A stretch of DNA of 64,000 nucleotides from Exobasidium rhododendri (lineage: Eukaryota > Basidiomycota > Exobasidiomycetes > Exobasidiales > Exobasidiaceae): contig CP110630.1 of NCBI GenBank assembly GCA_026210745.1, positions 1,612,001 through 1,676,000 of the forward strand, written 5' to 3'. This document shows, in pieces, positions 1-64,000 of this stretch. The notes beneath the pieces were generated by a model. It had not been told where the DNA came from and did not search any database. It was given only the letters and a program-made list of their open reading frames with translations. The position numbers and the translations under genes were made by a program. How positions within the stretch are numbered: position 1 is the stretch's first letter; each line of letters begins with the position of its first letter.

Positions 1-451
1 GAACGAAGGAAGAAGCGGGTTGTCTGGTGCGAATCGTCTGCAGAGATTGCCCGCAAGCATCAACACAAGCTCTGAAGATGCAGGAAACTTGATGCGCCAT
101 ACAAACTCACTCTAGCAGGTATCTGAGTGCGTCAGAGAGAAATTCTACGTGTGAGAATAGAATAAATCGACACCGAAGCAGGCTTCTCGCTGAAGGATTC
201 AATACTACTCACTGCATACAATTTCCACTCTCTATGATGCGCAATTCTCCTCCGCCATCGCCTACATCGTCTTCAACAAGACAAGGCGATTTCCCTAGCT
301 TGTAGCCTGAGTCTTTTGCCAATGACGGGTCCGCTTTTTTACCATTTATTCGAGCATAATTACGACTGGTGATCGGCACCTTGAGTTCATTCGCAAGCCA
401 AAATACGCGAAATGCTCGTGAGTTTTCCAGATTAAAGAGCGTGAGCACCAT
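1..451 (-). CDS. Glutathione S-transferase, 5' part (runs off the window)
   Basis: Cytosolic GST: conjugates glutathione to electrophiles. The N-terminal thioredoxin-like domain is visible: a start LTLFNLENSRAFRVFWLANE, then the cis-Pro segment GYKLGKSPCLVED and the glutathione-binding motif IIESGN. The frame appears to stop at 209, but splicing restores the family pattern. Exon 1 is 451-213, intron 212-123 (GTGAGT...CAG), exon 2 is only 122-111, intron 110-38 (GTGAGT...CAG), and exon 3 is 37-1 and continues beyond the window. The joined protein reads ESGNCMQ-YLLE-RFAPDNPLLPSF, matching the usual ESGAI-YLLE-R-LLP stretch of fungal GSTs, and phase is kept at both junctions. The C-terminal helical domain lies outside the window, so the subclass cannot be assigned. 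ATG at 451-449. Confidence 0.82.
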
Positions 452-763
452 CGTCTGTCGTCTTTTGTCTGGTGGAAAAGGCTCTATTGTGATGGGAAGG
501 AGTCAGAAGGGAGGAAGGGTTATGTACTGTGGACTGGGAAGCCACGACGACAGAGCCGGCCTTTGCTTCAAAATATGGCTCATGACACGACGTTTAATGG
601 GCTTGTGGAGGGCTCAATTAGAATGGACCGATCTTCGTGCTGTTGCCGGTCCTGGTTACCCCTCTGTGCCAGTCTTAGCATCTTGTGTCAGTCAATGAAC
701 AGAATTTCTATTACGTGCTCTCTTTTATACAGCTAATCATTTCATGTACCACCTTTCTCCTCA
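452..763. other. Intergenic spacer, GST / ARG2
   Basis: Lies between the GST start and the ARG2 3' end. It should hold the GST promoter and the ARG2 terminator. Short open frames here have no recognisable protein character. Confidence 0.5.
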
Positions 764-3700
764 TCACATCCACGCCGTTGGAATGGTAGACATGCACCTT
801 GCCCACCTCTGCAGTCTTCCGTATTCCTCTGGTGCGACGACGGGCAACAAGCGTGAAGATCCATCACCGGGATACAGCTGACTTAGTGATCTGGCTGACT
901 CACTGCCATCCTGCATGCCTCTTTTGAACTCTCTTGCCCTTCCTGCATTGCCCCACCCTGCGTCATCGTTGCAGCGGTCACCGCCATCATCACCATGGTC
1001 ATCATCATCATCATCATCGTCCCGAAGCAGTGCTCTTTGTAGATCTCTCGTCGTTACTCTCTCCTTTGCCGCATCCATGACATCATCTTGGGTGGCTTCC
1101 GCTGCTAGTCTTCTTTCTCCTGACATGGTCGCAATCCTTTCCTCGGCATCACACCAGAACATAGACCATGCTGGTAAAGTGTTCTCTCCCTCCTTTTTCA
1201 ATGTCGTATCGATCTTCGTGAATCCATTACTTCTCTCATAATACCATCGATTGACGGGATTGTCGCTACGACTCTTCCAGACTAGATCCTCTCCCACTCC
1301 AAAGCCTCCCTTCCCACCATTGTCGTTGAGAGCGTCCAACAAACCAAGACCGTGCACTTCATCTCGCAGTGCACCCCACAAAAAGTCGACTGCGCCACTT
1401 CCCTGTAGACTTGGCAAGACTGCAAACTTGTCAAGATAAGCGATTGCTTTGTGAGTGGAAGGGTCCTCGCCAGGCGCGTACTCGTGCGTCACAATAGCTG
1501 CTCCTTCGTAGTCACCAGTCACGATGACGAAGTCGAGATTGCCTTGGAGGCGCGCAAAGTACTCCTTTCGATTAAGTTTCCTTTTGAAGCTGGCTTCTAG
1601 TAGTCTGGTCATCTTATCCCAGTCTACCTCGTCGTACTTTTGAAGGATTCGGATGTCCAATCCCGGTCGAATAATAGTAGGCGTATGTCGCACATCTTGC
1701 CGACCAGCGAGTAGACGATGGGGTAAGGAAGGTGAGTGAGCGGCCTTGTTCGTGATTAGATTGGCAATCAGACTTTTTGGTGATCGATGAGAGACGACGA
1801 CACCTGAAGAGGTCTTGGGCATGTATGCAAGGCAATCTCGAACCATGGACAAATTACTCAACGCTGTGGGGTGCGACTCGTTCCAGATGAAACTGTTGGC
1901 GACGTGAGAATACTCGGAGGCCAGATTGATTGAAAGATGCGGGTTGCCTCCTCTTGCGTGTGATGGTATACCTCCTTCCCGATTGATGATCATCAATCGA
2001 AGAGGCATGATATCGACTCCATCATCTGCAACTTCTTCTCCTGTAGTCATGGCCTGTTGTTCAGACAACCTGCCTTGACCTGCCATCTCTCTAGCCAAGC
2101 CCACCAAGACGTCGTCTGCAGACACACACACCGTTCTAGGCGCATTCATACTATCGGGATCCTCGTATAGAGCCAGAGGGGCGATGACAGGTATCATGTC
2201 ACCAGCCAGTGCTTTTCGGATGCTAGTCAAATGATCGTCGCTCACGAGAGGTGATCGATCCTTCGAAGGCCTTTCAACCGCCCATTGATAGTGATGAATC
2301 GACGAAGGACTTGTCAAAGACGGCGGAAACACTTTTCTATACCGAGCGACTTGGTCTGCGTCTACTCGCATGATGGCATGGGGAATCGGTCTAGCTGGAG
2401 CACCCTTTTGTATCAGAGCTTCCGACAGCTTCGAAACGTCTAAGACCATTTGCTTTCGAAGGACCTCTTGTAACTTTCCAATAACATCATTAGAAGTATG
2501 ACCCGCTTGCTTTTGTGCCGTCATCCAAGGTGCTAGCTCTCCAGCTTCAAAGTCCATCTCTGATTTGATTCTGCGACCGTCTTTGGTGGAAAAGGAAGAA
2601 GCAGCAGCTCTCCAACTTTCCTCTTCTGAGTCGACGATGATGATGGAGACTAGGCCAAGCCTTTTCAGATACACCATTCCCTCTGCTATGCTTTCCAATT
2701 GTCTGGGTGTGAATGGTCCTTGTACTTTCACCAAAGCAGTGTGTTGCTGCACTGGCCAATTTGTCAAAGACTCCGCCAGCCTTGACTGGGTAGCCTTTGT
2801 GACATTTTGCTGCAAGCGGGGTACTTTCGAAGGAGTGCTACTTATCGGATCTGCCACTTCGGGCTGGATAAATTGGTGGGAAGAAGGATGGTCATTTGCA
2901 AAGTCATTCGAAGGTGATGTAGGAGACTGCAATGATGATCCGCCATCCGTCTTTCTCGCCCTTTCCCGGGGAGCAAACAGAGAGGAGGCTGTGGCTGCTG
3001 ATTGTGACGGTGAGGAGGAAGATTGTGATGGTGTTGTTGTTGTTGTTGTTGATGCTGAGATATTAAAAGGAAATGGAGGTTGATTAGGTCGTCGTCGTCG
3101 TTGCTGCTGATGTGGCTGTTCTTGTTCTTGTGCTTTGTTCTTGTTGCTCGGCCTTGGTGCAAATGAATTGAGGTATGTCTTTGAATCTCGCAGAGATGGT
3201 TGAGCATGCAGGATCTCCATGATGAGACTCTGCATTGGCCGCTTGGATCCCATGATGGTAGAGCAGTTTTTGGCAGAGCTCCGCACAAGACATGAAAAAC
3301 GTCCACAAGTCAGCAGCAGTAGTAGTCCACCATTAGCGAGCAATGATGTAAGAGGAGGAGAAGCAAAAAAATGGAGAAGAGGAGGAGAGGAGGGGAGACT
3401 AACGTTGTCAATTTCAAAATCCAAGTGACTCGCTCGCACCTCTAAATATAGGACGGCAATCCGATAACGAATTTCGGAAGAAATCTCAAATTCAACAAAG
3501 TGGAAGAGGAAGCTTTTTGTCTCGCGCGCCAAGATTATCAAGATTTGACACAGAACTCCCCCCAGGAAATAGGCTAAGTCATCATAACCCTCCGGGCTTC
3601 TATATCTACCTTTTAAGTTTTGTTTCAATTTGATCGCCCATACTCACATGTAGATCGGCTTCGCCTTTTAGCGATGATGACACAGGATTTCCTGTTCGTA

Positions 3701-3800
3701 GAAGTGGAGTGGAAGACCAGTGTACGAAGGAGGCGAGAGACGACTGCCGTGATTGCAGCGGAGCATATCGCAACATCTTGAGAGAAAGCGTCGCAGGCAT
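764..3800 (-). CDS. ARG2: Acetylglutamate synthase, mitochondrial
   Basis: Makes N-acetylglutamate from acetyl-CoA and glutamate, the first step of arginine synthesis, in the mitochondrial matrix. Family landmarks in order: N-terminal MEILHAQPSLRDSKTYLNSF, the kinase-like region ALVKVQGPFTPRQLESIAEG, and the C-terminal GNAT (NAT) domain with RILQKYDEVDWDKMTRLLEA, AYLDKFAVLPSLQGSGAVDF, NPVNRWYYERSNGF and MFWCD. The main exon runs from 3229 or a little upstream to the stop at 764. The open frame extends to 3628, but its upstream part is low quality. A better 5' end is an exon 3800-3648, 51 codons rich in Arg/Ser/Leu like a matrix presequence, with donor GTGAGT and in-phase joining at 3229 (418-nt intron). 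Without that exon, the first good ATG is at 3253. A TATA-like TATAAGTA at 3920-3913 favours the 3800 start. A long Gln/Arg/Ser-rich insert (residues about 75-160 of the spliced protein) and an acidic Asp run near the C terminus are unusual additions. Confidence 0.88.
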
Positions 3801-4280
3801 TCAGAGACCGCAAGCACGCAGTTGGCAGAACTTCGAGAAAGAAGAAGCGCAGAAAGTGTCGCAAGGTGTGGAGGGAGCACCGATGCAGGTGGCCTTGCTG
3901 CTGCCATAGCACTACTTATACGCCAACCTGAGCCCTGGATACTAGCCCTTGCGCCTGAAAATACACATGCGAGCTGCTCGAGATAAGGCCCACTCTACTG
4001 GACGCCCTAAGCCCTGACGAGGATTGGAAGTACAATTCGTCTTTTCCCCCTCTTTTCTTTCAAAAGCGAGAGAGTGGCGGAGAGTTGTAAGGCAGAATAT
4101 AGTCATAAATCAGGCCGGCAGACGACCTCGACTTATGAAGGCGCAATTATTAAGAAAGATCGTAACAGTCTATTGGGATTCGAGGCTTGAGGGCAAGGGA
4201 AACAATGAAGAAAAGAGGAGAAGGGGGAACTGGGGGAAAGGGGTCGCGGAAGGAACAAGAGGAGATGTACGACTTGCCGA
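3801..4280. other. Intergenic spacer, ARG2 promoter / eEF3-family 3' region
   Basis: Tandem minus-strand genes. A TATAAGTA motif on the minus strand at 3920-3913 lies about 115 nt before the preferred ARG2 ATG. I looked for a conserved arginine attenuator peptide uORF and saw none. The only short upstream frame near there encodes MCIFRRKG. Confidence 0.4.
3913..3920 (-). promoter_or_regulatory. TATA-like element upstream of ARG2
   Basis: TATAAGTA on the minus strand, about 113 nt before the ATG at 3800. An ATG at 3907 lies too close downstream to be a likely start, which supports the 3800 start. Confidence 0.4.
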
Positions 4281-7200
4281 TCACTTTTCTTCTTCCGTGT
4301 CGGGCTCCCTTTCACCACCGTAAGTGAGCCATTTGGAAAGACGAACTCTACGCCTCTCCTCTTGCGCCTTGATTTCGTTTCTGGTCTTCTTCTTCTTCTT
4401 TCCTTTGGCAGCTTTCAGTTTACTCATGTCGTGATCCTCCTCTTCTCCTGAGCCGTAGGGCGTGTCGGCTGGTGTACCGGCTGCACTGCTCATGGGTGTC
4501 CTGCTCAATGGAGTGCCTGCTCTACTGTTCACTTTGCTGTTCAAGCGACTGGCAGCCTTGCTACTAGCCAAGGCAGGTGTTCCAGGGCCTCCTGGCGTGC
4601 TAGCGCCACCTGGACTACTGACACCACCTGGCGTACTGGCACCGTCGTCTTCTTCTCCTCCAAAGTGCTCCACAGCCAAGGCAGTCTTTGTCTTGGAGAC
4701 AAGTTTACCTCCTTCGACCGTCCAGATCTCTGTGCAAAGTGCTTCTACGAACTGCATATTGTGAGTGATGATGACGACCGCTCCCGACCAGTTTCGAATA
4801 GCAGTGGCCAACATGGCAACCGAATCACGATCCAAGAAATTCGTAGGCTCGTCTAGCACAAGAATCTGAGGACTGTTCCAGAGTGCAGCTGCCAAGACAA
4901 CCTTGACCTTCTGACCTCCACTCAAGCCGCTCATCTCGTGATGCTCGGCAATCTCTCCATTCAAGCCAATGTCCATCAAGTGTTTTCGGATGGCTTTTGC
5001 AGACAGCTCTTTGCTACCTGCTCCTTCTCTAGAACTTTCAAAGTCATCAAACTTCTGAACAAGTTTGCTGAACCCTAGTTCCATCAATCGATCACGGGGG
5101 ATCCACGTGTTGTGACGGTGCTCCATGCCGACCCACTTGATCTCGTATTGATAACTCTTCTTCAACTTCTGTCGACCTACGATGTACTCGATCTTTCGTC
5201 GTTCACCGGTCGAAGAAGTGATGGGCTGCTCCATCTGATCTTGCTCTTCTTGTGACACCTTTCGCGTGGCCATCTCGGAGATCTCTCGATCATGACCGTC
5301 TTGGAATCGCCAGGTAATGTACTGAACGGCCGTCTTCTCCAGGTGCTGCTCAATGTGGTGGAAGGCGTGTTGATGGAGAGTCGAGATACGCAAATTAGGA
5401 TGTCTTTCCACTTTACCAGACTGCGGAATCATTTCCTGCGTCAGACACTTGATCAGGGTGCTCTTTCCCGCTCCATTGGGACCCAAGACACCGATTCGAC
5501 TGGACAAACTGACGGCGACACTGGCATTTGAAAGACTGGGCTTGCTTGCACCAGGGTAGGTAAAGGTGATGTCACTAGCTTTGAGAATCGTTCGTGTTTG
5601 AGATCGGATTCCCATCAACGAACCAGGAGGTGGGAAACTGAACGCGGCACTCGAGGTGGAAAGGCTGTAGTACGACTTTGCCTCTGGTTTCTTCTCCACG
5701 AACTTACTCAGGTTACCAGGATAGTACTTGATCTTCTTGTTCTCGTAGTGCATAATGTCCGTGCAGACGTTGTCCAAGAAGCCGGAATCGTGACTGACGG
5801 TGAGGACAGTGATGTTGGGATTCGAAGTGAGGAAATTTTCCAACCAAGCAACGGAGGCCACATCCAAGTGATTGGTAGGTTCATCGAGCAGGTAAACATC
5901 TGCCCCAATCAACATGGCTCTTGCCAACGCCAATTTCATCTTCCAACCACCTGACAAGGAAGAGACAGGCGCTAATCTTCTTTCTTCATCAAATCCGACT
6001 TCTTGCAAGGCGGCATGAACCTCTTCGATTGATTTGCCCAACGCCTTTATTTCAGGGGTCTGATGGATGAAATCGACAATCTTCATGTCGGCACCTTCAC
6101 CCTGATTATGTTCGACCATGATTGTTCGAAGTCCTTCTGCTTCTGTCGGATAATTTTCCACCTTTCCATCACGCATAGCTTTTAGTAGGGTGGACTTTCC
6201 ACTTCCATTAGCGGCAACAACACCGTATCGGTGTCCTCGATGCAGACGCAAAGAGGTATGGTTAAGAAGCAAGAGTCCACCGTAGGCGAGAGAGAATTGA
6301 ATCTTACAAAGACACTCTCCTGAGATTTCGCCGTCATCTTCTTCTGGAGCACCAAATCGAACTTGATCCAACTTGACATACTCTTCTCGGATCATGTCCG
6401 TCGTTGACTTTGCTGCTTCGTCGCTCTTTGTCAAACGTCTCATGTAGGGAAGGACATAAACGTCGTCCCACGCACTGGCTTGCACAACTCTTTTGTCTGC
6501 AAGACGAACGACCAGGCTCGCAACCCATTCGACACCCTTTTGATCCCAAGCATCTTTGGAGACGTCGTGATCAGCTCGCGTAGCAAGAGCTTTGTTGATT
6601 CTTGAGATAGCGTCTGTTCTGGCACTTTGAAAGATCTTCTTGGGGTCTTCGTCATCCTTGGCATCACCGACAGCTTTAGTAGCGATTTGCAAAGTTTCAA
6701 GAGCAATTTGAGCATGTTCTCGAACCTCTGGGAACGCAGCTCCTGTTGCAATACGTTCCACACCAGGTGTAAGGGCAGGCAAGAATTTGACAGCTTCATG
6801 CGGATCGCGCACGAGCTTGGTAAGATTCTCTACAATAATGGAGGTAGATCGTTGCACTGTCGAATTTCGCTCATTGAGTGCACGAACCAAGAGGGGGACC
6901 ATGACGGCAAGAGCAGGTCCAGTGACATCGGCAACAAAGGTGGTGGAGGACAAGGCCTTGATGCACTCTGCTACAGTGTCAGGTGCTCTCATGGCGGCAA
7001 CCAAAGAACCCAAATGAGGTCGAATGTCGTTGTTGTCGATCACTCCACATACCTTGGTCGTTGTCTTGACAGCTTGTTTGGCGACCTAAGGAGGAGTTTA
7101 AGGCAAGCAGGAGAGAAGCACAAGGCAAGAAGAAAAGGTGTCAGAATGAGCATTCAATCTATCGATCTGGGCCAAACGCCGTCTCTCACCTCTGCTTTGG

Positions 7201-7777
7201 TGTCAGACATTCTGTTCTTGAGGTGAGGGATCAAATCGACCAGCTGCTCTCCAATCTGTTCGCTGGCTGAGTCGCTCAACCTTCCAATGATTTTGAGGGC
7301 GCCCACCTTGGACTGCCATTTCGTTGCGCTGTTCTCCAACACTTCGTAAAGAAGAGCGAGAACTTCTGGCACAGCCTCTGATGGAGGCAGAACCATGAGA
7401 GCACTGACTGCGCCATCTGCTGCATCTTTGACGTTGTCAACCTTGTCGGCGTACAAGTCAAGAAGAAGAGGTAGAGTAGGTAGCAGCCATGGCTCGGCAC
7501 CAAGCGGGCTAGGAGCGTTCTTGCCTCCTACCTTTGAGAAGATGGCGGACAGGCCAATCGAGCCTGCTTGTCTCTCAAAGGGCGTCTTTTTGTTCTTGCA
7601 AGCCTTGATCAAGCTGTCCAGGATACCTTCTTGTTGTATTGATCGCAGACCATGAGCATTGATGTGAGCGGCAAGTGCATCAGCTGCGATGTGACACTCG
7701 GCAGTTGAAGTTGCCTTGTAAAGCCCAGACAGCAATGTTTCTGCTGAGTGACCATTCGTAGTCCCATCAGAAGCCAT
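4281..7777 (-). CDS. eEF3-family ABC-F ATPase (eEF3 or New1/Elf1 type)
   Basis: Ribosome-associated ABC-F ATPase. eEF3 drives E-site tRNA release during elongation; New1/Elf1 paralogues act in termination/recycling or mRNA export. Two exons: 7777-7190 and 7085-4281 (intron 7189-7086, GTGAGA...TAG, phase 0), giving 1130 residues. Order: N-terminal HEAT repeats, a four-helix-like segment, ABC1 with Walker A GSGKST and signature LSGGWKMKLA, ABC2 with Walker A GPNGAGKST and signature LSGGQKVKVV, and a chromodomain-like insertion in ABC2 (GRQKLKKSYQYEIKWVGMEH). Walker B LLDEPTNHLD and VLDEPTNFLD are intact. Between ABC2 and the lysine-rich tail (GKKKKKTRNEIKAQEERRR) is a TPGG/SPGG-type repeat linker. 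The chromodomain sequence looks closer to New1/Elf1 than to canonical eEF3, but I cannot settle the subfamily. The start at 7777 precedes MASDGTTNG. Confidence 0.9.
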
Positions 7778-8770
7778 CGTTAAGGAACGGCTTTCAGAGA
7801 GTAGGAAGGGGAATGGGAGGAACGGGAGACTGGGTGGTGAGGATGGAAAGGAGAGAGGTCCAATGAAATTTGCTTTAATTCTCCCCCTGCTGCCTTTCAA
7901 AATTCTCAATTGGGTACCAACGAAATCAAAAATTTTAACTCCCCTCGACACACAATTTTTTTTTTCCCTCAAAACTTCGTCGAAGGAACGCGCTGAGAGC
8001 ACCACGTGTTCCAACGCACTAGCATTCCCGTGTACCGGTACCGACGGAGACATTTGTGCCTTGCAGAATGAGCATACAAAGGAGAAGTATGCCAAGATGG
8101 CCAATCGCATCTGCTGCATTGTGGGTAAACGGTCACCTGCTTCGTCATTGAAGATAACCTAATCTGGAATTCGGTAATTGAGAAGCATCTTCATGATAGA
8201 CGGACTCGAATGCGAGGGAAAGGCCAGCTCTTGGGTCTGCCCTTTGTTCCTGCGGCGCTTCACGAGCAAGGCTAGCTGTCCAGTAGGCCGTCTAGGGTCG
8301 CTTGGCAATTTGTGCGACACCTCTTGCCTTTGCATCTTCCGTTCTGCACTTGAACCTTTGGTAAGGCAGGGATCGTTCGCCTCGGCAAACATCAGCGCCT
8401 AGCGAACGAGACCTGTACTGTCACACGGAAGCGTGACGTGATCGACCATTACACTACTCTCTGAGCCTATCCGCAGCATCCCCAGTATATTCGGCGAAGA
8501 AAGCATACTGCTTAAGTATCCTGAGAATGGCCTTCGTAGGAAGCTGCTCATCCGTCAGTCTTGCTTTCCGCCCTCGCTGCTCCACGCCTCCATATGTATT
8601 GCTTGCCGTACGCTATTTGTATTCTTCGACCTGGAAGGGGGAGGGCGCTTGGGCCCCTCAAATACTATTCGGCGCTGAACATAATCGTAGCGAAGAAAGG
8701 GAAGATAGGAACTTACCAGTAACGCGGAATACTATTTCTTTGTCCCTCCAACGCATCAACTTCATCTTCC
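7778..8770. other. Intergenic, about 1 kb, divergent promoters
   Basis: Lies between the eEF3-family gene (-) and the F-box-like gene (+). No coding exon could be supported. Several short overlapping frames lack conserved motifs. It must contain both promoters; a CCACGTG-like box at about 8001-8007 and T-rich runs near 7955-7966 are visible. Confidence 0.4.
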
Positions 8771-10027
8771 ATGCTAGAGCGAACTATTTCACTCAACAGC
8801 CTGCAACTGCCCACGGAGATCATCCTTCTGATACTCGAGCTGGCGGCAATTGAGCGACCATGGCAGCTGCAGACATTGACACGAATCAGCAAGCATCTCC
8901 GTGGGCCGTTACTGCGCCGACTGTACCAGCAGCTTCATCTCGTTTCGGCAGAACAGACCGACTCGATCATCAAGAACGGCTGGCCAAATGGTGCTGAGTC
9001 GTGGACTGAGAGATGCCGTCAAGTAGAGGAGGGCGTTGGACCGGATCTAGCTCTTTACCTGCATTACATCGAGGACGACTGGGAGCATGAAGCGGAGTTC
9101 TACGAAGAAATGGAAGCCACACTTGAAGACCTTCCGGACAGTACACGAGATCGGATGGAGACTCTTGGCCTGCGCACTCTTCCAGGTCACAAAGGTGACA
9201 ACAACATGGGCCTCTGGTCATTGCAGTATCTACCACGCCTCAGAAGATTGTACATCGACACGACGTGTGTCAACTTTGCCAACCTCCTCGAATCTCATAC
9301 TCTGTTCGCTAAATTCTCGAGTCACGGTGACGGCTGTTGCAGTGGAGTCCACGAGAATCCTCTGGACTTCTTCAAAGAGCCTACACAATTAGAAGCTTAT
9401 GCCTTCGGAACAATGGGCTTCCATGATTTCCTGCTACACATAGACTGCAGCCGAGGGCGAGGATTCTGGTTCCAGAAAGTGTTTGGCAATCTGAAGCGTC
9501 TCTATGTGTTTGCGCTTGATGGAGTGGAAAGCACGGCAGAAGATGAACCTTGGACTGTCGATGTCGATCTTATGACAGGCGTGCAATACATCGTCTACGT
9601 TGCGTTCCACCATAGAAGCGAAGTCAAGTCATGCGCGCCCGAAGCAAGTATCGACGTTCACCATCATGGTACTATGGTCTTCAGAACAATCATTGTCGAC
9701 GAGCCGCAGAACAAGTGAGTGGTAGCAAGGGTGGTACAAGTAGAGGTGGAAGAAAAGCCATCAGCAAGCTGATCATGTTACCTCAATTGTTGGTGTTGGT
9801 GTTGTTGTCGTTGTCGCTGCAGTGTGCTCAGTGTCATGCACCGCGTCATTGATGACTTTGACGCGGAATGGGCTCCAGGAGCATTCCGAGGTAGGCGTTG
9901 GCCTCCATCCACAAGACCGAGATACATAAAAGGAATCCCTTCCAGAGCCATCTACGAAAAGAACGGTGGCGTGATCTTCAAGGATACACCGAAGCCACCT
10001 ATTTGGCATGTCTCTTCATCTACTTGA
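8771..10027 (+). CDS. F-box-like protein, substrate unknown
   Basis: Probable substrate-recognition subunit of an SCF ubiquitin ligase. The N terminus has an F-box-like segment (SLQLPTEIILLILELAAIER, residues 8-27) followed by a basic helix around SKHLRGPLLRRLYQQ. The remainder has Leu-rich positions such as LRRLYIDTTCVNFANLL, suggesting irregular leucine-rich repeats. The first frame closes at 9718, but a GTGAGT donor at 9715 and a CTGCAG acceptor at 9821-9822 join in phase to a second exon, 9823-10027. That exon encodes a coherent C terminus ending TPKPPIWHVSSST. Product 382 residues. The second exon is inferred from splice signals and codon quality only. If the intron is retained, the protein ends at 315 residues. 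Confidence 0.7.
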
Positions 10028-11306
10028 AAAAATGGCCTTACCCTTCTTAAGGAAAATGGTCAATGGAAGTACAGACCACAAATGGCGCCTGGTGAGAGGA
10101 GAGATCCTTTCCCCGAGACACTATAAGTCGTACTTGCGTCACAATGACGATGCAAAAGAGAGTTCTGACCATTGCGGAGAGAAGGAAGAGTAGACTGTGA
10201 AGATCTGAATCATGCCCACAGCGCAGACAGGCAGAGCGTATTCTTCCTTCCTACCTAGAAGCTTTGACATTCTTCAGCACTGCATTCGGGAGTCGTACCT
10301 TATCTGTTGGTAAGCTTCCTGTCATCTTCCATATATCTAGATTCGTATTAGATTTCCTTTACGGATACTTTATTTCTCGCCCAGCTCGCGTCGATCTGCA
10401 GTGATTGATTAGAAATCGAGCACGGCACTAGATCATCTTGTATAACAATTAAGACTGTTTGGCTTTTGTATTCGGTCTGATCATGAGGAAAGGTAATGCG
10501 AGTGCAGGGCTTGTAATGTCCGTATAGTGTCCGTATGAAGAAGTAATCTGCAGATTTAAGCAGCAGCCGAGCGTGTGAAGGGGGGGGGGGAGAGACAGAG
10601 AGAGAGAAAGAGCGATAGGAGCGGGAAATTCCACTTCTGGACAATCTGAAGCTCGAAGACTTGTCGTGACATAGGAAGGACGTCGCAGCACCGATCTCTC
10701 CCAGCGCAGGAACGAATCGCACTTCGATCTTCGACACCGTCCCAACCCTTGTTCTCGCCATCCTTACATTCATTTCAGCTGCATCACTATTACAGTTACA
10801 GGGCCGCCGCCGAGGAGAAACGACAGAGAAAGCTGTCTCACACCACCCCCACATCAAGGACAACGTCTGCCACCCAAAACTTTAACTTTCACGACAACAG
10901 TTCCTAAGTGAAGTCCGCTACACACGAGGTCGCATATAGGACTGTGCTGCAAATCTACAGATCAGCCCGACAAGGCAGGACCGGTCGCTTCCCTGACCAC
11001 CGAGACGAGAACGCATCTGAACTTCGCCCCAAACCACTCTTGTCGATCCAGTCTGATACGAACGAGAGTATCAGAAGCTTCCACAGAGCGATACCCTTGT
11101 AAGGGCAAATTCGATACACTGTCTCTGTCCATAAGAGGAGACACAAGAAAGGTCTGCTACATGTGCAGCGAGGTAAGTCTAGTCTGGAAACTTGATTGTC
11201 GCAAGAGCAGCCTACCACTACTGACCCTTCGCCTCTGCCTACTGCTGATCGCAGCGCACTCACATGAATTGCAAAGCGAGAAGCCTGCACACATAGGGCG
11301 TCAGAC
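10028..11306. other. Intergenic / 5' leader of the Sec7 gene
   Basis: No gene is supported here. There is a G-run and GA-rich simple sequence at about 10578-10615. A probable 5'-UTR intron lies at 11173-11254 (GTAAGT...GCAG), just before the Sec7 start, so the leader of that gene is spliced. Confidence 0.5.
11173..11254 (+). other. Probable 5'-UTR intron of the Sec7-PH gene
   Basis: Donor AG|GTAAGT and acceptor CGCAG| lie 82 nt apart, ending 52 nt before the ATG. Inferred from splice consensus only. Confidence 0.5.
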
Positions 11307-14300
11307 ATGCCTTCACCCTTGTGGTCTCGTCAGCCGGCAGAAGTACACCCGTCCAGTGTGAAAGGTGACGCTCCTTCCAAGGGAGGTGTCTCGCAGAGCT
11401 CTGAAGAAGAAAGCGCGCCTTTTACCAACAATCTAAATACCTTCCTAACTATCGATCCGAGCCGCACATCGAGGGAGAGCGCTGCTTGGTCTGCTAGCAG
11501 TAGTCCTCTGGCGGGGAGGGACTCCTATTCATCGCCAAACACGAGCAGCACACAGGATGTCGATAACTCTTCCCAAGTACCGGCCCCTGTTCCTTCTTTG
11601 TCAGGCACGATCTCTGGCGACTCCTCAAAGTCTTCGGTCATTCAATCTCGGACGTCGTCTTTCTTTAAATTAGGTCGTCGATCGTTCGGTAGGAGGAAGC
11701 AGCCAAAGCTTACTGATGAAGGCAGGGAGGTCTCCGATAGTCTACAAGGACCGAGATCAACAAACAGGGCAGAAGCGTCCACTACTGCCGCTGCTGCAGC
11801 AAACGATACTAAGCGCACGTCGAGCAGTCCTGTTCAAATGAGAAGCAAAGACGTCTCGAGCTTGCCACGACAATCGACGACGAGCTCAAGAGGTGGCGAT
11901 TCTTACAGTGATGTGGATGGCGGTCGAGTCTCGTCAGACGTGGATAGTGCCATTGGAGGTAATGGCAGGTCGACCTGGACAGCAAATCTAAGCAGCGGTA
12001 GCTCAATCAGCGACCCCACAGTAGGTCGACTAGCGGGTATCAAGGAGTCAAATGGCAGCAATACAGCCACTACGAAGGGCAAATCAGGGAGACCTCGACC
12101 AGTAACGAGTCAGGGCCACTTCACAGAGTCGCCCGCGAACCCACAGACAGCAAATGTCCGAAATGGAGCACCTCCAGTCTTTCTCCCTTTGTCTTCGACG
12201 AGCATGCTCAACGGCATGTCTGACAATGCACAAGTAAGGAGGTTTTCCCAACAAGACAGTCCCGACTCTTCTCGAAGTCCGCGCAGCCCTCGATGGAGCA
12301 ACAATGCAACATCTGCAAATGGTCAAGCACCACCATTGCCTCTCTCCTCCATTCCTGACGATACGTCGCAAAGCAGTCGATTCGCAGATCAGCGAGCGGC
12401 TCAATTTAGCCACCCCAAGCAAGATTTAGACGCAAAACAACATAAAAGTGCGACCAGCAGAGTAGCTTCGAAGATTAGATCGAAATGGGCAGGCAACGCC
12501 ACGAGTGGCGATGATGATTCTGCCATCACGTCCAGCTTTGCAGCGAATCCTCTCAAGACTAGCGACAGGAGGCCGGAGTTTGACAGGCCCAATCAAATGG
12601 ACTTTTTCGCCGCTCTGTTGTCTAGCTCAGGGCCGGACGATGAAAAGAACAATGTCCGCAAGACGTCTCTCGGTGATTCGCTTTCTGTGCCGACCTCTAC
12701 GCCGTTGAACGGACGCCAAGTGAGAAAGTCTCGATCACAGAATAGCTTCTTGCTTCACCGAAGACCGTCATTCTTAGGAGGCAAGCAACAGACGGACGCA
12801 GAGAGGGTGCAAGAGATAGAGGGCCGATCGAGGAGCACCACTGTGAGTGGGCCAGGAGTGGAAGGTAGAGCTGGAGTGGGTGTAGCAAAAAGACAACCAA
12901 AACGGAGAGGCGGCGAAGAGGAGAGCAGAACGGTCTCGCTGCCGAAGAACTTGGTGGACAGTGGGACGAGAAGATCGCCTTGGGATATTCTCACTACTTC
13001 TCGATTGGATATGCTTGACTCCTCACCGGAAATCGAGCGGTCTACGCCCTTCTTTGGCACCTCACAGCAATCTAGAGGAGATTCCATATCGTCGACGGAG
13101 AAGAGGCGCTCAATATCTGGCCTTCTCCCCGCTTCTGCTGCTACGAAGAACGGAAAAGGACTCGGCTCGACTGCTTCTTCCTCTTCCAGACCTTCGTCCC
13201 CCTCCGTAGGATCCAAATTGGACAGCAGTGGAGGAGCTGCGAACCTCTTTGGCGCTTCGTCATCCACACCTCGTCAGCGGGCTTCATCTCTTTTGCCTCC
13301 AATGCCTTGGCGATCGAGGACGACGTCCAATGTTGCTATAATAGAGACCTTGCCACACAGCGAAAGCAACATGGGGGCTCTCCAGTCGAGCGCAGTAGTT
13401 GTGGAAGACAAGGCAAAGGCAAAGCCCAAAAGGAAAAAGGCGGAGGAATTCAAGGGAGATGCGGAGGCTTTTGTACAATACACAGTCAAGACGGCTAGCC
13501 GAAGCGAGGTAGCCGCCATTCTGGCATCTTCTGCAGATGCACTGCACAGGGAAGCCTTGCGGATATACATGCAGAAGTTCTACTTTGTTGGGAACCCTTT
13601 GGACGTTGCGCTTCGCAAGTTGCTGTTGACGCTCTATCTGCCAAAGGAAACGCAGCAGATCGATCGAGTCATGGAGGCGTTTGCTCAGCGATACAATGAA
13701 TGCAACGAGCGGCTCTTTTCGTCTGATGACCAGCCTTACGTCTTGGCATTCTCGCTGATGATGCTTCACACCGATGCGTTCAACAAGAATGCAAAGCAAA
13801 AGATGTCCAAGCAGGACTACTTGAGGAACACCTCCTCTTGTGAAATTCAAGACGAGATCCTGGAATACTTCTACGACAATTTGACCTTTACCGAGTTCAT
13901 CTACGTCGACGATGAGGTCGCAGTTTCCAGGCGAAAGTCAGAAGGGGAGACGAATCAGTCTGGTGTTGGTGGAGGAGGAGGAGGAGGTGGTGGTGGTGGA
14001 GGTGGTGGAGGAGCGATGGGTTCTTCTTTCCTTTCCGCTTTCTCGTCCACCACCAACGGATCGTCTGCTGCAAAGAGCCGAATCGACCCTTACTACATCA
14101 TTGCGAATGGTGCCACACACACTCTTCGACCGGACATTGCTTCGTTGATTCCAGAGGACACTCCATTCTTTGCAAAGGGCACGCTGCTCCAGTACGACGT
14201 GGAAGAATTGAATCGAGCTGTTGCAAACGCGCCTACTATTGAGATTGCTACCTCGCGAAGGCCATCGTTGCCGAGTGCAGCTCTTCTAGGCAGTGACTCA

Positions 14301-14879
14301 ACTTCGACAGGTCGTGGAGCCGCCGACAAGGAAACGGATTCAATCGTGACCTTGCGTGTCACCAAGGTAGGCTGCATCAGTCGAAAGGATGACATCGTCG
14401 ACGAGACCAAGAGAGCACAGTCGCGCAAGTGGAGGACCTGTGGTATGCTACTCACCTCTACTCAGCTCCTCTTCTTTAAAGACTTGGTGTGGACTAGTGC
14501 GCTGGATCAGCAGATTCGTGAGCAGACGGAGAAGAATCCTCAGCAGGAGGGCGGTATCCTCGTGACGCCTCGCATCACTTACTTTCGACCCGATGGTGTA
14601 CTGGCACTAGGTGATGCGATTGCCGTGAAGGACACGACGTACTCCAAGCACGACCATGTCTTTCGATTGATTGCAAAGCAGGGCGACCAGAGTCGCCAAT
14701 ACCTCCTCCAAAGCGCAAGTGGAGAAGAGATGAACGATTGGATTCACAAGATCAACTTTTGTGCTGCTTTTCGAGCCGCAGGTGTTCGCATGCGCGGACT
14801 GGATCTGCCATCGTTGCCATCACTGGACAACGTAGACGGAGACGGAGTTGCGTTGAAGGGCAACAATCTCTCTTCCCTG

Positions 14880-14910
<31 letters not shown>

Positions 14911-16043
14911 TTGGTGCAGAAAGTGAATCTTCCATCGACGAGAAGAGATCTTCTTCGTCCAGCGATCAGAATAGAGGAGATACCAACGCAACACCGACTG
15001 ACGAAAGCGTAGCGTTGATGAAGCGTAAAGTCGATGCAAGAAGGACAGAATTGATGCCTAAGCTGGAAGTTGTCATTGCTGCATACGAAAAGGCAGAGAC
15101 TGAATTGGATGATAAGCTTCGATTTGCTCGCCATTTAGGGATTTTGACTCCTTTCATGAAGGTGACCAGGGATCGAATCGAAATGACGGCCGTACCGCTG
15201 GCGCAAAGTATTCGTCAATTACGATTGGACCTTGCACGATACCAGAGCAGGAAAGAGATCTTGCAGTTGGACTTGGGCGCAAGTGAACGATGGGTAGAAG
15301 CACTGGCGCGAGCTGGCTCGTTGGTCCAAGCACATGAAACGAGGTCGAGCGATGCTGTTCCCCTCGACGCAGCCATTCCTCGCTCGGCGTCCAATTCAAG
15401 AAAGCACTCTTTGTCATTGCTGTCACAGTCCTCGCCCGTGGGTATCTCTCAGTCGCTATCGATCAGAAAGTACATGTTGGAAGAGGAAGAAGACGAAGAG
15501 GTGGAAGCAGCAAGAGATATGCCTACACCCACGTTGCGAAGTGTGGCTGTTGCAGAAGATAAGATGCATCGTGGGAACAGACTACCTAGCTTGGGAGGAT
15601 TCTCCCCTGCTCTCTTCGATATCGACCCCTCCGTCCTGTCGTCTTTGTCGCAAAGCTCACCGTTAGGGCAGTATGCAAGTCAAGAGATCAAGCCAACCCA
15701 ATTGTTGAGATCATCGATATCAAACGAGAGTAATGGCGGTGGCGGAGGTGGCGGTCGTGGTGGCAGCAGCAGCAACAGCAGCACGACCACACTGTCTTCT
15801 CCGCCTCGTCGCCGACAATTCGCTCCTTCTTCCCCTACACCAAGAGAAGAAGCGGAAAGGTGGGATCGAAGTAGAGTGGTGAAAGATTCGAAAAGGGTCA
15901 GTCTGGTCACTCTGCCTGATGCGGAACATCTCAAAGATCTGACGAGAAAGTCTGCCTATGCCTACATCGAGGGAGCGGAAAATGCAGACGGCGGCATTCA
16001 AGCGGGGCAGAGAGAGCAGGCAAGCTCGAGAAAAGGAAGATAG
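11307..16043 (+). CDS. Sec7-PH domain Arf guanine nucleotide exchange factor (Syt1/Sec74-like)
   Basis: Activates Arf GTPases in membrane traffic. A single coding exon of 1578 residues. The first ~690 residues are Ser/Thr/Arg-rich and look disordered. A Sec7 domain follows (about 705-870): YMQKFYFVGNPLDVALRKLL, then LPKETQQIDRVMEAFAQRYN, in which the Glu of LPKE is the catalytic glutamic finger, then LAFSLMMLHTDAFN. After a glycine-run linker, a PH domain covers about 1010-1160 (RKWRTCGMLLTSTQLLFFKD to EEMNDWIHKINFCAAFRAAG). A coiled-coil-like helical part follows (MKRKVDARRTELMPKLEVVI). Length and domain order fit the fungal Syt1 class rather than the large Sec7/Gea GEFs. The start is the ATG just after the probable 5'-UTR intron 11173-11254. 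The homopolymeric Gly and Ala codon runs are likely to vary in length between strains. Confidence 0.88.
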
Positions 16044-16222
16044 AGCAGGCCGAGGTCTCTATCAGCGAGAAGAAAAAGAGAAGGAGAGACCGTGTAGCAT
16101 CAGTAGGAACGTCCATGTATCGTAAATCACAATTGTACTCATGTAAATGGCGGAGTAGAGCAGGCTATGTAACTCTGTAATACCATATATTCACACGCAA
16201 GCTAATCGTGCATCACTGCATT

Positions 16223-18058
16223 TCAGCTTCGTTTCCGTTCTTGCCATATGACGACAAAGGAGACGATGGCTGTCAAAGCCGCCATGAAAGCTAGGAGAAG
16301 GAAAGCGGCAGGTGCATAGATATCACTAAGACTTCCGCCGAGTTTGGACACCAGTAGAATGAAGAGTCCACCGGTGGCAGAGTATGCGCCAGCGATTGAC
16401 CCTCCTACCGATGTGACCACATTGCCACTGCCGCCAATTGTATCGCTCCCTCTCAGCCTTGACTTTGATCGCGCACAAAGGGCCAAAGAAGCTACGATGG
16501 CAGCAATTTGACAAAATCCGATCCCTACAGCCGCCACCCAAGCTACTGGGCTCCGTGGATCGCCATTATTAGGAAGAGCAAGTCCAAGAATCAAAAAGGA
16601 AGCCGTTCCAATCGACGTGGCAATGAAAAGCGTCCACGCCGGCGAGAGAGCTTCACACATGTATCCGACCAACGGTGATAGAAGAAGAGCGATCAGTTGA
16701 ACGACGCCGGAGAGGATCGATGCAACAGTAAAGGCTTGCCGACATGTCCTCTTCAGTTCAGATGGTGGTATGTCTGGTGACGGCAGCGTTGAGCATAATC
16801 CAGAGCTATAGAAGAACTTTGTGACCAAGAGTGGAATGAAGACGGTGGTCGCAATCGTACATGCCCGAGCTAGACCACCACTCAAGTATCCCAGGCTCAA
16901 GCTCGAGTCTTTCCCTGCCAATTGGAAGCCAGCGAAGATGCCAGAGAAGATCGTGCGAGTGACTTGAATCAATCGTTTGCTTGCACTCGATCGAGACTGG
17001 AGTCGTCGCTTGAGACGTTGTCGTCTGGCTTCCCGAGTAGTAGGTATCGAATCATTTGCTGTGTCTTGTTCGAGGGATGTCTCTTCACTTTCTCTGCGGA
17101 TGAGTGGACTGGAAGTGGAGTTGGGCTTGTCCATTTTCAACCCGAAGGAGAGGGCAATAGCCACAAGGGCGGCCAGTGCAGAGACAATGTAGAAAGCCTC
17201 CTTTGTGCCTCGGCGCACAGCTTCGTCCCCGCCATCTCCAGGAAGTTCCGGTGGAGCATTACGATCGTACAGGGAAGCAAGAAGAATGGGAAGCCGAAGG
17301 AGGAAAAAGACGGCAATGAGAGCGCCAACACCGGTCATGAGGCCGGTAAGGGCTGCCAATCGTCCATGCCGGCTGCATTGACGAGACGGTGCCGCTTGAC
17401 TCCCAGTGGTGGCTTCAAGAAGCGAAGTCGACTCGGAGGGCCCCTCGTTTGATGCTCTGACACCTTCACCAACAGGCGTCACATCCAAAGGAGCCGAATA
17501 CGAGTTGAGAATACCTGATCATCACGAATAATAGCCTTGTTAGCTGAATACAGGCCTGCTGATGGGGCGCTTCTTTCTGCACTCACCACTCAGCATCGAA
17601 GTGACTGCACTTCCTCCGACTGCAAACACTAAGCGACAGAATAATAGATCTGGCCATGGTGATTGTGCTAGCGTATAGGTTAAGAGGGCTATAGCGACGA
17701 AGCAGTACCCTGTCACAGCTACCACTTTTGTGCCGACAACATCGGCGAGGCTGCCCCAAAACAGCACCAAGAACATGCTAAGGAGCTCATCGGAGAAGAC
17801 TAGCGTTCCACTCAATGATCCTTGCTTTCTAGTTTCACCAAGCTGAGAGATGAGAAAGGGCTGAGTCGCATTCAAGAAGACGAGAAAGAGGATCGAGGAA
17901 GTGGCATGGAGTAAGAAAGACCCGAGGTTTAGTGCTGAGATGTCTGCAGATATGCCCAGTGATGTCTGCCACGTTGGTGATGGCGAAGAAGGCGATGAAG
18001 GCGAAGAAGAGATGCCGCTGTCTCTGCTCAGCCTTCTCCTAGAAGCTGAGCTACTCAT
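16223..18058 (-). CDS. Major facilitator superfamily transporter, substrate unknown
   Basis: Polytopic membrane transporter. Two exons: 18058-17587 and 17514-16223 (intron 17586-17515, GTGAGT...CAG), joining as MLSG-ILNSYSAP in phase. Hydrophobic segments are consistent with 12 transmembrane helices: four in exon 1 (for example FLLHATSSILFLVFLNATQP, VVAVTGYCFVAIALLTYTLA) and the rest in exon 2, with a hydrophilic central loop containing a Ser/Arg-rich stretch. The loop between helices 2 and 3 (WGSLADVVGTKV) matches the MFS G-x-x-x-D motif. The frame is open to 18241, but a TATA-like element at 18206-18195 would sit inside it, so the ATG at 18058 is preferred. It resembles fungal MFS proteins of the YCR023C type. 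No substrate can be named. Confidence 0.8.
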
Positions 18059-18194
18059 GCTTCTGCCCCTTTCTCTGCTGACACACAGTAAGGGAAGAAG
18101 AGACTGACATCCTTCGCCCTTTCCACACTCGCGCGAGGTTGCGCACTCTTTTAGCGCATTGGCTGAAGGTGGAGCAGAGCAACACAGGCCGGGG

Positions 18195-18206
18195 ATATAA
18201 AATAAT
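18195..18206 (-). promoter_or_regulatory. TATA-like element of the MFS gene
   Basis: AT-only 12-mer on the minus strand, about 140 nt before the preferred ATG at 18058. It argues against the upstream in-frame ATGs. Confidence 0.35.
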
Positions 18207-18548
18207 TTCATCACGGATGCTCTTCCCTCAAGGTCTGGCATGACTATCGACCTGGACTTCTCATGTACAACGCATTAGCAGATTAATAATCACTCCAGCG
18301 TGCTCATGATAGGAGCTTCTTATGATCTGCATGCTGCACTGCGATCGTTCCGGCTGCAAATGCGAAGTGAGCAACGGAGAAGTGAGCCAATGCAATCGTG
18401 CACGTGCCTGCTCTCGCTTTCCGTCCGTTGGGTCGGTAAAGTGGTTCCAGTAGACCCGCCCTTGCCCCCTTTCCGATTCTCTACCTACCTTAAATTCCCC
18501 GCTCCCCTCCTTACAACTACTCTTCCTCCTTTCCCCTATTCGCACAAG

Positions 18549-20042
18549 ATGTCAGGCTGGGGATCATGGCTGTGAGTGAGGATTGAGTAGAGTGCACAGT
18601 CTCGCAGGCACTGAAGACTGCGCTATTTTTTCGAAACTCCATTAGTGGTGCTGATTCTAGCGTCACTGATGCACAACCAAACTTTCGAGCTGTGAGCGAC
18701 ACTCCGCAAGATGCCCTGTTTGGACAGTTGGAACCGAGTGATTTGGAGTGGACATGTGCGGGAGGATTCACGACAGAGACGCAAGTCTGGTACACCGTCT
18801 TGGAAGATGGCTCAGTTGCAAGCAGTCAATTGATTCATTCTGCTGTAGGGTGAGACTATGAACTTGGCAAAAGCCATGGCTGCTCGGAATCTGATCCATA
18901 CTCGTGCTTCCTACAGCCTCTGGTACCCGCAAATCCAAATCACATTCAAGTACTTTAATCCCACGACAGGGCAAAAGATCTGGAAATCAGTCAACGCTAC
19001 GCACTTTGTCACTCCCCCACCCGAAGGCTCCGGTCGGGACAAGAGTGTAAAGTACGACAAGCGCAGCTGCAAAGGCGACCAATTCAGTATCTTGTTTGAC
19101 ACGAATTCCGATGGAAGCGAGTCCTACACGATCAACGCCAACATGGACATCGACTTGCAACTGTCCTACACTTACACAAGACCGAAGGAATCACTAGGTT
19201 GGAAGTTGGGAGCAGGCCCCCAGGGTGGAAAGAGTTTCTTTGGTGCAAATGCTGCTTCTCCAGACGGTTATGTTGTTCATCGATTCTGGCCTCAGACGTA
19301 CACATCAGGTCACATCATTCAAAAGGGAAAAGCGATCGACGCAAAGGGTACTGGTGCATTTATTCACGCCATTCAAGGGATGAGACCAAATTTGGTCGCC
19401 TCCCGATGGAACTTCGCCAACTTCCAAAGCACTTCTGGGCCGGAAAAGGTGGCTGCCATCATGATGGAATTCACCACCACGAGCGACTACGGTGGACCGA
19501 TCCAACAAAAGAACGAAAAGGAAGGCACTTCAAAGCGCGAAACAGTGACTGTCAACATCGGTAGCGTCACTGTGGGAGGAAAGCTGGTCGCTGTGACGGC
19601 AGCTACGCGAGGGGGAAAGGCCGCCGAGGGAGATGCATCCAAGGGCAGTCACTCTATCGTACAGCAAATCGACTCTATCCTAGACACAGAGACCGGCTAC
19701 AAGGTACCTCAGTCCATTCGTTACGCCTGGCAGGGACCGCTTTTGGAAGAGGGAAAGGCACAGAGCGATCTGGTTGAAGCAGAGCTCAAGGTGGAATTGG
19801 GCAAGCCAACGCCGGCCAGTGAGGCCAAAGGACTAGTCGACAAGGTTGATGTCTTGGGAGAGATTCCCTACGTAGTGCGAAAGGTGGTCAACTACGTGGC
19901 AGGAACGAAGCCGTACATCTATCAGTATCTGAATCCGGCCACGCTCAAGGTCACCCTTCCTGCCTCCTACAAGGGCGATTCTACTCACAACCTGGAAGTG
20001 CCCGGTACCTTGTTCTGCGAGACGACCTTCATCTCAGACTAG
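18549..20042 (+). CDS. SVF1: Survival factor 1
   Basis: Svf1 is a lipocalin-like cytosolic/ER-Golgi protein needed for survival under oxidative stress; in yeast it transports ceramide. Three exons: 18549-18571, 18646-18849 and 18917-20042, with introns 18572-18645 and 18850-18916, both starting GTGAG. The joined protein has 450 residues. Hallmarks: VWYTVLEDGSVASSQLIHS, then SAVG-LWYPQIQITFKYFN across the second intron, then NPTTGQKIWKSVNATHF, and a C-terminal half with GYVVHRFWPQTYTSGHI and RPNLVASRWNFANFQ. The 23-nt first exon (MSGWGSWL) is short but typical for the family. It ends LFCETTFISD before TAG at 20040-20042. Confidence 0.92.
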
Positions 20043-20503
20043 TGTGTCATCGGACCTCTGCTCCGCTGTCTCTTTTCTTTGGTGGACTTGTCTCAATCGG
20101 ATTTTTTTCTTCTTGTTCTCTGCATTGGTGGCTGCCACTACTGACGTATCACTGATGTATGCGTGTCTCTTCGTCGTGTGGTGATTTACAAGCGCCAAGT
20201 TGATCGTAGGTATGGAAATAGGAGCGGGGACGGGTGACGACTCTGATCTACTGCCTGCCGAAAACATTGTCGCACGATGTTCTAAAGGCGCTGGTCAGAG
20301 GCTCTTTCCGGCAGAAGCTGACAGGCTGGTCGATCCGAATTCCTCCCTCATCTCGTCTGCGTGGATGTGCAACCGACTGCCTCATCTGCACAAGGATCAT
20401 CCTGACAAGGCTGAAAGTACCTCTGCACCTGTAGATCTGCCACTTGATCGGCTTCGTTGATGATCTGATCATTTTCGTCGTTCATTTGATCTGATTCCTG
20501 CAG
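20043..20503. other. Convergent intergenic spacer
   Basis: 3' regions of SVF1 (+) and the unrecognised minus-strand gene. T-rich tract at 20100-20115. No gene seen. Confidence 0.4.
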
Positions 20504-21293
20504 CTACGAGAATGACTCTAGGCCCGCTGTCAGGACATGTCTTGGCAGCTCTCTGTTCTGATCTTCGACACTCGATGGAGCAGGAGACGGTGGTTGCTTC
20601 TTCCTCGGGGTAATGAATGGTCGCCAGTTCGCCGCTCTGATAGCAGCGATCCTATCCAGTTTCTTCTTGAAGACGATGGTTTCTTCCACAAACTTGATTA
20701 GGCAAAGATCACCCTTTCTCCTGCTAATGCCTTGAACGTAGAAAGTAGGTGCACTCGGAAGGGGGGAGTGGTCTGTGAAAATGTTGGGTCTTCTTTTCTT
20801 GCCTAGTACGCTTAGATGATGCGCCGGGGTCAGCTCGACTTCAAGTACGTCGAAAGGCTCTCTCGAGTATTCGCTGGGGAAGCAGAGAGGGGGGGGGCGT
20901 GGAGTCGCTCTAAGATGAGTCATGTTCAGTCAAACCGCTGCCAAATCACACTCACAGGTCCCTGCTCAGCTTTCGGATGGATACGTCGGCCTCACTATGA
21001 ACTATAAGCCTTGCATTGACACTGATGTTTTTCTCCTAGACAGAGTATGATATATCAGGATGAGTCCTCGACGGTGGTCTCACTTACTTTGAAGCCCTTC
21101 GACACCTCACATGTATGCCCTTTCGATGCCACCACTCCTCGAACCTCCTTTTTTCTGATCCTCGCAAGCCAAAGGTAATGCTTTCCCCCTCCAAGGTGAT
21201 CGCCATGGAGCTTCCTATGTTAAGCTTGCCATCCAAGAATCGCTTCATCAGTTCGTCGTCCCTCTTTTTCGGCAGCTCTTCTTCTTCTGCCAT
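20504..21293 (-). CDS. Hypothetical protein, two exons
   Basis: Not recognised. Exon 1 is 21293-21088 (starts MAEEEELPKKRDDELMKRF) and exon 2 is 20873-20504, with donor GTAAGT and acceptor CCCCAG. The 214-nt intron is longer than its neighbours. Phase is kept, giving 191 residues. Exon 1 is charged (EKRRFEEWWHRKGIHVRC). Exon 2 has FDVLEVELTPAHHLSVLGKK, a predicted strand-rich middle (PTFYVQGISRRKGDLCLIKF) and a Pro/Lys tail. No signal peptide or membrane segment. An additional small exon inside the intron cannot be excluded. It is the last gene before the accessory island. Confidence 0.5.
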
Positions 21294-22355
21294 GATTCCG
21301 GACTGTGGAGAAAAGAGAGAATGTGGGATGGTGTAAAGGAAACAAACGAAAGTACAGACTTCTGCGCCCATCTTCACTGGAAAAGTGCCGGAAGAGACGC
21401 TTCGGATGCAAACGTGCCTCGTATCGCTGCCCTCGTCCGTTTGTTTTGATGTGAAAGCTTTCACTCTTCATTCTGTCAAGGTCTGCTTGTGGCCACCCTT
21501 TACGTTGTCCTACACTCCGCGAGCATGATAGCATATGTGTCCTTGTGGAGAGTGCCCATAAGGGGGAACACTTACGTACTCGACACCACGGCCTCCCGTA
21601 CTACGGTAGATTGGCTTTCAAACGAAAGCAACTTCAATTATGCCGTGCACTATGATTTTATGGTTTTCCATAGAGTACATAATTAAGAATACCCGCAAAT
21701 CGAAGCGCGTCTCGATAAACCAGGTCCGTGTGGCTTACCACGCGGGACGGCTAATAGGCACCCGTGATGTCCTGAAAGGGTGTACGACGCCCGATTGCAG
21801 CTCTCCCGGCCCCCTTTTTTGCCCTTTGATGACACAGACATGACTGTATATACCCCCCCGGAATATGTAAGATAGACGCTCTGATCGAATTCCATGAAGT
21901 CTTACTATGAGAGAAGTCATGGTGTCTCAAAATGCGCGTAGTCCAAAATATACCATTAGAAGGCACACACTGGTTCGACACCCTTCCTTGTATCTCCTCT
22001 CTTTGGTATGTGATGTCTCATATGTATAATACTATGTTTTTCTACCATTCATCAAAATCTCAAGCTCATTGAACGATTTTATGATAGCACCGTGGTCGCC
22101 ATCGATACGGCCTCCGGACTGCAGCGCCTTTTTCATGATAGGCCATATTTCACACATAGAGCAGCTCACTCAAAACGGCATGTTCCACACTTATTGATTC
22201 AGACAAATTTACACGACTCTATTTCATTAGAGGCTATGATACATTGGGGGCGGCAGTCATGCTGTAACAGCATGATTCGTTACGTGTGCGGTCGCGCATG
22301 GTACCGGTGCTCTGGACATCCCGGACGAGAGACATGCGCGCGTCGCGGTGGCCAG
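21294..22355. other. Gene-free AT-rich stretch at the left side of the island
   Basis: About 1 kb without a supportable exon, and more AT-rich than the flanking genes. Short frames overlap on both strands without coding character. No terminal inverted repeat or long direct repeat was spotted. The left end of the candidate mobile element probably lies here. Confidence 0.4.
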
Positions 22356-22705
22356 AGTGAAGCCTCTATGGAGATGTCGCGCAGGCTTCACTCTCGTGTT
22401 GGCTGAACATCTCCGTATACCAGCGCGCGTCCCGAGTGAAGCCTGTCGCGCATCTTGGCATAGGCTTCATCTACACGTAGCGCGGCGCGTGGCCTAATTG
22501 TAAAGTGAAGCCTGTCGCGCATCTTGGCATAGGCTTCACAACACCTTCTGGCCTGTGCCTCCGGGTTCTACCAGGCCTGACGAGTGACGGTGAAGCCTGC
22601 ATGAAGATGGGTTCGGGCTTCACCTGGGCGTGCGTAAGTAGACCGGTTCATGTCACGAGGACTTGAAGTGAAGCCTACACGTAAGTTTACTGCAGGCTTC
22701 ACTTC
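22356..22705. repeat. Left array of five imperfect palindromes (TGAAGCCT-N16-17-AGGCTTCA)
   Basis: Left arms at 22358, 22437, 22506, 22591 and 22669; right arms at 22383, 22462, 22531, 22615 and 22694. The distance between arm starts is 25, 25, 25, 24 and 25 bp. Unit 5 has 12-bp arms (GAAGTGAAGCCT and its complement). Units 2 and 3 share an identical 17-bp spacer. In unit 4 the right arm has one mismatch (GGGCTTCA). Units recur every 69-85 bp. The same motif occurs three times at 28018-28179, upstream of two other island genes. Confidence 0.9.
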
Positions 22706-22810
22706 GCAGCCAGGTAGACTGGGACGGCAACGGTACAATGGGCACCGTCTGTCTCTTCACTCGCTCGGCGCCGCCCGGCCTGGCCCAAAGAGCGTTTGTG
22801 TGTGCTGGCT

Positions 22811-22822
22811 GAATATATACTC
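22811..22822 (+). promoter_or_regulatory. TATA-like element of the left island gene
   Basis: GAATATATACTC about 35-45 nt upstream of the ATG at 22855 and about 105 nt after the palindrome array. This makes the array part of the upstream promoter of the gene. Confidence 0.4.
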
Positions 22823-22854
22823 ATGACCACCACCATCTGCTTATCTCGTTAAGC

Positions 22855-24148
22855 ATGTCTGACATTTCTGAGGACCCCCGCAACACTAAACTTTTGTCTG
22901 CCTTTGTAAAGCAGTATTCCCGGGAGCTGGGACAGACGCTGGGTGTGACCATACCCAAGGACGTCAGCAGATCATGTGCCCAGAGTGTGTGCGAAAAAAT
23001 GAATGTGGAAACCATCGACATTAGCTCAGACAGTGACGAAGGCCCCAAAAAAGGAGAAGAAGAAGAGGAAGAAGAGGAGGAAGAGGAGGAAGAGGACGAG
23101 GACGATGAAGAGGACGAGGAGATACAAGTCCTCCTAGCTCGAGTCAAGGAAGCAGAGGAAAGAGTGGCGCTGCGAGCTTCGCAGACAGCGGAGGCAGTCA
23201 CCAGAGCAGAGGCGGAGAAGGCAAGTAAAGAGGCCGTCTGCGTGGAGTCGACCGAGCGACTACGAGTGGCCATGGATGCACTTTCCAGAGCAAAGGCAGA
23301 TGAGAAGGTCTGGCGGGACAGAGCCGCCAGAGCACAAGAGGCAGAAGAACGGCAGGTCCAGGAAGCGAAGAAGGCTGCTGAAGACGCACTCATGGAAAAG
23401 AAGCGAGCAAGAAAAGAAAGAAGAACAGCGCAACAGAAGAAGCGTCGTTCATTGAAGGGCAAGATTACAGTGAAGCTGGGACAGTCGGCTGCTCGAGAAG
23501 ACAACATGTGAGTGATGATGAGCGGCGAGAGTCTCTAAGAGCATGCTGACATGGCGTGTTTCAGCTTTGCCGTCAACAGTCTTCTTCACTTGGCACGAAT
23601 CGCACCCAACGACTGCATGGCAATTCTGCGATACATCTGCAGGACCATGCCCGACTCGTCCAAGATTCTCGGACAAGTGGACTCATCGCAGATTCCCGAC
23701 GAACTGTCGGACCTGAATTATGCCATCACAGCGGCATTTTCCAACATCCAGCAGCAAGACATCCAGCAGCTGGTCCGATGCATGGAGGTAGCAGTACAGT
23801 TCCGTCTCGCTGCTAGACAGAAGCATATCGGTACAGAGACAGCGGAGGAGGCGGCCAACAAGCTCATCAATCGTCGCAATGCCCAGGCTTTCAAGAAGGT
23901 TGGGCTTCGGGTACTTTTCCTTGCCTTTGCCATTTCCCCACGCAGCATGTTCGGCGTCATTCTCCTGCCCTACCTTGGCTTGAACACGAAGACCTTGCAA
24001 GACGTCACACAAGACAAAGTCGTTGCTCTCATCAATCTTATTGTCGCCCGTAGATCGACTACGAGCCAGGAGCGGGCGAACGTACCTCTGCATTACTCGC
24101 GCATCATCGACTACATCGTGGAGAGACTCATACCGTCGCTAGAGTGAG

Positions 24149-24182
<34 letters not shown>

Positions 24183-24913
24183 AATATCTTTATTCCCCTC
24201 TGCACAGGCTTGCTTTCATGTCCATCTTGTCGGCAGGTTACGACAAGCTACCTGCGGTGGTCAAGACGTTGATCGTGCTGAACGGGAGCGATAGCCAGGA
24301 CGAGGGCGTCGCAGATTTTTCTTCCTATGGCCTGAGAATGACAAAGGCAAGCAACGGAGTGGGCGGGCTGCACGTTCACATGCCCTCTCCTAAGCTGGTT
24401 CATGGCTCGTACAAGACACTCGACGACGAGAGCGCTATTCCCGAGATCCTGTCGTTCTTCGACGACAGGGTCCACGTTGATTGGGAGTATCATCTGCAAC
24501 TGAGAAATAAGCACCCGATCACAGCAGCTATCGTGGAAACACTGCAGGCATATGAAGAATTCTGGAGCTTACGCAAGTTTGCAAGCCCGTCACTGGCAGA
24601 CGAATACCCAGGCCAGACTCGATGCCCGGTGGAAGAAATCGACGAATCGGTCTGGGACGAGATCCATCCCACCCTAACTTATTGGGCAACATTCACGAAC
24701 GGAGACGGACAGAACGAGACGTTAGACGGCGACGAAGACGAAGACGCTACTATCAACACCCACTCGGTCGATTTCTTTGGCACGATCACGCCAAAGACAA
24801 TCAAGGAATACCACGCCTCGGACGGAAGCCTTTACAAGCGTCATGTAGAGGTGATAGACAACGTCTGGGATGAGATTGCTTTGGACGAGGAGGCAGAGCA
24901 AAGCGTGGCTTGA
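22855..24913 (+). CDS. Island gene 1: coiled-coil protein of unknown function
   Basis: Not recognised. Three exons, 22855-23507, 23565-24143 and 24208-24913, with introns 23508-23564 and 24144-24207 (both GTGAGT...CAG) and phase kept; 645 residues. Residues about 55-85 form an acidic Glu/Asp run after the SUMO-interaction-like stretch TIDISSDSDEG. A long Arg/Glu/Ala-rich coiled coil (about 90-200) ends in a basic stretch (KKRARKERRTAQQKKRRSLK). The exon 2 and 3 product looks globular and alpha-helical (for example LLHLARIAPNDCMAILRYIC). The tail is acidic. Exon 2 ends at a GA dinucleotide repeat inside the intron. Convergent with the recombinase gene (177 bp between stops) and preceded by five palindromes. 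A nuclear, DNA- or chromatin-associated helper of the element is possible; that is inference. Confidence 0.72.
24151..24180 (+). repeat. (GA)n microsatellite in intron 2 of island gene 1
   Basis: A run of about 15 GA units begins a few bases after the GTGAGT donor and fills nearly half of the 64-nt intron. Confidence 0.8.
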
Positions 24914-24936
24914 CCTTGTTCGTCTCTCCGATGTCC

Positions 24937-25002
24937 TCTCCTCCTCCTCCTCCTCCTCCTCCTCCTCCTCCTCCGCCTCCTCCTCCTCTCCTCCGCCTCC
25001 TC
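24937..25002. repeat. CCT/CTC-rich simple sequence between convergent island genes
   Basis: Near-pure polypyrimidine trinucleotide tract in the 177-bp gap between stop codons. It probably sits in overlapping 3' regions; an AATAAA-like ACAAATAAAATG follows at about 25039. Confidence 0.7.
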
Positions 25003-25089
25003 TGTAAATATAGACTGAATTCATCGCGAATGGTAAAAACAAATAAAATGTATTGAAACGAAATCTACAAGAACGGTAGGAGAAAGGCA

Positions 25090-27941
25090 TCACTTCTGGA
25101 AAGGCCAGTCGATGGTACCATCAGCATTGTGCAGCTGTGTCAAGTACGCTTCCATGTACTTGTCCGCGATTGGCTTTGACGTGCGCCACCGATGCTCTTC
25201 CTCGGCATGGCTCGATCTGAGATGGTCGACCATCATCTCCTCCGTGACCTCGGGCTCTCCTGCCGCTTGAATCTCTTCCGCTACTTGCAAGTCCTCTGCA
25301 CTGAAGCGAAAGCCCGGCAGACTGACTGCGTCCGAGTCGTCGATCTCCTGTCCCGAAAAGACCTTTGCCAAGATGTCCTGATGCTTCACTCGAAGGTGTT
25401 CCTTCACTTGCAAATCGCTGTCATGCTTCTTGACGAAAAGCCCAATCTTCCCGCTGTGAAAACCTTGCCCGATCAGGAACGGATCGCAGAATGGACAAAA
25501 GCCAATATCTACTATGTGCTCTATCAGCTCCTCGTGCACCTCTCGGCCCTTCAGAACACCAAAGTAATAGCGTATGAGGGTCTGATAGACTACCTCTGGA
25601 TCGGTGTCCTTGAAGAGCGGCATGTCTGGCTGCTCCGTGTCGTCGAAATCTTCCAAAGCATCCTCCGCAGCCAGTTCTTTTGCTTTGCCTTTGCCCTTGT
25701 CGTACTTTTGCCGAAGGGACGCCTCGTAGTCTTCGTCCGGTTGAGATCTGCTTCCTTCCTGAACTCCAGCGCGTACAAGTGTTCCAATGCTGACATTAAC
25801 ACCAAGACTGGCTTCGGTGTGCAGGAATGAGTCAGGCACCAAGGTGGTGGGAAAGCTAGTCAACCTGTTCGCGCTGAGATTTCCATATGCAAGGCCTTCC
25901 ATCATGTCTGCGTCATCTACTTCAGGCGACCGGCTTGGCGCTTCCATCATACCTGCGTCATCCACTGCCCTTTCCTTTCCCTTCAGGCTTGGCGGGAGGA
26001 CGACTTGATGTCGGCGATCATGGGAAGCTTGCGCTGCTTCTTTCTCCTCTTGGGCGCTAGCTTGAAGCGGCTTACTGTTGCGCTCCTTTTCCTCCTGTCT
26101 TGCTATCTTCCCTCGCACACATGCCCGACGACCTGCTAATTTCATCACTGCCTTTCTGTGGGCTTCACATCGAATCTTGCGCTTCTCGATCAGCTCTTCG
26201 TCTGTGTCCGGCAACTCCTTGAGGCGATTGTACCAATAACGAGAAGAGTTCATGACATCCCATGGTGTGACTTCTTGCAATTCAATCAGGGCTTGATCAC
26301 ACTGTGCTTTCAGATTCTTATGAATCTTATCTTCATCGCACGCCGCCTGAACCTTTGCTTTGTCCACTGCATACTTGATCACCTTTCTGCCGTTGTTCAA
26401 GCTTGCATCGGGCTTGCCTTTGTCTTTCTCCTTTGACTTTTCCAGATGCATTCGCTTCAGAGTGAGCTTCGCTGCGTGCCCACTCAGTTGCAGAGTCTCG
26501 TATCGACTTCTCGCCAGACGAACGACCCGGGGATCATTCTTGTCGAGTTCCCCAAGTCGCATGCCAATCAAGTCGAGATGCTGTATGTTGCGAGAGTAGT
26601 GATTTTCCAGTGTGTTCTTCCTGGTGTCGTGGACGAGTAAGGTTCGAGCTTGTTCATAACCAAGCATGATACTGGCTTGATCTCCGACGTCGTGGCGCCA
26701 AGCGTGAAGTCCGCCTTGCTCAGACAGGCCAAGATACCGGTTGTACGCACACAGATGTATCAGTAGTGACGAGCTTGGCCGTGGAAGGATTTTCCCGTCT
26801 TCTCTGATGTCCAGTTGCTGGAATGGGTCGTCGCTATCGACGACTAATCTTGAAGCACTAGAAGCAAAAAGGTCGTCCGGATTGAGTATCTGCTTGCCAG
26901 TCCCTTGTTCGAACAAGACACCCCGGTGCATGAATAATGGCAGCAACGTCACGTTCGGATGAAGGGCAATATTCCTGATGGAAAAGTCAGTGCAAGCTGC
27001 AGAAATACACACGCTCTGATGACTCACCATGCCTTGCTAGCTGGACGAAGGACAGCCGTGCGCTCCTTTGCCGCACTCAGGGCCGAATTGAATCCCTTGA
27101 AGATTGTGTATTCCACCGAGACGCCGAACATGGTGCTTGAATGACGATCCACGACCCTGCCGTCCTTGTTGACCTTGAGATCCCGATGAAAAGAAAAAGC
27201 GTTTTCTTTGAGGTAGCGCGAGGACCCACTGCCCATTGTGATTCCGCCCACTCGAACCCCAGTGAGCATGGCGAGCTGCAGAGCACAGATGTCTTGCAAA
27301 ACAAGCGACGGCGAGTTCACTTGCTCTGTCATTGCCACATTGAGGTGGTCCAAGAGAATGACAAATTCTGGCGGCCCAAAGAACTCCCTCTCGCGACATC
27401 TTCGTGGCAAGTCCATCGACTCTGCTATGTGTCCGCAAACTTGCCCAATGCTTCGAGCCACTCCTTCGGTGTACTCGTCGCCCCGTAAGATCCGATCCAA
27501 GAGTGACTTGTTGTGGCGGAAGTGATCTACGACGATGTTGGTCATCATGTTCTTCCAGCGGTGAATGGTGCTGACCGCTGGTCGGGACAGTGCTCCATTC
27601 TGTCCTGGCGTGACTTGGGCTCGGTAAATGAGGTACATTCGGATCCGATCACACAGAGCATTCTGATGCTCTAGTCGGGAGGAGAATGCTGGGATGTCAT
27701 CACCATTATCATCTTGTATGACAAAAGCATGCTCGCAAAAGTACACAAAGCCCGCCTTCATGCTTTCTTCACACTTGATGTTGTACATGTTTGCATCGAC
27801 GTGTTGCTTGCTCCTTTCCCGACTGGCTAGAAGCTCGGTCAGCCATTTGTCTCGCTCGATTGGGTCCTGGTTTGCTGCGATAGACTGGACAATATGCAAC
27901 TTTTCCACATTTACAGGCGGGAGCTCGTCTCGATATACCAT
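25090..27941 (-). CDS. Island gene 2: tyrosine recombinase, DUF3435/Crypton type (Starship-captain-like)
   Basis: Site-specific recombinase thought to cut and join DNA through a tyrosine nucleophile, as in Cryptons and Starship captains. Two exons, 27941-27028 and 26974-25090 (intron GTGAGT...CAG, phase kept), 932 residues. The catalytic set is complete by motif: R230 in MLTGVRVGGI, H395-x-x-R398 in GGLHAWRHDVGDQ, H420 in LLVHDTRKNT, and nucleophile Y431 in LENHYSRN. Residues 1-200 form a helical core-binding-like part. After the catalytic domain comes a charged Lys/Glu linker (about 440-560), then a C-terminal zinc-finger-like CPFC...H-x4-H (about 797-836), an arrangement also known in DUF3435 proteins. 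No frameshift or stop is seen, so it may be active. Its upstream region shares three palindromes with the divergent gene at 28272. HxxR in place of the RxxR or YxxR common in Starship captains may point to a Crypton-like branch. Confidence 0.82.
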
Positions 27942-28013
27942 GTCTGCTTTGAAGTGTGCGAAGGGATTGAAGGAAAGGAACGACGAGACAAGCGCGGTCC
28001 GCAGCTCCCATCC

Positions 28014-28181
28014 AAAGTGAAGCCTGCGCCATTATGTCCCGGAGGCTTCATTTAGGATGTACGACGCGTAGCTGAAGCCTGTATGATGGAGTGCACAGGC
28101 TTCACGCTAGTCAAGCCCCGGGCAGAGCATAGCATACCCATAGATGGTGAAGCCTGTACACTCCATCATACAGGCTTCAGC
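28014..28181. repeat. Right array of three palindromes in a divergent promoter
   Basis: TGAAGCCT/AGGCTTCA pairs at 28018/28043, 28073/28097 and 28148/28172 (arm-start distance 25, 24, 24). The last two units are near-identical to each other in inverted orientation, spacers included, with one mismatch over about 35 bp. The region 28071-28181 could therefore also pair as one large hairpin. It lies between the recombinase ATG (27941, -) and the ATG at 28272 (+). Confidence 0.9.
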
Positions 28182-28271
28182 ATACTCTACTCTCGGGCGC
28201 GACGCGTGGGTAAGGGTACGGTCGCGAAGAAGTGCATGTACACTCTTCTCTTCAACCCCCATACCGTCAAG

Positions 28272-29238
28272 ATGCCGCGACCATCCGCCCGTCGCGATGA
28301 GAGCTTGAGCAGCAGCATGGAATCGGAGGAGGAGGAGGAGGTGACGCAGCCGAAAGCCAAGAGACTCTTTCGCACCCTCTCAGCAAGAAATAGGCTCGCC
28401 GATGCCACAGGTCGTCTCAATGCTCCCTTGCCTCCGAAGAAACCGACCAACGCAAAGCAAGGAAGAAATGAGAAGACATCAGGCAAGAAGAGGCGCATTG
28501 AAGAAGAGGAGGAGGAGGAGGAGGAGGAGGAGGAAGTGGAAGTGGACGAAGAGGCAGGAGAGAAGGACGAGGACGCAGTCGCTGTGAAGCTAGATCTCAG
28601 CACCTCCAAGAGACGTGGTGCTTCGAAGAATTTGCCTAGTGAGTATGTCGTTGATGAGCTTCCGTCTTCTTTAACTAATAGTATCTTTTGCAGTCATCGA
28701 ACGTTTGGCCTACAAGCAAAATCAGCTGACTGCTTCGGCACAGTTTGAATTGATGAGACAAGTGTGCAACAAGCTTGATTATCTTTGTGCAGTGAGTGCG
28801 ACACAAGGAACGTAGGGGAGTAGTCGCTTGCTAATCCAGACTTTCATAGCTTCAACATCAGAGCAATAAGGTAATGTCACTTTCAAGTAGGGCAAGCTGG
28901 TATTTCATGTTGGATAGGATGGTCGTTTGCTTACTCTTGGTAACGTGCTGCAATTCTAGCTCGCATTTCGTAGTCATCCTGACTATGTCAATCTTCGGCC
29001 CTACGACGGCAGCAAGGAAACACCAAATGCTGACCAATTCACTCGCTTGCTCTCGTTGGCCAACATCAACAGTGCTCGAGAGAATGCTACAAGTTCGGCT
29101 CCGGCTCCCGCTCCTCCCCGTGTCGGACGAGGAGACGGCCAAACATCAGGCAAACGAACCAACGAAGACACCACCCCAGGTGCCAACAAACGCAGAGCCG
29201 GTGATGACAGCGCTTCCCCTTCCACTTCGCGAGCATGA
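28272..29238 (+). CDS. Island gene 3: basic/acidic low-complexity protein, unknown
   Basis: Not recognised. Four exons: 28272-28638, 28694-28791, 28850-28870 (21 nt only) and 28960-29238, with GT...AG introns and kept phase; 254 residues. The N terminus is basic and Ser-rich (MPRPSARRDESLSSSMESEE), followed by Lys/Arg stretches (KKRRIEEEE), a Glu run and a further acidic part. The middle (ERLAYKQNQLTASAQFELMR) is helical. The C terminus is Ala/Pro and Ser/Arg-rich, ending SASPSTSRA. A nuclear protein is likely from composition alone. An in-frame ATG at 28236 is an alternative start. Divergent from the recombinase with 330 bp between start codons that hold three palindromes. Confidence 0.62.
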
Positions 29239-29260
29239 CTTTTCGTCTCGATCAGACTGT

Positions 29261-29334
29261 ATTTTAGACATCGTCATCGTCATCATCATCGTCATTGTCA
29301 TCGTCATCGTCATCATCATCATCATACCCCCATC
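29261..29334 (+). repeat. CAT/CGT trinucleotide microsatellite
   Basis: Runs of ATC/GTC triplets between the end of island gene 3 and the GST relict. Simple sequence, non-coding. Confidence 0.8.
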
Positions 29335-29793
29335 ATGTACTTTGTAGTCAAATACACCCAAAGAGAGGTCTGCAAATTCATGGATTGTTCTTCTGTACTC
29401 GTTGGTCACTACGCCAACGGCTTCTGCGTGTGGAAGTCTGGTGCCATCCCACTACGGTAGCAGATAGGATACATATTACATTGTCCTCGATACACTGCCA
29501 AGGCGACCTATGGGGTAGAGGCCAGCAAAGCCGACTTGACTCGATTTGAAGGAGAATCTTACCGACTTTACCAGGTACTAGACGATCAATTGGCTGCTCA
29601 AGCTAAGAAAGGAAGTGCCTGGATTGCCTTAGATCGACCAACGATTGCCGACTATGCATTCTACCCTTGGGTACACATTGCTGGATTTGCGAAGCTAGAC
29701 ATCACCCCATACAAGAATGTAGTCAAGTGGCATGCAGCTCTTGAGGCCGACAAGGATGTGCAAGAAGCAGACTCCAAGCTGCCAAAGTCATAA
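29335..29793 (+). pseudogene. Glutathione S-transferase relict (Ure2-like), in-frame stop
   Basis: One reading frame holds two recognisable GST pieces separated by TAG at 29458-29460. Upstream is the end of the N-terminal domain (VLVGHYANGFCVWKSGAI, like LVDH-NDF-VWESGAI). Downstream is the C-terminal helical domain (TYGVEASKADLTRFEGESYR, RPTIADYAFYPWVHIAGF). The start of the thioredoxin domain is missing, and the part linking the two domains is shortened, so a simple intron does not explain the break. Not related in position to the intact GST at the window start. The nearest ATG is 29335, but expression as a functional enzyme is unlikely. Confidence 0.72.
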
Positions 29794-29937
29794 ACGTATA
29801 AACGTGTTGTAAATTTGTCCTCCTCTTAAAATGGAAAATACTGCTCCTTCTTTGAGATTGAAAAATACTGCAGACATGAATTCGAGTGACGGGCAGCAGA
29901 TATAGTACAGGGCAACTCTTTCCTTCGACGTTGCAGA

Positions 29938-30877
29938 TCAGATCCCAAAGCTGCGAAAGATGCCTGTGTGTTTGAAGGGTGTGGAGTGTAAGAGCATGGT
30001 CTGACGCACGGGCCTCCTGAGAGCTCTTGCCCGCACTCACCCAGCCATCCTTGAGAGCCCCAGTGCGCCCACTGCTCCGCCGCAGGAAACGACGTGCTTG
30101 CACTGTGCTTTAGGTGTGGTTTGGAGTTGCCTGATGCAGACAGCCGCCGGTATAGTTGCAGGGATGCGAGTGCGTCGGGACTCTCTACTTGCTCTGGACT
30201 GATCATGTGTAGTTCGGCCAGCATGAAAGAATTCGTCAATGCAAGCCTCGTTGTATACCATTCGGTCTGAAAAGTAGAGGTACTGAGATCAGCGCCTTAC
30301 TTCGTGGCAAGCTTCGCCCGATCTGACACCTACAGAAAGAGAGCCTGTCCATCCTGCTACGTAGAGAGCTTCGTCTGTGATGCCGTACGCTCGTTGAAGA
30401 ACAGGTGAGAAATTGGGCACTGTGAAGGGAATGCTAGAAAGAGGCTTAGATACCAGTGCAGCCAGGGCCTTGCAGCGTTGCCCGCAGAAGTTTGATTCAG
30501 CACGAGTTTGGTGGCCCGATCTTCTCTCTCTCTCGTTTCCTCACATCTGGCAGCTTCTCTCGAAGCGGTATAGTGGCCACGAGCTTGTCTTCCAGCAATT
30601 TAACAGCGTCGGAGTAAGCCTTTCCCTGCTCATTGGCAGGTCTCAGATTTCGTTCGCCTTGCGACCTGGCAAGTGATGCCTCCCAATATTGTTGATCAAA
30701 GCGCTCGAGTAAGCTTCTTGCCGTGGTCGTTGGACTGGGAAAAAGGCCGGACACTGTCGAAGACGTCGCAATGCCGCTCTGTCTGGCGCCGGCTTCAATA
30801 GCTTCGACAGTGAAGCCAAGAGTAGGTAGATGTGGCTGGGCAGAGGCGAGCAGTCCCGATATCAGCTTCGACTGCAT
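29938..30877 (-). CDS. COQ9: Ubiquinone biosynthesis protein COQ9
   Basis: Lipid-binding mitochondrial protein that supports Coq7 hydroxylation in coenzyme Q synthesis. Four exons: 30877-30545, 30468-30334, 30266-30041 and 29963-29938, all phase-consistent; 239 residues. Family landmarks: PHLPTLGFTVEAIEAGARQS followed by GLFPSP near the N terminus, then YGITDEALYVAGW, and STEWYTTRLALTNSFMLAEL across the second junction (the WYT-R-L---Y--TEL signature), ending WLGIFRSFGI. Donors are GTGAGG, GTAGGT and GTGAGT. No clear mitochondrial presequence precedes the ATG used here, so a further 5' exon is possible. Divergent from Sec61-beta. Confidence 0.85.
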
Positions 30878-31107
30878 TTGTCCAAAAGGCGGATGCAGAT
30901 GAGTAGATGACTGGATCTTTCGTTAGGTCACCATCATCATCTTCATCAAACTCAACATTCTTGGCGGCTCGCATTACGTAAGCAGTCTGTGTGCGTCCCG
31001 TTGGTTGTTTCCTCTACACGTCGACATTGGAGAGGCTAGTGGACCTTTTCTTCTCTATCATCTCACGCACCTTCCTCCCAAGCTTCACCTTGCGAATCCA
31101 GCTCAAC

Positions 31108-31648
31108 ATGGTGAGTACAGACTGTGACGAGTTAGACGCCGCAACCCATTGAACTCTATCTTATGTGCTGTTATTCCTTTTTTCTTATGATTGACACAGT
31201 CGGAAGGCGCAGCTACATCACAGGCAAATCTGGCCGCTCTTGCCAATCGAAATTCGACGGCTGTTCGGTGAGTGATTGTTGTCCTGAAGGATGTGTGCAA
31301 GCGAATCTACTTGCTTATCCCGCTTTTCGGAACCAATCACTGGTAGACGACGTGCTGCACAACAACAAGCTGTGCGACCAAATAGCACAAGAGCTGCAGG
31401 CGCGGGAGGAAGCTCTAGCACCATGATGAAGCTTTACACCGACGACAGCAGAGGTCTCAGTGTGTGAGTTTGGCCCTTCTGCTCTTCTTCCTTGTCCATT
31501 GCGGTGTGGAGACCGGACTACTTATCATCTCCCCCCCTTATCGATGTGCAGTGACCCCGTCGTCGTCTTGGTACTTGCCATCTCTTTCGTCTTCTCAGTG
31601 GTCGTCCTACATGTTGGATCAAAATTAGCTCGCATCTTCCTCAAGTGA
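31108..31648 (+). CDS. SBH1: Sec61-beta subunit of the ER protein translocon
   Basis: Small tail-anchored subunit of the Sec61 channel in the ER membrane. Four exons: 31108-31110, 31200-31267, 31347-31463 and 31552-31648. The first coding exon is only the ATG. Joined protein 94 residues: cytosolic Ala/Gln/Ser-rich N terminus, the family core AAGAGGSSSTMMKLYTDDSR followed by GLSVDPVVVLVLAISFVFSV, which enters the single C-terminal membrane segment, and a short lumenal end LARIFLK. All introns are GTGAG...AG and phase is consistent. The exons are too short to be obvious as open frames. Start codons of COQ9 and this gene are 230 bp apart, so they likely share a bidirectional promoter. Confidence 0.93.
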
Positions 31649-31969
31649 GGAAAAAGGGTGTCTTGTACTATGGTAATACTATCTCATCTGGCTCTTCGCG
31701 TCTATGTGTTTGCTGCTTTCCTTTACGAACCATCCCGCTAAACGTGGTTCCATTGTCAGCTGTGAAGTAAGGGACCGTAGAAGTGCAGAAAAAGACAAAG
31801 ATAATAATAAGAAAGGAGGCTCGCGAAGGGAGGAGGAAGAGGGAGGGAGGGTTGAAAAGCTGTTAAGACAGGTGAGACAGAACGAGGAAGGGAATGGAGA
31901 GGTAAGAAGGTAAGAAGCGTACGTGATGTGTTAGTGAAGAAGGAAAAGGAGGTAGGGAAGAAAGGAGGT
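31649..31969. other. Convergent spacer, purine-rich
   Basis: 3' regions of Sec61-beta (+) and the 4E-T-like gene (-). AG-rich on the plus strand at about 31790-31970. No gene seen. Confidence 0.4.
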
Positions 31970-34900
31970 CTAATTGGCAGAACCGGCACCAGGACCTTGA
32001 CCGAGGAGCGCCATCAATTGAGCGCTTTGACTCGCACTGGGAGAAGCATGCGACTGGGCAAGAAAGGGCGGCAAGGGAGATTGTCCACCGTTGTGCTGCT
32101 GTCCAGGACTGGTAGCATGGTGATGAAGTTGCTGCTGCTGCTGCTGAACCTGAGGAGGCCCATTGCCAAAGTGACTAGATGCACTACTGTGATGTTGAAA
32201 GTGCTGCATGAGCAGTTGATGTTGCGCCTGAGGTGGTAGAGTCATCATGTGTTGCTGCAACTGGGGTGGGAGAGGCGGTGGTGGTCGCATACCGGGTGGT
32301 AAAGGAGGCATGCCAAAGTTATTGGGCATTCCTCTTCCCATCGGTGACATTCCGTTTAAAGCAGCGGCGATGTGAGGTGGTAAGACTTGAGGGGAGAGGC
32401 CTTGCGGTGGAGGTCGACTAAGCATTCGAGGATCCATGGGAAAAGGTGGCCTGAAGGGAGGACCCCCGTGCTGCTGCTGTTGTCCCTGACCTGATCCGAG
32501 GAAAGGAGAAAAGGCCTGAGTCGGACTAGTCGGCCAAGCATTACCCTGAGATGTCTGCTGCTGCTGCTGCTGTTGCTGAGCTTGAAATTGCGCAGCTGGA
32601 CTGTGAGATTGGTGACTAGACTTTGGCGTGGATGAGACTGGTCCGTCTGGACCCCCGACGTTGATGCCCGAGGGGGCAGGCGGCGGTGCTTGTCCTGCTC
32701 TACCGTATTCCTGTTGCTGCTGTTGCTGCTGATGTTGCTGTCCAGAGTGGGGATCATCTCTGCCTTTCGGTGCCTCACCACCACCACCACCGGACAAGAG
32801 TGCCATGATCTTCTGCATGCTCTGCACATCCGCTTCGCTGGGTTTCCGTTGAAGCCCAGGCGGTGCGTTGCGTTTAGTGCCTCCTGTTTCTCTTGTCTCG
32901 AGGGAGGGTGACGGCGCATTCGGTCGTTCCATAGACATTCCTTTGAACAAGTCGGCAACACTACTAACGCCCGCATTCGACTGGAGACCTTCCTTTGGCG
33001 ACGCTACAGCAGACACGTTGACCGTCGAAGTAGCAGAACTCTGATCGGTTGCCGCTCGATGGGTGACTTCCATTTGACCCATTTGCCGTTGCTGTGCAGC
33101 CAAAGCGGCCGCTTGCGGTTTACCATCGAAAAATCTAGCAAAACGACTAGACCGACCTGGCAAGACAATCTCTTGCTCGACTTGGGCTCCAGTCTCGTCT
33201 CGAGCTTTGATGAGCACATGTTCTTCTTCTTCATCATCATCGTCGTGGTGATACGATTGATGGTGATTGTGGCTTTGCTGTTGCTGCTTCTCTTGCTGTC
33301 GTTGCTTAGCAGAAGAAGCAAAATTGTCAAAGAGAGCGGCGGCAGACTTTTCTTGCGATTGTGATTGTTGATGTAGGCCAGCTGATTGCAAGGCCGCAGC
33401 ACCATCTCTCTTCGAATCTTGGTCTTCTTTGTCTGACAATTTTGCCAGACCTGGAGGTGGTCCACTGCTAAGTGTAGATGATGATCCTTGCAGGCTGCTG
33501 CGTTCCTTCTCTCGTCTTTCTCTCTCTCGCATTTGCGCTTTGAAAGCTTGAATGCTGTCCATTCCACTAACATCAACGTCGTCCACGTTGATATCCTCCT
33601 CCACTGGCATTCGTCTTGAAGAATTTCCCCCTCTTCCTGCCGATGAGCCTCCGCCTAGTTGAAACTGATTCTCCTCCTGTCCCTCACTCATCCAAGAAGG
33701 CTCTGATTCTTCCGCCATCCATGCGGGGAAGGACGTCTTTCTACCAATCTCACGATCCTTTGGCGCTGATCCTTTACCCCCTACTTTGTTGGCCGACGTA
33801 CGCCTCCAATCCGATGCACTATCAGCAATATGACCTGCTCGATTTCTTCTGTCATTCTCTGGACTTTTGGGCACGCTTTCCCATTCTTCCTCTTCTTCGC
33901 CTTCTCCATATCCACCTCGTCTTCTGTCTCGTGGAAGGACAGTTTCTCTCTCTCTGCCACTTCGCGCTCCTCCTCCTCGTCGATCATCTCCGCCAGCATG
34001 AGGAGGCATGTCTCTGTCTCTTCCCATACGACCCATGTTGAACTGCAAAGGGGGAGGCAGTAGTACGATCTCAAGTTCAGTATCACTGTACGCGCAAGTC
34101 GTGTCTCAGATTTGCTGGACGCACCCTCTTCTCTTGGCCCTCTGGATTCTCTTTGCCAGCAGGCTTAAAGGTACCACTAGCAGAGATCTGACCAAAAGGA
34201 TTCTTGCCAGATGTCTGAAGTCGCCTCGATGCTGCGTCTGTCGTCAAATTAAAGTAATAGTCAATAAGCAGTTCTTAGCTCAAGCGACTGCCGAAGTGTT
34301 CCTATCCTCACCTGCTACCCGCATTTGCTCTCCATCTCTTTCATCATACCGATTGTTGCGGTATCTGTGACACGCAAAGATATGAGCTCGCTGCTTATCT
34401 TGATGGATTCGGTCGAAGAACTCACCGACCGCCAGTCTCCTTTCTAGAGTTTGAACTTGAAATTCCTCCATCTCTCATCACACCACCAAAATTTCCCATG
34501 CTGTCCCCGTCTTCTCCACTATCAGCATACCCTCTGTCTCGCTCTCTAGCATGGTCACCTCTTGCAAATCTTTCCGCTCTTGCACCTGATCCGATGCTAC
34601 CCATCGGTGAATGCGGTAGGCCGTGCGACTGTGTCGTGTGCGGGGACCGGAAATGATATGGCTCCCAATCTCTGACGTGGCCAACAATTCCAGTCAGTCC
34701 AAAACCGTTTTGAAGAAAGATCAATCTCTACATCGGCAAGATGACAATTCAGTACTCACCCATACCATTCGTTTAACGCTGGCATACTGTCGGGAGGGGA
34801 GACCAAAGGGCTACTGCTCAAAGCCAGCATAAAGTGCAATTCATATCTGTTCTCTTTGGGTGCTGCCAATTTGACTTCCAGTGATCTCTTAGGCTTCACA

Positions 34901-35105
34901 TTTTGAGGAGCTGACTTGGGAACATCTGTTGAAGAGGGCAGACTCAAACCCGGTGGTGGGCCCACTGCATCGATGAGGAAGAAGTGTTTGTATCTTTCAG
35001 CACTTGACGAAGGACCAAAAGTATCGGTCGCAACAGAGATTCTCCCAAACTCCTTTCTTTTATTCGTATCGTCAAGAGCGCAAACTCACCGGCAGCGGTC
35101 GCCAT
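31970..35105 (-). CDS. 4E-T-like eIF4E-binding protein, Gln-rich
   Basis: Probable translational repressor / P-body protein that binds the cap-binding factor eIF4E. Six exons: 35105-35090, 34964-34760, 34671-34426, 34364-34312, 34237-34125 and 34042-31970; 901 residues, all junctions in phase. The N terminus holds ENRYELHFMLALSSSPLV, in which Y-x4-M-L fits a relaxed eIF4E-binding motif, then MPALNEWYG-DWEPYHF across a junction. Other recognisable pieces are KNPFGQISASGTF and a 4E-T-like segment DSIQAFKAQMRERERREKER, followed by SRFARFFDGK. The C-terminal 400 residues are Gln/Pro/His-rich and low complexity, typical of phase-separating P-body proteins. The exact orthologue name is not certain. 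Confidence 0.72.
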
Positions 35106-35512
35106 TATGGGAGCTCAGGCTTGTGTTTGTGACGCTTTCTTACAATGGGGCCCTTACGATGACGGCCGAAGACCTCTTTGCACGCCTTATGCAGATGATG
35201 TCGAGATTGTTCTGACGTCGTACTGTCTGCATTTCGCTACGATTCCAATTCAACGGCGGCCCTTGAAACATCGCGCTCACAGATAGAATGCGGCGTCAAG
35301 AGCTGTCACGTGCTTTGTACCTTCGATATCTCTCTCCCTTTCAGACACCATCTTGGTACAGAGACGACTGATCGTTCTTCCCCACTGGGGCGAGATGCCC
35401 CGTCTGTACGCAGAAAACCCTGTGTGACGAGAGATGCTACAAGTGGTATCTCTATTTTACACATGCAAGGCATCAAAGATTACATAAAATACACACTTCA
35501 ATTTCAATCCCC
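35106..35512. other. Intergenic spacer, 4E-T-like promoter / Spc105 3' region
   Basis: No gene is supported. CACGTG at about 35308-35313 is the only obvious box. Confidence 0.35.
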
Positions 35513-38500
35513 TCAATCGTGCATGCCTTGCGCTGTGGTGATGGCCTCGGTCATGTTGCCAGCGCGATTTCCTCCCGTAAATTCATCGGCAATTCGAATG
35601 GCCATCGCGGTGGCGTCGACTTTCGAGCCATAAATTTGCGATGCGGAGATGTCATGCCGGCTTAGAAGAGAACTATCATCATCTCCACCTACCAGATTGG
35701 CCATCCTCACTTCTAATTCCACCACCACCTTGACCTTCTCTTTGGGCAAGAGAACACTGACTTGAAGTAGAGCTGCCCGCTTCTCCTTTCCGTCCGCTTC
35801 AAAAGTCTTCATCTGGACGGGAAACCGAGTAAGAAGATCCTCATACAAGGTGGAAAGTTGTCGCATTTTGGTCCACGTTATTGTGACAAAGCGGACAAGG
35901 TCTGTAGCGGACGTTGCCTCTCCCTGCTTCGAATGCAGTCGCTCGTCAACTGCTACCTGAAGTGCCTTTTGCCAAGGCGTCTTCTCACGTACGACCACCT
36001 GTGCAGCGCTGACACCCAGTTCCTCCAACTGCAAAGTCAGGATTAGTTCCTGCTCCAACTCCATCACTACCTCTCGTGGGGTAGCCCGTTGTAATGTCCA
36101 CAAATGCAGCCTCTCGATCTGTGCAACGTACATTGCCGATCGCTTCGCTTCTGGCTCTGTGCAATTTTCATACGCGGCTGTCATCGCTTCCGCCCTTTCG
36201 CAATTCGCCTTTGCCGCTTCTCTTTTCTTTGCAAGCTCCTCCAGTTGGCCCTCAATCTCTGCTAGGCGAATTGCAGCTTCTGCCAGTGATGCCTCTTGCC
36301 CGTTCAATTCAACACTCTGATCCGCCATAGCTTGATACAGGCCCTCCATCTCTTCCTCGTTGCAGCCTTCGATGGATGCCCGTCTTTCCACCTCTTCTCT
36401 GACGTCCTCCGCTAGCTTGCCATGTCTCTGGCTCAAGATCGGTATCACCCTTCCTTTAATCTCTTGTGCCTTTCCATTGATGTAATTCAAATCCTCCTTC
36501 AACTTCATTCGTGCTCTCTCCCACTCCATCATGACCTTGTCATCGAATTGCTTCTCGATCCGCCAGAGATAGTACTCCTTCAGAGCTTTGGCTCTTGCAC
36601 TCGACCGTTGTATTGCAAACAGTTGAATTGCAGCCTGTCTCTCTTCCTTATTCGTCATAGATGTCACTTCCTTTACGTACAAAGGTGGCGAGCGAAGAAA
36701 TCGTTCTTCGTACTCGAGTATCCATTGACGACCTTGCTGCACCTTCAACCTAAGCTCCTCGCAAATCTTCGCTAGACTTTCTAGATAGGGAATCATAGCA
36801 CAAGCAGCCTTGCTCCACTGTACTGTATCATCACCGTTGTCGACGCTCTTTCGACCCTCTTGGCTTATTTCCCGTTTACTTGGCGCATTTAGATCAAGAA
36901 AGGCCATATCGAGATGGTCAAAAAACTCCTTCCACGTCCAATTGGTCCTGACCTCCTCTTCCTCTTCCCCTATTCCTTCCTCCTCCTCCGCCTTCTCCGC
37001 CTTTACAGCTTGTCGTGCTTCTACGGGGCTCGATAGAACGGGAGAAACGGGAACACGTTGAGGAGTACCTTGCGTGGGATTGTCGACAGCGACCCTGATT
37101 CTCTTCGCTTTGGGACTTTCACTTGTATCTCGGACAGGTCTCTTTGGTGATTGGAAGCTCCCCCAAGCCCGACTGGGACTACTCGGAGTCCTGGAAGGAG
37201 AAGACTGTCGAGGATGTGACGATGACGAGCGTGTGGGCGTCGTGGGAATCGTTTGAAGAGAACGTCGAGCAGAGAGAAAGCTCTGCGAAGGTGTGGACGA
37301 AGATTGGAAGGGGGTTGATGAAGACGTGAGGAGACTTGCACCACCGTGCGATTTTCTTGGCGTGTGTGTAGCAGGTTTGACTGGGCTTCGAGACGTACTC
37401 TGCCTCTTCTCCTCCTCCTTGTGCGTAGCAGTACTGATACGAGGTCTGAACAACACGTGGGAAGCTTTGTCCGGCGAAGAGCTACGAAGGTCAGAGTGAC
37501 GAGATGAAGCCGTTGATCGGCGCATACTTCTCGTGGTGAGCGTTGCAGTATCAGGAGATTGTCCAAAGACGGCTGTCAGCTCCATTGCGCTGTCTTCCTC
37601 GTCCGTGGCTGGCCCTTGCGTGCCTTCGTCGATGACCTCTGTCAATTGCATGTCCATCTCTTCGTCTACTTCCTCCTCCTCCTCCATCTCCATCTCCTCT
37701 TCTGTCTCACCAGCTGCCTCTTCTTCTACCCCTTCCTTGCCCCTTCCCGTGTCTTCCATCTCCGCCATTTCTTCCCCTTCTTGCTCTAGCCTCGATTCGC
37801 TAAGGTCTCCTTCATAGATAGTGGTGAACTGCATCGTCATCGTCTTATCCACCCCGTCTGCCTCAGCGCTCTCGTCCGAACTGAACTCCTGCTCCGAATC
37901 GGAATCATCGTCGTCATCTTCCGGTCCAGAAGGAAGCAGCAACGTGGTACTGTTCATCATACCTCCATAGACTGATGTGAGATCCATAGCACTATCGTCG
38001 GAGAGGAGCGTCTCTGTGACATCTTGCTCTTGGAACGTCATCTCCATTGACACCTCTTCTGCTTCCTCTCTCTCGCTCTGCAAGTCGCTATCGTCGGACG
38101 AATCGAACGACATGTCAGCACTTCCGTCGTTTGACGTAGTGTTGCCACTCTCTGCGACCAATTCTATTTCGCCTGATGGTCTTATCCGGATAGTCGGCTC
38201 TTCCAAGTGGAACGCCCTGCATTCTAGTAGTGTGAGACGAGAAGCATCACTGCATCGCAACCACGAATCGTCACTTACGTCTTTTCCTGGAAAGGATTAA
38301 AGGTCACCCTTCGTTTCTTGCGCGCTACAGTGTTATCCTCTTCATTCTGAGGCGGAGTCTGCTCCCGTTCCACAGTGGTTTGGTCAGCCACAGTAGCGTC
38401 TTTGTCACGGGAGAGTTGAGGGTTCCCCTCGCCGATGAATCCGCTTCGATCAATGGCCTCCATCGAGCCCATCAACTCCATCACTTCAGCACCAACAAAT

Positions 38501-38979
38501 TTGGAGATGAAACTCGTAGCAGACGATGCCGCGGTCTTTATGAGAGATCTTGTGTCCACTAGGACTGGACTCGAGAATACTTGCGGAGGGAGTGCTCGAA
38601 TGGCAGATTTGCGTGGCCCAGGCTGACATTTCGCATCATGCGCCGAGTGTAAGTGTACTGAGCGTCACGACGGTTTGTTAAATGACCTACTCACGACATT
38701 GCGTCTACTTGGGACAACAGAGATGGTGTCGTCGACTTCACGCGCCACTCTCTGAGACCGATCTCCGCCGACGCTTTGTGCCCTTCTACTCGTCTTGCCT
38801 TTGTTCTTCGAGGGGGTCGTAGTCGGATCATTGTCTTGACCTGCCTTTAGGCCACCAGTCGATCGTCTCGACACGGGAATTCGTGAAGTCGCGTTGACCG
38901 CCTCTTTATTCGCTACCCGCGGTGACTGTCTCTTGGCGCTCTCTGCACTGATTCGAGGCGATCGACGAGGACTCTGCAT
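35513..38979 (-). CDS. Kinetochore scaffold Spc105/Spc7/KNL1
   Basis: Outer-kinetochore KMN component that recruits Bub3-Bub1 (spindle checkpoint) and PP1. Exons 38979-38695, 38622-38279 and 38216-35513; 1110 residues. Seen: a basic N terminus, a PP1-docking RVTF motif (KKRRVTFNPFQEK) near residue 205, and MELT-like repeats MEMTFQEQ, MDLTSVYGG, MQFTTIYEGD, MQLTEVIDEG and MELTAVFGQ within acidic spacers. A Ser/Pro/Arg-rich region follows, then the C-terminal Spc7 domain (TNWTWKEFFDHLDMAFLDLN onward) with a long coiled coil and an RWD-like end. The frame at 38260 looks like a start, but acceptor AATGCAG at 38222-38217 with phase 2 joins better. Five MELT repeats lie in the range seen in fungi. 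A short Asp/Glu-rich tract precedes the Spc7 domain. Confidence 0.9.
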
Positions 38980-39375
38980 GATGATCCGAAACGACTTATC
39001 GCGAGAGCATCTTTCTTGACCAAGCAGACTCGTGTTTGCGCTCCATCAGGCACGATTGGCGTAAAGTGGAAAGGAGATCACTGTAATCACCCACTGGATA
39101 ATCCTAGCCTGGGCCTGTGCGGTTGTGGTGGGACGCGAGGGATCACGTGAGTTGTGTCTGTGTCTTTCGGCGCAATGAATTTGAGTCCCCCCCCCCACTC
39201 CATCCTTGCTGCTACCTGCCTGCCTCTTGTGTGAAGTCAATGTGGACGCGCTTCTACCCGTGCGAGTGTACGCCAGTCTAGCGAGTGTCGAGACGATAGG
39301 ACGTCCTTATCGTTCACAGCATCACGTCCGACCCACAGCCTCCTTGCCCTGTCGACCCGTTCACCACACCCGACA
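38980..39375. other. Divergent promoter region, Spc105 / thioredoxin-fold gene
   Basis: About 400 bp with a poly-C run near 39187-39195. No gene seen. Confidence 0.4.
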
Positions 39376-40205
39376 ATGGCCCTACCACCCTCTTTGCGTG
39401 CTTTGGGGATTGGAGAATTCGATGCACCTCATTCTTTAGAGATGTATCTCGACTTCCTCTGCCCGTTCAGTAATAAACAGCTTCATGGAGTCCACGAACA
39501 CCTTCTTCCTATGATATTCGATAAGGAGTCTCCTTTCTACGGCAAAGTCCGCATCATCCTACGACCATATCCGCAACCGTGGCATTCTACGTCTGGTCTA
39601 TTGGCAGAACAAGCAATAGCTATCGCACGCTTGGCAGAGCCCTCAGGGAAGAATGCAGCTCAAGAGTCCCTCGTACTGAAAGATCCAAAATTGAATGCAT
39701 TCTGGGTTTATTCACTGGAGATCATGAAGAGACAAGACCAGTACTTTGACGGACCAGCCAGACTTAAGAATCCAGATCAGATTCGATCGGACTTCGTGAA
39801 CCTAGCGATCAGTACTCTGGGGGAAGAACCGAAGAAGCACGCCGGCAAGCCTCTACTACGACCACACGAAAGGGGTCTGCCTTTAGGCCAGGCAGTGAAG
39901 AACCTGGTCCGGGTAGAGGCGGAAGGAAACGGAGGCAGCGCAGTGATAGGTGATCTTAAGTACTGCATCAAGGTGAGTTGGGTCGTGAATAAGGGTAGTA
40001 GGGACGGGTGCTGATCTTCACACATTCTCTCTCTCTCTCTCTCTCTCTCGGTCTTGAACACAACCAGGTCGGACGACAAAATTCCATCCATGTGACGCCT
40101 ACAGTGGTCTGGAACGGCCTGGTGGAATCATCCGTCTCGTCATCGTTTGGGAAGAAGGAATGGTCAGACTTCCTCGAGAAAAATGTGGGCGCGTCAAAGG
40201 TATAG
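39376..40205 (+). CDS. DsbA-like thioredoxin-fold protein
   Basis: Thioredoxin-fold protein of the fungal Thioredoxin_4/DsbA-like group; physiological role unknown. Two exons, 39376-39972 and 40068-40205 (GTGAGT...CAG, phase 0), 244 residues. The beta-alpha start EMYLDFLCPFSNKQL carries CPFS where DsbA has CxxC, so it is at most monothiol. RIILRPYPQPWHSTSGLLAE gives the next strand and helix. The cis-Pro loop VTPTVVWNGLVESS is encoded by exon 2. No signal peptide is evident, so cytosolic or matrix location. The intron contains a (CT)n tract at 40027-40049. Confidence 0.75.
40027..40049 (+). repeat. (CT)n microsatellite in an intron
   Basis: Eleven or so CT units inside the intron of the thioredoxin-fold gene, about 18 nt before the acceptor; probably forms its polypyrimidine tract. 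Confidence 0.75.
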
Positions 40206-40336
40206 GTGTTTGTGTCGTGTACTATGACTTCAGTACAGTCTCTATTACTACATGAAGTCGAAGTGGAATTTTTTTGTCTAAGTGAAGGAAGCGCAACTAG
40301 GCCGAGCCTGTAATGAAGCAGCACGGGCACTACGCA

Positions 40337-43300
40337 TTATTCTTCTACTCCAAGCTGGTCCATGAGCGCTTCTTGATCAAAGACGGTCTTCTTGTTGAGT
40401 AGTCTGTGCAAAGAACAGAGCAATGTGATTAGTACACGCCATCGGCTGCCGTGCTTCTTTGTCACTTTTCGCTTACCGTTTCTTCTTTGGACTTTTTACT
40501 GGCTTGTCGGCGAGGATGAGACTTCCATCACTCGACTGATCACCAGTACTGATGGAAATGTTTGCCGATCTCTCGAAGAGTGGTAGGCCATTGGTACTCT
40601 TTCGACTTGCTGGTGGAGCTCGTTTCCGACTGGCAGCAGTGCTTGCTTTAGGTCTCTTCGATGCTGCTTTGATCGATTTCTGTGTGGCTACCGACTTTGA
40701 CGTTCTTCCTCTGCTGGTTCGTTTGGGTGCTGCCTCAAAGGACGACTCAAGTGACTCATCGGATGCGCCGAACGATTCATCTGAGCTTTCCGCCTCTTCC
40801 TCTGCTGCTTCTTGCCCGTACTCCTCTCCCTCCTCTCCCTCTTCTTCCTCTTCTTCCTCGTCATCGTCGTCGCTGTCCTCCTCTTCGGAGGAGAATACCG
40901 ACTCAACGGTGTGATCTGCCTGCCCCTCTTTGGAGTCAATTTCGTTCCCTCCAGCACTCTTTGCAACTGGCTCATGCTCAATCATGCTGTTGTCTGCTTC
41001 TTCTTCTTCTTCTTCCGACGACGATTCTGGCAACGCCTTTTTGGCAAGAGCACCCTTCCTACGCGATATGATCACGAGAGCACTTTCATCTTCTTCCTCT
41101 GCATCGTCGTCAGCGTCGTCCTCTGCGTCTTCGGCTGCCTCAGACATCAAAGTTTCGTCCTCCATCGGCTCTGCTTCAGAGGACGGACGATGGCGTCGAT
41201 GGTGCTGGCTTCGCAATGACCGTTCGACTTCATCGACTTCTTCCTCGTCGTTGTCGTTGTCGTTGTCGTCGTCGTCGTCGTCGTCGCGCTGCACTGCCTT
41301 AAAGGCCGCCTTCCCCATCAAGTCCAGCTTTCGATTGATGAAATCTTCCTGCATAGAAGAATCTTGTAGCATCTGCGTGTTGAAGATGCTTTCCATTTCC
41401 TGCAATTTCCTACTCATTTCTTCTGCCATTTCTTCCCTCACTTGCGCCTCAATCTGAGCGCATTGTTGTTCGCTTTGGAACAAGCGGTGTCGGACTTCCT
41501 CATATTTGACCATGAGATGATCCACGAAGCTGTCCGACTCACCATCTTCTTCATCCTCCTCCGCTTCTTCGATGATAGTCACCTCTTGAGCCATAGAATC
41601 TGAAGCGGCCAAATTGGACGTGGGCTTGGACGTGGGTGTGGATGTAGATTTCGCTCTCAATTCTGACCTATTAGCAGACGTCGGCTTTGGATCTTCCTTT
41701 GCAGCAGTCACTCGATCCGCCGCCTTCTTCACTGCAGTCGACACAGACCCTTTGGGCGTCATTGGCATTTGGCTTGTTGCTGCTTTCTGTGCCGGCGACT
41801 GGACTGGTGAAGCGCCTGGATGGAAGAGATCCCGCAGACTTGGATGGACAAATCGACTCAGGCTGGTAGTCTGACCATGGCTTCGAATCGTTTGAACTTC
41901 TTTGGCAGCAGCACTGAATCGCATTACATGCGAGTTTTCGTCAAAGCCCGTGTCGTACGGATTCACATTGACAATCATGACCGCCCTTCCTTCTCCGGTG
42001 AAAAAGGACTGAAACAACTCCGTCAACTTGCTGTGTCGAAAGGGGACAATACTGGGTCTCCTCTTCAATGCACGGGTGGATGTTAGGATGGACGTCGCCG
42101 CCGTCGGACCTGCTGTGGAGGAGATCGGACTGGGCATTGGGATAAAGGAAGCGGCTCGAGTCTGATTCTTTCGCAGCGTTTCAAGACACTGACCCAAGCA
42201 CATCAGACTCTTGTTGATGCTACCAGCTTCCTTGAGCCGATCGCCGGTAACGGCTGTGTTGCCCAATCTTTCACTTCCTGCCAGGTCAACGATACTGAGA
42301 CGACTGGTCGAGCAAGCGATCATCAGGTCATCTTCTCCCGCGTGTTCTCGAATCACCTTGACGGTGAAGACGCCGTGACTTCGTGAGCTGGCTCGATTCG
42401 CCATGGTACCAAACACCTGCCTATTCTCTTGCCCCCTCACAAGTAGCTCCCTGGCCTCTGCAGCTGAATTGACCCGGATCTCTTGCAGGCCAGCGACGTA
42501 CTTGCCACCGTTCTCGGCATCATTCTTCAGCGTCAAAGGTTTGCGTTGCAAGTAGATAGGACCGGCGTCCGATAGTAGTGAGGCTAGTGTCCAATTTGAG
42601 CCTCGGACACTGTCTGATCGTGTCATACCGCCCCCGAATGTTGAGGACCTCGGTGTTGACGAAGAGGAAGGAGAAGTGGCATCGAGCAGATCAAAGATCT
42701 TCTCGTTGTACACTTCCACGTAGCTGACCCAGATACTGTATCGATAGTTGCGATCCACCCGAACCTTGGTGGGATCGTGTTCATATTGCAGAACTGGTCG
42801 CGAGGTGACTGGCACTTTCTTCGACAATCCAGGTATACTGAAAGGATCAATACCATTCGCACTCGACTTTCCACCATCAGCTCTCTCGACACCTGCCAGA
42901 CCAACAGGACGAATCTGGATTTTGCAGTATCAGATCAGTGACTTGATCCTTATCATTATTCTACTACCACGACAATCCACTGCTCACCTCGCTGGTGCTC
43001 TCTAGACCTTTGATGCTATTGAAGATAGTGTCCATGCTTCGAGGAAGGATGCCTGCTTCTCCTGCACCTGTACCGCCTTGAACCGTGTAGCTCTTCCCAC
43101 TGTTCGTGACACCGTACGTGAAGATGAGTCCACTCTGGCCTTGCATGAGCTCGTCTACTAACGGCAACGTAGTCTCCTTGAAGAACGATGATTGGGACGT
43201 TGCCGCCTGCCCTGGAAAGACATGAGAGAACGAGTACTTGGTTGGCATTGCTGTAGAATACACGCGGGCACGAGCGGCCGTAGACTATTGCAAGAGGAAA

Positions 43301-43851
43301 GAGGTGTCAATTGTGGGTGGAAGGTCATGCGAGAGGCAAGTGACTTACACTTTTTGGCGGGCTCATGAGGACCTCTGTTTCGTTGATCACTTCGATGTAG
43401 GGCTCATCTCCAATCTTTCCCGCCTCCTCCGATGCAGGCCGAATGCGCAAGTATGCCTTGCGTGATGGTGTCAGTACAGTTTTATGTCCTTCTACCCCGC
43501 CTTTGGGCATGCAAATCTCACCTTTATGGCCTCATTGTCGTTGCAGTCGACGCTGTTGCTCTTCTTTGCCGGTGACGCTGCCCTCGCGCCAGGCTTCATA
43601 GAGCCGACTCTAGGAGGGGGAGCTGCCATCTTGGTGCTTGCTTTAGGGGCTGCCGTACGTGAAGTGCTCCTACTTGCTTCTGAAATGCTTGTTTTGCTCT
43701 TCTTCGCCGCTGCAATAGAGCCAGCACTGGACGCTGTACCGGCACCAACAGAAGAGCTCGTAGTATTCGCAGTTGACATTTCGCTGGACCGCGATGATGA
43801 CGTCTTTGCCGGTGCTCGTCGTTGTTTTGCTTCCGAGATCTTGCTGGCCAT
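40337..43851 (-). CDS. Kinesin-6-like motor protein
   Basis: Plus-end-directed mitotic kinesin of the MKLP/KIF20/Klp9 type, expected at the spindle midzone. Five exons: 43851-43522, 43456-43349, 43284-42988, 42914-40477 and 40403-40337; 1079 residues. An Ala/Ser-rich N terminus is followed by the motor: AYLRIRPASEE, P-loop GVTNSGKSYT, VEVYNEKIFDLLD, switch I NRASSRSHGVFTV, switch II IVDLAGSERLGNT, and SFFTGEGRAVMIVNVNPYDT, which is characteristic of kinesin-6. A Ser-rich insert sits inside the motor after FDLLD. Past the neck there is a coiled coil (FQSEQQCAQIEAQVREEMAE region), long Asp/Glu runs and a basic Lys/Arg-rich tail. The last 22 residues come from the small exon at 40403 and replace the apparent stop at 40473. 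ATG at 43851 is the first in frame; MSTANTTS is an alternative. Confidence 0.85.
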
Positions 43852-44492
43852 GGCGTCCTTGGCTCTGTGAAGCTGAAAGGGAATGAGGGGAGGCACGCTC
43901 AACTGTAGGCGCAGGACTAAAGTTAATTCTCAATCAACACATTGCTAGCTCCCTTTGCCCTTTTCTCCAGGGCGTACCGATGCTTCACTTGTCGAAGATG
44001 CAATCAATTCACAAAGGACGAGGGGGAAAGCTTGAACGCGTTGTGTGCACGTGAAAAGTTCAATCCCTCTCGGTCCGGCTTCCGCGGTCGAGACGCTCTT
44101 TTATAGCATCTGACCAGTCCAGTCCAGTGCAGCCGTGCCCTACCCTATTCTGATGTAAAGCCGTTTACCATGTCCCTACGATGATTGCATCTAGCGAGTA
44201 TCGTTCAGCGCTCGTCTAGCGGCAAGACCGACCCAACTCCCACAGCGCAGGTGGTCACCTATGACAGCGGCCTTGGCACAACTTTATTGCGCCCCTTTTA
44301 ATTTCCTTCTCTTTTTTTAATCATAAAATATCTTTTTGCTGCCCTTTTCTTATACTGTAACTTTCTGCTTCTTTTTCACGTAGTCGTATAAAAAAGTGAA
44401 CTTCGCTTCGAGGAAATCTTCCGTCTTCACTCTTCGTTCTTGCTTCCTCCTCACCGCGTCCGTTCTGCCTTCAGAGGTGGAATCTTGCTGCC
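43852..44492. other. Divergent promoter region, kinesin / GCV2
   Basis: 640 bp between the kinesin (-) and glycine dehydrogenase (+) starts, including AT-rich sequence at 44300-44345. No gene seen. Confidence 0.4.
44387..44395 (+). promoter_or_regulatory. TATA box of the glycine dehydrogenase gene
   Basis: TATAAAAAA 106 nt before the ATG at 44493; a canonical element at a sensible distance. Confidence 0.55.
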
Positions 44493-47400
44493 ATGTTGGC
44501 CTTCTTGAGGCCTTCTCTGCCTCGCATCCCCCGATTATCAAATCGAGTGGTGTCGAGAGCGGACTTGCGCTCATATATTCCAACAGCTTCTCGCTTTTTG
44601 CCTACTCCTTCTTCCATGCAACATGCGCCTGTCTTGGGGTCTACTTCGGTGTCGCGATCACTCTTTGCCCCGCTGGATGCCTTTGCGCCCCGCCACTTAG
44701 GTCCGAGGTCAGCAGATGTACAGACAATGTTGGAGGCTCTTGGCTACGATTCGATTGAGACATTTGTCGATGACACCATCCCCCCGTCGATCCGACTTGC
44801 TGATCTAGAAGGTGTTGAAGAGCGTCTACCTTGTCTTTCAGAGAGCGAACTTTCGAGAAGGGGCAATGAGATTGCAAGCATGAATGTAGTCAAGAAGAGC
44901 TTGATCGGCATGGGCTACAGTAATACGAACGTCCCACCAGTCATCCAGAGAAATGTGAGTGCTGTCATGTCCGTGACTCAGAGCGCTGCAACGAGAATAA
45001 AAAAAGACTGAGATGCGTAGGAAATCTTCCCATGGTTCTTGCCACCTAGGTTCTTGAGAATCCTGCTTGGTACACCAGCTATACACCTTACCAGCCAGAA
45101 ATTGCGCAGGGACGACTGGAGTCGCTCCTGAACTTTCAGACAATGATCAAATCGCTCACTGCGCTAGACATTGCCAATGCGTCGCTACTGGACGAAGGAA
45201 CAGCAGCAGCAGAAGCCATGGTTCTCGCGTTCAATCATGGCAAGGCGAAGAAGCAAACGTTCCTAGTCGATCGCGGTGTACTACCCCAGACTGTGGCGGT
45301 TCTACGTCAAAGGGCAAAAGGCTTTGGTATCAAAGTAGTGCAAACAGAGCTTCGCACACCACAGGGTATTCGACTTCCATTTGGCAAGGGAGAGGGTGCC
45401 ATCAATCGAGAAGACGTCATGGCTGTCTTGGTTCAGTATCCAGATGTCGACGGACGGATTACAGATTGGCAATCCCTCGCAGACGAAATTCACAAGGACG
45501 GAGGACTGGTCGTTGCCGCAACCGACTTACTTGCATTGACCATGATTAAACCCCCGGGCGAATGGGGAGCTGACATTGCAGTGGGCAATTCTGCTCGATT
45601 TGGCGTTCCACCGGGTTACGGAGGTCCTCACGCCGCCTTTTTTGCTGTTCGAGACGGTCTTAAGCGAAAGATTGCCGGTCGACTAGTTGGCATCAGCAGA
45701 GATTCGAGTGGCAAGCCTGCTTATCGATTGGCATTACAAACACGAGAGCAACACATTCGAAGAGACAAAGCAACCTCAAACGTCTGCACTGCTCAAGCCT
45801 TGTTAGCGAATATGAGTGCAATGTACGCCGTCTATCACGGTCCAGACGGCTTGCGAAGGATTGCAGCAAAGACGCACGCATTGACAAGACTGGCCAAGTA
45901 CGCGCTGACCACGCTCGGCTTCCGTGTCATCAATCGTGATGGGGCCTTCTTCGACACCTTGACTGTAGATCTGTCGACGCTGGGAGTGGGAGCGGTCCGC
46001 GTTCATTCCATTGCGACGGAATCTGGGCTGAATCTACGGAGGATAAGCGACTCTCGCGTTGGATTCACGCTGGACGAGACTGTCTCTATTGAAGAGCTGA
46101 CTGATCTAGTCAACACGTTCAGGGCTGCCAAGGAGAGTGGCAAGACTGCTGCGACGGGGGATGGGTCTTCGCTAGCTGCCTTCAGACCAGTCGACTTGAT
46201 TAAGATGGCGGAGACCATTCATCTCGACGCCGATAGCATTTCCTCATTGCAAATCTCCACGCCGAGCCCTGCCTTACCCTCCAGCACACCTTCCACCGCC
46301 GAAGCAGCAAAGTCACTGACGAAGAGCGAAGGTTTGCCCGACGTGGCTGATCTATCTCGCACGTCCGATTATCTTACACAACCAATCTTCAATTCACATC
46401 AGAGTGAGACGCAACTGCTGCGCTACATCACCAGCCTGGAAAATAAAGATCTCTCTCTTGCACATGCCATGATTCCGCTGGGAAGTTGCACGATGAAGCT
46501 CAACAGCACGTCCAGTATGATGCTTCTCTCCAAAGCAGAGTTTGGCGCTCTACACCCTCTGTGTCCCGAAGACCAAGCAAGAGGGTACGACGTCCTTATC
46601 CGTGAACTGGAGCGAGATCTCTGTCTACTGACTGGCTTTCCAGCTGTCAGCTTGCAACCAAACAGCGGAGCGCAAGGAGAATTCGCTGGCCTGAGCATCA
46701 TTCGTGCGTACTTGGACAGCATCAATCAGTCGAATCGCAACGTCTGTCTGATCCCCAACTCTGCCCATGGAACGAACCCTGCTAGTGCGATCATGGCAGG
46801 CATGCGGGTAGTGGCTGTGAAGAACAAGGCCGACGGCAGTATCGACATGGAGGACTTGTGCAAGAAGGCTGAAGAGAACAAGGAGAATTTGGCCGCCTTC
46901 ATGGTCACGTATCCTAGTACGTTTGGCGTGTTTGAAGATGGTGTGCAGGAGGCGTGTGAGATTGTCCACTCCAACGGCGGACAGGTGTACATGGATGGCG
47001 CCAACATGCAGGCGCAAGTCGGTCTGACAAATCCAGCCGTCATTGGAGCAGACGTGACGCATCTCAATCTGCACAAGACCTTTTCCATTCCCCACGGCGG
47101 AGGAGGTCCCGGTGTGGGCCCGATTTGCTGCGCTGAACATCTGGCTCCCTATCTGCCTGGTCATCCTCTGGCGTCTGTAGGAGGGGAACATGCAATCAGT
47201 CCTATTTCCTCTGCACCCCATGGAAGCGCAAGCATCCTGACCATTGCTTGGGCGTATATCAAGATGCTCGGCTGGAAGGGACTTCGCGATTCGTCCATGA
47301 TCTCCCTCCTGTCGGCAAATTACATGGCCAAGCGACTGGCACCCCACTACAAGCTTCGATACACGAACAATAAAGATCGAGTCGCACACGAGTTCTTGCT

Positions 47401-47830
47401 AGACTTTGCCGAATTCCAGAAGTTTGTCACGGTCAGTGATGTGGCAAAGCGGTTGAGTGACTACGGCTTCCATGCTCCGACCTGTTCGTGGCCCATCAGC
47501 ACTGGAATGCTGATTGAACCGACTGAATCTGAGTCATTGGAAGAGATCAATCGATTTTGCAATGCCATGATCTCCATTCGAGGGGAGATCCAAGACATCA
47601 CTGATGGGAAACAGGATGCAAAAGACAATACGCTCAAGAACGCGCCTCACACGGTGGAGACGCTGCTGTCCGATCAGTGGACGCACCCGTACAGTCGAGA
47701 GTTGGCTGCGTACCCCATGCCAGGGCTGCGAAAGAACAAGTTTTGGCCTGCAAGCGGTCGAGTCGACGATGCTCACGGCGATCTCAATCTGGTCTGCGAG
47801 TGCGGATCAGTAGGTGACTATGCTGAGTGA
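44493..47830 (+). CDS. GCV2: Glycine dehydrogenase (decarboxylating), P protein
   Basis: PLP-dependent P subunit of the mitochondrial glycine cleavage complex: decarboxylates glycine and passes aminomethyl to the H protein. Two exons, 44493-44954 and 45050-47830 (GTGAGT...CTAG, phase 0), 1080 residues. N-terminal Arg/Ser-rich presequence (MLAFLRPSLPRIPRLSNRVV). Landmarks: PRHLGPRSADVQTMLEALGY, NPAWYTSYTPYQPEIAQGRL, GYGGPHAAFFAVRD, SLAHAMIPLGSCTMKLN, and the lysine site HLNLHKTFSIPHGGGGPGVG with the PLP lysine after H. It ends at the typical FWPASGRVDDAHGDLNLVC. Full length, no breaks. Confidence 0.95.
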
Positions 47831-48444
47831 GAGAGAGAGAGATGGAGAGAAGGAGGACGTCTATCATATCACAGTGAGTTGGGATCTGAACGATGCGTTG
47901 CCTCTCCCTCGCCCGCTCTCGTCTCTCTGCGTAGGAAAGAAGCAAGCGCGCAAAAGGAAAAAAGATGAAAAATTATCCCAATTTTTATGCTCAGTGGCCC
48001 TAGGCTGCGATGATCGAGCGACTACCTTTAGTCATAGTTACACTGATCCTTTGAATGTGCGCTTCTTAACGCGAGATCAAGAGGGCAAAAGACGAGTGGT
48101 TGTGTGTGGTGCTGCTGAGGGAAAAACATGCTGACGTCGTAGCTTTATTTTCTCCCCTCTCTCTCCCTTTTTCCCTCTAGTCAATGCATGGCCTGCTCCA
48201 CACCTTTCAGTACTCTACCTTCCAACGCGGCCCCCTCATTCTCCCTTTCCCCCCCCCTTTCCCCAAGCTCAACCTTGGCTTTCCTCACACTTACTCACAC
48301 TAAGCAGGAGGCCGTGTATTCTACATCACACCACACACACTGTATCATCTTTCAACAGTCATCACACTCTGTATACTTCATCTTGACCGTCATGTTATAT
48401 TATCATTTTTCGTAATGTCTAAATTAGAGAAATCTTTGTGTCGT
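47831..48444. other. Convergent spacer, GCV2 / AKR1
   Basis: 614 bp of 3' sequence with GA-, CT- and C-rich simple tracts (47830-47850, 48150-48180, 48246-48262). No gene supported. Confidence 0.4.
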
Positions 48445-50832
48445 CTACGCCATGTCGTCTTCACCGTCCGGGAGGTTGTGATTGTCAGGTAGAAGGGAAT
48501 ATTCATGCGATCTCCTCGGCAAAGATCGTTTCACACTCGACCACATACTCCACCTTCGATTCGACGAACCTCCTCCTCCTCCTCCTACTTCCAAGTCCAT
48601 CGATCTGCTTCTTTGATGAGAAGAGACTCCCACTCCTCCTCTTGAATTGGGCATAAATCCTCCCGATGGAATGTCGTATAATTCCTCGTACTTCACACCT
48701 AGGATCCTGCCGCGCGTCCAGAAATCTTGACAATTGATGAGCAAGCCGTGATCAAAAGGATTCTGACTTCGGCTTGCTTTCTTCAGCCCTTCACCACCTT
48801 TGCCCTTTGTGTAGAGATCCAAGCCGACAATCGACAGCAGCCAATTTCCGCTTCCTCCCAGGACGGATGTGAACGTTCCATGTTGATGATTGCCCTTCTT
48901 ACTCTGATTCGGTGATGCTGATGATGACGTAGACGATGTCGTTGAGCCGCCACCTGCAGTTGAGTTCTCTTCATCCAGGCCAGCATCATCTCCATCTCCA
49001 TGCTGATGCTGCACAAATCCAGCAGTCCCATCTATTGGTGAAGTGCCGCTATTTCGCGCCCTTGCTTCCATGAATCCACTCTGACTGGACATACTGCTGC
49101 CGCCCTTCCCTCCCATGAATCCGTAGCGACCCAGATTGGATACTTCCAGTGTAGTCATCTGGCGGCTGATCTGCCAAGAATGTGCAACCAGCAATATCAG
49201 AGTCCAGGAGAGCTGTATGGTGGCCCAAATCATGCAACTGAACAGAAAAGAATCGTAATCCGTTCCAGCACAAATCGAAGTAGGCAAGAGACATGAAGAA
49301 GAGACGGAAGGTATGTATGGTGGCGTGTTCAAGACAAAGTATTGATACGTGAGGTAGTCGAAACTGATGATACCGATGACCAGCGAGGTAATAAAGACGA
49401 TGAATTGACGGTGATTGTTGACTCCGATGCAATTATTCACCCAAGGACAGTGGTGATCATGCCGTGCTACGCAACGTTTACAATGTCGACAATGTTTCGA
49501 TCGAAGTGGTCGTCTAGCCATGCAAGCAACACAATAATTCATTCCATTCAAGTGACCATCGTTGACCAGCGTTTCCACTGTAGCTCTTCGATCCGTTTCA
49601 TTCTGCGTTCTTGGTGAATAGCCAGGTTCCAAAGTAGCAGCTCGAAATAAGTTCCAAGAAGAGAGTAAGATTGTGATCGCAAACGTCAAGTTCCAATACG
49701 CAAATCCAGGTGTAGCATGGACAAGCTTGCTCGCCCATTCCCACCCTACCCAAGCGATACTTCCGCTGACGACTGCTAAGAAGTAATTTGACTTTTGCAT
49801 ACTTTCTAATTCTAAAGGATCTAGTAGAACTCTAGTGACGATGTGATGCATAGCGAAGAATTCCCCAACGACCAGTGGCACACCAGTAAACCAAGGTAGT
49901 ACACTCAGTGTGCTGAAAACGAGTCCTAAAGCAAGAAATGGAATGACGAGGATACTGATTCGAGTAGGCAAGTCACCCATTTGCTTGCTCTTTCGCCTTC
50001 CATCTTCTTCAAAGCCAACGTCTGCTAATGCTTTGCTGTAAGCTGCAATACTTTTCAGCTCCACTGCCATATCTCTTGGCGTCTTGCCGCCTTCCTCCTT
50101 TGCCCACAAATCACAACCAGCACTGGCAAGCTTCTGAATGCACAATCGGTTCCCTTTGACTACAGCCCAGTGCATGGGAGAAAGACCGACAGCGTCGCTT
50201 CTGTGAACATCTGCTCCGTGTGCTAGAAGCAAGTCAACCGATATAGCATCGCCCTGATATGCAGCCCACATCAGAGGTGTGTGACCTTGTGAGTCGGGTG
50301 AGTCAAGTGAAGAGACGGCTGAGAATGCTGGGTGTTGCAACAATAAGACGAGAGGCATGACCGCTGATGAATGGACCGTCAAGTGAAGGGTATTGAAGCC
50401 TTGCGCGTCGGTGAAAGTAGGGTCCGCACCATGTTGTAGCAGCAAATTCATGACATAAAGGTGTCCGTTCCTCGCTGCCCATTGAAGCGGAGTAGCCTCT
50501 AGGTCGCCACCTACAGCATCTACTTCGGCGCCTAGATCTATGAGCAGTTTGCAAGTCGGAACATGAGCGTTGATGGCTGCCCAATGGAGTGGCGAAATAT
50601 TCTCCTGATCACGGTCGTTGGCTGTTGCTCTAGATGTTGATATGAGGTGTGTGATCAGAGCTGTGTCGCCTCTCTGTGCCGCTGAATGAATCGAAGCGGG
50701 GGTGACAGGTCGTGATGGGATAGTAGCAGAATGAGGCGGTGAGTGCATGGCGTTCACTTCTTTCTGCATGCTCGCATGAGTTGAGTGGGTATCAGAACCT
50801 GCAGCTGCAGAAGAGGTGGAAGCAGCTGCCAT
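48445..50832 (-). CDS. AKR1: Ankyrin-repeat DHHC palmitoyltransferase
   Basis: S-acyltransferase of the Golgi/endosomal membrane that palmitoylates cytosolic or peripheral proteins. One exon, 795 residues. About six ankyrin repeats at residues 45-260 (SPLHWAAINAHVPTCKLLID, TPLQWAARNGHLYVMNLLLQ, HTPLMWAAYQGDAISVDLLL). Transmembrane segments follow (for example ISILVIPFLALGLVFSTLSV). The zinc-binding catalytic core is CRHCKRCVARHDHHCPWVNN, with DHHC intact. Two or more membrane segments come next, then a cytoplasmic Ser/Gly-rich tail. Yeast Akr1 uses DHYC, so DHHC here is an allowed variation. It differs from Erf2/Pfa3-type enzymes by its ankyrin region. Confidence 0.93.
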   Translation of the reverse strand: MAAASTSSAAAGSDTHSTHASMQKEVNAMHSPPHSATIPSRPVTPASIHSAAQRGDTALITHLISTSRATANDRDQENISPLHWAAINAHVPTCKLLIDLGAEVDAVGGDLEATPLQWAARNGHLYVMNLLLQHGADPTFTDAQGFNTLHLTVHSSAVMPLVLLLQHPAFSAVSSLDSPDSQGHTPLMWAAYQGDAISVDLLLAHGADVHRSDAVGLSPMHWAVVKGNRLCIQKLASAGCDLWAKEEGGKTPRDMAVELKSIAAYSKALADVGFEEDGRRKSKQMGDLPTRISILVIPFLALGLVFSTLSVLPWFTGVPLVVGEFFAMHHIVTRVLLDPLELESMQKSNYFLAVVSGSIAWVGWEWASKLVHATPGFAYWNLTFAITILLSSWNLFRAATLEPGYSPRTQNETDRRATVETLVNDGHLNGMNYCVACMARRPLRSKHCRHCKRCVARHDHHCPWVNNCIGVNNHRQFIVFITSLVIGIISFDYLTYQYFVLNTPPYIPSVSSSCLLPTSICAGTDYDSFLFSCMIWATIQLSWTLILLVAHSWQISRQMTTLEVSNLGRYGFMGGKGGSSMSSQSGFMEARARNSGTSPIDGTAGFVQHQHGDGDDAGLDEENSTAGGGSTTSSTSSSASPNQSKKGNHQHGTFTSVLGGSGNWLLSIVGLDLYTKGKGGEGLKKASRSQNPFDHGLLINCQDFWTRGRILGVKYEELYDIPSGGFMPNSRGGVGVSSHQRSRSMDLEVGGGGGGSSNRRWSMWSSVKRSLPRRSHEYSLLPDNHNLPDGEDDMA

Positions 50833-51111
50833 TTGTGTAATGGTGTGCTGAAGTGTAAGACGCAGACCTTTCCTCCTTTAGTACAATAGCATCGCCAATG
50901 ACAGAGTTGCCTTTCAGGTGAAGTTGGTGTCGCTTGCGCCTAATTTACATTTGTGGCTTTTAGAGCTGCTCTTTTCTATTAGAGCCGGATTATCTTACCC
51001 ACTCCACGTGTGAAAAAGTGGACCTCCCCCGTTCTTATGAGCATGTCTTCTTGGTTACGTACGTTGAACAACCTCCACCGTTCAAGTCCAACACCTGAGA
51101 CCTAAAGGACT

Positions 51112-52278
51112 ATGAGAGGAGGTTGTAAGTCGGCTGGCAGGCAGTCGCTGAGGGTGAAGGGGGCTGCTGGGTCGCGACTCCGGCTGGCAAGCACAGCTGC
51201 AACCCCACCTGGTGCCGCGTCTACCTCTCCCTTGCCTTCCTCTACAAATCCTGCCCCCGGCCCGCCTAAACCCAACAGCCCCTTCACCATCTTTGATCGA
51301 TCAGCAAAGCACCTACAACGTGAAAGAGCAGCTATCAGAAATAACGGAGAATCATCAAGGTTGACAGAGTACATACGGGATGCCGCGTCAGCAAACCTAG
51401 CAGAGAGAATCATTGATATCAAGAGAAACTTTGAGACGATTGTAGAACTTGGATCGGGAGCCGGATATCTCAGGCGACATCTGGATGGCAAGACGTCGGG
51501 GACCAAGAAGATCATTATGTGTGATACAAGTAGCAATGCTCTGAACAGGGATATCGATGAAGATAAAAATTACGATTGTAAGTGCACAAGTGTACTTACC
51601 TACATCCAGCGACTTAGCTCACTCCCCTTTTCATTATCTTCTAAAGACGTCTTCGAAAGACGTGTGGTGGACGAAGAGGCACTTCCGTTTGCAGAGAATA
51701 GCCTGGATTGTGTGGTGTGCACTGGTTCTCTTCACTGGACAAACGATCTTCCTGGAGCACTTATTCAGATCCAAAGGGCCTTGAAACCAGATGGACTCTT
51801 TATTGGAGCAATATGCGGTGGGGACACCCTATTTGAGCTTCGGACGAGTCTTCAACTAGCAGAGCAAGAGAGGGAAGGGGGTATTTCACCGCGTGTCTCG
51901 CCCATGGCTGATTCAAGGGATATGGTGTCCTTACTCTCCAGAGCCGGTTTCAACATCCCAACTGTCGATACCGATGAAGTCCAGGTGAACTATCCCTCCA
52001 TCTTCGAACTGATGTCAGATTTACAAGATATGGGAGAGAGCAATGCTGTGATTCATCGACGAATGCTGCTCAAGCGGGACACCTTGATAGCAGCCAGCGC
52101 TATCTATCCTCGATTGCATGGAGATGAAGATGATAGGAGTATACCTGCAACATATCACATGATCTTCATGGTAGGGTGGAAGCCTGATGACTCTCAGAGA
52201 AAGCCCTTAAAGAGAGGCACCGCTTCCAAGAGCATGAAGGAAGTCTTTGGCAATCCAGACGACCCTAAGGATAGCTAG
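51112..52278 (+). CDS. Complex I assembly factor NDUFAF5 (methyltransferase-fold)
   Basis: Mitochondrial SAM-dependent methyltransferase-fold protein; NDUFAF5 is known to hydroxylate an arginine of the complex I subunit NDUFS7 during assembly. The frame 51112-52278 is open throughout, but 51578-51646 looks like a 69-nt intron (GTAAGT...AAAG). Removing it joins NYD-YVFERRVVDEEALPF, exactly the family sequence, and yields 365 instead of 388 residues. Motif I VELGSGAGYL and the later SLHWTNDLPGALIQIQRALK, FIGAICGGDTLFELRTSLQL and TVDTDEVQVNYPSIFELMSD are diagnostic. The N terminus is Arg/Ala/Ser-rich, as expected for a matrix presequence. Presence of this gene implies a rotenone-sensitive complex I. 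Confidence 0.92.
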   Translation: MRGGCKSAGRQSLRVKGAAGSRLRLASTAATPPGAASTSPLPSSTNPAPGPPKPNSPFTIFDRSAKHLQRERAAIRNNGESSRLTEYIRDAASANLAERIIDIKRNFETIVELGSGAGYLRRHLDGKTSGTKKIIMCDTSSNALNRDIDEDKNYDCKCTSVLTYIQRLSSLPFSLSSKDVFERRVVDEEALPFAENSLDCVVCTGSLHWTNDLPGALIQIQRALKPDGLFIGAICGGDTLFELRTSLQLAEQEREGGISPRVSPMADSRDMVSLLSRAGFNIPTVDTDEVQVNYPSIFELMSDLQDMGESNAVIHRRMLLKRDTLIAASAIYPRLHGDEDDRSIPATYHMIFMVGWKPDDSQRKPLKRGTASKSMKEVFGNPDDPKDS

Positions 52279-52887
52279 GTCACTCAAAGAAGATCCTTTC
52301 CCCTTCTTGTAGCATAACTTCAAATAACGATAGAAATCTCATTGACTATGTACGATAGTGTGGCGTTTGGAGAGGAAATTAGTAAAGGGGCGAGGCAGGA
52401 TCGAGAAAGAATGACAAGGGAAGTTGAGGTGTAAGACAGACTTTGCTCGCAGAGAAGCCGAAATACACCCACTAATAAAGATCATGCATATTCTGGCCTG
52501 AAATTTTCATTGAGAAGAGATGAGAGGGACAGGGGGAGAGAGTAGAAGAGTAGTGAGAGTGTAAACAGCTGTACTCGGCATCACTTTACCGGTCAACTTC
52601 TCTCATCTTCATGCTAGATCGTTCTGGACCTCGCGACGATGGCTGGCGTGTGAAGCAGATCTGACATAAGGAGGCGAAGAGAGTGAACGATTAGGAAGCA
52701 ACGAAAGCAATTAGAATCGAGACTGCTAGCCATGAGATAGTGGCCTTACCCCTACACTGACTCTGTGCGTCAAGACAAGTCTTTCACTTGCGGAAAGAGA
52801 GGGGGTCAAAGCAAACGAAAGAAGAGGAGGGAGAGGGAGAAGGAAAAAAGTGTATTTGAGTTTTGTGCAACGCCCCACAAATGGTCC
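52279..52887. other. Convergent spacer, NDUFAF5 / RBM39-like gene
   Basis: 609 bp, purine-rich on the plus strand toward 52800-52850. No gene supported. Confidence 0.4.
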
Positions 52888-55272
52888 TCAACTTAGCATC
52901 GAGGTAAAGATCCCTTCGCTGACAAAAGCAGCGCTGATAGAGCGTCCTCCAAAGAATCGGCCGTTGAGCCCAGCGATTGCTTTAGTGGCTCCGTTTACTT
53001 CTTCAAACTTCAGCCATATTTCACCGGCACTGTCGGTGTCTACCTTGATGGAAGTCACCTTTCCGTACTTGTCTTCACATTCTTCCTTGACGTCTTCTGC
53101 CAGTTCTTTGTCCCATCCTCGCTCTGTCTCTTCCTCGGGATTGAACATGTTCTTCAGCAAGACGGCTTTGCTCACTGCTTCAGGGATGTTTAAGGGTCGT
53201 TGTCTGCAGAGAGAGCGAGGAAAGAAAGAGTCAATACAAGGCCATCATTGCCTCGTCTCGACATCACTCACTGCTCAGAAGGTACTGATGGGGCGCTGCT
53301 ACTAGTCTGATCCTTTCGAGCTAGCTTTTCCATCAGGGCGGCTCGACTAGCAGCATTAAGGCCACCTGGAGAAGAATATTTCAAAGATTAGCGGCTTCAC
53401 TGTAATTGTCACGGCGCATTTACTCACCTCCTCCGCCTTCATCAAAGGAAGTCGAGATCGTAGCACTGGCACCGGATGCATCGAAGCTTGCGCTGTTGTT
53501 AGCATTGTTGCTGCTGCTACCACCACCACCACCACCACCACCGCCACTGGATTCAGCAGCGGGACCACTACCTCTCGAGGCAACGTGGCCGACTTTTATT
53601 TGTCTGCCCGCCAGGTCGAATCCATTCATGTTCTGGATTGCCTTCTCTGCATCGCCTGCACTTGCAAATTGAATGAAACAGAATCCTTTGCTTTTCAACG
53701 TCCCTGGTTCTCGATGCAGATCGACATTCAGAATTGCTCCAAAAGGTTCAAAGACGGCCTTGATATCATCTTCGGTAAGATTGAAGTGTAAGCTACCCAC
53801 ATATAATCGTGTGGCAGGGTTGCTTCCCGTCAAGTTGGCAGGATCGATATGAATAGGCTGACCATTGATCTTGGGAAGGGAAGCTAGCTGTTCAGCGGTT
53901 AAAGCAGGAAGGTTGGGACGAATGGGCGTGTCTGCCGATGAAGCACCTTGACCGCGGTTTCTAGCGGCTTCCGTGAGCTGTACAAGCAAGGGAATACCGA
54001 ACAAAGGTGTTCCTGAAAACCCGACCGCCTTCTGGACTAGCGCTTCGTCCTTCAATTCAACATACCCAATTCTGTCGCCGCAAAAAGGTGAAGAAAAAGT
54101 CAGCTGCCCGTACAATAGTGATCAGATGTACACCGCGTCCACACTCACCCTTTACTGCGACCAGTATTCTTGTCGGTAATGATGCGTACGTCCCGTACTG
54201 AACCCTCTCCAAGTTTATCCTCAAAGAACTCGCCCAGATCTCGTTGTCCCAATCTTGCGGCAAGCTGGGAGCAGAAGACGGATCGAAGCTCATAGTCGTC
54301 GGGATCAGGAGATTTTGCTTTACTTTCATCGCGACGCCGGCGAGCTGGTGGCGAAGGACTTCGAGTATGGCGAGAGCGAGCGGACCGAGGTGCGTCGAAG
54401 TACTCATCTCGAGGTGGTGGTCCATATCGATAATCTGGGTATCCACCTCTACGTGGTGGACCAGGTGGATAGTAGCCGCGGCCCATCGATCGGTCGTAGT
54501 AAGGATCGTAGTAGGGACTATACTGCCTTGATCTTTCCCTACCCCCTTCGCGATCTCGTCTGTATGCAGAAGAATCATCATGCCCGTCCTCGCTGCGTTC
54601 GACTTTTCTCCTCCTCCTTTCGTGTTCATCATCCTCAGGTGAAAGCCTTTTGGAGCTTCCCCTCTTGCTTCCAACGCTTTCCAGCCGACGCCGGCTTCGA
54701 CTTGGACTACGAGATCGGCTTCGGCTGACGCTACGACTGATACTGCGACTGGCTCGACGAGTTCTTTCCCTCCCATTTCGATCGCTGATTCTTCTTTCCA
54801 ATAGCTCCACGCCGCCCCCTCTCCTTCTCTCTCTTCTTTGGTCCGACCGTTTGCGATCCGCCGAGGCATCTCCCTCGTTGACTTCTCCCGAATGGCTGCG
54901 CGCAATCGTCGAGGAATCCGATCTCTTTCTTCTCTTTGACATTATTGCACGCTTCCGGAGCTTTTCCTGTAGCTGTTTTTCTCTCTCTCTAACGTCGAGA
55001 CTTTCCTTCCTTCTTCCGTCACTCGGATCCTTGTCAGAAAGCGCCTCGTCGTCGTCGTCGTCATCGTCGTCGCCCCTGCTCCTGGCGTCTACATCATCTT
55101 CCGAGCGAGGCGATTGGGAAGAAATAGAGCTACTGACCGAACGAGCTAGTGAAGAGTGGGCGCTATCAGGCGACATATGCTTCTTCAGTATACGATCTGA
55201 CCTTGAGCGCTTGCCGTTGCTGCCAGATGCTCGTCTCGTCTCTAGGGCAGCCTCCTCGCGATCAGCATACAT
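52888..55272 (-). CDS. RBM39/CAPER-type splicing factor (Rsd1-like)
   Basis: U2AF65-related SR-like splicing factor. Four exons: 55272-54149, 54071-53428, 53365-53272 and 53203-52888; 725 residues. An RS-type N terminus (RSRSRSPSRSRRR) is followed by three RNA-recognition motifs. RRM1 spans the first intron (YELRSVFCSQLAARLGQRDL to IGYVELKDE). RRM2 begins TRLYVGSLHFNLTEDDIKAV, with RNP1 SKGFCFIQF. A poly-Gly/Ser/Asn linker and the conserved LNAASRAALMEKLARKDQT follow. The C-terminal UHM-like RRM3 begins AVLLKNMFNPEEETERGWDK and ends GRFFGGRSISAAFVSEG. RRM order and the linker motif place it with RBM39 rather than U2AF65. Confidence 0.92.
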
Positions 55273-55553
55273 GACTGGGTAGGGTTAAAAGGAGATGAAG
55301 CTGAAATTCTCAGCAAGTGAAGCGGGCAAATTTGTATGTAGAATTCGCATTGCCTCACGCGTAGACGCCCCCCCCCCACGCGAGAGAACGAAAAAGACGC
55401 CTACCGGTAAGCAATTCTCATCGCGAAAGAGGGGAATTTAGGGCACGCAGATGAAATTTCTATTTAGCTACTGGGACATGGGGAACTCAAGAGGTACAGA
55501 CAAATTCTTCAAAGAATCATAGAAATCACTGTACAGAGAAACAGTGTGATCAT

Positions 55554-57648
55554 CTACTTCTTAGAAGCAGCACCTGTGCCTTCCAATTGGAACTCGTGAG
55601 CAGCGTCGGGAACAGTCAAAACTCGCATTGAGTTGGTGAATCCTTGACCTCCTCTCCATCCTTGCAGAGCAATGACAGTATCGCCCTTTTCAACGATTCC
55701 AAGCTTCAGTGCCTCTGATAGACCGTACTTGATACGATTGTCGACGTCTTCTTGCCACTTGCTGTTGCTCTCTGGGCGGGCGTGAGGGTAGAGGAATGGG
55801 TAGCATCCTCGATACAGATGGACGTCTCGTGCCGTGTGCTCGTTTCGAGTGACTAGTGGAGAAGGAAGAGAGAGGTGGAGGAGGGCAAGCGTCAATGGGA
55901 AAAATTTCACTTCTGGTAGACGCGGCGATATCTTAATAGTCGACTCACTCGTCAAGATGGGGCATCGAGGGCGGTACTTGCTCACCAATCGAGCAGTGTT
56001 TCCACTCGTCGACATCAAAAGAATCGCGCCGGCTTGTTGCTCCAAACTAGCACTGACAGCTGCCATGGAAACAGTCTCGCTAGTGTCGGTGGGAACTTGC
56101 GTCAAGCTTCTCATTTCGTTGAAAAGAGGAACGTAAGAAATGCTTTGTTCGGCCAAGAAACTAGTCTCTGCCATCATCTTGACTGCTTCCAGTGGGTAGG
56201 CACCTTTTGCAGTCTCTCCACTCAGCATGACACAGTCAGCTCCATCCAAGACTGCGTTGGCAACATCACTGACTTCCGCTCGAGTAGGTCGGTTGTTGAC
56301 CACCATACTTTCCAGCATCTGAGTAGCGCAGATGACCGGCTTTCCGGCAATGTTGCATCTGCTGATCATCATCTTTTGTGCCATGAACACTTGAGGTGCA
56401 GGAATTTCGATTCCCAAATCACCACGAGCAACCATGATTCCATCAGACTCCTTGAGAATTTCATCAAAGTTGAGGACACCTTGGTGATTTTCAATCTTGG
56501 AAACGATTTTAATGTGAGCACCCTTTTCGCCCAAGATGTCACGAATGGTTCGCACATCGCTTCCTCGTCGAATGAAGGAGGCGAACACCATGTCGAGGTC
56601 GTTCTCGACGGCCCATAGAAGATCTTGCTTATCCTTCTCGGAGATGGCGGGTAGGTCGACGTCAGTGAGGGGGAGGTTGACTCCCTTCTTGTTGGACAGA
56701 GTTCCATTGTTGACAGCCCGAACCTTGACTAATTTCTCAGACTCGATCGAGATTACTTGAAGTGCCAAGATACCATCATCGATAAAGATTGACTTGCCGA
56801 CCTCGACCTTCTTTGCCAGGTTGGCGTAATCGATATACAAATACTTGTCTGAGCCCTTATTGGCATATTCAGGGTCAGTGGTGACGTAGAATTCATGGCC
56901 CATAGAGATCTTGACCTGAAAGAGGGATAAGCAGACTATCTTAGCGTGTTGGTCTATCGAAACGGCATCTCTTCCAAGTCTGTATTCACATCTTCACCGT
57001 TTACCATCATTCCAGTTCGCATCTCGGGTCCCTTTGTGTCGAGAGCAATAGCGAGAGGGCGACCGTCGGAGTCTAGGATTGGAGAAGCGAAAAATCGTCA
57101 GATTATCACTTCACAGGAAGCTTCAACATACAAGGCAACTCACCAGCCACAGCCTTGCGTGCATTATCGACGACAGTCTTGAAGTATTGATGATCTCCGT
57201 GACTGGCATTGAGACGGACTGAGTTGGAAAGGGTGCTGCTGTGTCAAGATGCATGCTTCCTCAAGGAGGTGCACCCATATGTAGCTCACCAATGTTCATG
57301 CCTGCAGAGCGAAGCTTTGACAGCATCTCAACAGACATAGTCTTGGGACCAATAGTGGCGACAATGGAGCTGAGAAGAGGGAGAGATGTAGAGGAAGGTA
57401 TCAGAATAGGTGTCCTATCCAACGACGGGTCGAGACTGAATTACTGACGTCTTTCGCCAGTATCGATTGTTGGAGTCCAAGCTATGCTCGAGAGGATTCA
57501 AGCTGGCTAGCCATTCCAGCTGAGACTTGGAGACGCTTTGGAATAGCCTAGGAAAGAGGTGAGAGAGGGTACGATTTTAAGTTTCTCAAGTGTCAGTCTC
57601 TGTATGTACTAATGAGCAGCATTACTTCATGGCACAAACTACTCACAT
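55554..57648 (-). CDS. Pyruvate kinase
   Basis: Last step of glycolysis: phosphoenolpyruvate plus ADP to pyruvate plus ATP, cytosolic. Seven exons: 57648-57647, 57547-57449, 57369-57290, 57218-57144, 57072-56990, 56915-55949 and 55852-55554; 534 residues. The start codon is split: exon 1 contributes AT and exon 2 contributes G, giving [19 protein letters not shown]. Motifs: [73 protein letters not shown], the active-site [12 protein letters not shown], and [20 protein letters not shown]. The intron 55948-55853 is 96 nt and stop-free, but [15 protein letters not shown] is reached correctly only with it removed. The donor of exon 5 (GTGAAT) is the weakest call. Minor uncertainty remains around [17 protein letters not shown]. 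Confidence 0.92.
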
Positions 57649-58290
57649 GTTTTCTCAAAGTTGGAAAAGAAGATGAGGTATGTGCAAGATTGGAACGAAG
57701 GCCTGTGTACTACTAGAAGACCAGAGCAAACGTCTATTGAGTCTAGTGTGTAAGACGTTGGTGATGAGGAAGTCGAGAAGAAAGACGGAACGGCTTTGCC
57801 AGCACTTGACGAAAAACGAAGATTGGGAATTCTTGAAACTTTTTGAGCGCGAATTGTTGTTATCTTCAGATTTTGGCTGCATCTACTTATTTGTACCACT
57901 ATTCTTTTTAAAGATTTCTATTTCGCATGGCGTTCTTCAATAGAGGAATTAATACAAAATGATGCACGGACGCCGCTCCTGCCATGGTAAAGCAAGGCTT
58001 GCTCTATCCTTTCCTTTTTGCCCGTGTGAAGGCGCATGTTTTGGGCGAGCCAGTCCGTCGCAGCGTTGCCAGAGAGACGAGTAAGTCGCTGCCCAGTGCA
58101 CAGTCGATGTGAACGCCTGAAGGAATTATGTACTACTGATCCATACACAAGCCTCTTGAAGACGGCCCAACCAGGGATCCAGACTAGGCCTGGCTAATCT
58201 ATTGCTCTCCTTCCCCCTCCCCAAACCAGATAAACCCACGCGGGCTGATAATCTTATTTCGCCTGCCAGACGTGCACGGACCAATGATAT
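57649..58290. other. Pyruvate kinase 5' leader and promoter / AlkB 3' region
   Basis: Tandem minus-strand genes. The sequence is pyrimidine-rich on the minus strand just upstream of the pyruvate kinase start, which suits a strong promoter. Open frames at 57639-57899 lack motifs and are probably leader. Confidence 0.45.
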
Positions 58291-59426
58291 CAGTACACTA
58301 ATTGTCGAAAAGTGATCGACTGGAGGAAGATGAACGCCGGTCAGTCCACGATTCCTTCGTCCTTCCAAGATTCTGTACTAGTGGGAAAAAAGGACTCACG
58401 ATTCGCGGCTCCTTAACTTTCGCCTCCTTAGGAATCTCATGCGTGTACAGCTTTTGTACGTTGCCCTGCATGACCAACAGCGATCCATTCTCCAACACCC
58501 ACTTGTGCTTCCTTCCCTTTTCCGCTGAGCCTCTCGGCTTCTTTTCCTCCATGATCCACGTTCGTGGGGCGCCGAGCGAAACTGTGACGATGACCTTATT
58601 TTCCACTGCTCGAGGAATCAGACCGAGCGTACGAAATAAAGGGCATTCGTGGCGCGCTTTCGCCCCCTCTCTCTACTCACTGTTGTCACTGTGCTTCCCT
58701 ATGTACACTTGTCCGTCTTGGTAGTTGTTCAGCATGGCGTGATTAAATTTGACACTCTCGCCCAGGCAGTCATTCGTGGAGAGCTTCGCTGCAATGAGCT
58801 CCAATACAGGTGGGAAGGGCGCGTGCATCTCCACTTGGTGACCACTGTACTTGAGCTCCAGTCCAGATGAAGTGGCAAATGCTACAGTGACTCATGACTC
58901 AGTCTATGATGTGTACATTTTAGCACATGAGCGTATCAAGCTCACCTGCAATGCTTCTACTCTGTTGAATTTCGCGCCCATACACTTTGAGCTTTGGTCT
59001 GTACCACTCGCTCAGTGATTCGAGTTCTGCGTGCCACCGATGAGCCGTCTTGGCATCAATCCAGTCTTTCTTGTAGTAGACATCACTTAGGTCAGCCACT
59101 CGGTATTGGTTTAAGAATACTCTTCTAGTGACTGGAAGCAACTCCTTGGTGTCTGTTGTCGTTCCGCTTCCTAGCAGTATCTCCGCAAGATCGGCATCCT
59201 CTACGGGTTCAACATCATGACACTGACTGACTTGGCTGTCTCTTCGCTGCCGCTTGGTCTGCGGTTCATCATCTACCCCTTCCCTGTCGTCTTTGCCACA
59301 CTCGTCGACTTCTCGTTTTTCAGGCCTCTTTGATCGTGAAGGCCCAAATCTGAGACTGAAGAGACCAGGCTGGTAGGTTGATGCCGGTATGCTCGGATTG
59401 CGTTCACTTGCAGGGCGAAGCGGCAT
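58291..59426 (-). CDS. AlkB-type 2-oxoglutarate/Fe(II) dioxygenase (ALKBH2/3-like)
   Basis: Oxidative demethylase expected to repair alkylated nucleic acid bases. Four exons: 59426-58946, 58881-58681, 58608-58400 and 58320-58291; 306 residues. The N-terminal ~110 residues are charged and disordered. The catalytic domain starts near FLNQYRVADLSDVYYKKDWI. Iron ligands: His and Asp of GKHSDN (exon 2) and His of YTHEIPK (exon 3). The 2-oxoglutarate-binding Arg residues fall in PRI-SITFRQL, assembled across the last intron, where the final exon codes only for nine residues. VIVTVSLGAPRTWIM and GSLLVMQGN are typical ALKBH2/3 segments. The join between exons 2 and 3 (DN-T-VENK) is phase-correct but rests on a non-canonical-looking CGAG acceptor. 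Confidence 0.87.
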
Positions 59427-59928
59427 GATCTGGGCTCGTCTACCTGCACCAGACTCAATACCTTATGCAGGGCTTCGATGTGCAGTTGGAATGTCTTTCA
59501 ACAACCTCTTCTCAAGTTAGCTACGCGCGTATCTTACTACAGTACAATACTTCTGGAAATGGCACCCCTCAGGGCGTGGGGGCCCTGACGCTAGTGGCTA
59601 CAGTATCTAAAGAGTGTGGACAAAAATGATTTCATTTAAATCCCGCCCCTATTCCCGTCTGGATGGCGTTTGTGATTGAGTCAAGCGAACATTACAGGAT
59701 CAAGGCAGAGGAAGTTCTCCTCGTCACCTCCTTTCTATCGTCCTGCAATCACTCACCTACAAGGCACGGCACTATCCTGCCGGGCAACACCCTTTCCCCC
59801 CTCCTCTTTGGACACAAAGCATAAATGCACGTCTAAGTTGCCCCTTCTACTGTCATTCAGGTACCTCGACCTCCCGACCGCACCCCACATTCGCACTTGT
59901 GCTTCATCGACATTGATCAGATATTGCG
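59427..59928. other. Divergent promoter region, AlkB / Kelch gene
   Basis: 502 bp between start codons of the AlkB gene (-) and the Kelch gene (+). No gene or clear TATA seen. Confidence 0.4.
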
Positions 59929-62900
59929 ATGGTCGAGGTGATTTCTGTCGCAGACTTCAGTAATTCAAAAGCCGGCCCTAGTAGACTATCACACGAGTAC
60001 ATTAGAAGGCCGAAGAGGGCGAGCAAAAAGAGGTCTCTCGGTTGGGGGTTCCTAGCAGCAGCTTCCACGATCACAGCAACACACGCCCAAAGCACAGTAC
60101 CCGGTGCCAGGTGAGTACAGGCAGACATCCTGAACTCAACGTAGACGCTGATGAGATGCCGATGTTTGCAGATGGGGACAGGCCTCAGCCCTGTATGGTG
60201 ACAGTGCACTAATTCATGGTGGAAAGACAAACGGCGATTCGCCTGGGGGAGGAGGGTATACATTCACATCGGGCCCTGCGACGGGAGAACTTCTCCTTCT
60301 GAATTTGACCGAGTCCTTCTCAACTGCGTATCCACCCTGGACCAGCATAAATACTTCGAGCTCTTCGATTTCCTCACCATCAGTCGCCTTTCACTCCATC
60401 TCACCGATCAGAAAGGGTTCACAGCTGATGTTGTTTGGCGGAGATGTCCTGGACACTTCGACCTCGCCTTCGGGCAACGACTCTGCTTACATGCTAAAAC
60501 TTTCCGCTTCTTCTTCTGAAGCTTCTTGGTCTGCGGCAGACTCGAGTTGGGGTGAGCCAATCAGGCGGATACATCACAGTGCAGAAACAGACGGTAAAGG
60601 AAGTATTTGGATCATGGGTGGAGAAAAAGACGACGGCTCCATGATACAATTGGACGAGCTGTGGGCCTTCAATCAAAGTGCCACCTCGCCCTCCTTTGTG
60701 CAACAGAGTTCTCCCACTGGCGGTCTGGTGGGAGCCACTACGACGTTGTTGAGTGATGGCACTGTGCTTGTCCTGGGGGGACAAAACAGCACCGGTCTGC
60801 AAGATTTGTCCAGCGTCAGCGCCTATTCTATCACAGACAAGACATGGGAAAGGATCGCAACAAGCGGTGTCAACAGCACTTCACAAGGATATCCTGCACC
60901 TCGGCAGGGGCATGTTGCTGTCAGCTTACCAGACAAAAGGGTCTTCATCCATGGTGGTGCCTCGTCGGATTGGTCGGAAGCCATGAGCGATGCTTGGATA
61001 CTGGATTGGAAGGCGAGCCCCCCTGTCTGGTCACAGATGAGCACGCCTTCCAGCTCTGTAGTCCCCTCTGCACGCTTTGCTCATTCTGCTGTCGCGATAG
61101 GGAACAGAATTGTCATCATGTTTGGATGGGCAAATTACAATCCAGCCGATTCTCAGCTTTACGTCTTTGACGCTTCTACCCTGGTAAGCGATTCGGCCGG
61201 AGTTTTGACTGGAGGTACTTGGACTTCCACCTATACGCCAGACTCCAGCGCTGTATCATCCCTCACTAACAGCAAAGGGGGTAGCAGTGGGAGTGGTAAC
61301 ACTGGTGGGAGCAGCAGCAGCAGCAGCAGCGGCAGCAGCACCGATGGCAACGGTCAGAGTAGTAGTCAAGGGTCAGACTCTTCCTCTGGAGTCTCATCAC
61401 AAACACCATCCTCGTCCTCCTCTTCGTCCACAACCAACGAGCCTGCTGTCTCCTCTTCGGTGATCAATGCACAGCCAGACGATCCCGCATCCAACGACAC
61501 TTCCAGTGCAGGGGGTAAAAAGGCAGGTGCCGCCCTTGGTGCACTGTTGGGATTAGGCCTTGTCGCAGGAGCAGGTTACTTTGTCTACAGGAAGAAGAAT
61601 CCACCTCCCGACGATTATCGATTTGGTGATGGTGCTGCTGGACTCTTGCAAAGTTCCAATCACTATAGCGGTGCAGACGATGACCCGTATGCGTTGGAAA
61701 AGGGAATAGAGTATACTGGAGTGGGAATGGGTGGAATAGCCTCGTTTCGACCGGGGACAAAGCCGGCAGGACCTCGAATGTCAATGCGAGACGACACGAT
61801 GATCTCCTCCTCTCCTTGGAGTATGGCCAACATTGGACATGCCATGGAAGGCTCTGGACCTCACCTACGAGAACGTCTGGCCCTCATCACTGGGATCGGT
61901 CTCAGCAACAGCAACACGCAACAGCAACGATTCGACATGCTTGCCGACGAAGATGACGATCACGTCAAAAACGAGGCGATACTCTTGCGTAATCGACACA
62001 ACACAGCTTCCAAGACGGAAGACTACGACGAAGAGGAAGAGGATCAGTACCTCGGGATGGCGAGTCGTGTTCGAGAGAGAAGCTATGGGCGGCTTGAACA
62101 GATGGATGACGAGGAGATGGACCGATCGTACGGCGATCTGGCTGGTGTAAGTGCACGTCATCAGCGCAATGAAGACCATGCCCACGATGGAGGATTTGTT
62201 ACGTCGCCATTCGAAGAGGAGGAAGGAGACGAAGAGTTGGGAAGAGGTGCACTGTTTGCGGGTGCTATCTACTCTTCCAGAAAGAAGGAAGATGATCGTG
62301 ACGACTACGACGATGATGATGATAACGACGACGAAGACGACTCCACGCATGGTACTGGTGACAATCCTTCAAGCAACTCGCACCCCAATACAACCTCTTC
62401 CAAATCAGGACAGCAAAGTCATTCCAGCGGAGGAGGCAACGGCGCTCTGGTCTCCTTTTCCGATTCACAACGACCGAATCGAAGAAAAACAGGGGATAAC
62501 GAGTTGTCCCCACTTGTCCGTAGGAGCCCTACTTGGTGGGATCGCTTCATGGGTCAGAGCTTCCTAGAGAGGAGTGCTTCTGGTCGACTCCATCCCGGAC
62601 CTCGCGCGGAGGAACCGATCCGGGATCCCGCCGAGCCTCCTCTCCTCGTCAGTATCCGTGAATCGTCTCGATCAACACATCAAAGCGGCCGACACGATCC
62701 GTTCACCGACACGATGCAAGCGTCAGACGAGATGGGTCGCTTCCTATCTCCGTATGAAGAAAGACACGCGAGATCATTGTCGAGCTTGCAGAGTGGTAGG
62801 ACGGCGACTAGCTCCGTCATGGAAGCGCGATTGCAACGTATGGACGTCGTTCAGAGAGTCGGAACAGGCAGCAGTCGTAGAACGTACAGCAGTGGCAGAG

Positions 62901-63763
62901 GGAGCCAAGGTAGCAGCGGTAGTAATGGACTGAGTCGCAACGTCAGCACACGATCTACTGCTGGAGGCCATCACTTTGTCACTTCGCCGACGGAGTCTAC
63001 ACCGGGAAGTGTGGTGTTCGATCCGAGTTCCTGGAATACCGGCTTGGTTCCGGGCACAGTACAAGAGCAAGACGAAGGAGAAGATCGGGCGTCCACAAAT
63101 GCCTGCGATGAGTCATTTGATGTCGTCGATCTAGGGTACACGCCAGTGCTGCACATTGGAGGCAGAAAGCGATCAAACACAGCAGAGACGAACAGCGCGC
63201 CTGCAAATCCCACTACTAGTCACGATGCTACCATCAAGAGAGCAAAGATGTCGTCTGCTCGTTCTCTTCTTGTAGGCAGCAGTCGTGCAAGGAATCGAGA
63301 AGGTTCCGAGGCACCAAGTGTCACCCCATCCACCACAAAGAGAGCAAGGCAGAATCGTCAATTGACTGCACCAGTAAGTCCGCAACCTCAGCGATCCATT
63401 TCACCCCCCACCCAAGGTTCTGTCTTGGACCGAGTCAAGGCGATTGAGCGAAAGAGGACGCAAGAAGGATCAGCGGCGTTGCTTCCCATTCCTAGATCAC
63501 CGGCTCCGCTAGACTTCGCCTCCACAAGTCCAGAAGCGGACGTCTTTGTGCCCGGTAGAGGAGGTCGACCCATCCCTACCAAGCTGAACACCAGCTTCTT
63601 GAACCAAGAGCAGCAAGGGTCTGAATTGGTCTCTAGCCCTCTTCCCGTGAGTTCCACCAGCAACAAACAAGAAAAGGTGCTCCGATACACGCACGGATTG
63701 GTACCCAAGCCACAATTGTTTGTCGCGAATCCAGATGGTCGACAGGCCAGCGCAGATAGCTGA
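59929..63763 (+). CDS. Kelch-repeat single-pass membrane protein
   Basis: Beta-propeller membrane protein of unknown partner. Two exons, 59929-60110 and 60172-63763 (GTGAGT...GCAG), 1257 residues. The first exon has a basic start then an apolar segment (LGWGFLAAASTITATHAQS) resembling a signal anchor. Kelch-type blades follow at about residues 60-345: ALIHGGKTNGD, GSIWIMGGEKDDG, GTVLVLGGQNST, RVFIHGGASSDW, and NRIVIMFGWANYN. A Ser/Gly/Thr-rich stalk is next, then one transmembrane segment (GAALGALLGLGLVAGAGYFV) followed by basic YRKK. The remaining ~720 residues are cytoplasmic, low complexity, with acidic runs and Ser/Arg-rich phosphorylation-like stretches. The arrangement resembles fungal Kelch membrane proteins linked to cell polarity; that is analogy only. 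Stop at 63761-63763. Confidence 0.82.
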
Positions 63764-64000
63764 TGCAGCTCCCCGTCACACACATCTTTATATACACACT
63801 CATTCACGGCAGCATCTTATTGTATTTTTAGCATACTATTTTTCCCCCTTTCCTTAGACTTTCCCTGTTTTGCTCCAAGTTTGCTGTCGCCACTCTTCCT
63901 TTCTTGCTCCTGCGCAATAGGCTTCATAGGCTCAATATAGATGCGTACATACCTTGTCCCCTTCTTCGTCCTGCTCTGGCACTGAGTTGAGACTTCAGCT
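63764..64000 (+). other. 3' region of the Kelch gene, to window end
   Basis: T-rich 3' sequence with a TATTGTATTTTTAGCAT stretch near 63818-63834. No further gene seen before the window ends. Confidence 0.4.

Follow-up and report, generated by a model that had tools for sequence, protein, structure and literature searches.

Shared upstream palindromes point to a self-regulated genetic unit around a tyrosine recombinase-like gene in Exobasidium rhododendri

Why should one palindrome stand repeatedly upstream of three adjacent fungal genes, one of which resembles a tyrosine recombinase? We addressed this question in Exobasidium rhododendri, in a window of 64,000 nucleotides (C1:1612001-1676000) from an assembly of 17,647,348 bases (17.65 Mb) in 4 contigs. 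The first-pass annotation had taken the DNA to come from a probable basidiomycete, which is correct: a public record of E. rhododendri CBS101457, a basidiomycete of the Ustilaginomycotina, matches the recombinase-like protein of the locus, the two being identical over 932 residues. The palindromes at the three-gene locus are real and striking, and they point to a self-regulated genetic unit; movement of the unit forms no part of this claim. An Rfam search gave nothing over threshold.

The eight palindromic units all fall in two upstream blocks: five precede the left gene, and the other three occupy the interval that separates the recombinase-like gene from the divergent right gene (Table 1). 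The pattern TGAAGCCT-N16/17-AGGCTTCA occurs exactly seven times in the window and never in 100 dinucleotide shuffles, and the eighth unit departs from it by a single arm base. The first-pass annotation had reported this palindrome pair before all three genes, five units at the left gene and three common to the recombinase and its divergent neighbour, and the reanalysis bears this out with seven exact units and one variant. The arms are fixed across the units, the gap is only ever 16 or 17, and the unit length is 32 or 33. Units 2 and 3 are direct copies of each other; the inverted arms around units 7 and 8 (28071-28105 and 28147-28181) span 35 nt, are 97% complementary and lie 41 nt apart.

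Table 1. Positions of the three genes and eight palindromic units in the window
Feature	Coordinates	Strand	Description
Left gene	22855..24913	+	645 aa; exons 22855-23507, 23565-24143, 24208-24913; open frames joined at consensus introns
Recombinase-like gene	25090..27941	-	932 aa; exons 27941-27028, 26974-25090; clean model
Right gene	28272..29238	+	about 247 aa; exons 28272-28638, 28694-28791, 28960-29238; alternative splicing models possible
Unit 1	22358..22390	+	exact; gap 17; AGATG on dyad
Unit 2	22437..22469	+	exact; gap 17; CATCT (AGATG reversed) on dyad
Unit 3	22506..22538	+	exact; gap 17; identical to unit 2
Unit 4	22591..22622	+	variant by one arm base; gap 16; AGATG at dyad
Unit 5	22669..22701	+	exact; gap 17
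Unit 6	28018..28050	+	exact; gap 17
Unit 7	28073..28104	+	exact; gap 16
Unit 8	28148..28179	+	exact; gap 16; inverted copy of unit 7

Searching the whole assembly for the exact pattern returned the same seven units and none besides, with 0 matches for a reversed-pattern control. When 7-base arms and any gap of 12-30 were allowed, 10 places were found in the genome (control 0), eight of them the units of this locus and the remaining two lone sites with differing gaps (C2:448222 and C3:4384200). With the gap set to 17 and up to 3 mismatches, the genome held 94 sites versus 63 for the reversed control; among the matches listed, none had 1 mismatch and 7 had 2, these being scattered. When recurrent 8-base arms of any sequence were sought, 20 base-shuffled windows had none; in 42 stretches of the same genome (265,835 bases, partly overlapping, window included) the sole other case was a pair of hits at one transposon locus (overlap of L022 and L026). 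Single palindromes numbered 53 in the real window versus 12-31 in base-shuffled windows. No palindrome array occurs at the three DUF3435 loci of the genome (L010-L012) or at loci L040-L043, which hold relatives of the left gene, and in the viral contigs scanned for the palindrome the matches listed amount to one site each. The annotation had named palindromes dispersed genome-wide without the recombinase as a refutation; no array was found elsewhere in the genome, so this refutation does not apply.

The 932-residue protein has the catalytic residues of tyrosine recombinases in order and with the usual spacing, namely R230 (within TGVRVGG), H395xxR398 (HAWR), H420 (LLVH) and Y431 (NHYSR), and by this catalytic-residue criterion it is a predicted member of the tyrosine recombinase superfamily. 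A C-terminal CC-HH motif was recognized by eye (C798, C801, H831, H836). Because no family library matches the protein (no Pfam match, DUF3435 or PF11917 included, at E 1 or less, and none in PHROGs, NCBIfam or PDB), DNA binding is deduced from these motifs. The protein is single-copy in the genome. Searches of viral and of prokaryote contigs gave no relative. The sole weak relative in the protein search was Termitomyces C0993_002814 (P0002; E 0.72), which aligns pairwise with the 932-residue protein at E 1e-9 and, used as a query in the E. rhododendri genome, finds only the recombinase-like gene (E 1.6e-5). The two proteins are of similar length and both carry a C-terminal CC-HH motif; their HxxR-H-Y boxes align with 36% identity over 85 columns. 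The first catalytic arginine box was not seen in P0002, and the rest hardly aligns.

Could the signature have arisen by chance, in a protein that is no recombinase, within an orphan gene cluster furnished with operators? The silence of Pfam, NCBIfam, PHROGs and PDB is consistent with this, as are the captain models described below, which do not lift the protein above shuffles and in one case rank it 213th. Moreover, the loose form of the signature was written after the 932-residue protein had been seen, and 88 of 20,000 shuffles meet it. Against chance, the same loose signature is present in both intact DUF3435 genes of the genome and absent from all 43 further ORFs examined with at least 300 aa (two of these being the exons of this gene taken singly), and the part conserved with P0002 is exactly the HxxR-H-Y box. 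We judge a fortuitous signature to be the least probable of the explanations considered.

The gene had been annotated as a DUF3435/Crypton-type recombinase, of which the tyrosine-recombinase signature stands and the DUF3435 assignment is not supported. DUF3435 membership found no support in the Pfam scan, in a genome search with PF11917, whose matches fall at three other loci only, or in models built from Starship captains. In a profile alignment to two captains the catalytic box lies in register, weakly, with a probability of 3.2%. Using the two-captain model, the 932-residue protein was neither in the best eight of 1,187 sequences nor above a shuffled sequence. After P0002 was added to that model, the protein and its exon took the lead, as expected from their kinship to P0002; with a three-captain model, P0002 came second, behind a shuffle, and the 932-residue protein 213th of the matches listed for 1,002 sequences. 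Since no library matches the protein and the captain models are silent, we call it recombinase-like and not a captain.

The left gene, previously noted for its 645 residues, is upheld as a three-exon model. Its protein has an acidic, coiled N-terminal part, and its C-terminal domain is that of a dispersed family. No Pfam family exceeded its cut-off, and a protein database search at E 10 (7,814 candidates) gave no relative. In the genome, relatives were found at C1:1994174, C1:4484984, C1:1764032 and C3:1357948 (weak, E 0.0018), and a second query added C1:593200, amounting to four or five other loci. Four of these were read with 10 kb each and the fifth with 3.3 kb, and none of the loci read has a palindrome array. 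The signature pattern used to scan the neighbourhoods, which is met by the 932-residue protein (P0001), by P0002 and by both intact DUF3435 genes, matched only the recombinase-like gene, L010 and L011, and was found at none of the left-family loci (L040-L043, L052, L175, L176). Because its relatives elsewhere have neither palindromes nor a recombinase signature nearby, there is no fixed link between the left gene and the recombinase-like gene, and the left, recombinase-like and right genes form no obligate set. Co-occurrence of recombinase, left gene and palindromes elsewhere, which the first-pass annotation had suggested looking for, is not seen; the recombinase is single-copy and the left-gene relatives lack the palindromes. 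The weak family member at C3:1357948 lies between two C48 (Ulp1-type) protease genes (L043:2899-3786, 4583-5956, 7655-8530); a C48 protease domain is carried by some oomycete Cryptons (PMC3212892). DUF3435 loci lie about 49 kb from the member at C3:1357948 and about 64 kb from that at C1:593200.

For the right gene, no relative over E 0.04 was found in the genome. Pfam gave no domain above cut-off for any of the three locus proteins. The frames of all three genes are open and can be spliced, and in codon use the genes resemble 14 flanking ORFs, the GC3 of the left gene (0.619) being just above the highest flank value (0.606).

As the best explanation, held with moderate confidence, we propose that the eight dyads are operators of one dedicated DNA-binding protein controlling all three genes. 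Standing before the divergent recombinase-like gene and the two genes for charged proteins, they would place these under one control, with a dimer probably reading the two arms of each unit. Sites before all three genes and the absence of an array elsewhere argue for a dedicated regulator, most simply one encoded inside the unit itself, and it may alternatively be encoded elsewhere in the genome. The recombinase-like protein is plausibly this regulator and would be the first candidate, since it combines a recombinase core with a C-terminal CC-HH motif; the left protein is a weaker candidate because its relatives lack such sites. On this view, the locus would be a small resident tyrosine-recombinase element (about 6.9 kb; 22.35-29.24 kb) that regulates itself.

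The same operators could instead serve a regulator of the host, the trio being a co-regulated, immobile cluster that includes a former recombinase kept by the host. The single copy, the intact frames, the flank-like codon use, the lack of detected ends or of a second copy and the membership of the left gene in a dispersed family are all compatible with this. However, the catalytic signature of the 932-residue protein is complete, unlike that of domesticated animal DUF3504 genes, which have lost the catalytic site (PMC3212892), and sites at other loci would be expected if a general host regulator read them, whereas the genome has no other array. We consider a host cluster unlikely.

The spacers between the arms are not random, and their conserved centre supports the operator reading and also bears on a different use of the units. 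The word AGATG, on either strand, falls exactly on the dyad in 4 of the 8 units, which represent only three independent cases because units 2 and 3 are identical. Six of the 8 spacers were compared, without those of the duplicate unit at 22506 and of the nearly identical inverted unit at 28148. Of all seven-column windows the central one scored highest, at 5.0, whereas the best score of shuffles over all windows averaged 4.33, was 4.83 at the highest and reached 5.0 in 0 of 200; for the central window, 0 of 400 shuffles were as alike. This test is partly post hoc, since the word had been spotted before testing. AGATG or its complement is also found away from the dyads, at three places in 22304-22855 and at one in the right block, and the left and right blocks do not have one common central sequence.

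The site geometry of Flp, Cre and Xer provides the comparison for reading the units as core sites on which the recombinase acts, as the 32/33 bases would fit two 13-base arms with a 6- or 7-base crossover between them. Length and conserved centre are in line with this, as are the inverted arrangement of units 7 and 8 and the direct one of units 2 and 3. Yet the supposed arms vary in their inner five bases, a locus with eight such sites would be unstable, and all eight lie in promoters; given also that the two blocks share no single centre, the 13+6/7+13 reading is weakly supported, and we consider core sites highly unlikely. A bolder conjecture, to which we assign very little probability, is a new family of small basidiomycete elements whose recombinase would read its own core-like sites in every promoter, so that control and recombination become a single event, an example being a possible flip of the 41 bp that separate inverted units 7 and 8, which would switch the divergent genes.

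Next to the palindromes, on the left of the unit, lies a degenerate copy (21736-22303) of a transposon that is dispersed in the genome. This transposon (copies L024-L035) is of the Tc5/pogo-like DNA type, has TACCATGCGC at its ends and is flanked by TA; most of the copies read measure about 1.43 kb, L026 and L032 measure 2.9 kb, and a long copy has a Tc5-type DNA-binding domain. Its pieces account for 40 of 51 DNA-search matches, several per copy; the DNA search of the genome showed no second copy of the genes, a result that is a lower bound. The right flank (29398-29790) is a glutathione S-transferase (GST) pseudogene with a stop inside, with paralogues at C2:5042279 and C1:20596. Insertion of the unit into a GST gene was rejected, as the first 62 residues of the paralogue have no significant match in the window and the 10-mer ACTACGGTAG, present at 21600 and 29451, is near chance, about 0.8 being expected arithmetically in such stretches. 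The transposon remnant and the GST pseudogene bound the unit without defining its ends.

Short terminal direct repeats, often of 6 bp, are one criterion for a fungal CryptonF. The likely boundary stretches 22304-22357 and 29236-29400 have no common word over 6 bp and two of 6 bp (GACATC and AGACAT), so that ends are not established and mobility of the three-gene unit is unproven. A Crypton- or Starship-like element still moving, with ends near 22.3 and 29.3 kb, would account for the recombinase signature, for the single weak relative, as expected of a patchily distributed element, and for flanks made of a transposon remnant and a pseudogene. Against it stand the single copy, the boundary stretches just described, the missing DUF3435 and GCR1_C domains and the host-like codon use, and we regard current movement as distinctly doubtful. 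Sister Exobasidium genomes exist (PMC13010171), among them E. cylindrosporum YG638, E. phylloplanum CCF 7021, E. vaccinii MPITM and E. maculosum A7-4; the protein database searches gave no Exobasidium relative besides the species' own record, the presence of the sister genomes in that database not being established.

How does the locus compare with known systems? The first-pass annotation spoke of Starships as known from Pezizomycotina; a confinement to that group is an outdated premise, eight being reported in the basidiomycete Tremella fuciformis (PMC13066641). Captains are DUF3435 (PF11917) proteins of elements of 15-700 kb (PMC12134995); they have a tyrosine-recombinase signature, like the 932-residue protein. 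Unlike Starships, the unit is about 7 kb, has no DUF3435 match and shows no flanking direct repeats that we could find. The three DUF3435 loci of the genome (C1:657689, C3:1407070 and C2:1647709), of which two have long open frames and the third contains three stops, are possible Starship captains; the two intact genes have, by eye, a C-terminal CC-HH motif as does the 932-residue protein, and, unlike the three-gene locus, all three loci are without promoter palindromes. CryptonF elements of fungi are small, carry a tyrosine recombinase and lack inverted terminal repeats (PMC3212892), and the locus resembles them in size, in its tyrosine-recombinase-like gene and in the absence of such repeats. 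It differs in having two extra genes, no established pair of terminal direct repeats and no GCR1_C, for which the 932-residue protein gave no match at E 1 or less (a genome search for this domain was silent everywhere, controls included, and is uninformative). Yeast 2-micron type systems combine the Flp tyrosine recombinase with companion proteins, are self-regulated and use sites of about 34 bases. The locus here may resemble them in these respects; it is chromosomal, with no plasmid functions shown.

Tyrosine recombinases drive Cryptons and Starships, and seemingly little has been written on how these elements control them; among open PMC papers we found none linking Starship captains with palindromes and none linking Exobasidium with a tyrosine recombinase. 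A recombinase-like gene missed by Pfam and lying beside private operators offers a test case for such self-regulation, and it suggests that some fungal recombinases escape surveys based on profiles.
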